A stretch of 64,000 nt of DNA from Sanghuangporus weigelae (Eukaryota > Basidiomycota > Agaricomycetes > Hymenochaetales > Hymenochaetaceae): NCBI GenBank assembly GCA_033182465.1, contig CP137319.1, positions 2,852,001 to 2,916,000 on the forward strand. Direction: 5' to 3'. A program made the translations under genes and the position numbers. Shown piece by piece: positions 1 to 64,000 of this stretch (positions are counted from its first letter, which is position 1; every line of letters begins with the position of its first letter). The notes beneath the pieces were generated by a model. It ran no database searches and was not told the DNA's origin. It saw only the letters and a list, made by a program, of their open reading frames with translations.

Positions 1-261
1 AACAAATATTGTCCCAGAGAATTGACCAATCCGGAAGAAAATATACGAATACACTCTTGTAGTAGATAAAGTGCCCAGGAACTAATGTTTTTGCCTGTCG
101 ACGGTGTATCAACTGCACTTCCATTTGCCAATTACTTTTTCTTGTATCAAATGATATAGCATTTAGCGAAGTACTCCTTACATCAAGTCTTAAACGTTTA
201 TACGCATTTCAGAGCCGCAGCGAATACCCCGACATAGCTCAAAATGGGATGGGTTGTTCAC

Positions 262-3017
262 CTACAAAAGCAACGATTCCTTAATGATATCGGAAGCCTG
301 ATGAACATGAATCACGGAAATATTGAGCAATTAGCTGCACCTGTGAGAATGCCACTTACTTTCTCTGCGAGCGCATACACGGTCTGGCATATATGGCACG
401 ACAACGCCTACAGCGTGCAGATGAGATGGGTTACTGAAAACGACCTGATGTGTTACTTACAAATGGCAGAATGGATGCGTCGACCTGTACAAATTTCAGT
501 CACAAATAAGATGCCAAATTGAACTTCCTTACCACGCGAAGATTCTTAGTTCCGTAAACGATAAGTCGAGGATCAACGACACCACCATCCTCTTTCGGCA
601 ACATAGCAGCAGACCCTAAGGGGTGAAAAACGGGCCATAGTTTGTTCTTACAATATTCCGCGAACTCCTCGTCTGTCTGTACTTCGGGACCCGGACTGAC
701 CATTGAGACGAGGCTAGAGCCCAAAGGTTCCGTAGATGCAACCTTCTGAGCAAACTTGACTGCCTTAATGATGAGGTCCAAGTCTATGGGATTTTTGAGA
801 TATCCGGGATCGATAGCAGGAGGATGAAGGCCGTCTCCGGATTGAATGTGGACTGAGCCCCTGCTGAAAGGATGCATATTACACGCCACGATAGTCTGAT
901 ACGCAGAGCCGGGCGTGGGCTTTGCAACACCATACAGTAAAGAAGGGTTTTGGAAGATCCTGCGGTAAGGTGTGAGTGATAGCACGTAATGAAAAACATC
1001 AAACTCCATACTCTGCTTGAGCGTTGTCTGGACTATCGAACCATTGCAGAAAAAGTTGATGCTTTTTGCGCAGTATGGGAGATGACTCATAAGACCGATC
1101 TTCCAAGACACGCTTCTTCAAAATTTCAACCTCATCAGGAGGGACGAAAGAGCGCAATGGCAAGAAAGAAAATGCGCCGTGTCCCGACGAGTAAATTCCT
1201 TTCTTATCGGTTGTACTGAGATAGAGGGATCATGGATTGACGGCAATCAGAAGGTGACAATAGATCTCACTATAGTGCCATTGCCTTTGCATGCAACTCA
1301 GGATTATGACGGAGTTTATCGAGCGTTACGTGATTCTTGTCGATCTCGAACGCACTCGGGACGAATAGATGATCCTAATAGAGGTTTGTGAAGGACCTCC
1401 ATGCGCAAATGAATTCCATACCTCTGACGCAGCGAGTCAGAATACAGCGGGTGTGAATGAGGAAAATTAGCACATACGTAAGTTCTCGCCGACGGACGGT
1501 AAGTTTATGATCGGTTCAACTCCCCAGCTTCTGAGAATTTCCGGATTTCCGATACCTGTGGAAATTATTACATAAAAACGAGGCATATTTCAGATCTTAC
1601 CCGACAATTCAAGAAGCTGGGGGGTTTGAATTGATCCTAAGAATAACAGTGAACGATCGTCTATGCATGCTCGATTACATCAGAAGTCCCTACCTGCCGA
1701 AAGGATGACCTCGCGAGAGGCATTTGCTACATACTTCTGGCCTCCGTGATAGAACTCGACGCCTGAAGCAGTAACAGAGCCCTCTGACTTTGACAAGATT
1801 ATTTTCACCGCGTGCGCTTGCGTCAGGACAACGAGATTTTTCCTGCTTGCATTAGGCTCGTAGTACGCCTGATAACTGTTAGTGTTAGTCGCTTACTTAG
1901 GAGTCTGGTCAACTAATCAACTCACCGTCGTCGCATAGCTTCTTGTGAATGTGACTGGGTCAACCGTCGCAGGAGACAGGATACTACCGACATTGCAACC
2001 GCTCGCCTTCAAAAGCTTGTGGTAAGGTCACAATCACATAGCTGTTCGATGGCAGACATACTGGTTCAGGATTATTCTCGATGCCCAAGGCCTTCAGAGT
2101 CTTGATGAACGACTCGTGTATATCGAAAATATAAGCTGGATACATGATCTTAACCGGACCATCTGAACCGTGGACGGATTCATCCCATTTCAGATCAAAT
2201 CTTTCAGAATAGTCTTCCCGTGGCTTTTCCATATCCTCCGACTGGAATTCAAATGAAATCAGCGCCTGTCTACGGCAGCTTATAAGGAAGGCACAAAATA
2301 CCTTCTTGAAATACTTTAGAAACTCATTCCAGTTCCAGCCCGAGTTTCCTAGTTCCTCGATGGCTTGTCTACGGTGAGCAATACTACGAAACAAGTCGCA
2401 TACAGCATCAATCACTCACCATCGTACTCCGAGGCCGGAGCACTTTTGAAGATGTTGGTAAATGCGAAGTCATAGTCAAATGTCAACATACCGTCCCGAA
2501 ACCATAAAATTCAACTAGATAGTCATCAATTATACGCAACCTTGACTTCAGCATGAGACAAAACTGACTGCTGAAGATCCACCAAGGACCTTTCCTCTAT
2601 GGAAGAGGAAGTTAGAAGTTAACGTTGATAGTCAAGACTATTTGCAAACCGAGGCTGGAAAATAGTACGATTATTGACTGTAGCTTGGGGAATGGTCTTG
2701 AACTTCCAGTCAATTCTGTCCTTGTTCATTCCTGAGCCGATCAACCCTGGTTTCACGGAATTAAGAACGTGGTGGATATATTTTCGAACCCAACTTACCA
2801 GGAACATAGATCTCGGGCATATCGGTGACATAATCGCCCGCTTCAAGAATACCGACTTTGACAGCAGGATTTTCTGAGAGCCTACGCATGATGAGAGTTT
2901 ATCCTTCAAGCAGAACATCTATCCACACCTTGCGGCTACAACAAGCCCAGCCGTTCCACCACCAACGACTAGAAAGTCGAACGATTGCGAGATGAATTCA
3001 GTCGGGGAGGTTATCAT
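262..3017 (-). CDS. GMC-family FAD oxidoreductase (aryl-alcohol oxidase / choline dehydrogenase-like)
   Basis: Flavoenzyme that oxidises an alcohol or related substrate. The start at 3017 gives MITSPTEF and then the FAD Rossmann motif DFLVVGGGTAGLVVAAR. The next exons carry RGKVLGGSSA (GMC signature 1), ELGNSGWNWNEFLKYFKK, SGCNVGSILSPATVDP, the FAD-binding stretch ASREVILSAGSIQTPQLLE (signature 2), HPLGSAAMLPKEDGG and the tail VDASILPFALSCHICQTVYALAEK. The His in this tail matches the catalytic His of GMC enzymes. The last exons are tiny: 461-484, 360-407 and 262-297, the last coding ASDIIKESLLL before the stop. The frame stays open through every splice junction I could place, and the size fits the family's usual 580-620 residues. 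A secreted form is possible but I see no clear signal peptide. The role in tailoring the cluster product is inferred from location only. Confidence 0.9.
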
Positions 3018-3654
3018 TTCTGCGAGGTGAGGATGGCAGAGGAGTTGTAGGATAGCTTGTACTTAAAAAGCCGATGGGCACTAGGTAGCGGTCACATCTG
3101 ATAATCTTGCGATCGTGCAATCGTACCCCATATCATGAATCATCGAAGGTTGGCCATAGTAAGCCCTGGTATATTGTTAGCCAGCTCCTCAGGACCTGGG
3201 ACACTTCAGTTGGATAAACACAAAAACGCCGCAAGACTCGACGTGGCGGGAAGTCCAGACACTTAGTCACCAAAAATCGCGTCACACGTGTCACGATACC
3301 GTGACCGGCGAATTCCGTAACATGTTGTTACTTACCCATAACTTTATTGTGGACCTCAAAACGTTTCAAACTTGACATCCTGCCAATCATAATGATGAAC
3401 TTTGTCCATCTTGACGAGCGGCAACGATGAGATAAATAGCAATTTGCAATCTGTGATTCCCATCCTCCCTTCAATCACTCCAATTGGAAATTGCGAACAT
3501 GCCAAGGATTTCTCATCGGTAATGTGTTTAATGTCCAGTGGCTTTGTTCTTCCAGGACGCTGATCGACTTACAGGACCTTCCGTAGCAGATGTGTTCTTC
3601 TGATGTGCCTGAGCTTCTTGACGTACTACGCTACCTTTTTCCCTTCGCGGAAGG
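3018..3654. other. Divergent intergenic region, GMC gene / DUF6534 gene
   Basis: Shared upstream region of two divergently transcribed genes. Apart from the TATA element listed separately I see no gene or repeat in it. It probably holds promoters for both sides. Confidence 0.4.
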
Positions 3655-3660
3655 TATAAA
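3655..3660 (+). promoter_or_regulatory. TATA box of the first DUF6534 gene
   Basis: TATAAA in the context GGTATAAATGC, about 70 bp before the ATG at 3727. Spacing is normal for a fungal core promoter. Confidence 0.5.
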
Positions 3661-3726
3661 TGCATCAGAAGTGTTTCTGTTCATCCACAGCATAACGACT
3701 GTTTTAATCACCAGCAAGCAAACAGC

Positions 3727-6690
3727 ATGAGTCTACCTGTTGCGGAGGACACTGTAATAGGGCTGTAAGCGCTAAAAATCACATACTTACTTCATGAACG
3801 AGCTAAACACTTCACACACTAGTCTCGGACCTCTGGTGTGCATTTGCTATCACCTTGGATATCTGGTAGCTCCTGATACTTTTCGTTTAAGCTCTTGGGC
3901 TACTTTATGAGCTGGGGACTGTTCGGTATTTTGGCAGTCCAGACTTGTGAGTTTCATCTTCGCTGTCTGTCTAGCTTGAATTGAGCATAAGCTCTTCAGA
4001 CCTCTATCATAGCGCGTTTCCCCGCGATGCAAAGGTGCTTAAGATCACTGGTGAGCCTTTCGAATGGGATCGAACAACGCATCTTGAACTTTTTAACTAG
4101 TATACATTGTTTTTCTCACCGAATGTCTTCTGTCTGCTCTGCAAACCCATGCTGCGTGGCACGTCTTTGTAAGCGGATGGGGAGATCCTGATGCCCTTCG
4201 CATACCTGTATGGTCTCTGAATGCTACCCCAGCTATCTGCGGCTTCAGTACGTCCTCCCTTTCGCCAATCCTGTTTAGCTTTTCTTATTACGCTGTAGTG
4301 CGCCGCACTTGCCTGTACCGGTACGTCGGTACAGGCCCCTCAGTACTCCGTACAGTATACCATCGTGCGGCGACCGCTACACCTCCGCCGCTCCTAAAGA
4401 CCTTCCAAACCGCCGCTCCTTGATTCGCGGCTCAACCAATATGTCCGCCGCCTCCCGTCCTTCGAAGACTTCCCAAACCGAGTATGCTTGGCCAGCCGCA
4501 CTTTCTGATACGCGGGCGCCGGGAACGTTGCAGCGGATGTATCGGCTACGGCGGCGGAAGGATATCGAACCGTATAGCCGATGGAATATTCGTCGGCTCC
4601 TGTTGATTGGCTTATCCGACGTCGGGTAGTGGTTTTACAAGGTCCCAGGTACCACATTTCATGTTCATACCATGCTGCTTCGTGCGCCGAGTCCGATTGT
4701 CAGACGCGGCGGCCACTCGCGTATTCCCCTTTTAGTATTATTGCCTCCCCTGACGTTTCATATTCGTGTGGTGCGACCACTTAGCGATCCGAGCACGCCC
4801 GATGATGATGTGCCGCGCCAATCACCGCCAGCCCGATCAGCGTGCGCTCGTGTCTTGGCAGCTTCGCGGCGCGCCCCGATCTTCGGGTCCGCACCGATTG
4901 CGCGTCTGTGACGCGCCATCACTGTCGCCGCCTCTGTGACGCTCTTCCCCAGCATTCCCCAGTATATATAGACCTCATGTATGTAGTGTTCAGAAGCAGT
5001 AGTTCAGAATAGATCTTAGTGCACTCCTCTCGTCTCTATTAGCCCTTTTGCTCTCTATCGCCTCCGCCGAAGATCGTGTGCCGACACAAGACGCCGCCCC
5101 CGTTTAAGGGAATAACAGGGGCACGTGCTCACTCGCCACTGCGCAAGTGATCGGCAGAGCTATCCCCCGTCCTGGGAATCGGCAGCGCCATCCCCCTTTT
5201 GACAATCGGCGACCCCGTCGCTCTCCTGGCAATCGGCGACCCCGCCGCTCTCCTGGGAATCGGCAGCGCCATTGCCCTCTTGACAATCGGCGACACCGTT
5301 GCTCTCCTGGTAATCGGCGACACCGTCGCTCTCCTGGTAATCGGCGGTACCGTCGCTCTACTAGTAATCGCCGCCACTCGCAGGACTCGACAGCGCCGTC
5401 GCTCTACTGCTTATTCGCGATGCCGACATCTTGACTCGTCGGCGGCTCTGTCTCGTACATTATCGGCGGGGTCCCCTTTATACGTGGATCATACCATAGC
5501 CCTTACGATTGAGCTCTCCCCACGACTGAGCGCGCATCCCGATCGGCAGCAGTGCTTCCGGGTCAAATTGTCCCCCACGGCACCAAGCTGTCCAGGAGGT
5601 CTAGCCACGAGTTGGATCCCTTCTTACCTCTCCGATCTTTGACACCGCCGACGCCTCTCTGTGGTCGAACGCCGTCGCCTTCGCCGCTGCTTAAGAGGGT
5701 CTGATAGTCTACAACGCGACACAGTTTCATCGATGGTCCAAGTTTTCTTTTGTTGGCGTATAATGGTCTTGAGCAACTCTCGCATTCTTCCTTTGATAAT
5801 CTCCGCTGTAAGAATCTGGACGAGTTTTCAGTTCATATTGACCGGCGACCGAAACCATAGATTTCTCTGACGCAGTGGATACTCGCCTTTTATGCCGGCG
5901 TAAGAGTGAGTTTAGCGCATTTGCAGAGATGACCATACGCTGAAATTATTGTAGCTCCAACTTCGAAATGATCTAACCAAAATACTAGACGAGACGCCAC
6001 TCATTAGTGTAAGGCGCTCTTGTCTATCTCCGGTGACCGATTGCAATGATTCTGATATTAAGGCATGGCTCGGAGGAAGTGCTTTATGCGACGTGATGAT
6101 CACCGTGACCATGGTTTCTTTTGTGAGGACCAAATTTAGTTGCTTTAAGGAGACGCAGCCATGACATATTTTTGCAGCTTTTCAGAGCGGCGAAACAGAA
6201 CACGTTTCGTTCTACAGAAACTATCCTTGACCGATTGATTCGACTAACCATGGAGACCGGGATGATGACGTCATTAGGAGCATTGACGGAGTTAACATTG
6301 TTTCTTGTATTCAGGAAGAATAACGCGCACTTTACTATGTAAGGTTTCCATGAATTAGGAGTGCTCAGACTATTCTGACAAATAGTGCTAGTTTCTTCAT
6401 TCTCGGGAGACTGTCAGTCGTATTCTCGTGGATAGCATTATCGGATTATCTCACAGTCCTACAGATACTCGAATTCGCTTTTGGTCACGCTAAATGTCCG
6501 TTCAAGCATGCAGAAGGATGCAGGCAACACATTAACGAGTACGCTCTGGAACTCGCGTCCGCTTGAACTCCAGCAACGAGGAAAGAAGGGTACAGAATCG
6601 GCGCCGATGACCATCCATATCACTACTACTTCCAATACAAATGTAGAAGAAGTAGAAATGAATAATCTCCAGGTAAGTAAGACCAGCTAA
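3727..6690 (+). CDS. DUF6534-type multi-pass membrane protein, one intron enlarged by a solo LTR
   Basis: Basidiomycete integral membrane protein of unknown function. The start exon reads MSLPVAEDTVIG. It is followed by segments diagnostic of the family: LGYFMSWGLFGILAVQTYLY, HSAFPRDAKVLKIT, SALQTHAAWHVFVSGWG, then after the long intron FISSMVQVFFCWRIMVLS, SLTQWILAFYAGVR, a stretch around WLGGSALCDVMITVTMVSF, ILDRLIRLTMETGMMTSLGA, and YSNSLLVTLNVRSSM leading into a hydrophilic tail ending at 6690. The intron at 4248-5724 is phase 1 and has GTACGT and ACAG borders. All but 53 bp of it is a solo LTR plus its target duplication, so splicing may still work. The protein is a paralogue of the gene at 33044-34969. 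Exon borders were set by eye. Confidence 0.82.
4294..5713 (+). mobile_element. Solo LTR, family 1, copy A (inside an intron)
   Basis: A 1420-bp unit starting TGTAGTGCGCC and ending GTCTACA, flanked by the 4-bp duplication ACGC at 4290-4293 and 5714-5717. An inverted copy at 29801-31274 has the same ends. TG...CA ends, a short target duplication, an internal TATATATA at about 4972 and no coding interior fit a solo LTR of an LTR retrotransposon. Superfamily cannot be decided without an internal region. It contains a 27-bp tandem repeat. Near-identity to copy B suggests fairly recent activity. Confidence 0.8.
5178..5366 (+). repeat. 27-bp minisatellite in LTR family 1, 7 units
   Basis: Seven diverged units of the type ATCGGCGACACCGTCGCTCT plus CCTGGTA. 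The copy of the same LTR at 29801-31274 has nine units, which accounts for the 54-bp length difference between the LTRs. Confidence 0.85.
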
Positions 6691-8050
6691 AGGACTCAAT
6701 GTTTATAGCGCTCTTACTATCATCAGCGAAAGTGCGCAAGCGATGGCCTAGGTGACAATTGGACACGTTCGACACTTTCAACGGGAGACGTCAAAGTTGA
6801 TTCCCACACCTTTGCCTAACGATCCATAAATCGGTCGCTACACCTACATTGGGACTTCGATATGGCTCTCCGACTCTTTCCAACCAAACGGGACAAAACG
6901 GCAACTTTTCTGATCCAGTCCTGAGGAATTCTATCATGTTTATAGCACGTTGGAGACGTCAGGAGTAGACATATCTCTGTATATATTTGTGAAAGACACG
7001 TATATTCCTGCTTGAACGTAATGTCAAAACACGCACGGCACACAGGCACAGACACCCACCCTCGAGTAAAATCTCTCGGAGACTGCATTGAATAACCAGA
7101 AGGGTGTATATTTGATCCGGACACTTGAAATTGCAAGAAATTATTGTGCACCCCGAAATATAACCACAGTATGATCAAATAAATGTATGCCGGATCGCAT
7201 TGACGTCTCTTTCTCAATTAAGCGAGTAATCTCATGTGAATGCATCAGGGCTCAAGAAGAGCGATAACTGACCATATGATACGCACTTTCAGTCATTTAC
7301 ATCAATAAGCAATATACTGTCCCGATGATGTACAGGCAATAGACAATGAGCTGCGGAGGCTAGAGATGAACATATAACCACAGTTGCCCTTCCATCTTTC
7401 TGGTTGCCAACAGAGTGCTCACATACGATCGGACTGGCATTGATCGAGTTGACAAGCGGATTGTGTGCACCGCTTGTCACCGACCAGCTCTCTTCTCCGC
7501 GGTGTTATCATTTCCGTGAGCTTGTGCCTTGCGAGTTATTTGATTTTGAATGCATCTGGGTTACGTAAATACGTATTCCATGCGTTCAAGCTCTTTGTCC
7601 TCGTAACTTCAGGCTGGGGGTTCTAGCTTAACAAATCCGATATCGAGAGTACAGAGAAAAGTCAGTCGATCTCATTGTACGAGATAAATATTATCCAGGC
7701 CGACCGTCACATACAGCAACAGAGTACACTATATCTTCAACATGGACGGCCAACCTTTACCCTTCTGGCGCTTACTGAAAGATACTAACATTTGCTACAA
7801 TTAAAGGTTCCTGATGACTCTACTATTGTGAGCTGACGAGAGTTATTAGGTGGATACGAACATAGCGCCTGAGCAACAACATCTACATCCACTTCAATCA
7901 CTCAAAGCAAAACAATGATATGCGAAAGAAAGATAAAGCTTCTTTTCCAAAGAAGAAGAATACGACGCATCTCAACGCGAAGATCTATTGGCAGAGTGAA
8001 TTGCATACACAAATCTATTGCTCTTTCCAGAGACCAAGGTGGTCTAGGCC
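6691..8050. other. Intergenic stretch without a recognised gene
   Basis: Open frames here are short and unrelated to anything I recognise; the longest is 133 codons on the minus strand at 6816-7217 and is Cys-rich. It lies between two convergent genes and probably holds their 3' ends. Confidence 0.35.
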
Positions 8051-10090
8051 TCAGTTAGACCGCACACACCTAAACCACAGGAACCCAGAGAGTGCAAGCA
8101 GCAGAGTACCAAACATCACCATAGTCTATAAATGAATCCATCAGGGTTGGTTTCTGATAACCTAGTGAACAGCTTACGCCTGCGAAGACAGCCGGGCGCC
8201 ACCAGGTGAACTGGTGTGTCAAAAGAGCACCAGCGATAGGTGTACCTGTTAATGAATGTAGCAGATGTCAAAGTAAGCTGAGTGTAGTTCGCGAACCAAT
8301 GAAGCTTCCGATGCCTGTTAAATCGGAAAGCGATCAGTTACGGTCATACATCCGGGAGCCAAAAAAAAAACCCCACCTGTAAAAGTGAAACACAATCCCA
8401 TCCGAGTTCTAAAGTAGTGTCAGATCTAACCAACAAGTATGAGAAGCGGGACCGACTCACCCTAGCTCTGACATATTGCGTTCAATCTGAGCAAGCATCG
8501 GTACAAGCAATGAGATATCTGTAGGGTCAAAGGAGGGATGTCATGTAAATATCTTCCATGAGTTTGGGAAGTTCACGCACAGACACCAGAGAAAAATCCG
8601 AAGAAAACAGCAAAGACGAGTACACCAGCAGTACCATGCGCCGCAAGAAACACGTAAATGAGGACACCCGCCACAGCAGTGCAAGGAACCATCATCCTGT
8701 AAACTCCAATGAGTTGTGCTGCCCAGTTGGGTATGACGCGGCCGACACTATTTGCGGCGTTCATAATAGTGATCTGTTCAGTTCGGATAATTTTCAGATA
8801 TACAAGGAAGACATTGGGGAAGCACATACAGAATAAAAGGCGACCGTGGTATTTACGCCATGTTCGATGGCGTAGAGCTGCAAGAAGAAAACTGGGAAGA
8901 AAATTCCTACGTTCACTAATGATGCGCTAAAAAACTGTGAGTAGTAAAATATAAGAGAAAGGATATAGTACTGACCCTATTGTTGCCAGAACATATGTCG
9001 GATCGACCACTGACCGCTTGATAACGGGAAAGAGGGGAAGAAGAGGCTTTGGTGGAAGCCTCGTCCGCATCAGAAGAGCAGATAAAGCCATGAGACCTAG
9101 ATTTAATCCTGCGCTTGCTCTGACTCCATTCGCGAATCCCACTGAACCGTGGAATAAGTTGTTGAGCATGATTGGATGAACAATGCCGCCGACGGAAGAG
9201 CCAGATGCAACGATTCCCATAGCAATCGTGCGGCGGCGTTGGAAGTGATGTGCGAGTACACCCATTGTTGGAATATACGTTAGACCCATGGCGATGCCTA
9301 GACCGAGACCTTGGCTGAGAAACACCTGGAAAGCGTCGGATGAGAAGCAGCGAAACGTAGATCCTTGCTTGTGATTACCTGGTAATACTGATGTGGCTTG
9401 GACAGAGAAAGCATAAAAAGGCAGAAAGTGAAGAGCACTGTCCCAATCACAATGAGGTGGTAACTCGAAATTTATTCAGTCTAGAGTTTTATAAAGCAGA
9501 GGGTAATAGTCACTCACAAGTAACCTCTGTCAAATGCACGTCCAGTAAACAGACCGATTGACAATAGGAAGAGGAGTTGCGTGCTTCCAATCAGACTTGC
9601 GGGCGAGAGCGACGTTAGTATATCATCTTTTTGTCATGGTTAGGACAGCTATACCTGATGTTCGAAGACGAAACGTTGCTGAGGTATGTGCGAACGTAGA
9701 AATCTAACGAATTATCATCAAGAAACGCTCGAAATTATCGAAATGAGCAAGTTTACCTTGATACACTCCAAAAGCGTTGATATATCTAGAATAACAAATG
9801 AGTGAAATATGTTACACAGGCTTTTTCGACTTACCCGAAAGTCGAAAATTGCATTAACCATCTAATATCATACATCTGAGTTATACAAGACATGCAAGGA
9901 AAAAAGAAAAGGCGTACGCTCCGACGACTGTTGCCCAGGCCGAGAACCCTCCGTCGGGAACTGCTGGACGGACCTGAGGAGGCTTAGAGGCATTTTCCGG
10001 TTTGTCGACGGGCTGGGTCTCCATGGATGATTCCGCCTGCTTGGCTGGAGACGAGAGACGAGTCAGGGATGTGGCTTCATGGGAAAGCAT
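8051..10090 (-). CDS. MFS transporter, monocarboxylate-porter type
   Basis: Plasma-membrane or vacuolar transporter of the major facilitator superfamily. The start at 10090 gives a hydrophilic N-terminus and then the subfamily hallmark PDGGFSAWATVVGAYAFSFF. Later exons carry SQGLGLGIAMGLTYIPTMGV, HHFQRRRTIAMGIVASGSSV, GGIVHPIMLNNLF, ANSVGRVIPNWAAQLIG, IGSFIGTPIAGALLTHQFTW and the end LLALSGFLWFRCVRSN at the stop (8051-8053). About ten short introns interrupt it. The GDGG/PDGG start and Arg-rich loop HFQRRR match fungal MCT-like (Mch) proteins. Within the locus it may export the metabolite or carry a precursor, which is inference. Confidence 0.88.
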
Positions 10091-11228
10091 TATACGCTAA
10101 GTGGCGACGGTGCTGGAGTACATGTACAGTAGCCATGTCCTCCAATGCCTCATCATACACTGGGACGGCGTGAGAAGATATCATATCGCATGTCGATGGT
10201 GGTGTTCAAAGGAAAAGCCGATCAATCTGTTGCTTTCATCAGACAGAACAAATATAGCAATTCGGATCTCACCAATTATGTAATTCATCTTGCCATGGAA
10301 CCCTGAGCCCAAGAATCAGAGATGAGATGCTCGACTTGGAATCTTTCCCTACAAAATAGATGCACCTGCCTTTGCCTTTAGAATCCCGGAGCACTATGTG
10401 GACATGTTCTCGTTGACGTTTTCGTGAACAATAGATGGCGGGTATTCATTTAAATATATGTTCGAGCTCTGTTCTGTATGACATTCTGACATGCTCTTCC
10501 TGGCTTTGCAGGTGGTCCGCGCGCTTGAGTGTAGGCCGTGGCTCGTCACAATGCCGTAATTTAATCTGCGCGGCCGCTTTTAGATGAAGATGCTCGTGTC
10601 GACTTTTATGATTGTGATCCAAAATGATGATCGATGTTCTACTCGCCGAACTCAGAGAATACTTTACACAGACTGTCGCAAGGAGAGCCATTCACTCAAG
10701 TTTCTATGAGTAAGATAGTCAACATTACGATCTAGAACTGTGTTAATTTCAGCGAATTGGTCCGAGTGTTGCGAAGACTTCCTGCTGGAAAACAAGGTGT
10801 GCATAACTGACCATAATTTGGCTATTTCAATTTATGCGTCATCTGATTGATGAATATACGGGCAACCGACTGAGCGTCACGGCAACTTGTCGATTTCTTT
10901 TGGCCAGCTGTTCTCCGAGGGCGCTGTTGCTGCGGCGCTGTTGATGAGTCGGAATTGCCGTAGACGTAGACGTAGAATCAAGGAAAGAAGTGACCGGGGT
11001 CCTTTCAGGCCATTCAATCAATTGATTTCGATTTACGGAACTTCAACGACAGCTCTGATCTCTAAGTCATGTTGCCGAGAACGGTAGCCATCTTCCTCGC
11101 GAACATGTCTCGTTCATGTGACCGCACTGTCCCCACCAAGCTTCAGTCCTTCTCCTTGAAAGGAGTGAAAGGAGTGAAAAGGGGTCGAACCGCTTGCAGT
11201 TCTATCATCTTTGACATTTCCCCCAGCC
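10091..11228. other. Divergent intergenic region, MFS / O-methyltransferase
   Basis: No convincing gene. At about 11158-11182 there is a short GAAAGGAGT repeat before the methyltransferase start. The region must hold two divergent promoters. Confidence 0.35.
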
Positions 11229-13293
11229 ATGTCGAGTAATCAGGGTGCCTCTCAGCTCGATGCGCTTGTGTCTTTGATCAAGGAATCTGTCGACGTCTTT
11301 AAATCCGAGTGCGAGTATGCCGGTGTCTCGGTACCTGTACTAAATGGTCAATCCTCTGCTGAGCACGATGCTATGCGGGAGAAAGGCAGCATCAAACTGA
11401 GTAAAGCGGCGAGTATCATCGAAGCCGCATGCGCTCAACTCTGCGCAGTTGTTGCCAGGCCGGAACTCACTCTAATAAAGGTATGTATCGGCATTGTAAC
11501 GTTTTCGTCTATAATCATGTACCTTTATCCGTTAATCCAGGCTGCTTCAGGCGTAAGTGATCCCTACAGTCATTACTACGCACCGACTCAATATCTGACA
11601 TTTATGCTTTAGCACTTCACTTCTGCATGCATGGAAGTGGCTGCTACGCGTGATTTAGCTAATTTTCTATCCAACTCTCCAGACGGGCTACATACTTCTG
11701 CGTTATCCAAAGCGACTGGCGTGAATGAAGATCATTTGAGTCGGATACTCCGACTACTAGCAACCAATCATATCTTTCAGGAGGGTACGAATTTCATCTC
11801 TGCCGTTCTTCTCCGACTGATGCTTCGCGGATGCTGCTTAGTCGAACCTAGTGTTTTTGCCAACAACTTGGTCAGTACGAAATTGGCCACAAGCATCCAT
11901 GCAAAAGCGATTGTTGAGACTAGGTAAGAAAGCAACGCTACCTAAACACCAAATCATTCTCTTAAATTATCAGGGCTCGAGAGTGTCATAGGGCCTCTTC
12001 GTACATCAGCGAGTTCTTGAAATATGACAGTGCTTCACCCTCAAGACCTGAGTCACCATTCCAGCTTGCATATGGTTTACCGTTGATGGATTACCATTTG
12101 AGTGTATGTATCCCGAAATTGCGAATCGAGCTCGACTAAATGCATTGTATCAGCCCGAAGGCAAAGAAACAATAGCGGTAAGTTCTCGAAAATTCGATTG
12201 CAATATAACATATGGACTCACCGCATTTGTAGGGTTTTATGGCTGGTGTCACGGGCTGGGGAGAAACGGCCATGGTCAGCGATTTGTGGCGTTGTATGTA
12301 TCGTGATCCTGAACGATGACACTACACACAGCTGTGCTGCTTTCGTTTTGGATAGCTGAGTTTCCATGGTCGGAGTACCTATCGAAGCCCCTTCCTATCA
12401 GAATATGTGATGTTGGAGCTGGTGAAGGGCACATACTGTTGAAGCTCGCTCGAGCACTTCCAGACCTGCGCTTCCACGCAATACTTCAAGATCGTCCCCC
12501 AGTTCTGGAGCTAAGCAAACAGGTGGCTCTTCTGAAATCCCAAATTCAACTCACCTAACTGCGTTCATTCAGATTTGGAATGCAGAATTGCCAGAGGCTG
12601 TACAACATAGTCGAGTTGATTTCGTTCCGATCGACTTCTTTACAGATTCCCCCGTAGATGGCTGTGAAATATATTATGTGAGTGGTATTGGGATGTGCTT
12701 GATGATTTCCTCACGAAACACATAGATTCGTCATTGTATGTGAGTGGCACGCCACTCTACTTGTAATTCTGAAAGAGCTTAGTCGTATGGCGAGACATAA
12801 CTGGCCCGATGATAAATGCGTGACAATCCTAAAAAATATAGCGAAGGCCATGCGATCAAAGGAGAACAGTATCCTACTTGTCCGTAAGTCTGGTCGATGT
12901 AGTTGCTAGTGATTTCGCGTCCTGATACTACAGATCCGTTCAAATTCTCTAAGACGAGATCATCCTTCGTCCTGCAATCAGCCAGACAAGTGAGGAAAAT
13001 GAAGTGATTTCCGGTATTCCTGAGCCTTTGCTGAAAAATCTTGGAGCTGCGAAGATGGGCGAATATCTTGCGGATATCAGCATGATGGCACTACTGAACT
13101 CCAAGGAACGCACTCTCGAGGAATACGCAACACTTGGGTACGTCTGTCGGTCTTCTCTCAGTCCACTCTCAATCCACTCTCGATGGTTTTCACTAAGCGT
13201 CGCTTTCGCTGCAGAACAATGGCAGGGTTGGCATTCGACCACATTTGGGACATGGAAGGATGCGCTATGATTCAGTTCAGTCTGGCAAACTGA
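11229..13293 (+). CDS. SAM-dependent O-methyltransferase (plant COMT-like, fungal), copy 1
   Basis: Transfers methyl from SAM to a hydroxyl, probably phenolic. The start at 11229 (MSSNQGASQLDALVSL) is followed by the dimerisation and winged-helix part (LSKATGVNEDHLSRILRLLA, EPSVFANNLVSTKL), the SAM motif DVGAGEGHILLKLARALPD, QDRPPVLELSKQ, VDFVPIDFFTDSPVDG, HNWPDDKCVTILKNIAKAM with the expected catalytic His, GIPEPLLKNLGAAKMGEYLA and the end FDHIWDMEGCAMIQFSLAN. About eight introns. One oddity lies near 12090: the exon ending AYGLP runs into conserved FECMYPEIANRARLNALYQ in another frame, and no intron of normal length joins them, so a frameshift is likely unless the junction is unusual. It belongs to the same family as the gene at 60383-62275. 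Confidence 0.85.
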
Positions 13294-15187
13294 CAAATAT
13301 GCATTCTATGCTGGTATTGTTGCTCGAGCCCGAATTTCCGATTCGAAAGATTCAATCGTTAGATTCGCGAGAGAAGTCATATTATAGGATTTTGCAACAT
13401 AACCTATTCTGCGAGAATAAAGTGTTTCTATGACATGAATCCACAATAGGTCTGATACAGACTCAGCTTCATCTCGCTGCTGAATGTTTTGATCGCGACA
13501 TTCCTGACGGTGTCGGGAATTCGATAAGTATGACTTACCTTTCAAACAGCACTTTCCAGGGCCTTAGAGTTATGTAAGATATTAAACAAGGACTTCGAGA
13601 ATTTCACAAACTCCTAGTCGTAGTAGTAGTAGACGACGTTGTGTGTTCACCTTTTACAAACTCTACATGGACAATATAGTAAATCTTATGGATGTCGGAT
13701 TATCAAACTGTCGAAGTTCCGATCGAGTTGTTTCACTTGCCGTTTGGAATGAATATATGGTATTTATTAATCATTTGGATTCTTTCGGTTTTGTGCTTGT
13801 CATTCTTGTTTGTCAATTCTCTTTCGCTTTTTCAATTGTATTACCATTCTATTTCTTTACCGTTCTATCCCGACTTATGTCTCAGATCCCTTCAGTATTA
13901 TAAAACCGCTGTAAAAACTGTATAACAAAATAATAGAGAGTTTTCCTCTCGGATATTCGTGTTCGCTCTCTCACAACAATGGAAACAATAGAAAAGGAGA
14001 AAATGCTCTCGCCTCAGTTGCAGTAGTGTCTAGTGCACGCGGTATATAGGCTGTGTCAGCCGCGCATGACATAATAGGGGGAACGAAGGATCCTACACGT
14101 GATCGATAAAGAGCCATTTAGAGACGAGAATAGCGGAATATCGGAAGCAAAAGTCAAGTCCACACAAAGAAAGGCATTTCTTCAACAGAGAAATCACTCC
14201 TTTAATAATATCTGCTGTAGCGGACAGAAATGAGTGATCCATCACAATGATTCTTGCAGGGGCTATAGTGGCATTGGACAAACGACCCGCAAGATGTTTT
14301 TCCGAGGCATCGCCTCGCAGGATTGGCCCCGGAACTTAACGTATACTCGTCCGACACCCATAGTCTCATCCTGGCTCTGAGTAACCAAGGTTTCGTTTCA
14401 TGTGTCGATGGATGGGACCATAAATCATAGCATATACCGAAAGCAAAGAGACCATGCAATCGGGGTATGCTAGAATATCAGGTCATTCTTGACGAGAGAG
14501 TCTATTTATAGATATGGCAATAAAGTGAAACACACATGCAAAATAAAAACCAATATTGCACCCCGACCTGTACAGCACGATCACGCAGGGTCCGGGGTCG
14601 ACCTCGTGGATCAATACAACGCTTTACAAGACTTCTCACAGAGACGATAATAGGTTTTCTATGAAGCGTAATTGGAAGTTCGAAATCAAGCAATCAAAAC
14701 TTGCGGCATGAGAGAAACAAATCTTGCATTGCCAACCATGAGAGAAGCGCACTTCTATGGATCAAGTTGAGCTATCGTGCACTGAGGTTCTCGCTGAACT
14801 CCATTGATGCAAACGTACGAAACTGTCGGGTTTCTTTAGGAGCAATAAGTCTGATATTGGTCTGTTCCAGCATAGAGAAGAATCTAAGCTAGTTGGTGAC
14901 TTACTAGCCTCATAGATATGCATGTGTTGCAACTGTATGCACCCACATTCGGCGAATGCGTTCTAAAAGAACACCAAACCACTTGCCATTCGGCGTTTAC
15001 ATCACGTGGCTTTTGCAAGCTTTCTGAGGAGATCGGACAAAACATCATTTCATCTACTTTGAAGTCTTTGAACTGCGTGTGATAATACATCAACGACGAT
15101 GCAAAGACCCTTCCGAGGGTTTCTGTCTTAAGGCTGTTTACCATAATCTCTGTTCGATCTGAGCATACATACATTATGCACCAGAAA
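13294..15187. other. Gene-poor stretch between convergent genes
   Basis: Only short open frames with no recognisable domain. There is a short GTA run at about 13619-13634. The hydrophobic frames at 13643-13925 look like T-rich sequence rather than genes. Confidence 0.35.
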
Positions 15188-17281
15188 TTACAGACTATAC
15201 TTGAAGTCTGGGTGCCTATCTCCCAATTCCAACCAGGCCTCCTTCCCACCATCAGTAGGCGAAGCTTCTGATGAACAGTAAGGCGCCAGAATTTCCGCAC
15301 GATGGCGTTCTTTCTCTCGATTCGCCCATTTGAGATAAAACACATTGATGAGTGTGATGATAATGATGAGGACCGCGCTTAGGAGAACAGAGCGCATCAG
15401 TGACAAACTCGTGCAGTGTACCGGATGGCGTTCTGCTTACAAGATAATGTTAGTGACAGTTGCGCGACGGAATCGCGGGCCATCAGAATCTGGGAAACTC
15501 CAAGTGCTCAAGATACCGCCCTGAAAATTGAGAATGGTTATTAGTACTAGAGAACGTCGTTAAGGGTCGTAACATCTTACACAATTCGTTGCGATAAAAC
15601 CAAGTGCAATAGTCGATGCTCTACGATAGTGTGGCTCTGAGTTGTTGGACAGCCATGCGGCGAAGGGCGGTGCGAAGGCATACGTTCCAGATACAGAAAG
15701 GAACAGCGAACCATATGCAACGGATCTTGATCGAGAGCCTGTTGCAACGTGAGACTATGCGACATCGGTCTAATGGAGACGTACTAAGAAATACGATGAA
15801 TCCGATTCCCGCTACCCCTGCAGCAGACGCAGCACATAGGGCGCGTTTCTTGAGCCGATCAGAAACATAGGCTGTACCGAGAGCAACTGCCGAAATCGTC
15901 AGTATAGTATCTTAGAGCAAATGTGTTTGCAGTGGACTAACAGACAAATCCAACGGCAAACGGTCCAACGCTCAAGAGCTGCGTATGCGTTGGGCTGTAT
16001 CCAAGGCGGTTGACTATAGAGGGAAGGAAGATCGCTAATCCATATAATATGTTTCCGGCCATAAAGAAGGACACAAGGTTCAAAAGGACATGAGGTGAGC
16101 ACAGGGAGGCTATGAACTCGCGAATTGAGAAACGGTCGTCTATGTTGGCGGTTGCCCGGTCAAGTAGAACCCTTCTGCACACGAGACTGGGACAAAGACA
16201 TAAATGAGTCATAACTATCGCAAAGATATGACCATAGTCTCAGCTACTCACTTCCTTTCTGATGGTGTAAGATACTGAATCGTCTCCGGTGAAGGGGGAA
16301 CGAGAAAGAAAGAGATGATCCCGACAAGTACTGTAAAGAGTCCTTCCTGTAGCCAAAGTGAAACTTCGCTGGGAATTCGAGCCAGAAACTATCGCACCAA
16401 AATGAATATCCAGGACCACCCAGGTTTTCCTCCGAGGCCATCCATGTTCATGATTGCAGACGCAAGCAGGCCTGAAAAGGCACCCGACAAGGAGGCGGCA
16501 GAGAAAAATAATGCAATCCTGGACAAGAGTTATTATTGCCTCGGTCTCTACACTCGCAGTCGCTTACCGAAGGGATAACTCTCTGCGAGTATAGAATCCC
16601 GAAAGATAGAGAACAATGCCTGGGAACATCGGACCTTCCGCTAAACCTAGAAATGCCCGTGCTGCTGCCAATCCAGCGAACGACTTAGTAAATCCTATGG
16701 CGTAAGTGTTAGGTACGAAGTACAGGCAGTATCAAAACTCCCGCACCTTGACAAATACAGACTAATCCCCATACAGTCAGAACAGTTGGCATGAGTATGT
16801 TTGGGCCGACTTTTCGAAGAAGCAGATTCGCCGGAAGTTCTGCGAGTATGTAAGGTCTATATGAACGTATAAGTCGCAAATCATGTCGAACGATAGTTAA
16901 AAAATAAACGTACATGTACGTGATAGTCAAACATATTTGATACTGCTTCTCTGAGAGCCCCAGATCCTTCTGTAGTCCAGCGACCCTCGCGTTACCTTAT
17001 AGATATCATTGTGCCTTTTTAGAGGTAAGAAGAAAGGAAAAGAAAGTACCTATATTGCCACGATCCTGGAGAGAAACTGCTTTTAGGAGGGTAAACGGCA
17101 GACAGTTTGGTGTCCTGCTCACCAGAAACGACAACAGGTAGAACATGGCCATGAGGGGGATTAAACAGATATCAAGCTTCCTGACGACCCGTCTCTCCTC
17201 TTCCATGTCAATTTCCGGAAGTGAAGCATGTTCAGAGTCAGAGACAGCAGGTTTCATCTCTTCACTGGTAGAGTCCAGCAT
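15188..17281 (-). CDS. MFS transporter, allantoate/anion permease (Dal5) type
   Basis: Anion:cation-symporter-type MFS protein. The start at 17281 (MLDSTSEEMKPAVSDSEH) leads into the family's conserved VRKLDICLIPLMAMFYLLSF and DRGNIG. Later exons give PYILAELPANLLLRKVGPN, VWGLVCICQG, SAIMNMDGLGGKPGWSWIFI, LEGLFTVLVGIISFFLVPPS, FMAGNILYGLAIFLPSIVNR and a C-terminal helix LLSAVLIIIITLINVFYLKW followed by ANREKERHR. The stop is at 15188-15190. The order fits a 12-TM Dal5/Tna1-like carrier of carboxylates. A solo LTR ends 41 bp before its start codon, so its native promoter is separated from the gene by 1.8 kb. Confidence 0.87.
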
Positions 17282-17322
17282 GTCGTCTTCACGATATCCT
17301 CACGATGGAAGTACTCTGCCGT

Positions 17323-19106
17323 TGTAGCGCACTGGCCCCTCCTGTGCCAGTACACTCATACTATGGCTCCCCCTATACTGCAGATACCATATCCCAGCAC
17401 CGCTGACACCTCAGAGTGTGAGGGCATACTCCTATTGCACTCGGGACATCATTTGAGCACGTATCCATTGATTCCAGCACACGTACTGTACTGCGGCGCC
17501 CTCCTATGACCCAAATCGATCCGCCGATGGCTCCCCGACACTCAGACAGGTCCGCCGACAGCTCCTACCCAGCACCAGGCACTATAGGACACATCCCCCA
17601 GTGACTACATGCCGCCGATCTTATGATTTATCATACGTACAGCCTTGCGGCGACTCTGGACGCCTCTGAGTCGGCCCCCCATGGCGCCGATCGATGCGGC
17701 GGACACTCAGACATCCTCAGGTACCCTCGCCGACGCCTCCTACAGCTTATCAAGCAGTCCCCCATTGTCTAGGGAGCTATATATTGTCATATGTGCTTAC
17801 ATGTCTTACTACGACATATCTGCCACCAGTCCGGCAGTCCCCCACAGCACTGCCGCTCCGGCCACTCATATTAGTCACTAGGGATCGCCCACACTCTGTA
17901 TTGAGTGCCGCCGATGCATCGGACACCTCAGGGACATCGGCTGATGCGCCCTTTGTCTCATATACGCAATATCAGCCTCCGATCATCGGTTCCGATGTTT
18001 CCCGACTTCCCCCTGACGCGGCAGCCCCCATTAGACCATGTATGGAAGGTAGGCATGTGGTACATCGGCGTGCCAAGCCACCGACTCGCGCCGCCAAGCC
18101 CAACTCCGCCGGCGCCCGTATTATTGCAGATACTCGATATTCCATGCTATTGGACGCCCCCCTCACGTTGCCACTCTCAGATTTCACCTGGGCGCTCTGG
18201 CAGCGGCCCTTGGCGACCCAGATGACTCAGGAGATGTTGTCAGACAGTAGGATGTGTCGGCGACAGCAGTAGAGTATATATAGAGCTTATACTAGCTTGT
18301 AGGCAAAAGGATTCCAAGCCTAGCAAGGATTCCAAGCCTAGCAAGGGTTCCAAGAGCATGTACCAGACCGAGCGCCAGAGTTCGAGATATCCCTCACTCT
18401 GAGTCTCCCCTCATGTACTGAGCCTCCCCCTTGACTATATACTATCCTTGACATCTCCTCTTGTTTGACTCCACATTCTACTTGCCTTCGCCGCCTCCGG
18501 TACGCCTCTGCCGCTCTGACGTTCAGTGATCCGGCGCCCCTCTATTCGACGTCGGCGACCCTTCGGCGACCCAGGCTTCTCATCAGACTCCCCTTCGGCG
18601 TCCTTTCCAGCCTTTCACTCCAGTTTATCCCATATATTGATCTTATACGGTCTTTTCCTTTCATCTATCGCGTTTACGCTACTGCGGCGGATTCCTGCGG
18701 CCTCCCCCTCAGTCCGGCACCCCTCTATTCGACGTCGGCGGCCATCCGACGACCCAGGCATCCTATCAGACGACCCAGCGGCGCCTTCTCCAGCCACTCA
18801 CTCCATTTTATCCTTTATATTCATCTTATACACTTCATACCTTCCTGTGGCCGAGTTTATACCACGTCGGCAGCCTCTTGTGATCCCCCCTTCTGAGCGG
18901 CGGCCCTGTTATCCTATTCCCTTTATCCAGCGGCATCCCTAGACCCATCCATTACGTCTCCAACGGTTCCTGGCACCTGCCGGGTAGTAGGTCTTTGAGA
19001 GTCTGATAGCGTCGGCATCCCATTTTTGGAGGTCCCTTCATACATTCAGCACCCTTAGTAGGACGGATATCTGTAGCACCTTCAGATACGACACCGCCGA
19101 CCGACA
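17323..19106 (+). mobile_element. Solo LTR, family 2, copy A
   Basis: A 1784-bp unit starting TGTAGCGCACTGG and ending CGCCGACCGACA, flanked by the 4-bp duplication CCGT (17319-17322 and 19107-19110). A direct copy at 49252-51069 shares the same ends. An internal TATATATAGAGC sits at about 18276. TG...CA ends and a 4-bp duplication point to an LTR retrotransposon left as a solo LTR. The first bases TGTAG are shared with family 1, hinting at related elements. Confidence 0.78.
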
Positions 19107-19110
19107 CCGT

Positions 19111-21508
<2,398 letters not shown>

Positions 21509-21977
21509 GAATTGTATTGGGTGCACTCATTAATCGCCTTAGGTAACAAAAGAACATAGACTTCATGTATTTTGCGTAGTTGCACCTACCGCGTTTGCCA
21601 TCTGCGCTCACAAAAAGTGATGAACCGAACGCATGCTGTCCTCGAGAGACTGATGGCTGTCTTGACCTCAACAACTTTAACGCGCATTTCTGCACGAGTT
21701 AACAAGCACGCTAAGGAGATTCACTCATCCCTCGATTTTCCGCCTATCTGTTATCTTCCAATTGTTCCTACTCTACTCTCATCACACACTTAAACTCTTC
21801 TTCCTGTTGTCGCGATTATTCAAGCACTCGTCGGTTATCATACCTTTGTTTGGTCAAGGTAGCTTTAGATTCCTTTCCCTGGTTAAGTAGAAGTGACAGT
21901 GACTTCGTAAGACGAAAACTAGGTATGACTCTATTTGTATCACTTATCCAGCAAGTCTGCCATCCCCCGCGCCATCA
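21509..21977. other. Short intergenic region between convergent genes
   Basis: T-rich sequence with no gene recognised; it should hold the 3' ends of the halogenase and of the membrane-protein gene. Confidence 0.3.
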
Positions 21978-23544
21978 TTAGCAAGGCAGAGACCTGTCTT
22001 CTTTGTGAACCTTTGAGTCTAGGTTGGTATTCGAAGCACACAGTGAATTCATTTCCACTTGCGACTCATCGGCAGTCTCGTCCCCTTCACCATCTGCACG
22101 GACGATTCGGGTACGGGTCATTTCCACTGCAATCGGACGAAGGTGCCTTTCACGTCGATTTCCACTTGATCCGCCTGAATATGAGCCGAGTTTCTGTTGG
22201 CTCGGTGGCTTTCCCGCTCCAAGACCGATGCGCACTATTATCAGAGAATAAGTCACGCCCTGGTAAATGAATGTGAATCAGTCCCATGCTCTGTTCTGTC
22301 TGTATCCCTGGCAGGACTCACAATGAGGCTAGTCATCTTAGAGTGATATGTAAGTAATAAACTCTCGGGGAATAAGTGCAATGACATACCATCGCTTGTA
22401 GTATCGTCAATACATAGTTTCCAGTGACATATGTTGCAAGTTGACAGGCAAGACTGCAGGAATATAATGCTCCAGACTCGACCAGAATGGTGATTACAGG
22501 TGAGAGTCGGCGCGTCAGAAGAACGGTCTGCTTAGACAAGCGACGCTCAACCCAGTAAATCCGGGCAGCAATGAAACCTAGACACTCGTCAAGTCAGGAA
22601 AAGGCAAATCACTAAAGACAATAAGTACCGGTGCATAGGATATTGATTGTCATTGTCACAGAAATGAATGTCAAAGCCCAACGACCTATTTCAATAGTAT
22701 AAAACCCCTCCGATGGGTGTGAGGCGGCTTTGAAGGCAGAAACTAGAAAAATTCCTGATACTTCACAGAAATGGTTTCATGGTCATTGAAGAATCCCATG
22801 ACCAGATTATATTCGCATACCGAGATCGGCTAACAGGAGAACCGCCATTGGTATTACGACTCGTGTGTTGCCGTCCCAAACGGCATAAACGCGGTAGAGC
22901 TTCGTTCGTTAGCTTTTATATGTGAGGTAGACCTGAAGTAGACGTACTATGAAGGAGTCGCCGACAATGGTCTGTACGACATAAACTGCATTCTTGAAAA
23001 CCGACATCGGCTCGGACAACAAGTTGAAGTATGCGTCAGATCCTCCGGTCAGAGAAGACGACCTGAACATCCCGACGATGACTCGTCGAAAGTTCACTGC
23101 AAGATGCTGAGTAGTTCGGTTAGAATGTCCACCGAAAACATTAGTATCACAGACCAATGTAGCTAATATGAACATGAGTACTGATACTCCCAAAAGCGAC
23201 TTATTCAACGGTTGTCCGTTTCGGCGACGAGATACAAGATTATTCCATGACGAAAGCGTAAGACATACCAGCAGTCCTGAAACGACTGCTTTGAGCCACG
23301 TTTTTTCACCTCCGCAAGACTGAAGACGCACCATAAAGTATTGACTCAACAACCAAACCGATGAGACTCGCTTCGCTGATTCCAAGAGCCATGACTCGCC
23401 TGAATGGCAGGTGAAGACGTCGCGGCGACCCTTATATGTGACTTTGTCGGAAATTGGTAAAGATATTTCAAACGATCCGAGATAGGAATACGGGTTTATT
23501 GTACTGGCGGGCAAGAACATCATGATGAATTCGTTCTTTCTCAT
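21978..23544 (-). CDS. Basidiomycete multi-pass membrane protein of unknown function
   Basis: Integral membrane protein typical of agaricomycetes, unlike the DUF6534 pair. Segments in order: NKSLLGVSVLMFILATLVCD, FKNAVYVVQTIVGDSFI, LYRVYAVWDGNTRVVIPMAV, AFKAASHPSEGFYTIEI, GRWALTFISVTMTINILCTG, AARIYWVERRLSKQTVLLT, SGALYSCSLACQLATYV, TYSLIIVRIGLGAG and a polar tail with KLGSYSGGSSGNRRERHLR. The GDSFI...YRVYAVW signature recurs in this family. Introns of about 50-70 bp join the parts. The 5' end is uncertain: MRKNEFIMMF at 23544 is one candidate, but a start within 23260-23340 is possible. Function in the cluster is unknown. Confidence 0.7.
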
Positions 23545-23892
23545 GTCTGTGGGTCAGCGAAGAGCACGGAACAAGTTGAAATTCTAATCCTGTTTCCTCG
23601 GCCAAACGGTAACATACCGAGAGTTTCCATGCATGCATGTAGAGACGGGCTCCAACTCGATCCATCTCGTATTTCTTGATGGCGAGGAAATCGCGGACCC
23701 CGGAACCGCTGCATGGTCATTTGATTCTGACCGGTGTCTGCCCACACAACTCGACTAAAAATATCCACCGGAGAATTCCATGAATAGCGGCCCTGCCTAT
23801 TACACTAGGGATTGATCCACACCGGTCAGCCTACAAATGTACGGCAGTGTCGCTTCTGTGCGTCAGAAACTCCCCGCTGTTAGCAAACTGGA

Positions 23893-24883
23893 ATGTCCTC
23901 CGCAGTAGTCTATAAGGCGGAAAACGTAAAACCAATTCCGCACAACTCTAGACAGTATCAAAACTACCCGGGTGCCTTATATATCCTGCCAGCCGACGAT
24001 GAAGAAATTGAAAGGTAATTTTATTGATCTCGTAGTGGGATAAAGGCTTACTTTCTCAAAGACTACATTTTCAACACAAACTCATGAAGTCCATCTTCAA
24101 CGAAAAGATCTTTTTCCTGCCCTTCGAACATGATTCAGGATATCTCGTATTAGATTCTGGCTGTGGATGCGGTTTGTCAACTTCTCGATTCTTAAACATC
24201 TCAAACGAGCTATAAAAATGTTACTCACAGGTGCATGGATGTCAGACATCGTTTCACAACTGTCACCTTCCGCTATCATCCATGGCATAGACATCGAGGC
24301 ACGCCTCTTTCCCCTGACGCGCCACCCGAGCTTGTCGTTCTCCGTCACATCCATAACAACCCTTCCTCAAACGTGGACAAATAGATTCGATTATATAAAT
24401 CAGCGATTCTTGATCGGAGCGCTTAAGCGCGCTGAGTGGTCTCTCGCTTTGGCCCAGATGTCCCGAGTCCTGGTTTCTGGAGGTTGGGTGCAGATCACTG
24501 AGGTTGGCATCCCCGTTGCTGGGCCCGTTACAGAAAAACATGTGGCTCTGCTAGACGCCCTCTTTCGTCGCCGCGATATGATCCTCCGTATCAGTGACGA
24601 GCTACCTTCATTACTCGAACGAGCGAACTTTGCAAACATACGCGTCGAGAAGAGCTGTGTGTCACTTGGAGCATGGGCCGGTCAGATTGGCAAGGATGCG
24701 CGAGACAACTTCATCGGTGCATTTCGAGGCATGAAGACACCAATACTTTTGGCAGGAGGACTAGGCTATGTGAAGACCGAGCAGGATTATGACGAGCACA
24801 TCGATGCAATGGAGAAGGAGTGGGATGAGACTAGAGGTGCAGAGCTCGAGCTTTTCACGTTTTGCGCGCAAATGAACAAGTAA
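23893..24883 (+). CDS. Class I SAM-dependent methyltransferase (LaeA/UMTA-like)
   Basis: Small-molecule methyltransferase. The start at 23893 gives MSSAVVYKAENVKPIPHN, then NYPGALYILPADDEEIER, LHFQHKLMKSIFNEKIFFLP, the SAM motif I VLDSGCGCGAWMSDIVSQL, the acidic GIDIEARLFP, FDYINQRFLIGA, LAQMSRVLVSGGWVQITEVG and GYVKTEQDYDEHIDAMEKEW before the TAA at 24881. The LPADDEEIER...QH opening is typical of fungal UMTA/LaeA-type proteins. Two introns are visible: GTAATT...AAAG at about 24015-24061 and GTTTGT...ACAG at 24171-24230. The frame is open throughout. It could methylate the cluster product, while a regulatory LaeA role is less likely because the protein is small and sits inside the locus. Confidence 0.85.
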
Positions 24884-27800
24884 GGCATCAACGTAGCCAC
24901 ACTAGTATATCTGTTGTCAAATGGTCCAGACGATAGACGCTATAACAGAATATCGATATACGGGTCAATGCGCGTGTGACCGAAAATTAATCTTGCTTTG
25001 CTTACCACTGTCTCTTCTACACTGTGTCCGCAGACACTACTTGGCTGCATCTATTTACATCGCGGCTCCTCACGCAGTAGACGATCGTTGACGAGAATAG
25101 GATTAGCGAAGACCTGACCCTATCTGAGTTACAATTCCCATGTCCCGGGCTTACATAACAACATTGTGTCATTTCTCTTTTCTGCTTCTCTATTCTGCTC
25201 TGTTGAGATGCCGGTCTTGCTTTTTCCCAATTCCAACCCGTTGCCTTCCATTAATATATTTGAATCATTTCTGTATTGGCTTCAGCGATCTAAAGCTTGA
25301 CTCTTTCCACTCATAATGACGTTGTGACGAACCAATTTTCGTCCCAGAATGGTACACCCGCGATTCACGATCCAGGCGTTCCGTTCCAGAAGGCCGCATT
25401 GAGGATTATATTACCTTGGCGGTTCTTCAGAGCTTCACTTAGCATGCAGGTGTGTCGATTCTTTGCGCGTTGAAAGTATGTATACTAACCACCTTGAACT
25501 TGAAAATGTATTAGCCTGACTACTGTCCCTTGCGCATCGGACTAATACTGCCCTTATCGACAGACGCGACTATCCCGCGACTATCCCGGGCTCAAGCCCT
25601 TTGATGACGAAAATCGCCATTCAAACTTGGTCACCGACGCAAACAGGATAGATGCACCATCAATGCTCGGCTATATAGCAGAACGCGAAAGAGCTCCGCG
25701 ACTTGCATGGACGAAAGGCTCATCCTTCCCAGATGGTCATTCGGCCTAGACTGCATCACAACGCTGTTTTCAAGTAACCATGGCTTTTGTTGATTGAGCG
25801 CGTCTGTCCACTTGGATTCCGCGGTGGATTTCATGTGGTGAGTCCTATTACTTGGATCGAAACTCAGTTTCCTAACGGCTAATTGTATGTAGATCTGCCT
25901 TGTTATCATCCGAGGCTACGGTCTCTCAGACACTTCCAACTTCGACGATTCTCTTGTTGAACTGCCTTTCTTTCGAGTTGATCCATTGCCTGCCCATTAC
26001 GAGGAAAGCCGGCGCTCTTTTCGGACTGATTAGTCTAGACAGGATGGCACGTAGTTTATTGCTCTTTTCCTTGTCTAACATGCAATGCTGACTTCTATCG
26101 CTCGCTGCCATCAGATTCGCTGGTACATCGGAAACGAAGGAGGTTGCTGCCTTCATTTCAACAATTTCGCAGTGCGATTTGCTCAGCCGAGTCATTCATT
26201 ATCTTCGCTTCAACATGACGGAACGAACTCAGTAGTGTTGTCACACAATGTGCTAGGCATTGTCGGTTCTGTGCCTGATGCATCCAGGGTCAGTCGATAA
26301 GTGCATAATTTCGTCAGAACCCATCGCCCGGCGTATTATCTATCGCCCAGCATCTCCATTCTGAGCTCGGAATTTGGAGTAGCACGGACTCGACTAGCGA
26401 GTCAAGGGCGACTAGACAAGATTGTCCAGGTTGCCTGCTGTCCGCTATACGAATGATACTTGGGGACCCTGAAGTGACTGGTGCTAAATTGCTTGAGCAA
26501 TTGTCGAAACATTTCGACGAATGCTGGGTCGATTCAATCCATTGAGTCTGAAGATAGTACGTCATTCCATGGTTTCATCTCGGGAGGCATTTCACCCACC
26601 AAGCCTACTCGTTTTCAGACAGAGTGAACTCTGCGAATTTTGCACCGAGCTGGATGCTGAGGCAGGGATGGAAAATAAGATGCCGCCTACCGACTGCGAC
26701 GCTATGAAAGTGGCGTTCAGATGGCGAATTCCTCCGCGCCAGACAGAGGAGTAGCTTTAAAAAGCAGGGCACGATCCATTGGCGCGTGTTGGCCTCCTGA
26801 TTCATAGCAGGACGTTGAGGCCCATGTGGTTGTACGAAAACGAGAGCATTTTGTGTTGCTGGGAACAAAGGAGTCGCACTGCACGAGGTGCATGTTCGAA
26901 AGGATTAAGCACGCGCTTGAGGCGGTTGGCTGGCTTTATAATGGGTGCTGCTGTCAGAGTTTCGTCGGAGCCGGCCGGGTTTGAGAGAATGCCCTCAAGT
27001 ATCATGAAGAGCACTTCTTTGGCCACCAATATCTTGGTCGTTATAATGGCCCGTGGCGATTGCTCTTGCATTCATGCGCTTATCTTCACTTCGCACGGAC
27101 AGCGTTTTTTTTTCAAGAATATTCGATGGTACGATGAAGGAGGGAACACAGAAGCTCAGAAGATTTCAGTGCGAAGGAAAGAAGGGGTGATTCTGGCTAG
27201 AGAATGATCTTATACTTCAGGTGCGTCACTGAATGTTCTTTTTCCCCCGTAATCTCAACTAAAGACATACTGATTGAAGATCATGGTCGTATTCAAGGAC
27301 CTGCATGCCATAAGGACGTACTATCACACCTGTATAAATGCGGACCGGTTTAGCGTTGTCATCACATTCCGATACTTTACTGGAACTTATGTGTCCTCTT
27401 CAGTGCGTCTCCTTGCAAGAACCCATGGTCGGCAACTCCACTTGATGTGGCATCTTCGTTCCCAGTTTAGTCAACAGCAATACGACTCGGCGGGTGGGCA
27501 TTTCGAACTCGCACTCGTGCGAGATCCCGCACGAAGGTTAGACCCCTTGAGATGCTCCTGTTGTCTTCAATGGTGAAACACGCTCGCGAGCAACTTGCTT
27601 TTGGTGCTTCGCTTTTCGAGGAGAAACTGCCGTGATCGATTTCTCCGTGATTAGGCGCGGCGGTCGCGTGTCGGAATTTTCCAACTTCGTACGCATTTAC
27701 CTCGCTCTGGGTCTCCCCTACTCTCGGCCACTCGCGCCAGGGTGTGCGTGAACTTGTTCATGTCCACGGAAGATACTGCGCATCTTCTAGTGGGAGAAAC

Positions 27801-28733
27801 TTCTGCTTCTCCCGACTCTTACCGCATCCTGAAAAACGGTATGGTTAGAGGTGCGGGTGAGAGGACAGTGCTTCATGCGATATTCTCCACTTTATACGCA
27901 CCGAACACTAAGCCACAAACAACTGTCTTTCCAGACTCCAACTGGAGCGAAACTTTCGATTTGGAATTAGGTGGATGCGTATGTCGCTTGAGCCGAGTGA
28001 CGTCGGAGTATCGATAATATCGTGACCGGTATCATGCAACATACTACGCAGGTCAGTGCAATAATATGATAGTATAGCGTAGATCATTCATTGACCTACT
28101 CCAGGGGTTGAATGCGAGGGAACATTCCAATGGTGTGGAAAGCTCTTAACGAAATTCTCGTGAAATGAAATGCGATGGTCCTTTCCGACACTATATCAGG
28201 TCATGACGTACCATATGTATGTGAATGCAGAATGTTTTCTTCGCTGAAGACGATAGAATGTAGTGTTTCTGCATCTCACGTGCCGGTTTCAGTCCGGACT
28301 GCATTACTATATGTGGTGTGTATATACTGTAAGCCTCGTCAGCAAAAGTGCCGCAGAATAGACTAGCTTATGATCCAGTAGCAGTAGAATATTTTGCATC
28401 ACTAAATGAGCAGCTGGTCAGTGACCTTCAGAATCAACAAGAGAATACAAGTTGCGTCGATCAAAGTCTTCCTGCCCCGCGTGCGTCCTCTTCACTGTGC
28501 TTTTTCGCACACAGGGCACCTGTGCACAAATATACAATATACGCAGGTATTTTATTATTGTTGTAGCATGGTCTACACAAGCAATGGGGAGAGAGATGGC
28601 GATTCTCTTTACTGTACAGGGGATGCAGATCACTTTCTGAAAACAGGGCACGGGAGACTACACCTTGCACACTCTGGCTCCGATCACTATATTCTTTAGT
28701 AACTACAGCCAACAATTTCCAGCTCGCGAATTA
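24884..28733. other. 3.85-kb stretch without a recognisable gene
   Basis: All frames are short (up to 142 codons at 26779-27207, +) and none resembles a known domain. I see no terminal repeats or tandem arrays. It may be decayed coding DNA or a regulatory gap; I cannot say more. Confidence 0.35.
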
Positions 28734-29800
28734 TTACAGTTTCGCTTCAACATGCTTTACTGCATTTTCATTCCTGAGCTCCGAGAGCCAAACTCTCTCG
28801 TTGCTGACTTGAGTCTCAGCCCTTTCCCTCAACTGTCTTCTCAGAATCTTCCCGCTAGAACTTTTGGGTATACTTTTGACAAAGACGATTCCTCCCGAGA
28901 GATGTTTATGCTTAGCAAAGTTGGTTGCTACATGTGCTTCAATGTCGTTAGCCAAGGTCCGAAGAGACGCTAGATCGGCCGATCGTCGATGAATAGAAGG
29001 AACGACATATGCACGAGGACGTTCGGTGCCTTCACTGTAAGATCAGCGAGTTAGATAGGCACATACAGTGCAGGCCTATTCAGACCTTGGAATACCGATG
29101 ACAGCTGCATCGTCTACGTCGGGGCTCTTGAGGAGGAAGTGCTCGAGCTCAGCGGGAGCTACTTGAAGACCTGATAATCATATAATCGCTCCTAGTGCAA
29201 TGCTAACTTTCTCGTGAATTACGCACCTCGCACTTTAATCAGCTCCTTTTTACGATCAACGATGTACATTATCCCGCTCTCTTTCATAATCCCTATGTCT
29301 CCTGTTTTATACCACCCATCTTGCGTAAATGCCTCCTGTGTCTCTTTCTCCTTGTGCCAGTACCCAGGAAAAATGTTAGGTCCCTTCAACAATACTTCTC
29401 CCTCTTGATTGAAGCCAAGTGACTGAGAATAACTCGGATCGTCGACTGGTACGATGCGCGCAGTTATACCCGGATAGAGATATCCAACACCCGAGATGTC
29501 CGGATCGCGCTCATGCAGCGCGAACTTGCATATTCCGCACACAGCCTCAGTCATACCCCAGCCTTGCTATATTCGTATGTTTCCATTGTGGAACGCATTC
29601 ATCGCGTCTTCTGCCCAGGTCTGTGTTTCCCGACCAAGAGGAGCTGCGCCACATAGGACTGAATGCATCGAACTGAAGTCCGTCTTTCGCACGTTAGGAT
29701 CCTTGGAAAGGAGGACAATGACCGGTGGTACAGCATCAAGAGCCGTGACACGATATGCTGGTATATATTTAAGGAGAGCCGGGTGCGAGAACGACGCCGC

Positions 29801-31274
29801 TGTAGACTATCAGACCCTCTTAAGCAGCGGCGAAGGCGACGGCGTTCGACCACAGAGAGGCGTCGGCAGTGTCAAAGATCGGAGAGGTAAGAAGGGATCC
29901 AACTCGTGGCTCGACCTCCTGGACAGCTTGGTGCCGTGGGGGACAATTTGACCCGGAAGCACTGCTGCCGATCGGGATGCGTGCTCAGTCGTGGGGAGAG
30001 CTCAATCGTAGGGGCTATGGTATGATCTGCGTATAAAGGGGACGCCGCCGATAATGTACGAGACAAAGCCGCCGACGAGTCAAGATGTCGGCGTCGCGAA
30101 TAAGCAATAGAGCGACGGCGCTGTCGAGTCCTGCGAGCGGCGGCGATTACTAGTAGAGCGACGGTACCGCCGATTACCAGGAGAGCGACGGTGTCGCCGA
30201 TTACCAGGAGAGCGACGGTGTCGCCGATTACCAGGAGAGCGACGGTGTCGCCGATTACCAGGAGAGCGACGGTGTCGCCGATTACCAAGAGGGCGATGGC
30301 GCTGCCGATTCCCAGGAGAGCGGTGGGGTCGCCGATTACCAGGAGAGCGACGGTGTCGCCGAGTGTCAAGAGGGCGATGGCGCTGCCGATTCCCAGGACG
30401 GGGGATAGCTCTGCCGATCACTTGCGCAGTGGCGAGTGAGCACGTGCCCCTGTTATTCCCTTAAACGGGGGCGGCGTCTTGTGTCGGCACACGATCTTCG
30501 GCGGAGGCGATAGAGAGCAAAAGGGCTAATAGAGACGAGAGGAGTGCACTGAGATCTATTCTGAACTACTGCTGCTGAACACTACATACATGAGGTCTAT
30601 ATATACTGGGGAATGCTGGGGAAGAGCGTCACAGAGGCAGCGACAGTGACGGCGCATCACAGACGCGCAATCGGTGCGGACCCGAAGATCGGGGCGCGCC
30701 GCGAAGCTGCCAAGACACGGGCGCGCGCTGATCGGGCTGGCGGTGATTGGCGCGGCGCATCATCATCGGGCGCGCTCGGATTGCTAAGTGGTCGCACCAC
30801 ACGAATATGAAACGTCAGGGGAGGCAATAATACTAAAAGGGGAATACGCGAGTGGCCGCCGCGTCCGACAATCGGACTCGGCGCACGAAACAGCATAGTA
30901 TGAACATGAAACATGGTACCTGGGACCTTGTAAAACCACTACCCGACGTCGGATAAGCCAATTAACAGGAGCCGACGAATATTCCATCGGCTATACGGTT
31001 CGATATCCTTCCGCCGCCGTAGCCGATACATCCGCTGCAACGTTCCAGGCGCCCGTGTATCAGAAAGTGCGGCTGGCCAAGCATACTCGGTTTGGGAAGT
31101 CTTCGAAGGACGGGAGGCGGCGGACGTATTGGTTGAGCCGCGAATCAAGGAGCGGCGGTTTGGAAGGTCTTAAGGAGCGGCGGAGGTGTAGCGGTCGCCG
31201 CACGATGGTATACTGTACGGAGTACTGAGGGGCCTGTACCGACGTACCGGTACAGGCAAGTGCGGCGCACTACA
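29801..31274 (-). mobile_element. Solo LTR, family 1, copy B (inside the ligase exon)
   Basis: A 1474-bp inverted copy of the element at 4294-5713. On the plus strand it runs from TGTAGACTATC to GCGCACTACA and is flanked by the duplication CCGC at 29797-29800 and 31275-31278. It has two more 27-bp units than copy A. There is no coding interior. It points the same way as the ligase gene. Confidence 0.82.
30148..30390 (-). repeat. 27-bp minisatellite in LTR family 1, 9 units
   Basis: Nine units of the repeat seen at 5178-5366. Several neighbouring units are identical, so recent slippage or unequal exchange is likely. Confidence 0.85.
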
Positions 31275-32300
31275 CCGCGACATACATCGTGTCTCCGTTC
31301 CGCACCCCGTTAATGATGTAAGTTTGCTGCGCGACTGAAAGGATATTAATAGCTGCCTACGTCAGTGGATAGAACAAGCTTACAGGCGTGATAGAAAGGC
31401 ATGTATGCTAACACTATATCCTTTTCCGGTATTTTGCGGCCTTGAGCCTGCAGTCCGTGTCGACCAATATCGTGTATCATTCGATGCTGGATACATTGGG
31501 AAATTATGTTGTATGTAGTGATCATGCATCCTTTTGGAAGGCCAGTCGTACCACTGCTGTAATTCAGGAGCACAATACTGAAAAGAAGCAATTATCGATA
31601 TTGGCCTCCTTTCCCTTCTATCACAACGGCAACATACCGTTCACGCATTCCATCTTCGTTCTCTAAGTGTTTCCATTTCATAGTCCCGTACTCTGTGAGA
31701 CCTCCTAGAGTACGAACACCTTTCTTTGAGTCTCTGTCCAAAGTGATCAGGTAGACCATTGACGTAGACAAGCCTAAACTCGAGACGCTTTGCAGCGCAG
31801 TTTCCAAGGTGTCTTCTGTAGCAAAGATGGCCTTTGGACGAGCATCTCTGATTTGGTACGACAACTCTAAATGAAGGCAGGAGATATTAGTATCATCCTG
31901 TAATATTGTCAACTTAGTTATACTAAACCAGTCTCAGTGAATGTCGGATTTGCTCCTGTCAACATCGCACCAGCGCAAACTATGCCAAGCATGAGTGGCG
32001 GAATGATCACACTATTTGGCGCACTTAAAAGCACGACGTCGCCAGTGTTGATGTTAGCACCCTCACGAAGACCGCGGCCAATCCGTTTGATAAGATCAAG
32101 AAGTTGAGCTCCTGTAAGGAATAGAGATGGATCTTCGGCACTGATATACAGCGGTTTGTCCCAGTCATGTTTCCAGTCATCTGAAAGAATATTGGATATG
32201 GCTCTAATATGAAGATGTCAGAAAAGAACGAACCGAATATGTAAGAAATAATATCGGTCTTTGGGATTATCAGTTGTGGACGCGGCGAAGTGAATATCAT

Positions 32301-33043
32301 GATGAAGACGCCAATTATTCAGATGTCTACACAGTTATCGAGAATACAGCTAGAAGAGACGTGGCAGACACAGTGATCACGGGCGGAGCCTTACAAGGTC
32401 GAAGATGATGAGAGAAAATAAGACAGAAACGGACCTTCAATTTTGCAGATGCACGACGTTCTACGAACTTGATTGTGTTGGGAAAGGTTACCAACATAAT
32501 CCCCGGTACTGAAGGTTTGATCATGATGTCTTCGTATTTATCCAGGTGTTGACGGCAACTAGTCAAGTACATGACGCCGGAACAATCCGAGTCGCGTCTG
32601 ATACATAGCATATGGTGCATTCGGAAATCTGAATGAACATAGAGCCAGCTTACAAAGTGACCATCATGTCCACTTGACAAATACCAATTTCAGGTGAATC
32701 ACGGATATGTCGGGATGCTCTTTCTCAGTTATGAGAAGAAAGGACAAGCGTTGCAACAACAATCAGATGGCTCGACAGTGATTGCCTTCTCTCTTTGTGC
32801 ATCTAAATTTAGTGGGTGAGCGCGCAAAGCTTTTTCGGTTTTATTTCAGATACTGATATATCGTGTGGAAATATTCGTCAGGACTACGAATAGACTATAT
32901 ATACACCTAGGACGCAAATACAGCTGAGAAATGAGAAACAGGCGATGGTGTCGAATGGGTTTTGATAGATCAAGCTATAGACAAAGCCTTGAAGCCCACA
33001 GTTGCATGAGATCCGTTGTGGCTAGGAATATCATCGCATGCAG
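32301..33043. other. Intergenic stretch with one unassigned minus-strand frame (32327-32680)
   Basis: A 117-codon minus-strand frame contains KYEDIMIKPSVPGIMLVTFP and NTIKFVERRASAKLK, which reads like real protein, but I do not recognise a family. It may be a remnant or an exon of a small unspliced gene upstream of the ligase. The rest shows nothing. Confidence 0.3.
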
Positions 33044-34969
33044 TCATCGACGGCTCCACTCTATCCTCGTTTCGTATATGATACGTTGGGGCGAGAGGGG
33101 GGTTCTAGTGGACATTTTCGGTTTGTGATCTTGTTTCGTATGATTTAGTCTCGAGAATCGACACACCTTCCCCACAGACGTCGAACTAATTCCAGCGTTT
33201 GAGGAGGCGCCAGTGTGCAGTCTGATAGGAGGTAGGCAATGGCCTGAGGAGCCCGAACTCGTTCCTCCTATGACGTTCACTCGTCCCTCCAACCGAGATC
33301 GGAGTGTGAATCGCGAGTTGAGCCTGTGCAGACAACGTCGTTAAGTAACAACAGAAGGTTCAGGGTGTTTTTACTGACATTGCCACTGTAAGCCGTATCA
33401 TTAGGATTACCCGAACCATAGAAATACAGAAAGAGTACGTACACAAAGTGTTAATATGCAACCTAGGGACGGTCAAATGGAAGAATATCCTATCATCGTA
33501 ACAGGCGGTTTCAAGTTAGAATTTGCGGCAAGAACTAGAAATAAAATTGACAGACCAATATCCGTCCAATGGTAGTGATAGGAACAGAGATATATTGAGG
33601 ATCTGGATGAGACAAATAAGAAAGCCACGATTGATTGAAAAGAACAGCAAGCTATCTATAACAGCCTTTGTCCTGCAAAAAATGTTTGATTGGTTTCCCT
33701 GCAATGTTTCATGTTGGGTATACTGACGATTTGAACGAAGTCCTATAAGATGAAAGAAATAGAGTCATGGCAGTAGTAGCCATGATGTCCAGTGCAACAT
33801 CAGAGAAATTTACGACACTAAGAAGCCTCTATGAAGAAAAGAATAAGCACAGAGGAATGTCAGCATTTGGATCATCATGGCACCTTGTATTTAGGCTGCG
33901 AGAGGACCAAGAACGTGTGAGGTGTCCGGATTATCTCGTAGACACTGGCTATTTGGTTTGAAAAAGTTGGTTAGTCTTCGATGTCTCTAACATACTGTAA
34001 TGGGCTCCACCTATGCCAACGCCTAAATAATTCCTGGGAGTCAGTTGGCTTCTCCGAACAGTTTATGAGCTAACGTACAGAAAGATATGATAGAACCGAC
34101 AGACTGGCAAGAAACCTTAGAAAGAATAATGAGAATATACTGTTACATACTATAATGACGGCTACTGTCCTCCCGTAGCCATGTATGTTCGAAGCTGATC
34201 CAAAACAATCATCAATAGTGTACGAGAAGAAAACATATCTGCTCACCGATGAAAACGCGACTCGCATAGAACAGCTGCGATCTAATTCAAAATGTTATTA
34301 GTTCTCAATCAGTGGACAAAATGGTGAGCTACAAGACGATAATAGTCAAGAACAAAATCTCCTCCCATATGAATGGTCTGGAAAGCACGTTGCAGAACTT
34401 AGTCCACATGTTGTTAGCAAAATTAGAGGCGTACACCGTGACGAGTGTCAAAGCGGCCTGGTTGCCGAAGTTTCGAATCTTCCATATTTTACTGAGCTTC
34501 ATCACGATGGTTTAGCGAAGGAGGTAGGTGAACATACCAAGTAGTGATATGATGTCTGTGTTAACACAGCTGTTTCCGCCATATCCAGACCACTGTCGTC
34601 CTGTTTAGACGGTCTCTCCACATAGGAATAAGAAATAATTTACACCATAAGAGAAACCTTCATTTCGGTCAGTTCTAGCTTAAAGGGATTAGGAGAGAGC
34701 TTACGAAAAGATTCATGTACCACGCATCTTTATTGTTCCTGTAGTAGATATATGCTTGTACGACTGTCACTCCGAAAAGTCTGTTCACGGCGATTAGAAA
34801 AAGGTTAGAAGGGTCGGTCAAGCAACAAACATGGATGAAAACGCAAAGCCTGGATTGGAGGAGTAAGTTTATTCAGCTACATGAGTATAGCGATATAGCA
34901 CTGCTTACCCAAGAGAAATGGGCCAAAAGTGGAAGACAAATCAGGAGCAGGAGAGTCGCAAGAAGACAT
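33044..34969 (-). CDS. DUF6534-type multi-pass membrane protein, copy 2
   Basis: Paralogue of the gene at 3727-6690. The start at 34969 reads MSSCDSPAPDLSSTFGPFLL and continues GFAFSSILFGVTVVQAYIYY, RNNKDAWYMNLF, LDMAETAVLTQTSYHYL, IRNFGNQAALTLVT, EEILFLTIIVLSQLFYASRV, HGYGRTVAVII, SDVALDIMATTAMTLFLSSY, TKAVIDSLLFFSINRGFLIC, LIQILNISLFLSLPLDGYW, MIRLTVAMLNSRFTLRSRLE and a Ser/Gly-rich tail ending at 33044. This order matches the family, with about ten introns. Some middle junctions (33960-34150) are uncertain. Function is unknown; its presence twice in this locus is notable. Confidence 0.75.
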
Positions 34970-36841
34970 AGCCGACAGAAGAGCCGGAAGGAATGCTGAA
35001 ACAGCGTCAATGCGAGGATCGTGGCGACCCATTTATGACTGTCAAAATTCTCATCAAGATCAGGGCTTTTTGGGTCCCAAGATGGACGAGGTTTGACTTC
35101 CGTGACGAAGTCTCGCTCAGGTATCCAAGATCATATCAATCATGATTTGGCGGTCTGTGCTCCCCGAATCTCATCATGCGACACCCACTGCTACCATTTG
35201 TGTTTGGACGAGCGAAAAGCTGATGACATCTGTAACATATCGCTACTTTTTTTACCGCGAGTGTGGTGGCGGCGACTCCAAATGGACTTTGGCGCGGCGC
35301 GGAATGAATGAAGGCCCCCGTGCACTGCCGTGGATCGACGAACGTCATTTACAATTACATAATAATGACTGATTTTTTTTTTCCCTTCGTACTAACTAGA
35401 TAGGACTTCTCCACTCCCTAGACTCACCAAAAGCCTATAAACAACTTTACACTGACATCTTCTCCTGTGACACGTATAATAGTTCCGAAACGCACTGATT
35501 GATAAACCAACCGGAGTTTCAAAATCAGCCGGTGACACAGCGTCAACAAATTATCACGCCAAACCCTCGCCAAGACAGTGTAAGCTGCTGTGATTCTTGC
35601 GCAGATTGCTCCGCCAAATCCTGTGGACGAACAACTTCTAAAGATGCGTGATACCGGTGTCTCTGTCGAACTCCAAATATACAGACTCACCGCAGTTTAT
35701 CGCACTTTGTAAAGCTGCTGAGAAGGCGTCCAAAATACCATAAGTTTGATACTTGAGAGGCATATTAGGATTGGTTATCGTCCAATCAGGCCCTCACCTG
35801 CGCTGTCCTTCAAGATGCCCGATCATTCTACACCAGAATAGCTATTCAAACAGAAACATAAGTTCTCGAAGAAGTCGCTGATAGAATGGTCAACGCATCA
35901 ACTGTTTCAATGATCACTTAAATGGTGCGCTGAGAAACAGATTGTCATGGAGTCTCTTCCGGACTGCCTGACCACGTTTCTCATCTTTATGCCTGCGGAA
36001 GTTGCTCGCTCCACAAAGCTGCAAGTGCATCACGAACGAACCTCAGTCCATATGACCAGGCTCTTTTATTAGCCCCAGAACCAGAATTCTGAGTTAATAT
36101 CAGAATCTCACAAGGCAGTCTATAACCGAGTAGATAGTATTTCGTGTCTGAAGGGGCCGATGTGGACCAAAGAACACAATAGACGATTCCACACAATAAG
36201 GGGTCGCTGATGTAGCCTAACTAAAATTGTTAGAACAAGCAAGCTTTATCGCCATGAATATACAAATAGCTTGCATGCGCTGATCTTCAAAGTTATCGAG
36301 AATGTCTAGTAGCGAAAAGTCAGCGTCAATTGAAGAACACAAGGCGATGGCCGTACTAGATGTTGCACGAGGACGTGGCCCAAAGTCAATTGATATGGAT
36401 GGACTAATCAGCACCTAGACTGGGTCGTTTATGCCAAATAATTCTTTCTTTGTTATTCCTTAGGCTCTAAGTGAGACAAATACATATAATTTCATTACTC
36501 GATATTGGATGATGTATGTGCATCGATTCATTAAAGCTTAACATCTGAGATCCTCTACGTGTATGAAAACCCTCATTTGGAGAATCGCACCTCATCGAAT
36601 GAAGGACACTACGGCATACATCATGCTCAATGCCTGGATGTCCTTTAGCTCTCTGTTCAGCTATTGAAGGTTAATCTCTGAAGCACTCTGGCAGTCATCT
36701 CAACATAGAGTAGCAATCAAAACATTATCGATGCGTACTCCTCTCAGGAGAACACCATAGTCCAATGTGAAGTAAAACTTGTGTCTACAATGACGACAGT
36801 GGCCGATTACCGGCGATGAAACGACTAACGGCGGAGACTTG
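34970..36841. other. Unresolved stretch, possibly a decayed multi-exon gene on the minus strand
   Basis: Several minus-strand pieces read like protein: MLISPSISIDFGPRPRATSS (36414), CGIVYCVLWSTSAPSDTKYY followed by LLGYRLPCEILILTQ (about 36100-36200), TYGILDAFSAALQSAI (about 35720) and VKPRPSWDPKSPDLDENF (about 35060). I could not join them into one family. A fungal wax-synthase-like membrane acyltransferase is a weak guess. The region beyond 36420 shows nothing. Confidence 0.25.
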
Positions 36842-38912
36842 CTAAAACTTTCCCTTGAAGACGCTCCCTACAACGCAGTATTTACTTGCCAACATAATAG
36901 GGACTGAAGCAAGTACGACGGATCCTAGAAAAGAGATCTACTGAGCAAGATTACAATGAGGACGAAACTAAGCAATACCAGAGTAGAACCCAACTTCATG
37001 GAATGTATTATGATGCATTTTGATGGCTCCAGAAATTGGTGGACCTGCCAACGCGCCTAGACGAGGGAACCATCAAGCATCGGTAAAATGAATAAATGAG
37101 GGGCCCCACCAAATGCCATGATTGTCATTTGCATTCCTGTCCGGCGTCCGACATCATGCAATGGCCCGAGTAAAGCTACAGGAATTGCGAAGAGACAGAC
37201 AAAAACACCCGAGGCAATCCTAAATTCTAGCATGTTAGCATCCGCAAAGAACGATGAACAGATAGGAACATCAGGTACCCATAAAGAATGGCAATGAGAA
37301 TGAATTGTCCTTTAGTCTCCATGAAAGGCCAGATGTATGTGAAGACAGCTGACAGAACTATGCTTATGGCCAGTACGTTCACGGTACCAATGGCCTGAGC
37401 AATCGGTCCGCTCGCCAATCGACCGATGGCAGATGCACCGTTGGATATTGCGACAAGATAAAACGCAAAGCGAGAGTCGATACCTCGCAACTCAGCACTA
37501 ACACTGAGGAATGTAAGTGCTACACTGGTGTGTCAGTGACGTCTGTCTGATGGTAAGTGAGAACTACGTACGGGTGTATAGTCCTAGAAAGGCAACAAAT
37601 GTCGAGATAACATATAATGCATATGCGGGAGAGGCAAACGGGCGTAAATCAAGCAGCTTTGGGAGTACATTTGAGGGCGGGAGCCTGCTTCGCATACTCT
37701 AAAGTGATTCGAAAATAATTTCAGATGAGACCGACAAGCCTGTTGACATATTCATACAAGAATAGCCACGATGAAGGCAGCCAAGTTGATAAACGCGATT
37801 GTCCGGATAGTCCATTTAAAGCTGCAGAGTCATAAGATCTCTGGTCTCACGACAACTATTTAACTACTCACCCTACTGAAGGGAGTAGATTGCGTATTAT
37901 AATTGGGTAAACGATGCCCCCCAATGAAACTCCAAACGTTATGATTGCGAAGGCCTGAGGTTTTCGGTACCTGACTGAATTTCATTGAAAATTTATGTGA
38001 ATGGATATACGAGTCCAAATTCAAAGAAAGCACTTACACCAGTGCGAGATAGTCGAGATGCATGGGATGTAAATGCAACTTGACGATACCTGCAAAACTG
38101 AGTAGAGAACTTGTTTTCAAACTATTGCAGACTCACTCCAAGGAGAAAACCTTGGCAAAGAAGGAATTGCCAATATTTGGTGCACTCTGCTGTAAGGAAA
38201 TTGCCCGTAGTCATAACAGCTGCAGCGGCTACCAAGGTCGGTTTGAAGAAACCCAAGTCACAAAGACGACCAGCAAGAAGTCCCTGATGCAGGTTACTCA
38301 ACGTCGCACGGTAGTCCAAGGTATGGCTTAAGCAGTACTCACAGGTAAGAAGATCATGGAGTACTAGATCCTGTTTCCTCAATATCGAGTTCACGAAGAA
38401 ATTTTTGACACACACCTGGAGCGATCCTATCCATGCACTGATTTTAGTCCCGGGCAAAAGGTACGTAAGAGTTCGCCAAATGGAATGGTAATGATTTGAA
38501 ACAAACATACATCTGCTGCGATGAATTGTGGGGCAAGAGAACGGTTTCGTAATAGGCTTGGAAAGTCTGTGGAAAGAGAAATGTTCAATAAAGTCAGTAC
38601 TAGGTTGTGAGACTTCTCTACATACTCCCCACGAGACAAAATAGCCAAACGTGGAAAACGCTAGGACAAAACCCTAGAGTCACAAATCGTGAGTCTGCGC
38701 CAGTCCGAGGCGGAGGTGATGCTGCCACTCACCCCAAGTACCTGCAACCAAGCTTCTGTACCCCCGTCCGGCACTTGGTCGAGTTGAGCGTTGTCCTGAG
38801 CCTGGCGTTCCTCAATGATGAGCTGGTCGACAAGCTGAGGTTTCTTGCTGTCCTCAGGAATGATACTAGCGCGTTCTTCATCCAAAGGTACATTGATCAT
38901 TTCGGACGCCAT
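36842..38912 (-). CDS. MFS transporter, monocarboxylate-porter type, second copy
   Basis: Second MCT-like carrier. The start at 38912 (MASEMINVPLDEERASIIPE) gives an N-terminal tail ending in the hallmark VPDGGTEAWLQVLG, continued by GFVLAFSTFGYFVSWG. Further exons carry the segment around ECTKYWQFLLCQGFLLGV, IDSRFAFYLVAISNGASAIG, RLASGPIAQAIGTVNVLAIS, VFTYIWPFMETKGQFILIA, GVFVCLFAIPVALLGPLHDV, GRRTGMQMTIMAFGGA, GALAGPPISGAIKMHHNTFH and the end MLASKYCVVGSVFKGKF at the TAG (36842-36844). Size and order fit the family. It differs clearly from the gene at 8051-10090, so this is not a recent duplication. Confidence 0.85.
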
Positions 38913-39526
38913 GGTTCGAAGAGTTCGAGACGGGCGAGGACGACTCAGCAGAAGTCAAGCGAACACGTGCAAAGAAGTTGGAGCGTAACATGATAGGAAC
39001 AGGCTATTCTTACTCTAAAGGTGGATTGAGGTGACAGGTCACAGTTAGTTAAGGAGAAGAACACGGCTAAATTTGAGCATCTTCCTTTCGGTGAGCAAAA
39101 TGTTCGCCGTAAGGTAAACTCCCGCCGTTTGTTTTATCACCGACCTCCGTGATTACGTGATGAACAGAAGCTATGTACATCACATCGACAAATGGAGATA
39201 GTCAACCATGAGACTATTAATATCAAAGCCAACGAGCTTTTTGTGCTTCGTGAAGATTTGCCTGATATAAATTCATAGTGAGTCCTGGGGTCTTTGCACG
39301 TACACGTAGAAGTCTTACTACGCCAACAGTTACAATCCGCTTCCCGAAGTTGGCAGACAGGTACTAATATCGGGTTCACATTTATCAAACATTTGACTAG
39401 TATTCCATCATTCATATGACTACCCACGCTCTAGCACTAATCTTTTGCATCTCACACACGCAGGCGTATGTGTACCGCAATTTGCAAACGAATATTCATG
39501 GTTACCTTCATCTGCAACCCGCTGCT
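38913..39526. other. Intergenic stretch, nothing recognised
   Basis: Between the transporter start and the prenyltransferase stop. Only short unrelated frames. Confidence 0.35.
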
Positions 39527-40855
39527 TCACTTGCGTATGGTCTCCAATGCTAGAGTATAATCGACGAATCCTCCACAGAAAATAATGGCTCCTACATAGT
39601 AGTTATTTTTGGTGAAGTAAGCTACCATGGAATTAGATGATAGGCTCGAGGAGCGGCTATTGGTGACTCACTCCAACAGGACTCAGGGGAGTTCTCATCC
39701 AGTTCAAAAATGAGCCAAATCAAAAAAATGGCCGCTCCTCCGACAGAAATCGCGAAATAAGGAAATCCATGATTGTTAATCCCACCAAATAAGTAGAGCA
39801 TCCAAACAAAACCGATGGAGAAGCTAGTGACTACCATTTTGACTTTTCCAACAAATAGAAGCGCCGTCGACCAAATTCTGATCTTGCTGTCATCTGCACA
39901 ATCTTGGCTACCATATATTGTGTCTGCATAATCACATTCAATACACAGCACTTATACGTCAGACAATAGTAGCCAACCGTATGACATAGTCCAGCTGTTG
40001 GACAATGGGATGAGATTACAAAACCTGGAGATCTAGTTGCACATACCACCAAAGACCGAAGAGCATGACAAGTGAGGAGAGATTTTCCGGAGGCAACCCT
40101 TGCTTACAGTCCAGCCAAGACACCAGAAATCCAAAATTGATCGCAACTCCCAGCCAGGCTTGGGGCCAATATGTCACTCTCTTTAAAAGCGGGTAAAGAC
40201 ATGACCTGAAACCAAATAGTTAGTTCGCCGATTGTCATCGTCCTGAAACATCCGCACAGTGGGAAGAGCTGTACCATCGCCGCCCAGAATCTAGACGGAA
40301 CTTTAATATTCCATAAGAATGATGAAAATAGACACGTACGCAGGTCGTTCAAATGTCAAGAAGAACAGTACGTTCAGTACCAATTGGAATAAGAGAAATA
40401 CAATGGCTGAAAACACGGAGATCCTGCCAGAAGCGATTGGTCTATTTCTGGTTCTCGCTGTTAGAAGATTCATTAAGATACAAATAGTCTAGAGGATCAA
40501 GACATCGAGTACTGACCAACGGATGCGTCGAACTTACGGTCCAGTATATCATTGATCGTGCAAGCAGCGCTGCGCATGAGAAAGGCTCCAATGCCACATT
40601 TAGTAAATTTCCAAAGGAAATCACGATAGGGCAGCAGACCGGGCTTGGCTGCGGAAACGAGACCATATGCTATTATAGGGAGATATGGCACATATAACAT
40701 TCAAGAGTGGATTTGGGACGAACCATAGGGCCAAAATACTGCCATTCCTCCAGCCGGCTATCGATTCCAGTGAGTGAATGGGGCTGATTCGCAGATAACC
40801 GTCAGATGAGACTCACCTTGTTGGCTCAAATAAGCTGGACATAATTCCAGATCAT
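39527..40855 (-). CDS. UbiA-family prenyltransferase, with an in-frame TGA near its start
   Basis: Membrane enzyme that joins a prenyl diphosphate to an aromatic acid or similar acceptor. Visible parts: ANKPAGGMAVFWPYAYGL, AAKPGLLPYRDFLWKF, the first Asp-rich motif in SAACTINDILDRKFDASV (NDxxDxxxD), TRNRPIASGRISVFSAIVFL, VLNVLFFLTFERPAF, the second motif in DTIYGSQDCADDSKIRIWST, a Gly-rich helix pair, FELDENSPESCW and the end FCGGFVDYTLALETIRK at the TGA (39527-39529). Five to six introns. At 40826-40828 the reading YVQLI-stop-ANKPAGG has TGA where family members have Arg, and CGA to TGA would explain it. The 5' end is uncertain: the ATG at 40855 is the nearest candidate and a farther upstream exon is possible. 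Both Mg-binding motifs are complete. Confidence 0.82.
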
Positions 40856-41384
40856 CGGTTCACGGGATAGGGAGATAAGGCGACCTCAAGACTAGTTCCC
40901 GGCAAGCACGAGCGCCAATTTTCGTGAGCCTATCGTCATGGGTGTTATATATGTTCAGACGGGCACAGGCATGACAAAAGGTTGATGGACAAGGGAGCGA
41001 CGGTATTCGAAGAAAATACATTGGTATTTGCATTTTTGCCGGTTCCCGTTCGAACCAACTAATTCGATCAGATATACAGAACTCACATAGTTTCTGGGAA
41101 AGATCTGGCGAAAGGTTAGATGCCGTGTCCAGTTATGCTACACATAGAGTATTTCCTTATCCGAGAGAAGAGACTAGTGGCTGCCTGATGGGAAGGAGGC
41201 GAACCTCATGAATTTCCCGAACCATCGTTAGTGGTTTCTAATTCTAGTCGTCCTGACTGTTACTGGGGTATCTGGGATCGTCAAAGTTGAAGTGACCAGT
41301 CAAGCGACCATCAATGGTCGCGTTCTATGCGAGATTAGTAACAACAAATCAACAAGTCAGACGCAGCGCCCACTGAAATCTGAA
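40856..41384. other. Upstream region of the prenyltransferase
   Basis: It may contain a first exon of the prenyltransferase gene. Otherwise nothing recognised. Confidence 0.3.
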
Positions 41385-41400
41385 TGAGGGCTAGGGTAGG

Positions 41401-42091
41401 AGAGGAAACTCAAATGGGCTTGTGGAAACTAGTTTCCACAAGTAAACTCGGCAGGTGGGCTGTGTGGAAATGTTGGAAACACGGTGGACGCGTTGGAAAC
41501 CCGTGGGAATGTACTACATAATATTTCCAAAAATAGTTATTTTGTCTATTTGTCATTGAAGTCTTGCTGTTGCTGTACATACATCGAGTCGAAAAAAATA
41601 GATTGCATTTGACACACACATACACTTAGCACGTAATGTGCTTGTAAGAAGCTTTGAGTGAACTGGGAGTGATTTGTTGCAAAGAAATTCGACAGAACTG
41701 CATGTATATTGATCACATCTTCCATATCTCCTCATTGCCCAAGTCCAAAGCCAATAATAATTGCTTGAGCATGGCAGTGAACTGGGAAGACTATACAAGA
41801 CAATATTGTGAAGTCAATTGAACTGTATTTTGAGTTCTTCAGGTGACAAAACCCTAACAGACATTAATTGTTGTATTTGCAATTGTTTTCATTTATATTC
41901 TTATATGCGCTTCGACAAAACTTTCCTTTCAAATGATAAACTATCTAGTTCTAGCTTGTGGTAAGCTTACCCACACTTTTCGAGTTTCCACAGTTTCCAC
42001 ACCGCCATCTCAGGCCCATGGTGTTGCCAACGTTGGAAACACCGTGGGAAACCACGGTGGAAACTGTGGAAACAGCTAACTCAGAGTTTCC
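41401..42091. repeat. Block with inverted ends and many GTTTCCA/TGGAAAC subterminal copies
   Basis: Ends AGGAAACTC and GAGTTTCCT are inverted. Both terminal 120 bp hold repeated GTGGAAAC or GTTTCCAC in both orientations. Such subterminal repeats are usual for hAT-like DNA transposons, but the target duplication is not clear, so the family is a guess. Confidence 0.45.
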
Positions 42092-42094
42092 TAT

Positions 42095-42577
42095 CACAGC
42101 GGGCAAACTGTTATTTAGACCCAGAATAAATTCATAACTAGATTACAAATGAAATTTGAAATTTAGTACACAAAGAAATTACAAGTAAAGTCATGTGAGA
42201 AATGCATAAAGAAATTTAAAATCTCATAAAGAAAAAGATGCTTGCATTTCTCCACGTGCGATATTTAAAATTATTCCAACGAAGGAATTTGAAGTTTCTT
42301 TTGTGATCTTGTCAAGGAAGAAATAACTTGTGCAGTCAATGAAAGTTATTTCTTCCTTGACAAGATCACAAAAGAAACTTCAAATTCCTTCGTTGGAATA
42401 ATTTTAAATATCGCACGTGGAGAAATGCAAGCATCTTTTTCTTTATGAGATTTTAAATTTCTTTATGCATTTCTCACATGACTTTACTTGTAATTTCTTT
42501 GTGTACTAAATTTCAAATTTCATTTGTAATCTAGTTATGAATTTATTCCGGGTCTAAATAACAGTTTGCCCGCTGTG
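42095..42577. repeat. Near-perfect inverted repeat, 234-bp arms, 15-nt loop
   Basis: Arms 42095-42328 and 42344-42577 match with one visible mismatch (CCCAGAAT against CCCGGAAT), with loop TGTGCAGTCAATGAA. Both sides are flanked by TAT. Ends CACAGCGGGCAAACTG. An RNA copy would fold into a long stable hairpin. Confidence 0.92.
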
Positions 42578-42595
42578 TATCCTACCCTCATTGAG

Positions 42596-43748
42596 GGCCG
42601 ATTTGGCGTCGGAGAATATCGGGATCATTTGGTCAGTGTTATGTAATCCGCCGGCACTCGCATTCATGTCGTGTATATACTATATACTAAAATGGAATAC
42701 TAAGAAGCACACATAGGTCATCGTAAGGTTTAGCATGGTATGAAACGCTATTATTGAGCGATTACTGTTAACGAAGAGCTTTGGGCAAGTTATTGTTAAC
42801 TGAACTTACGCTGAATGTTTATACTGAGCTTTACATGTGGCTCCCTTGCAGTTTTGGTCTGCCCGAAAAAGTTGCACAAAGTTCATCAGGAGTAGACTTG
42901 ATGACTACGCCTGTGCACTCCTACTTTCGTATTCTCTATCTTCTGGTCGGCCGTTGGCCTGTTGTCTGCAATGGTCGATGACAAGGTGACGGCGACGCCA
43001 CTGTTCCGCGTTTCCGCATTGCTTTATGCTTTCTAACCCTTATTCCGCGGAGGATCTCAAAGTTTGACGTAGCGAAGTCTGCGATACTCAGACTCTTTGC
43101 CTGTTCCTTCTGGAAAGGAGGTTTGATACAGGCCAGCATATGCTTTCATCAGGCACAGGTGGAAGTCGACTCAGTACTGAAAACTGAAGAAACAGGCAAA
43201 ATGCTTCTGGTGTTCGACAGAACATCCGCAAGTGATTGATTCAGCTCAGCTTCCACAATACTAAATTGTGCCGTGTTAGTCGGTATGAATGTTCTATAAA
43301 AAGCACATTCAACGTTGACCTTACACCATCTCATACATATAGTAAATCTCAAAAGTAAGGTCCTGGCTATCACGAGAAGACGAGCAATTTCAAATGCTTC
43401 CAGGTGCCGTAAAGAACAAGACTTGATCCCCCGGGCACCCATGTCTGGATCTCATCGATGATGCATCACCACGAAGTTATTCGTCTCTCTTCTCGATCAC
43501 CAGAAAGCGGTGTGGATATTGCGCCAACTCCATCACTGTGATCCATATCACACCTCGGATTCACCGTCGTTTCACCGGTATTGCGGTAACCTCTGTTATT
43601 TTTAGGCAAGTGTGTCAGCACGCTTCGAAGTTTCTTATTTCTGATCCACAGCATGCTTCTCTCATCTAGTATGTCTTCGTTCAGACGTCTTCGAGGGCTT
43701 TATCAAAATGACTTGTCTAGTGACTCGAAGAATTTTGCAAAGGTGTCC
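42596..43748. other. Flank of the composite transposon, no gene assigned
   Basis: Minus-strand frames at 43149-43442 and 43466-43654 (LRSVLTHLPKNNRGYRNTGE) look protein-like but match nothing I know. They may be pieces of a host gene disturbed by the island. Confidence 0.25.
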
Positions 43749-43880
43749 TTACTGCCTTTTTCATAAGTATTGTCACACCCGCGTTTCACGTGCTCTGACG
43801 CGTCCGAGCCAAAACAGCAAAAACTCAAGTAAATGGCGATTTTCTCTGTCAATTCTGCATGTTTCATGCCCAATTAGCAC

Positions 43881-45498
43881 TCAAAAAAACGAGCTAGTTC
43901 GCCCATGTAGATGTATGTAGAAATATTTGTGATTTGTTGCCTGTGTGTGTCGGAACAAAACAAACAACTTCACCGAGCCGTGCTCCAAAGGGATATCTGG
44001 ACTGCTCGCAATATTATTCCTCCTCACACAAGCCATAATATATTTTCCCTCTGATCCGTAAATTAAGTCTATAAACATGGCACTGCTCTGGCGAAGTTTC
44101 GTGTCGTTTTGTGCAGTGTTTGTGTGGGAAACATCAGGCAATTTCGTCAATCCTTGTTCCAGCGGGTCATCTGGACTGTTCAAAAAATCATTCCTCTTCA
44201 CACAAGCCAGTCATAGTTTTTCTCTTGATCTGTAAATTAGGTCTATATGCCTTGCAATGCTCTGGTAAGGTTTTCGATATGTTCCGTGCAGTATTTGTGC
44301 AACAGTGCAAGTGTCTTTTGTCTCCGCAGCATTCTCAGGACCCCTTTCTGGTGCTGCAACTGCCCCGGGACTGTCATTCGAAGGCAACAAATCCCAAACT
44401 TGCTTGTATCTGAAGAAATCATTATAGTATTCATTCCCTATGCTCGATGTGGTGCTTCTATTTATGCAATCTACGAGAGGCTGTGGCTCACTCCTACCTG
44501 CATCGATTTCCGCACCTTTCCAACACATCCTGCTTCATCACAATGCTTCTCCGTCGCAGCCAGATAGCATCTCTAGTATGCATGAGCAGAACGAGGGACA
44601 GTGAATGCCATGGTGCTACGGGTGACAGTACGGGATCGACGCAGTCCAGAGATGCAGTCAGACAGCAAATCCGGCGGACCCACCGTCAATTCCGCTCACA
44701 ATCACAGACACCCGGCTGCACCTTGACATACTTCTCTTTCCTTCCCCGTTGTCACCACAGTGGGTCATCCCACCTATCTGACCTTATTTCAGCTGCGCCA
44801 AAGAGGTGAGAAGCAGCAAGCCAGGTAAGTAGCACGTACCTTAGCGTTTGCGACTGTACCGTATCCACTCACCATTCAATGGTCAAGCAAGTGATGGCGC
44901 CAATGGTACCGCTATATCCTGTGCGAACATCGTGGCCATTGCAATCGAACTTTCTCTAACAGAGCCTCCGAGTCCAATCGCCGCACATTCCATCGGCTGT
45001 AAGTCGATCTTCTATTTCCACAGGCCTCTTGGGCCCTCGCGCATGCTCTGCCCAGAATAAAATCTGCAGCAAATGAACCATTGCCGTTATGGTCGTCTGC
45101 TTTCTCCATTTGATTCGCCAAGTAGGCCTTCTTTGTCTGTGACAGAGATGCTCTTCCGATGCTCCTGGAAGAGTCGGATGTGTTGCAAATAGCGACAGCT
45201 TACCAGGCTCCGCACGTCTTCGTGCGATCTCAGATACAGGGACAGGAAGTCTGCATCAGCACCGATAGCGGAGAGATGAGATAGGGATGAGAAGAGACAT
45301 ACCGAAACCGATGAAGCAAGAGGATGCCACAGGGACACGAGACAGCAACAAATTCGGTGCATGCAAAGCACCTGGATTGAGCCACACAGGAGCTAGCTCA
45401 TGGTTTTCGTAGACGCACTCAGCCGCCCTCGTCTGCAATGAACGAAAAGGTGTATCTGGACCAGTCAAAGCCGCCTGAGCATATGCATCATCATACAT
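43881..45498 (-). CDS. Passenger gene of the left arm, unknown function
   Basis: Inverted copy of the gene at 57803-59420 with the same start MYDDAYAQAALTGPDTPFRS. A one-base indel relative to the right copy changes the last codons after EHGSVKL. Exon structure is not resolved. Described under the right copy. Confidence 0.5.
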
Positions 45499-47340
45499 GT
45501 AACTTCACCCAGGTTCCCACTAGCCAGATATCATTCTGTTTTGTATCTATTGCCGCCGGGAATCTGTTCAGACCTACGGGAATAATCCATTTGAGCCACC
45601 TCCAGAGCTGCCAACAGTGCGTGGAGGAGCCAAAAGACACACGACAGACAGACATGGATGTAAACCAAAGAGAAGTGATGATTACGGCACGTGCGTCATG
45701 CTGTGAGTGTGAGTGAGTGTGTGACGCCTTTCTGCTTTTGGCATAACCACCATGACCCGTGGAAAGCCTCTCTCAAATGATGCCCGACAGATCATACAGA
45801 ATCTGTTTGAGGCCAAGGAGTTTAGCGTAAATCATCTTTCCGCTCTGACGGGCATCAACCGCCGGACAATATTCCGCATCAACCAGCAGGTTCAGGAGAC
45901 TGGCAGTGTCGAGAGAGACGGTTCACAGACAGGAAGGCCAAGGATACTGGAATATCCGGATGTCCATGTGAGCCCTCTGAGTGTATTGTCGCCTGCTGAG
46001 CTGCTCATTGTGCTGTCAGTATCTACTCAGTGCCGTCGACTTCCATAGGGATCTGTTTCTTGATGAACTTAAGAACATGTTAGGCGGAGCGTCTGGTAAA
46101 TTCGTCTCGGATTCAACGGTATGGCGGACACTAGAGCGCGGCTTCACAATGAAGAAGGTGCGGCCTTCTTTGGCATGCAAAGATGTTCATATCTATCTGA
46201 CCAAGTCCAGATCACGAAGAAAGCGCGAGAACGAAGCGAAACTGCGCGAATAGAATACCGCCTCAAGATAGGCTCGCAATACACCCCTGAGCAACTCGTA
46301 TTTGTCGATGAGAGTGCCTGTGACCGTCGAACCTTCTTACGAAACAAGGCGTGGGCCTTGCGTGGCCATCACGCTGAAACTCCTTTGTGCGTTCTGATAC
46401 CGGACAGGGAATATAAAGTTCGAGGGGCTGCCCTAGAATACCTTTGAGTAGTTAGCAGAGAGATACACCTAGACCAAAGGCAAGTGGAAATGAAGGGATA
46501 ATGGAATACACGAGAGAAGGGTTGTATGAGGGCTGAGGAATGCGCGGGAAGTGCTCGAGGAAGGGTTCCGAGGATGGGCTTCTCCCGAGATTGATGGTGG
46601 CGGTGCGAAGGCTAAATCGACTCTCCGGCTCAACTGCGAGCTCTGGACTAAAGCCGACTAACACAAGGCACAAGAACTAATCTAACTAATGCTACGCTAG
46701 TCGAACCACCAACTCGAACGTGACTAATCGACCGTGCTAACACACTGGGAAGCGACGGCAGCCGATCTCACTCGTAGTCTAAAGTGTCGGAACGCGGCGT
46801 AACGATTCGAAACGCGATACGATGGGCGGAGGACAATAACTGAAAGGATCCGCTCAAAAACTCGCATCAGGATCGATGCGATCAACAGATCTATATGATC
46901 AGCTTCCCAAACGCGACCGGTAACCAAGCCAGCTATCACGGGCCCAAGCGATCGAGCGGCCTAGGCAACAGTAACCCGTTACCACCCGAGCGCTAGAAGC
47001 ACTGAAGCGGATACGTAATCCTGCTAACAGCTAACACCGCCGACCGCCTATTACCGCGGACTACCACTCTAACGCCGCCGACCAAGTAACCCAAGCGACC
47101 TCGACCAAAAGAAGCGATCAAACTTCTTAGAAGTCCAGAAGCACAACTACTAAAGCCTAAATGCTAAAAGGCTAAAGGCTAATAAGGTTTATGGAGACCT
47201 CACTGGCATTTCAGCACTGTCAAGTCTGTGCACGAGTTTACATGGTCCTTTATGAAGTATACTACATAGTATGCACGGCAACAGTTGGTACGCGTGACTG
47301 TCACATTGAAACCGAGCGACACCTTCAAGATACAATGCAT

Positions 47341-47832
47341 TCCAATCCACCAAACCCAATAGTACCCAAGAAACGAGAGGAACTCACAATCACAACTCGA
47401 ACCCCTCGAACTGCGAACCCGATAACTTGGAGAATGATTGGATGGTATAGACTGGAGTTGCACACACCATGTCCAGCATCTACGATACAGGCAAACCTTT
47501 ATTTACCAAGAGATGCGAACCTGGAGACCAAGCAATTACAACTCCTTATACAACAAAGGATATGGCATTACATTCGAGACATACGATATGAAGGCAAAGC
47601 ATGGCTAGTCACCAGAACCCAGCAGAACCCGCCAGCAGAGCTTATGCAGTTCATGATATGCCTTGGACCATACTCTACACCAACCCGACACCTTAACACT
47701 GACGTGCGAGTTATGCTTACCCTTGCTGGACCTCGAGATGAATTCCGAAGAATCACATACCGAGCAGCCTACATCACTCCAAGAGCAAAGATGCCACTCA
47801 ATGACAGCAATGACATCGTTATGGAGTACTGA
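47341..47832 (+). CDS. Unknown protein encoded by the insertion
   Basis: The frame is open from 47191; the start MHSNPPNPIVPKKREELTIT at about 47335-47341 is a reasonable choice. It has no domain I recognise; it contains WRMIGWYRLELHTPCPASTI and LLIQQRIWHYIRDIRYEGKA. Codon pattern looks coding. It could belong to the mobile element that brought the insertion. Confidence 0.35.
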   Translation, partial: SNPPNPIVPKKREELTITTRTPRTANPITWRMIGWYRLELHTPCPASTIQANLYLPRDANLETKQLQLLIQQRIWHYIRDIRYEGKAWLVTRTQQNPPAELMQFMICLGPYSTPTRHLNTDVRVMLTLAGPRDEFRRITYRAAYITPRAKMPLNDSNDIVMEY

Positions 47833-49251
47833 CAGTGGAGCATTCCACATTGGAACACCACCTCTATTGTCTCAGTCAGCAACTCCACAGAATTCTGTCA
47901 TAGTGGAGACGACCTTACAAAGATTGGAGCAAAAGTGGAGCAAAGCGCAGCAGGATGACAAAGGAACAGATGTAATGGTGGAGAAAGGTGGAGAAAAGTG
48001 GAGTAAAGTGGAGACAGGATGAGTAAGAAATAGGACGGAAAATGGAATATCTGGGAGCATAAATAGTTGTAGGATTAGGCCCTCATTGCCCCATCTTTCG
48101 ATCCTCTTAACACACTGGTGTAAAGTCCTAACTAGACTATTACTGTGTGCTTTGTACTATCACGCCTCTTGGAAATCCCAATCTGCTTTACTATCACCTC
48201 GTATCTGAAAGCATCCATAACTCGGACAGCGACTAAGAAGGCTAGTAAGGGACCGCGTGGTACAGCCAGACGTGGGTAGATAAGATCACCTCTGCACAAC
48301 ACACCGCTGCTTAGGCAAAAGGATCGAACCGGTGTAACCCCGGGCCTACTCCCTAACAATAACTGAGTGACCGAAACGTGATATGAGAGACGGAGGGGCT
48401 ATGCGGTGATAGAAGGGGATGATATGGTGTCCTTTTCCGACGACAGTGGAGAAGGGAAGGTGTTACGAGACCGAAAGCGCGCGGCACGCTAAGTAACTGG
48501 GTTACGGGCGAAACCAGCGAAACAGATCGGAACTCGCGAGGAGGTTTCGATACGGATGATAGAGACAAGAGAAGTCCTTTACACGAACACGGCGAACTAT
48601 ACGAACGTGCGAACGGCTCTGCTGCGAAGAGAGGTCACCGATTGACTGTACAGAACACGAAATATCGTATTTTAGACTTAGGAGATGAGAGAGTCCACTA
48701 CGAACAAGTAGAACTCGGAGCTGGGGGACTTGAGATGGTGTGAGAACTGCTAAGCTCCAACTCCACTGTCCCCCCACTACGAGAGTCGTGCTAAATTTAT
48801 ACTAAACGTCCAAACTGAGCCTCCCATCGGTCAGAAAACATAAGCCATAAGAAAAGGGGAACGCATATCACTTATCTACTAAGGAGAGGGGCGCATATGA
48901 ATGGTTAAGGGACACATAAAACAGAAAGAAACAATACTAAGCATGGTCGGAACGAGAGCATAAAGAAATAAAAGGGACGCATATAGAAAGGTGAGATCAT
49001 AAGCAAAGCCTTCGGAACCGGGTGTCTTTGAGCGGAACGAGTCGGAACTTGGGGAAAAGACTTGGAAAGACCTCTGCTAGCCTTACAGGGCAAATCTGCG
49101 ACGTTTTGAATGGGAGAGGGACTGTGGACGACGCTGCAGGGTCAAATCTCTTTGTCAGGAGTACGGATCCGGGATCCGGAGACTTGTGATTGACGTGTGT
49201 AGGATCGTCGCATGATTCTTCCGCCGTGTCTTATATGATGGCCGATCACGG

Positions 49252-51069
49252 TGTAGCGCACTGGCTCCTCCTGTGCCAGTACACTCATACTATGGCTCCC
49301 TCTTACTGCAGATACCATATCCCAGCACTGCCGACACCTGAGAGTGTGAGGGCACACTCCTATTGCACTCGGGACATCATTTGAGCACGTATCCATTGAT
49401 TCCAGCACACATACTGTACTGCGGCGCCCTCCTATGACCCAAATCGATCCGCCGATGGCTCCCCGACACTCAGACAGGTCCGCCGACAGCTCCTACCCAG
49501 CACCAGGCACTATAGGACACATCCCTCAGTGACTACGTGCCGCCGATCTTATGATTTACCATACGTACAGCCGTGCGGCGACTCTGGATGCCTCCGAGTC
49601 GGCCCCCCTTGGCGCCAATCAATGCGGCGGACACTCAGACATCCTCAGGTACCCTCGCCGACGCCTCCTACAGCTTACCAAGCAGTCCCCCATTGTCTAG
49701 GGAGCTATATATTGTCATATGTGCTTACATGCCTCATTACGATGTATCTGCCACCAGTCCGGCAGTCCCCCACAGCACTGCCGCTCCGGCCACTCATATT
49801 AGTCACTAGGGATCGCCCACACTCTGTATTGAGTGCCGCCGATGCATCGGACACCTCAGGGACATCGGCTGATGCGCCCTTTGTCTCATATACGCGATAT
49901 CAGCCTCCAATCATCGGTTCCGATGTTTCCCGACTTCCCCCCGATGCGGCGGCCCCCATTAGACCATGTATGGAAGGTAGGCATGTGGTACATCGGCGTG
50001 CCAAGCCACCGACTCGCGCCGCCAAGCCCAACTCCGCCGGCGCCCGTGTTATTGCAGATACTCAATATTTCATGTGATTGGATGCCCCCCTCACGTTGCC
50101 GCTCTCAGATTTCACCTGGGCGCTCCGGCAGCGGCCCTTGGCGACCCAGATGACTCAGGAGATGTTGTCAGACAGTAGGATGTGTCGGCGACAGCAGTAG
50201 AGTATATATAGAGCTTATACTAGCTTGTAGACGACAGGATTCCAAGCCTAGCAAGGATTCCAAGAGCATGTACCAGACTGAGCGCCAGAGTTCGAGATAT
50301 CCCTCACTCTGAGTCTCCCCTCATGTACTGAGCCTCCCCCTTGACTATATACTATCCTTGACATCTCCTCTTGTTTGACTCCACATTCTACTTGCCTTCG
50401 CCGCCTCCGGTATGCCTCTGCCGCTCTGACGTTCAGTGAGTGAGTAGGGCTTGGGATTTAACCCTGAGCCTCCTCCCCACACTTTATACCTGTCCGGCGC
50501 CCCTCTATTTGACATCGGCGACCCTTCGGCGACCCAGGCTTCTTATCAGACTCCCCTTCGGCGTCCTTTCCAGCCTTTCACTCCAGTTTATCCCATCTAT
50601 TGATCTTATACGGTCTTTTCCTTTCATCTATCGCGTTTACGCTACTTCGGCAGATTTGTGCAGCCTCCCCCTCAATCCGGCACCCCTCTATTCGACGTCG
50701 GCGGCCACCTGGCGACCCAGCCTTCCTATCATACACCCCTGCAGCGCCCTTTCCAGCCTTTCACTCCAGCTTAGTCCATATATTCATCTTATACGGTCCT
50801 TTCTCTCCATCTATTGTGTTTACGCTACATCGGCAGCCCCCTGTGATCCCCCCTCTCAAGCGGCGGTCCTGTTATCCTATTCCCTTTATCCAGCGGCATC
50901 CCTAGACCCATCCATTACGTCTCCGACGGTTCCTGGCACCTGCCGGGTAGTAGGTCTTTGATAGTCTGATAGCGTCGGCATCCCATTTTTGGAGGTCCCT
51001 TCATACATTCAGCACCCTTAGTAGGACGGACATCTGTAGCACCTTCAGATACGACACCGCCGACCGACA
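49252..51069 (+). mobile_element. Solo LTR, family 2, copy B
   Basis: An 1818-bp unit with the same TGTAGCGCACTGG start and CCGACCGACA end as the copy at 17323-19106, flanked by the duplication ACGG (49248-49251 and 51070-51073). It sits inside the 4.85-kb insertion and so entered after or with it. No internal coding region. Confidence 0.8.
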
Positions 51070-51930
51070 ACGGAACGGTGCACGTGCCATTTAGACTATG
51101 GCGTTCTTGCTAAGTCCACTCACTCCAGCGAAACCAGTCGGAACCGGGCGAAACCAGTCGGAATACCGCGGAACTGGTCGTAATGACTTTGTACGCTCCC
51201 AAGCTTTAGTCTTACTCTTCAACACTACTCGGAAACAGTTCTTTGCTAGGGGAAAAAGGTGTGCTGCGTTACGTTCATTAAATTACACGAGCCGGAACTC
51301 AATTCGCATAGGTATTTGGTTCTTCCCGCCATCTCTCTGGATGGGATGCTTGAATGCGTTATCATGGAAGGCTCGTTCAATGCGGACTCCTTTGCAGCGT
51401 TCATCAATACTCTCCTGGACAGCATGCAGCCCTGGCCATTGAGAAACTCGGTCGTTATCATGGACAATTGCTCTATTCACAAGTCCGATGAGGCACGCCA
51501 ACTCATTGAATCCAGGTGAGACGGTCTTCCTGCTGGGTCATCATGCAGGCTATTCATCGTGCCGTGTCTGTTTAGGGGCATGAAGCTTGAGTTCTTGCCG
51601 GCATACTCTCCTGACTTCAACCCAATCGAGCTGGCGTTTTCGTTGCTCAAATCCCGACTTTGGCGCATTCCTCTACCAGAGGGTGGAGGTGATGCCACGG
51701 TCTACGACAGGCTTTATGGAGAGGTTATGTCAATCGGTGTGGCTGACTGCTGCGCCTTCTATGAACACTGTGGATATGGTTGGTGTGTGGTTTGTTTTCT
51801 GATTGATCGGGAGGGATAACTGATTTACATTCTATGCTATTACCGCGACTATAGGTGAATGTGGTTTATATATGTAAGCAACTATGTTTATCTATGAGCT
51901 AGATTGAATCATAGTGCAGTCTTGTTCTGC

Positions 51931-52264
51931 ATAACAAATGTGTCTAATGACTTCTGAGGTATAGTAACATCAAAAATCAATTCAAGATGCTTAATTTGAG
52001 AAGACATTGTGTACACTTATATTGTTTATTGATTCGACTCTCAAGCTCATACAGATAATTGAATTCCATACATAGCCACCCTTCATTTCTCTGCGTGCTA
52101 AAAGGATAACAGGTAAAAACTGAGAAACATCGAAATAGTATCACAAGTAAGTAATCGTCTCGGCAGACTCAAATCGAACACAACTACAATGATCAAGGCG
52201 AGCGTGACAAAATAAACATAGGTATCAAACAATGAGCCAACCACATACATCAAATATATTCTTC
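51931..52264. other. Start of the composite's unique centre
   Basis: Short AT-rich stretch after the left arm, downstream of the minus-strand centre gene. Nothing else seen. Confidence 0.3.
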
Positions 52265-53756
52265 CTACTCAAATCTTCCTCGCATGAAATCGAAAATTTC
52301 TAACAACCCACTCCTCTTCGTGAAAGGTGCCGTGACGGTGCTCTCGTCGAAGCGATTTGTTTTGTCTATAGCCTGATTCCAGGCAGCCAGCTTGTCCTCA
52401 TCGAAGTTGATTGGAATTTGGATGCCATGAGCAGTGACGCTTCCCATATCCCGCAGATCCTCTCCACCGACGAGAACATACCAAATGACTTCCGGCTTCT
52501 CGAGTAGCCGGTACACAAACTGGACGTAATTGAGGTATAGTCCTAGCGACTCTGTTGTCAACGTCCGTTTAATGTGGTCACAGACGTATTTGACTTCCTT
52601 CTTGAATTTATCTGCGTTGAAAGGGCTTCTTTCTGTAATCTGCTGGTTCCTCATAACAGAAAAGAAACAACTCATGCCGCTCCGCCATGCCTGGACCGCT
52701 TCCGTATCCAACTTCGGCAATCTCTTGGATTTAGGAACGGCAGCCGGAACGTTGTCGAGAGAGCCCTTCGCCACTCTTGGCCACCATCGATCCCACATGT
52801 TGGTATCAAAATGATTTTTGCCTGAGGTGAATGGCGCGAAGTAATTTTTGTCCGATGCAGTTGACCCAGCCTTGCTAATAGGCCCAGACCCAGAACCAGA
52901 AAGTTGTGATGCGACTGACATCGGTGAGAGGAGTAGCCCAGCTGGCGTTCCTGGCGTTCCTGGCATTCCTGGCATTCCTGGCATGGCTGGTGTTCCTGGC
53001 ATGGCTGGTGTTCCTGGCGTGGCTGGTGTTCCTGGCGTGGCTGGTGTGACTAGCGCAGCCAGTTGCTTCAAACTAAGGATTGTTGTCTTGGGTTTGGAAA
53101 TGTATGGTCTGATCGATTTATCGTCATTGCCATAGAACAACCTTGCAACAAGCTGGCGGATACTCTGCTCCTCGGATTGCAAGAACCACTGAAAGAAGTG
53201 ATTCAAGAAAAAAAACAATCCTTGCACAAAACATTGTCGTCCTCCGTCGATTATTTGTCTTCGAATGATTGCATGATAATCGGGGGCGGACTATGAAAAT
53301 GAATAAGCACTCTCTTCGAAAAGGGAAAGAAGTTTCATACGTTATAGCTCAAGTATTTTTCCACGGACTGCACTCGACCTTGCAAATTGTTTTGATTCTG
53401 AGCTCCGTCCTTAAGCTTTACGTCGTGGTCCTCAATCTTTATGTGGTGATCCTGGCTTCTTGCCATCAAATTGTCTATACTGGCCTGCATCTCCGCAATT
53501 TTCATTTCAAGCTCCACTCGCTGTCTGGAAAGTTCGGATTTCCTCTGCAATGCCAGATTAAAGAATTCACTTGCATGGTGTGCAAAGCGCTTCTTCGTGG
53601 GACGGTTATATCGCGCCTGATCGCTCCCATCACCCATTATATTATTGACAGCGCTGTACATTTTTTGTCTGGTCTCCGCTGCAGAAATAGTCATCAGAGT
53701 GATGGTCAAAACGATATGGCAGACAGCGACATACAATCTGAATCAATCTCTGACAT
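52265..53756 (-). CDS. Unknown protein with coiled coil and collagen-like P-G-T/M-P-A repeat
   Basis: The start at 53756 gives MSEIDSDSETRQKMYSAVNN. The first intron begins GTATGT after GATT. The N-terminal half is strongly helical and charged (LQRKSELSRQRVELEMKIAE, LQGRVQSVEKYLSYN), consistent with a coiled coil. After another intron come LNHFFQWFLQSEEQSIRQLV, then a run of about ten triplet-like units (PATPGTPAMPGTPAMPGMPG) at 52933-53044, and a C-terminal domain with FNADKFKKEVKYVCDHIKRT, VIWYVLVGGEDLRDMGSV and SGLLEIFDFMRGRFE. I do not recognise the family. It is divergent from the AT-hook gene, with about 560 bp between the starts, as in a two-gene module. Confidence 0.65.
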
Positions 53757-54313
53757 TTCAAAAACTTTTTCCACCCCCAAGAGCCGGTGTCTGGGGTACG
53801 CGTACTGCGACATTTCAACAAAAATTCTGAGATCAGATATCGAAAACCTCAGGGATGGAGGAGAGGGAAGTGGGAGGACTGATGGGGGTGGGGACTTTGG
53901 GTGCCATCGCTCACCTATCTCATATAATGGGAATGCGGTGAGAGTTAGAAGCGATCGGAGGCAGTCGAAAGTGCTTTTCTTCCCGCTGGGAGAATATATA
54001 GTGCATGAGAAGCGATATCATCTCCGATGTCTCATGTGGCACTTGAACGTTTAGTAGAATTTGGAAAGTCGGAGTTTCAAGCGGTCAAAATCAAGCGACA
54101 TCTGATAGAACTCTATACGGGGTCCTTTGGTCTTTGGAAGGGAGGATGGATCCTGAACGAACGCACCACAGAGGAGCTCTACAACACGAACCAGTAGACT
54201 TGTCTGCCGTACATGGGCGGATCACGAGCAGCATTGAACCGAACTGCAAAGCGAAAACCATGTTTTGCATTTTTTTCTCAGGTTCAGGTTGATTCCTTCG
54301 TACCATCATCAAC
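53757..54313. other. Shared upstream region of the two centre genes
   Basis: Contains GAATATATAGTGC at about 53993-54005, a possible TATA element, and no gene I trust. It probably drives both divergent genes. Confidence 0.35.
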
Positions 54314-56257
54314 AATGCCTCCTTCTCGCAGCAAAAAGCTCACTGAAAAGGCCAAGGCAACCCAGGACGCCGAGGCCCTTAAGAACGAGCCAAAGGTCAG
54401 GAGGGGTCCTGGGCGACCACGCAAAAACGATAAAGCGCCGGCAACTCCGGAAACGCCACAGAAGAGCCCTCGCAAGAAAAAGGGGAAAGGCCCGTCGAAA
54501 AAAAAGGTGCATTCCTAGTGCGGGTGGCGCTCAAATTGGTACTGACACCTCTCCTCAGTTGCGCAATTCTGATGATACTATTGATTCGGATGATGATGAT
54601 AACTCCGACGACGACTACCAGCCAGATGGAGACCTATCTGTCAATGACGTGGTGCAAGTCGCAAATAAAACCGGCCCAGACGAAACAACACAGTATAGGG
54701 AAGAACCGGACTTCTCCATACTAGAATACGAGCAAGTTGAAGGTGAGCGCTATTAGCTACCATCCCAATGATGAAAGGAAGGCTTATCATCTATCAAAGC
54801 AAATAATGACAGCATTTCGTTTGGAACGGCCGCGGCTCGGGGTCTCCTTGACCCCATCACTTCAACTCCCGCAAGGAGGAAAGACCCTGTTACTTCAACT
54901 CCCGCTGTACGGAAGAGCAAACGCGACACTATTACTGTGAAAGTCTTGGTTTCCGATGGGGTTGGCGGATGGGAGCTGCTTCTAAGTTCCGACATGTTCC
55001 TGCATGAGGTCATATCCGAAATCACGGATCTGACACGAGGTTCCTGCACCATTTCCCGCCTAGGCGTTGAAGGTCCATGGTGTAGGAAAGAAGGCCCAAA
55101 CAAGTATCTTCCGGAGTATCTTGATACCCAAGCAGCATTGAATAAAATTTTCGATGAGGTACGCAAGCACCGGAAGGAACAGAACAAAAAGAAGACAAAT
55201 GCGCCCGATCCCAAAATCATTGTCAGAAATCTTCCTGGGTTTGATGTTTGTCCACGTGAAATCTCATTTATCTATCTCATTTGACTGGACCGATCTTTAC
55301 AGGACACAAATGCAACGAAGAAGAAGGGAAAACAGGCAACGGCAACAAAATCGGCGCCCGCACAGCTCAATGATGCTCAGGACACCTACAAGGAGTCTAT
55401 GGCCAAAATTGCGGCCAAATTGGAAGCAAGTTTCAAATGTGACGAGCACGGACGTTTGTGTGCAAGATTACCAGGTGCACGCAACCATATTACATACACC
55501 CATCGGGATATTGAAGAACATGCAAGACTACTTGTGAGTGGGTTGCCAATATGCTGTGTGCTTTTCACACATATGCTTCTCAATCTAGTACCGGAATGTC
55601 CCGGGTGTAACTTACGATGCTCCGCCTGAGGCACTTAAACTTCTAGATCAGAAGCCTCTGGATTCATACTCAGCCAGAGCTGCTATCGAGAGGATCCCAA
55701 AATCATCCGCTCCCGCGTTTAGTCCATCTGAAGCAGGACAGCCACTGACCCAACCAGCCACCCTTGGTATACAAACAACGCCTGCAGAGCCATCCACAGT
55801 TGCAGCACAGCACCCGCCAAATATGCAATTCCCGGGTTTCATGCACCTGGCAATAATCCAACAAGCACTGTCCTCAATGCAATTCCCATCCATGATGCCA
55901 CCCATATACCCATTCATGATGCCGCCACTGACCCCTATGCAGCTTCCGTTCATGGGACCAGCTGTGCATAATAATGCAGCTAGGAGAAGACCCAGAGATT
56001 GGCCACTGGTTGGCAATTGGCTTGAGTCTCTCCATGACGACATCGAAAGGGGCAAGGAACCATGTCCTCCGTATCGTACATTTCGCGAACCATTCGAAAA
56101 GAGAGGCTACCTTCGACTCGACGATATTCAACACATCACCAAAGAAGAGCTGCAGGAGATAGCCGATGCGGACAATTTAGACGTGACAATCGGGCTCATT
56201 AATCGGATTCTTCGCTACGCAGAACAAGACTGCACTACGATTCAATCTAGTTCATAG
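54314..56257 (+). CDS. AT-hook protein of unknown function carried by the composite
   Basis: The start MPPSRSKKLTEKAKATQDAE leads into an AT-hook (RRGPGRPRKNDK) and a Lys-rich stretch ending GKGPSKKK, so DNA binding in the nucleus is likely. Next come an acidic run (IDSDDDDNSDDDYQPDG), VKVLVSDGVGGWELLLSSDM, RLGVEGPWCRKEGPNKYLPE, a Lys-rich part, CDEHGRLCARLPGARNHITY, a Pro/Met-rich segment (FPSMMPPIYPFMMPPLTPMQ) and a C-terminal RDWPLVGNWLESLHDDIERG, YLRLDDIQHITKEELQEIAD and NRILRYAEQDC, which looks like a SAM-like helical domain. The CDEHGRLC part may bind metal. Four or more introns. The last 13 codons are also present at the inner end of the left arm. Confidence 0.7.
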
Positions 56258-56329
56258 ATGAACATAGTTGCTTATCTACATAAACCACATTCACCTATAG
56301 TCGCGGTAATAGCATAGAATGTAAATCAG

Positions 56330-57549
56330 TTATCCCTCCCGATCAATCAGAAAACAAACCACACACCAACCATATCCACAGTGTTCATAGAAGGCGCAGC
56401 AGTCGGCCACACCGATTGACATAACCTCTCCATAAAGCCTGTCGTAGACCGTGGCATCACCTCCACCCTCTGGCAGAGGAACGCGCCGAAGTCGGGATTT
56501 GAGCAACGAAAACGCTAGCTCGATTGGGTTGAAGTCAGGAGAGTATGCCGGCAAGAACTCAAGCTTCATGCCCCTAAACAGACACGGCACGATGAATAGC
56601 CTGCATGATGACCCAGCAGGAAGACTGTCTCACCTGGATTCAATGAGTTGGCATGCCTCATTGGACTTGTGAATAGAGCAATTGTCCATGATAACGACCG
56701 AGTTTCTCAATGGCCAGGGCTGCATGCTGTCCAGGAGAGTATTGATGAACGCTGCAAAGGAGTCCGCATTGAACGAGCCTTCCACGATAACGCATTCAAG
56801 CATCCCATCCAGAGAGATGGCGGGAAGAACCGAATACCTATGCGAATTGAGTTCCGGCTCGTGTAATTTAATGAACGTAACGCAGCGCACCTTTTTCCCC
56901 TAGCAAAGAACTGTTTCCGAGTAGCGTGATGGTCATGCAAGGCCCACACCTTGTTTCGTAAGAAGGTTCGACGGTCACAGGCACTCTCATCGACAAATAC
57001 GAGTTGCTCAGGGGTGTATTGCGAGCCTATCTTGAGGCGGTATTCTATTCGCGCAGTTTCGCTTCGTTCTCGCGCTTTCTTCGTGATCTGGACTTGGTCA
57101 GATAGATATGAACATCTTTGCATGCCAAAGAAGGCCGCACCTTCTTCATTGTGAAACCCGCGCGCTCTAGCGTCCACCATACCGTCGAATCCGAGACGAA
57201 TTTACCGGACGCTCCACCTAACATGTTCTTAAGTTCATCAAGAAACAGATCCCTACGAAAGTCGACGGCACTGAGTAGATACTGACAGCACAATGAGCAG
57301 CTCAGCATGCGACAATACACTCAGAGGGCTCACATGGACATCCGGATATTCCAGTATCCTTGGCCTTCCTGTCCACGAACCGTCTCTCTCAACGCTGCCA
57401 GTCTCCTGAACCTGCTGGTTGATGCGGAATATTGTCCAGTGGTTGATGCCCGTCAGAGTGGAAAGATGATTTACGCTGAACTCCTTGGCCTCAAACAGAT
57501 TCTGTATGATCTGTCGGGCATCATTTGAGAGAGGCTTTCCGCGGGTCAT
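56330..57549 (-). CDS. Tc1/mariner transposase, DD34E, right-arm copy, apparently whole
   Basis: Cut-and-paste transposase. The start at 57549 gives MTRGKPLSNDARQIIQNLFE, a helix-turn-helix region (SVNHLSTLTGINHWTIFRIN), a GRPRI hinge, then the DDE domain: first Asp in EQLVFVDESACDRRTFLRNK, second in NSVVIMDNCSIHKS, Glu in LEFLPAYSPDFNPIELAFSL. Thirty-four residues separate the second Asp and the Glu, so DD34E. Four introns are visible with normal borders, for example GTGAGC...TCAG after PDVH and GTGAGA...TTAG after LIESR. No stop or frame break was found in the spliced reading, so this copy may be active and could also move the broken left copy. Confidence 0.88.
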
Positions 57550-57802
57550 GGTGGTTATGCCAAAAGCAGAAAGGCGTCACACACTCACTCACACTCACAG
57601 CATGATGCACGTGCCGTAATCATCACTTCTCTTTGGTTTACATCCATGTCTGTCTGTCGTGTGTCTTTTGGCTCCTCCACGCACTGTTGGCAGCTCTGGA
57701 GGTGGCTCAAATGGATTATTCCCGTAGGTCTGAACAGATTCCCGGCGGCAATAGATACAAAACAGAATGATATCTGGCTAGTGGGAACCTGGGTGAAGTT
57801 AC

Positions 57803-59420
57803 ATGTATGATGATGCATATGCTCAGGCGGCTTTGACTGGTCCAGATACACCTTTTCGTTCATTGCAGACGAGGGCGGCTGAGTGCGTCTACGAAAACCA
57901 TGAGCTAGCTCCTGTGTGGCTCAATCCAGGTGCTTTGCATGCACCGAATTTGTTGCTGTCTCGTGTCCCTGTGGCATCCTCTTGCTTCATCGGTTTCGGT
58001 ATGTCTCTTCTCATCCCTATCTCATCTCTCCGCTATCGGTGCTGATGCAGACTTCCTGTCCCTGTATCTGAGATCGCACGAAGACGTGCGGAGCCTGGTA
58101 AGCTGTCGCTATTTGCAACACATCCGACTCTTCCAGGAGCATCGGAAGAGCATCTCTGTCACAGACAAAGAAGGCCTACTTGGCGAATCAAATGGAGAAA
58201 GCAGACGACCATAACGGCAATGGTTCATTTGCTGCAGATTTTATTCTGGGCAGAGCATGCGCGAGGGCCCAAGAGGCCTGTGGAAATAGAAGATCGACTT
58301 ACAGCCGATGGAATGTGCGGCGATTGGACTCGGAGGCTCTGTTAGAGAAAGTTCGATTGCAATGGCCACGATGTTCGCACAGGATATAGCGGTACCATTG
58401 GCGCCATCACTTGCTTGACCATTGAATGGTGAGTGGATACGGTACAGTCGCAAACGCTAAGGTACGTGCTACTTACCTGGCTTGCTGCTTCTCACCTCTT
58501 TGGCGCAGCTGAAATAAGGTCAGATAGGTGGGATGACCCACTGTGGTGACAACGGGGAAGGAAAGAGAAGTATGTCAAGGTGCAGCCGGGTGTCTGTGAT
58601 TGTGAGCGGAATTGACGGTGGGTCCGCCGGATTTGCTGTCTGACTGCATCTCTGGACTGCGTCGATCCCGTACTGTCACCCGTAGCACCATGGCATTCAC
58701 TGTCCCTCGTTCTGCTCATGCATACTAGAGATGCTATCTGGCTGCGACGGAGAAGCATTGTGATGAAGCAGGATGTGTTGGAAAGGTGCGGAAATCGATG
58801 CAGGTAGGAGTGAGCCACAGCCTCTCGTAGATTGCATAAATAGAAGCACCACATCGAGCATAGGGAATGAATACTATAATGATTTCTTCAGATACAAGCA
58901 AGTTTGGGATTTGTTGCCTTCGAATGACAGTCCCGGGGCAGTTGCAGCACCAGAAAGGGGTCCTGAGAATGCTGCGGAGACAAAAGACACTTGCACTGTT
59001 GCACAAATACTGCACGGAACATATCGAAAACCTTACCAGAGCATTGCAAGGCATATAGACCTAATTTACAGATCAAGAGAAAAACTATGACTGGCTTGTG
59101 TGAAGAGGAATGATTTTTTGAACAGTCCAGATGACCCGCTGGAACAAGGATTGACGAAATTGCCTGATGTTTCCCACACAAACACTGCACAAAACGACAC
59201 GAAACTTCGCCAGAGCAGTGCCATGTTTATAGACTTAATTTATGGATCAGAGGAAAAATATATTATGGCTTGTGTGAGGAGGAATAATATTGCGAGCAGT
59301 CCAGATATCCCTTTGGAGCATGGCTCGGTGAAGTTGTTGTTTTGTTCCGACACACACAGGCAACAAATCACAAATATTTCTACATACATCTACATGGGCG
59401 AACTAGCTCGTTTTTTTTAG
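57803..59420 (+). CDS. Passenger gene of the right arm, unknown function, divergent from the transposase
   Basis: The start MYDDAYAQAALTGPDTPFRS lies 254 bp from the transposase start on the other strand. The first exon continues NHELAPVWLNPGALHAPNLL, then DFLSLYLRSHEDVRS and later CWKGAEIDAGRSEPQPLVDC. The 3' part has a module present at least twice: QSIARHIDLIYRSREKL, CVKRNDFLNSPDDPLEQGL, then SSAMFIDLIYGSEEKYIMAC and VRRNNIASSPDIPLEHGS. A TGA follows the first REKL, so either an intron or a mutation lies there. No family recognised. Conservation between the arms is due to recent duplication and does not by itself show selection. Exon borders are unsure. Confidence 0.5.
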
Positions 59421-59551
59421 TGCTAATTGGGCATGAAACATGCAGAATTGACAGAGAAAATCACCATTTACTTGAGTTTTTGCTGTTTTGGCTCGGACGC
59501 GTCAGAGCACGTGAAATGCGGGTGTGACAATACTTATGAAAAAGGCAGTAA

Positions 59552-60382
59552 CACTGAAAGTCCCACTTGTCATGATAACATCGACGTATCTTAGGCCCAT
59601 ATCGCCACATGACCCCAATCAAGTATGACAAGGTGGACAAAACCTTGTCTTCATCCGTTGCAAACTGAGATTTGTTTGCCGCAATGTAGAGGTTGACTTT
59701 GCACTTGAAGTTGAGTTAATCCGTCCCTCCCGTATACTCGCGGGGTTTGGCCATCATGACCTTCTTGGATGACGACGTTGACATTGACGGTGCACCCATC
59801 GATCCCGCCTGCCTGAAGGCCCGTCAAAGCGGCAATCTCTCGCTTACGTGTATCAGTAAATCCCGCCATGTCATTTGACTCTGATCTTTGGTCGCCTTCT
59901 TGTTCGGATTCCAGTTCAGACGACTCAGGTCTGTTCTCCCGATGTTCGGTAAATGACACTGTTTGCTCTACTGGTGGGGATGTAGTTGCTGGCACCCGTT
60001 GGACTGTCGTTTGGGATGTTGACGCTGTTGGTTGTCGATCTTTGGCTGGTCTCCAGACGATGATCTTGTGATCTGTATTGAGGGAGGCCCTTCGTCCCAG
60101 TGAAAGTCAAAAAGTTCCTCACCAGAGGTTCAAACCCAAAACTCTCAACCTATTCAGCAGAGATGAGCATACAGCGGCGGGCCTCACTTGCCGAGATATC
60201 CAATTTTGGTGCCTAACGAAGAGAATAACTTGTATCCTCTACCTAGGAAGACTCCATGCTAACCTTTACACCAATAAGGTCCAAAGCATAATGTCTTATA
60301 TACCTATGAAAAACTACTAAGGCGACTTGGAAAACATCTCAAATTGCTCGGCTACTGGTACATACAACACACACTCGAAAAC
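59552..60382. other. Right flank of the composite, one unassigned minus-strand frame
   Basis: A 114-codon frame at 59651-59995 (AGFTDTRKREIAALTGLQAG, VNVNVVIQEGHDGQTPRVYG) looks coding but matches no family I know. It may be a further part of transposon-derived DNA or a host remnant. Confidence 0.3.
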
Positions 60383-62275
60383 CTATGCAGGGCCAGCGGT
60401 GACAGCTGGCTTGAACACAGGGCTTATTGGATTCTTGCGTACTCCATGGAATTTCCATCCAGAAGGAGTTAATATGTCTTTAAAACCTTCAATAGTGCGC
60501 TCTCCCGCATTCAGAACGCAAAACACCTGTCACGTAGTTAAGTTATGGGTTCAGAACAAAATAGAGAAAGTGAAACGTACAGCGACATCTGCTGTGTATG
60601 AGAGTAAACTCGCTCCACCCAGGTTGGGGAGCAATGGAGATGGTGGCCTCGTAGCATCTTGACCGGTACCGCAGACATGATCGAGTACATTGTCAATGAC
60701 CAAAAGCTTTGTATTTGGGCTTGCGGCATTACGCAGGTTTCGCAGAATCTTTATCGCGTACTTGTCGGGCCAATCGTGAATGACATTTCTCAGCAGAAAG
60801 ACATCGACGGGTCCAGGCAGTTTGGGTTGTTCCTCAAAGAAGTCGACTCCTGAGTCGATTTCAAATAATTAGAGATCGGCTGTCAAAGGCGAGGTAACTG
60901 ATATACCTAGGAAATGAACCTTGTTCTCGGCTACGTGGGACGGAAGATTTTCTTCCCAGAACTAAGAATATTCGGTGAAACACTAACTTGTAATGAGGCA
61001 ATCCTACTCACCAACTTCGCTTGATCCATAACAAGTGGTCTGTCTTCAACGACAATATGCAACTTCGGATGCGCCTTCGCAATTTCAAGCGCAACATGTC
61101 CTAAGCCGCCTCCCACATCGACGACGATACCTCCATCGGGAAGATTTTCCCAGTCGAAACCTAAAATAGAAACACGTCTACGTCGGATTCAAACATTATT
61201 TTTGAAAAAGACTGGCTCACTCGAAACGATGGCAGCCGGAGTGTGCATCTTGTTGGCGCCGGCCATTGCTGTGGCGAATCTCTTGCGGCGATATTCTTCT
61301 GTTGGTCTGTCGAAGAACTCGAAAAGCGTATCGGTCGTATTGATCGCTTTCTGCAAACCTGAGCAATTTGGCTCCTCTGAGAACTTTGTGTTCGGATCCG
61401 TCATCATTTCGACAAAGTAGGATCCGGCCTTTATGCACTCATCGGCGCTATTAGTAACCAGGTTATTGGAATCGTTAAGAGATCAATTGCAACTCTATCG
61501 AGACTCACCCATAGCCTGCCATCGCGGACATTCCTTTGGAGTTGTCGTGTTTGCTTAGCTGGCTGCAAAGCGATTCAGAGAATCGTTCCATTTCAGCCAA
61601 TGTACTTACTCGAAGCCCTCGTTGATCTGTTTTCCTGAGTCCAGGAGCGACGAAAGCAGGTTATTGGCAAAAACGTCAGGACTGACTTCTTGAAACCAAT
61701 GTTCTGTCGCGAGGTATCTAAGAATACGAGCTTATGCAAGTAAATTCATTAATCCGATTGCTTGTTTCATACGATGCCACCCACAGAGTTTCTTAGTATC
61801 CATATCACTCTTTGAGGCTATTTCGTTTATGTGGAGACCCTATTCAAGCGTGAGCTGCGAGAATTGCTTCACAAGTTTCGTTGCCTCTACCTTTGGACCT
61901 GCTTCGCGGAGAATTTCCGCAACGTTTCCTGCTTCGACAACACCGAGTGCAGCGGGAAGGGTGTACTTAAACAAGATACGTAAGGGTCCGGAAATAGTAT
62001 TAAAAGCAATCATTTGTACCCACTCTAAATGCTGAAATAATCATGGTGGCTGGAGGAGGCCGAACCGTCGCGATCAACTGCGTCGCCGCTGACACAATGA
62101 GACTGATCGAGCGCATGACTGCGGGGTGGCTACGAATTCCATCGCGCGTGAATTCTGATGGCTGGATGGGGTCATTCAGTGAAGGGAAAGGCGTTCCTGC
62201 CGTTTCACACGCGGCCGTTATACTATCAACTGAGGACGAGATAATATCACGAAGAGCTTTCAAATCGTCGTTCAT
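60383..62275 (-). CDS. SAM-dependent O-methyltransferase, copy 2
   Basis: Same family as 11229-13293. The start at 62275 (MNDDLKALRDIISSSVDSIT) continues GTPFPSLNDPIQPSEFTRDG, YTLPAALGVVEAGNVAEILR, GLHINEIASKSDMDTKKL, YLATEHWFQEVSPDVFANNL, LFEFFDRPTEEYRRKRFATA, GFDWENLPDGG, the SAM motif DVGGGLGHVALEIAKAHPK, VEDRPLVMDQAKLV, VDFFEEQPKLPGPVDVF, the catalytic RNVIHDWPDKYAIKILRNLR, and the end GVRKNPISPVFKPAVTAGPA before the TAG at 60383. About nine introns; one of 51 bp (GTAGAG...ATAG) explains an apparent stop in the second exon. The frame is whole as far as I can follow. It probably methylates a phenolic hydroxyl of the cluster product. Confidence 0.9.
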
Positions 62276-62736
62276 CTTGCGGTGTGATCGTGTTGGATGG
62301 TTCCGCTGTGAGGTACAACTTGGTCCATGCTTTTTATACGTGTCCGTTACAAGTGATCCAGAAGGGTAATCCGGCGTCTAGGTCTAGTCAGTTGGACACG
62401 TGCCTTACTGAGCCCCAGATACTCTGAGCAATTGCTTTTACGGCGGCTATCCGGATCAACGAGGTATTTCGACGGAATCGCATAATTGGAAGTTGGCGAT
62501 ATACATAGTCATCAAGAAATTCTGTTGTACTCCACCGAATCCGCAACTTATCTTTCGCGCAGAATCAGATCTTCTTAGACTTTCGCATTAGTCTCTTCTT
62601 TGTGCAGATGGGATAGATCGCACTTTAGCCTCGAAATACAGATAAGAACTGAAGATGTTTGATCTATGATTTAAGAAGGCTACAAAACAGCGTACTTTTG
62701 GCGCATGCGCAGTTTTGACAAGGTTGCCTTTTCGTG
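61808..62736 (-). repeat. Tandem duplication, unit 1 (5' part and promoter of O-methyltransferase copy 2)
   Basis: Direct counterpart of 62963-63934. Both contain the first two exons, the 51-bp intron, the TATA region and a further 400 bp upstream including ATCAGATCTTCTTAG-like and TAGATCGCACTTTAGC words. Confidence 0.8.
62330..62338 (-). promoter_or_regulatory. TATA box of O-methyltransferase copy 2
   Basis: TATAAAAAG on the minus strand, about 55 bp before the ATG at 62275. The same element at the same distance (63488-63496) stands before the truncated copy. Confidence 0.55.
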
Positions 62737-62962
62737 TGTTCGACCCCACGAAAACGTCCAATCATCTTCTATCCAATGTCAATCACTATCGAGACCTATC
62801 TCGTTGATGAAGAGAGAAAAGCTCACAGGTGGATCAGACCCATCAGAGCCTGTCTTGATTCGAATCAACGAGGGTCGTTCTGAAGCTCGCGAAGACTACC
62901 TTGCGCGGAATTGGCGCTATCAGTCCCACGCTATCGAAGTGGACAAAGAAGGATCATCAAAG

Positions 62963-63433
62963 ATCTTTGAGGCTATTCCGTTTATGTGGATACCCTATTT
63001 AAGCGTGAGTTGCGGGTATATTTTCACAAGTTTTGTTGACCTGACCTTTGGACCTACATTGCGGAGGATTTCCGTGACGTTTCCTGCTTCAACAACACCG
63101 ATTGCAGCGGGAAGGGTATACTAAAAAAAAACAAGATATGTAAGGATTCGAAAATTAAATAGATCAATCATTTGTACTCACTCTAAATGCTGAAATAGTC
63201 ATGGTAACCGGAGGAGGCTGAACAGTCGCGATCAACTGAGTCGCCGCAGACACAATGAGACTGATGGAACGCATGACCGCGGGATGGCTGCGTATTCCAT
63301 CGCACGTGAAATCGGATGGCTGGATGGGGTCGTTCAGTGAAGGGAAAGGCGTTCCTACCTCTTCACACACGGTACAGATACTGTCTATGGAGGAAGAGAT
63401 AATGTCACGAAGAGCTTTCAAATCGTCGGTCAT
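62963..63433 (-). pseudogene. Truncated O-methyltransferase, 5' part only
   Basis: The start at 63433 reads MTDDLKALRDIISSSIDSIC and continues PSLNDPIQPSDFTCDGIRSH, AVMRSISLIVSAATQLIATV, YTLPAAIGVVEAGNVTEILR and, after the intron, GIHINGIASK. Then similarity to copy 2 ends abruptly at about 62963 and a stop follows. The SAM-binding and catalytic parts are absent. It is a partial tandem duplication. Confidence 0.85.
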
Positions 63434-63934
63434 CTTGCACTGCGATCGTGTTGGGTGGACCCGCTTTCAGGTTCAAATTGGTCCAAGCTTTTTATACGCG
63501 TCCATTACAAGTGATCCAGAAGGAACGATAATAGGGTAAATTCCAGGACCGGCGTTCTATGCTATGTCTAGTCATTTGGGTAGTGACACCAGCTACTCCG
63601 AATAATAATACCTGGAGCAGTATCGCAAGTGATTTCTGGATCAGAGAAGAATTATTTCGACGGGAATCGCATAATAGAATCGACAACCTACACAGTTTGA
63701 TCAACAGCTTCTGTTGTACGCCACCGAATCCACAGGTTATTCTTGATCCTGGACTATCGCGCGATATCAGATCTTCTTAGAATTCTGCATTGGTACTCTT
63801 CTTTGTGCAGACGCAATAGATCGCACTTTAGCTTCGACATACAGATAATGTTTAATTTTAGAAGGCGGTTACTTCGGCATGAAAACAGCTTACATTTGCC
63901 ACATGCGGAGCTCTGCCAAGGTTGCCACTTCGAT
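62963..63934 (-). repeat. Tandem duplication, unit 2
   Basis: Partner of 61808-62736, moderately diverged, same orientation. The 226 bp between the units (62737-62962) are not duplicated and have no clear identity. Confidence 0.8.
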
Positions 63935-64000
63935 AGTATGATCAACACCGGTGCATACTGAACATTAATACCGCTAACCTAGATTATCCCTTGAATAAGT

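Follow-up and report, generated by a model that had tools for sequence, protein, structure and literature searches.

A probable IS630/Tc1/mariner element of about 11 kb with very long inverted arms and accessory centre genes in Sanghuangporus weigelae

Background

Tc1/mariner elements serve as the textbook example of a minimal transposon, with one gene, short ends and no need of a helper; small size and a single gene are usual, not defining, for the IS630/Tc1/mariner superfamily. Within their terminal inverted repeats (TIRs), the TBE elements of the ciliate Oxytricha enclose a Tc1/mariner transposase and two more ORFs on which purifying selection acts (PMC4724952, PMC12242761), and the passages available from the latter source term these accessory proteins surprising for Tc1/mariner. 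As described there, TBE has one transposase per element, a 22-kDa ORF, a 57-kDa zinc-finger/kinase ORF and an ANT target duplication. Sardine and Thon of Paramecium, which are flanked by TA, have Tc1/mariner transposases and long TIRs of 500-700 bp, and the available passages of PMC3408717 place no transposase inside those repeats. Tc1-OP1 of Ogataea is a fungal Tc1 element with additional coding capacity; its authors state that no larger IS630/Tc1/mariner element has been reported and call it the first nonclassical Tc1. Its extra domain and transposase share one ORF, and a composite was excluded by the authors (excerpts of PMC9977792). From another superfamily, the eukaryotic DNA transposon KolobokP has a central transposase, a second gene and long, composite-like terminal repeats; these run in direct orientation, measure about 450 or 660 bp and each have their own ends (excerpts of PMC9587614). 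Galileo and Foldback, of the P-element superfamily, have unusually long TIRs, in which the opening of the abstract of PMC3688188 places no transposase.

The locus described here lies in a 64,000-nucleotide stretch of Sanghuangporus weigelae contig CP137319.1 (positions 2,852,001 to 2,916,000; 'the window'). Like TBE it has a Tc1/mariner transposase and further ORFs between TIRs, but with two transposase copies; its arms are about 5-7 times longer than the TIRs of Sardine and Thon, and they are inverted, in contrast to the direct repeats of KolobokP. No palindromic Tc1/mariner element with a transposase in both arms was found in the portions of the open-licence literature covered, and the excerpts of PMC9674265 and PMC12477816 describe no matching element.

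Results

Structure of the element

Positions 43749-59551 comprise two inverted arms of 3.34 kb each, 97-99% alike, flanking a 4.3-kb centre (51939-56210, 4,272 bp; Table 1). Four inverted block pairs make up the arms: 43749-43963 with 59337-59551 (99%), 43958-46140 with 57161-59343 (99%), 46140-46375 with 56923-57158 (98%) and 51222-51938 with 56211-56927 (97%). Over 2,626 columns the left outer arm matches the right arm at 98.9%. These blocks confirm the long inverted arms of the original prediction. Its outline of arms and centre also holds, but its 15.8 kb include a secondary insertion of 4.85 kb that it did not mention: a 4,846-bp multicopy repeat interrupts the left arm. This repeat was rejected as a part of the element because neither the right arm nor either arm of a second copy on C10 contains it; with it subtracted, the element proper measures about 11 kb. 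Carrying the transposase twice, along with at least two other genes, it departs from the usual small, one-gene Tc1/mariner element.

Table 1. Features of the element and its insertion site (window coordinates)
Feature	Coordinates	Strand	Remarks
Left TA of target	43750-43751	.	T at 43749 precedes
Left inverted arm, outer part	43752-46375	+	starts with 23-bp terminus CTGCCTTTTTCATAAGTATTGTC; inverted match to right arm
Left-arm passenger ORFs	43881-44528	-	mirror of 58773-59420
Left-arm transposase gene	45752-51878	+	split by insert 46376-51221; exons 1-3 open up to insert
Secondary insertion in left arm	46376-51221	.	foreign to element; junctions from comparison with uninterrupted right arm; copies elsewhere
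Left inverted arm, inner part	51222-51938	+	innermost 47 bp mirror gene B 3' end
Gene A	52265-53694	-	423-aa model, two exons (53694-53379, 53220-52265); coiled-coil-like start by eye
Gene B	54315-56257	+	573-aa model, five exons; AT-hook motif (GRPRK), C/H-containing stretch
Right inverted arm	56211-59548	-	inner 47 bp overlap gene B end
Right-arm transposase gene	56272-57549	-	327-aa model, six exons, DDE_3, D-83-D-34-E
Right-arm passenger ORFs	58773-59420	+	~174-bp internal repeat; candidate gene
Right TA of target	59549-59550	.	A at 59551 follows

A DD34E transposase had been expected in each arm and both are present, that of the left arm as a mirror split by the insert, its stop position presumed by symmetry with the right arm. 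The right-arm protein matches PF13358 (DDE_3) at E = 1.4e-30 (106.5 bits, cut-off 28.6), and the 34 residues between its second D and the E correspond to the DD34D/E spacing. Its N terminus scores 17.4 bits against HTH_Tnp_Tc3_2, under the cut-off of 31.5, and the best match in a PDB search is Sleeping Beauty (E 0.071); a scan of viral contigs found no relatives outside this genome. The right-arm gene is convergent with gene B, their stops lying about 14 bp apart. For exons 1-3 of the transposase, dN/dS ranges from 0.26 to 0.89.

Copies, termini and mobility

A complete, uninterrupted copy of 11.1 kb with the same ends and centre is present at C10:99652-110774, interrupted copies are found from C2:2693017 onward and at C1:3294017-3310253, and C12 holds a fragment bearing one end. 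The clean copy on C10 together with the interrupted ones indicates that the large element spread as a unit, in agreement with the suggestion that it moves as one piece. Centre genes at a fixed host locus without arms had been proposed as an observation that would speak against such a unit. A search with the centre sequence returned four matches, three of them flanked by such arms and one a mere 35 bp, and each of the 33 B loci found in the genome has a transposase locus no more than 6 kb away.

The element is bounded by TTA/CTGCC...GGCAG/TAA, with TA on either side as predicted for its target. The 23-bp terminus has two matches in the window, both outer (43752-43774 on the + strand and 59526-59548 on the - strand), and none in 100 shuffles; the C10 copy likewise contains two, both at its outer ends. 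CTGCC is preceded by TTA at 7/7 exact ends of the large-element family, and the DNA beyond these ends differs. A search for an empty site of the large element gave no match. The target is read more fully from a shorter, MITE-like element whose 28-bp end differs from that of the large element at one base. Its occupied site is ATTA-element-TAAACC, and all seven empty paralog matches read ATTAAACC, in a search whose pattern admitted flanks separated by exactly five bases and could reveal no other outcome. The MITE-like element thus targets TTAA and duplicates TA on insertion.

We consider it very likely that the locus is an IS630/Tc1/mariner mobile element with very long TIRs, about 11 kb moving whole, with homogenised arms and centre genes that travel along. 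We hypothesize that a DD34E transposase expressed from an arm would bind the ~28-bp outer ends, excise the entire ~11-kb unit, presumably by cut-and-paste, and insert it at TTAA with duplication of TA. Because the transposase gene lies within the inverted repeat, each complete element would contain two copies of it, and the near-identity of the arms may be maintained by exchange between them, possibly gene conversion. A and B would be carried along with the element.

It is also conceivable, though we judge it unlikely, that the large element cannot move on its own: its transposase would amplify the short MITE-like family, and large copies would arise through rare events or by way of another transposase. 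The short elements are indeed more numerous, as 31 further facing end pairs, that of the MITE-like element among them, bear a nearly identical end and 28 of these 31 are spaced 755-764 bp apart. Every other arm examined (C10L, C10R, C2L, C2R and C1L, with C1R left out) has a transposase that is broken, partial or truncated. Against this stand the large copies themselves, of which there are at least four, the right-arm transposase, whose exon model gives an uninterrupted frame of 327 aa, and the constraint on gene B.

The original prediction called the structure a composite. A true composite would consist of two independent, inverted Tc1/mariner insertions carrying the intervening DNA, as bacterial IS elements do, and other genes are in fact enclosed here by two inverted transposase-bearing copies. 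Yet neither flanking unit has two ends of its own: the terminus was not found at the inner arm edges of the window or C10 copies, and among the nine arm matches above 1 kb (eight in the four copies, one being the C12 fragment) there is no complete solitary arm. Moreover, the inner arm edge carries a copy of the end of gene B, which shows that the duplicated arm came from within the element, and the same layout is seen again in the diverged families II and IV. We therefore regard a composite as very improbable and read the arms, which have no inner ends, as belonging to a single element with very long TIRs.

The outer arms of the large element evolve in concert. Sites grouping the two arms of one copy, as opposed to like sides of two copies, number 63:1 (window/C10), 64:2 (window/C1) and 104:0 (C10/C1). 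Concert is weaker in the inner arms, where the corresponding counts are 18:3 (window/C10), 12:10 (window/C2) and 17:3 (C10/C2); the C2 copy has inner arms that match at just 94.8%. Conversion homogenises the arms of palindromes in host chromosomes, which, with the decay of most copies, speaks for a non-mobile segmental inverted duplication that incidentally includes transposon remnants; but several sites with identical exact ends and TTA/TAA edges, and a layout common to three families, make this very improbable in our view.

Centre genes and passenger ORFs

The predicted AT-hook gene of the centre is borne out, its motif being read directly in the protein of gene B. Gene B is open, with no stops, in 3/3 copies, and it is under constraint (dN/dS of 0.25, 0.52 and 0.49 in three pairs of copies). 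Its C terminus is weakly SAM-like: three relatives gave E 0.16, no match and E 0.035 against Pfam SAM, a PDB profile search for a SAM fold returned no convincing match (best bacterioferritin, E 0.087, and an Eph receptor chain, E 1.7), and a single-sequence structure model has a pLDDT of 50.5. Neither A nor B had a kinase or zinc-finger match in Pfam, even at E values up to 5. Protein B is probably a DNA-binding, self-associating helper that assists either transposition or expression in the face of host silencing, and protein A may be its partner.

Gene A is intact in the window copy only and decayed in those on C10 and C2 (broken in 2/3 copies). Its protein has a P-G-T/A-P repeat and no Pfam match above cut-off. 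It had been described as coiled-coil/collagen-like, of which the coiled-coil-like start stands; collagen homology was rejected, the Pfam Collagen score being 11.3 bits (E = 0.29) against a cut-off of 27.2. Homology of gene A among families I, II and III was not established (best E about 0.1-1).

Of the additional genes proposed, those in the centre are thus present, and the divergent passenger gene of the arms is supported in part. ORF 59100-59417 has a low dN/dS (0.10-0.25 across three comparisons), but a 187-aa query from the right-arm passenger ORFs gave eight matches, every one in arms of the large-element family and each with at least one in-frame TGA. Another candidate, ORF 57930-58211, was dropped (dN/dS 0.73-0.84 with a stop, and no family).

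Related families in the same genome

The window locus is not an isolated case, for families II and IV are built in the same way. Family II has one full copy (C6:819794-828873), with facing transposase arms of at least 1,575 bp (98.5% alike) and a B relative between them; its arm boundary has no TA on the right side, where the flank resembles family IV DNA by eye. At the other known family-II locus, C1:3828706, no second arm was found, and C1:3830201-3830400 gave no useful match to family II. Family IV forms 14 facing pairs out of 32 arms, with a B relative between the arms in 11/14, and the 1.7 kb read does not reach its ends. Family III has a transposase and a B relative, without a palindrome. 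In all, three diverged families have facing transposases inside inverted repeats and four have a conserved B-type gene, which we read as a lineage of Tc1/mariner elements that have several genes and are often palindromic.

Discussion

It is tempting to go further, and to see a distinct eukaryotic Tc1/mariner lineage in which the palindrome is the normal state, the transposase copies are kept identical by conversion and B has co-evolved as a second factor of transposition; we put this forward tentatively, as somewhat less than an even prospect. The palindrome may have originated when the transposase end of a simpler transposase-plus-B element like family III was duplicated in inverted orientation. 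If B is required for transposition, the Tc1/mariner superfamily has a multi-component branch outside ciliates. Annotation pipelines could easily record the parts of the element separately, as a 'mariner', an 'unknown gene' and a 'repeat'. The palindrome also provides a natural test of concerted evolution, by which working and broken alleles alike would spread within a transposon: in the C10 copy the arms share their lesions, one stop and one 1-bp deletion in the transposase being common to both.

Structure of the large element

The genome that holds the window comprises 33.87 Mb in 13 contigs, the window being positions 2852001-2916000 of contig C2. The large element (family I) combines ordinary Tc1/mariner chemistry with an unusual body plan, one that recurs in several families. 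Each of its inverted arms carries a transposase gene, while the centre (Table) holds gene A (52265-53694, minus strand) and the AT-hook gene B (54315-56257, plus strand); the outer ends read T-TA-CTGCC...GGCAG-TA-A. A genome search with the centre returned four matches: the window, the C2 and C10 copies, and one of 35 bp. The insert in the left arm is flanked by a near 5-bp duplication (ACGCT/ACACT); it has TG..CA-like ends without direct terminal repeats, and its ~470-bp end (46372-46843) is solitary at about 30 places among the matches listed. Just outside the large element lies a near-perfect foldback (42095-42577) with 235-nt arms that are 100% complementary, a 13-nt loop and ends CAGCGGGCAAACTG.

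In the passages cited here, accessory proteins in Tc1/mariner are termed surprising (PMC12242761), and Tc1-OP1, whose single ORF has an additional domain, is termed the largest and first nonclassical Tc1 (PMC9977792). The nearest composite-like case, in the cited passages of PMC9587614, is KolobokP, whose repeats are direct whereas those of the large element are inverted. No description of a palindromic Tc1/mariner element with transposase arms was found in searches of open-licence papers.

Table. Parts of the large element, its copies, and related loci in the genome
Feature	Position or size	Remark
Left inverted arm	43752-46375 plus 51222-51938	Split by insert
Right inverted arm	56211-59548	Faces left arm across centre
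Centre of large element	4,272 bp	Enclosed by both inverted arms
Insert in left arm	46376-51221 (4,846 bp)	Multicopy repeat; right arm continuous at the site, without insert
Copy on C10	C10:99652-110774	Clean 11.1-kb unit, arms and centre
Copy on C2	C2:2693017 onward	Broken up by other repeats; centre orientation reversed
Copy on C1	C1:3294017-3310253	Arms only; other repeats fill middle; one terminus lost
Copy on C12		Arm fragment; end removed by another repeat
Family II palindrome	C6:819794-828873	Arms at least 1,575 bp, 98.5% alike; B relative and divergent coiled-coil-like gene
Family III loci examined	L050, L052, L055, L059, L061, L062	Transposase convergent with B relative; not palindromic

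Recurrence of the layout

Clustering of the 150 matches listed (from 193) gave at least 66 transposase loci, and 50 matches gave 33 B loci (36 rows entered, the other 14 being extra exons of loci already counted), each of which has a transposase locus no more than 6 kb away. Among the matches listed, adjacent transposase loci less than 16 kb apart were facing in 16 cases, diverging in three and tandem in three, one of the tandem cases being the window's own split left copy; 16 or more facing out of 22 has a binomial probability of 3.5e-6 under random orientation, copies of one family not being independent events. Again among the matches listed, facing transposases, at distances of up to 28 kb, flank 16 of the 33 B loci; the other 17 are not so flanked. 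Two more facing pairs of transposase matches, known by coordinates only (C2:1699766-1711283 and C13:1480756-1501478), may represent another palindromic family.

Family IV arms were collected with queries of 1,000 and 700 bp (40 and 36 matches, three 61-bp rows excluded and pieces merged), yielding 32 arms, of which 28 face a partner at a distance below 40 kb (14 pairs) and four are unpaired; 11 of the 14 pairs contain a B locus. In the query copy on C12 the two arms match at 100% over a length of 1,000 bp, and other full-length matches are at 92-98%. At the second family II locus, on C1, a single arm was found. The family II centre (locus L068) contains two short imperfect inverted repeats (3712-4506 and 5160-5786). 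Fifteen loci of family III type, among the matches listed, have one transposase that lacks a facing partner, and the end of a B relative lies no more than 300 bp from it; across most of 3.5 kb the six examined match at 94-98%, and they include a divergent coiled-coil-like gene. Judged from similarity in its C-terminal part (E about 1e-18), gene B is homologous among families I, II and III, and the link to family IV is at tblastn E about 1e-6 to 1e-3.

Concerted arms and proposed direction of duplication

Outer arms are 98.9% (window), 99.2% (C10) and 98.8% (C1) identical inside one copy and 94.3-96.8% across these copies, and informative sites uniting the arms of one copy, relative to those uniting like sides, number 63:1, 64:2 and 104:0. 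For the inner arm the corresponding ratios are 18:3 (window/C10), 12:10 (window/C2) and 17:3 (C10/C2). At the inner edge, the final 70 columns hold nine of the ten like-side sites in window/C2, a clustering that would fit conversion fading at the end of the palindrome; the last three like-side sites are present in all the inner-arm comparisons and may not belong to the true arm. Outer-arm differences inside a copy are mostly transitions, with 20/29, 15/21 and 13/27 per copy in CpG context.

The right arm starts within gene B and takes in its last 47 bp, so that a mirrored scrap of that end sits in the left arm beside gene A; on the simplest reading, the left arm would have been copied from the transposase/B side. 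The family II arm ends short of the B relative, and its boundary is therefore unlike that of the large element.

Genes and selection

Introns in the gene models are 52-76 bp long; their shortness, together with the genome size, would suit a fungus, probably a basidiomycete. Six exons make up the right-arm transposase model, whose 327-aa product has a DDE_3 domain (D-83-D-34-E); its left-arm counterpart in the window is interrupted by the insert. Among the other arms examined, both C10 transposases share the same stop and 1-bp deletion, those of C2 have indels in both arms plus a stop in one, and that of the C1 left arm is truncated. All dN/dS values given here rest on small counts. They are 0.89, 0.35, 0.41 and 0.26 for four pairs of transposase exons 1-3. 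Gene B, with its reading frame intact in 3/3 copies, gives 0.25 (window/C10), 0.52 (window/C2) and 0.49 (C10/C2), and gene A, intact in the window and with stops in the other two copies, gives 0.47, 0.80 and 0.59. Of the arm ORFs, 59100-59417 gives 0.10, 0.25 and 0.21 and has no stop; 58773-59087 gives 0.53, 0.18 and 0.30, with two stops in pairs involving the left arm of C10; and 57930-58211, at 0.73-0.84 with one stop, is probably non-coding.

Ends, MITE-like elements and target site

With as many as 3 mismatches allowed, the 23-bp terminus has 82 matches in the genome; the reversed control has 0. Seven, all exact, are ends of the large-element family, one of them on the C12 fragment; of the remaining 75, 13 are unpaired and the others face a partner at a distance below 5 kb, making 31 pairs. 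Spacing is 755-764 bp in 28 of the 31 pairs and longer in three. The five such elements examined have only about 28 bp in common with the large element. In the 20 loci cut out, T precedes TA at 21/21 ends (the seven exact ends and 14 ends of seven MITE-like elements). A genome search for an empty site of the large element gave no match.

Locus L043 (C10:1658001-1662600) holds a MITE-like element that has grown to about 4 kb and whose ends are almost those of the large element. It is inserted in a Copia-like gene, the type being judged by eye from the translation. Seven matches lacking this element read TTAA at the empty site, where the search pattern left five free bases; the target of the L043 element, and of that element specifically, is therefore TTAA with duplication of TA.
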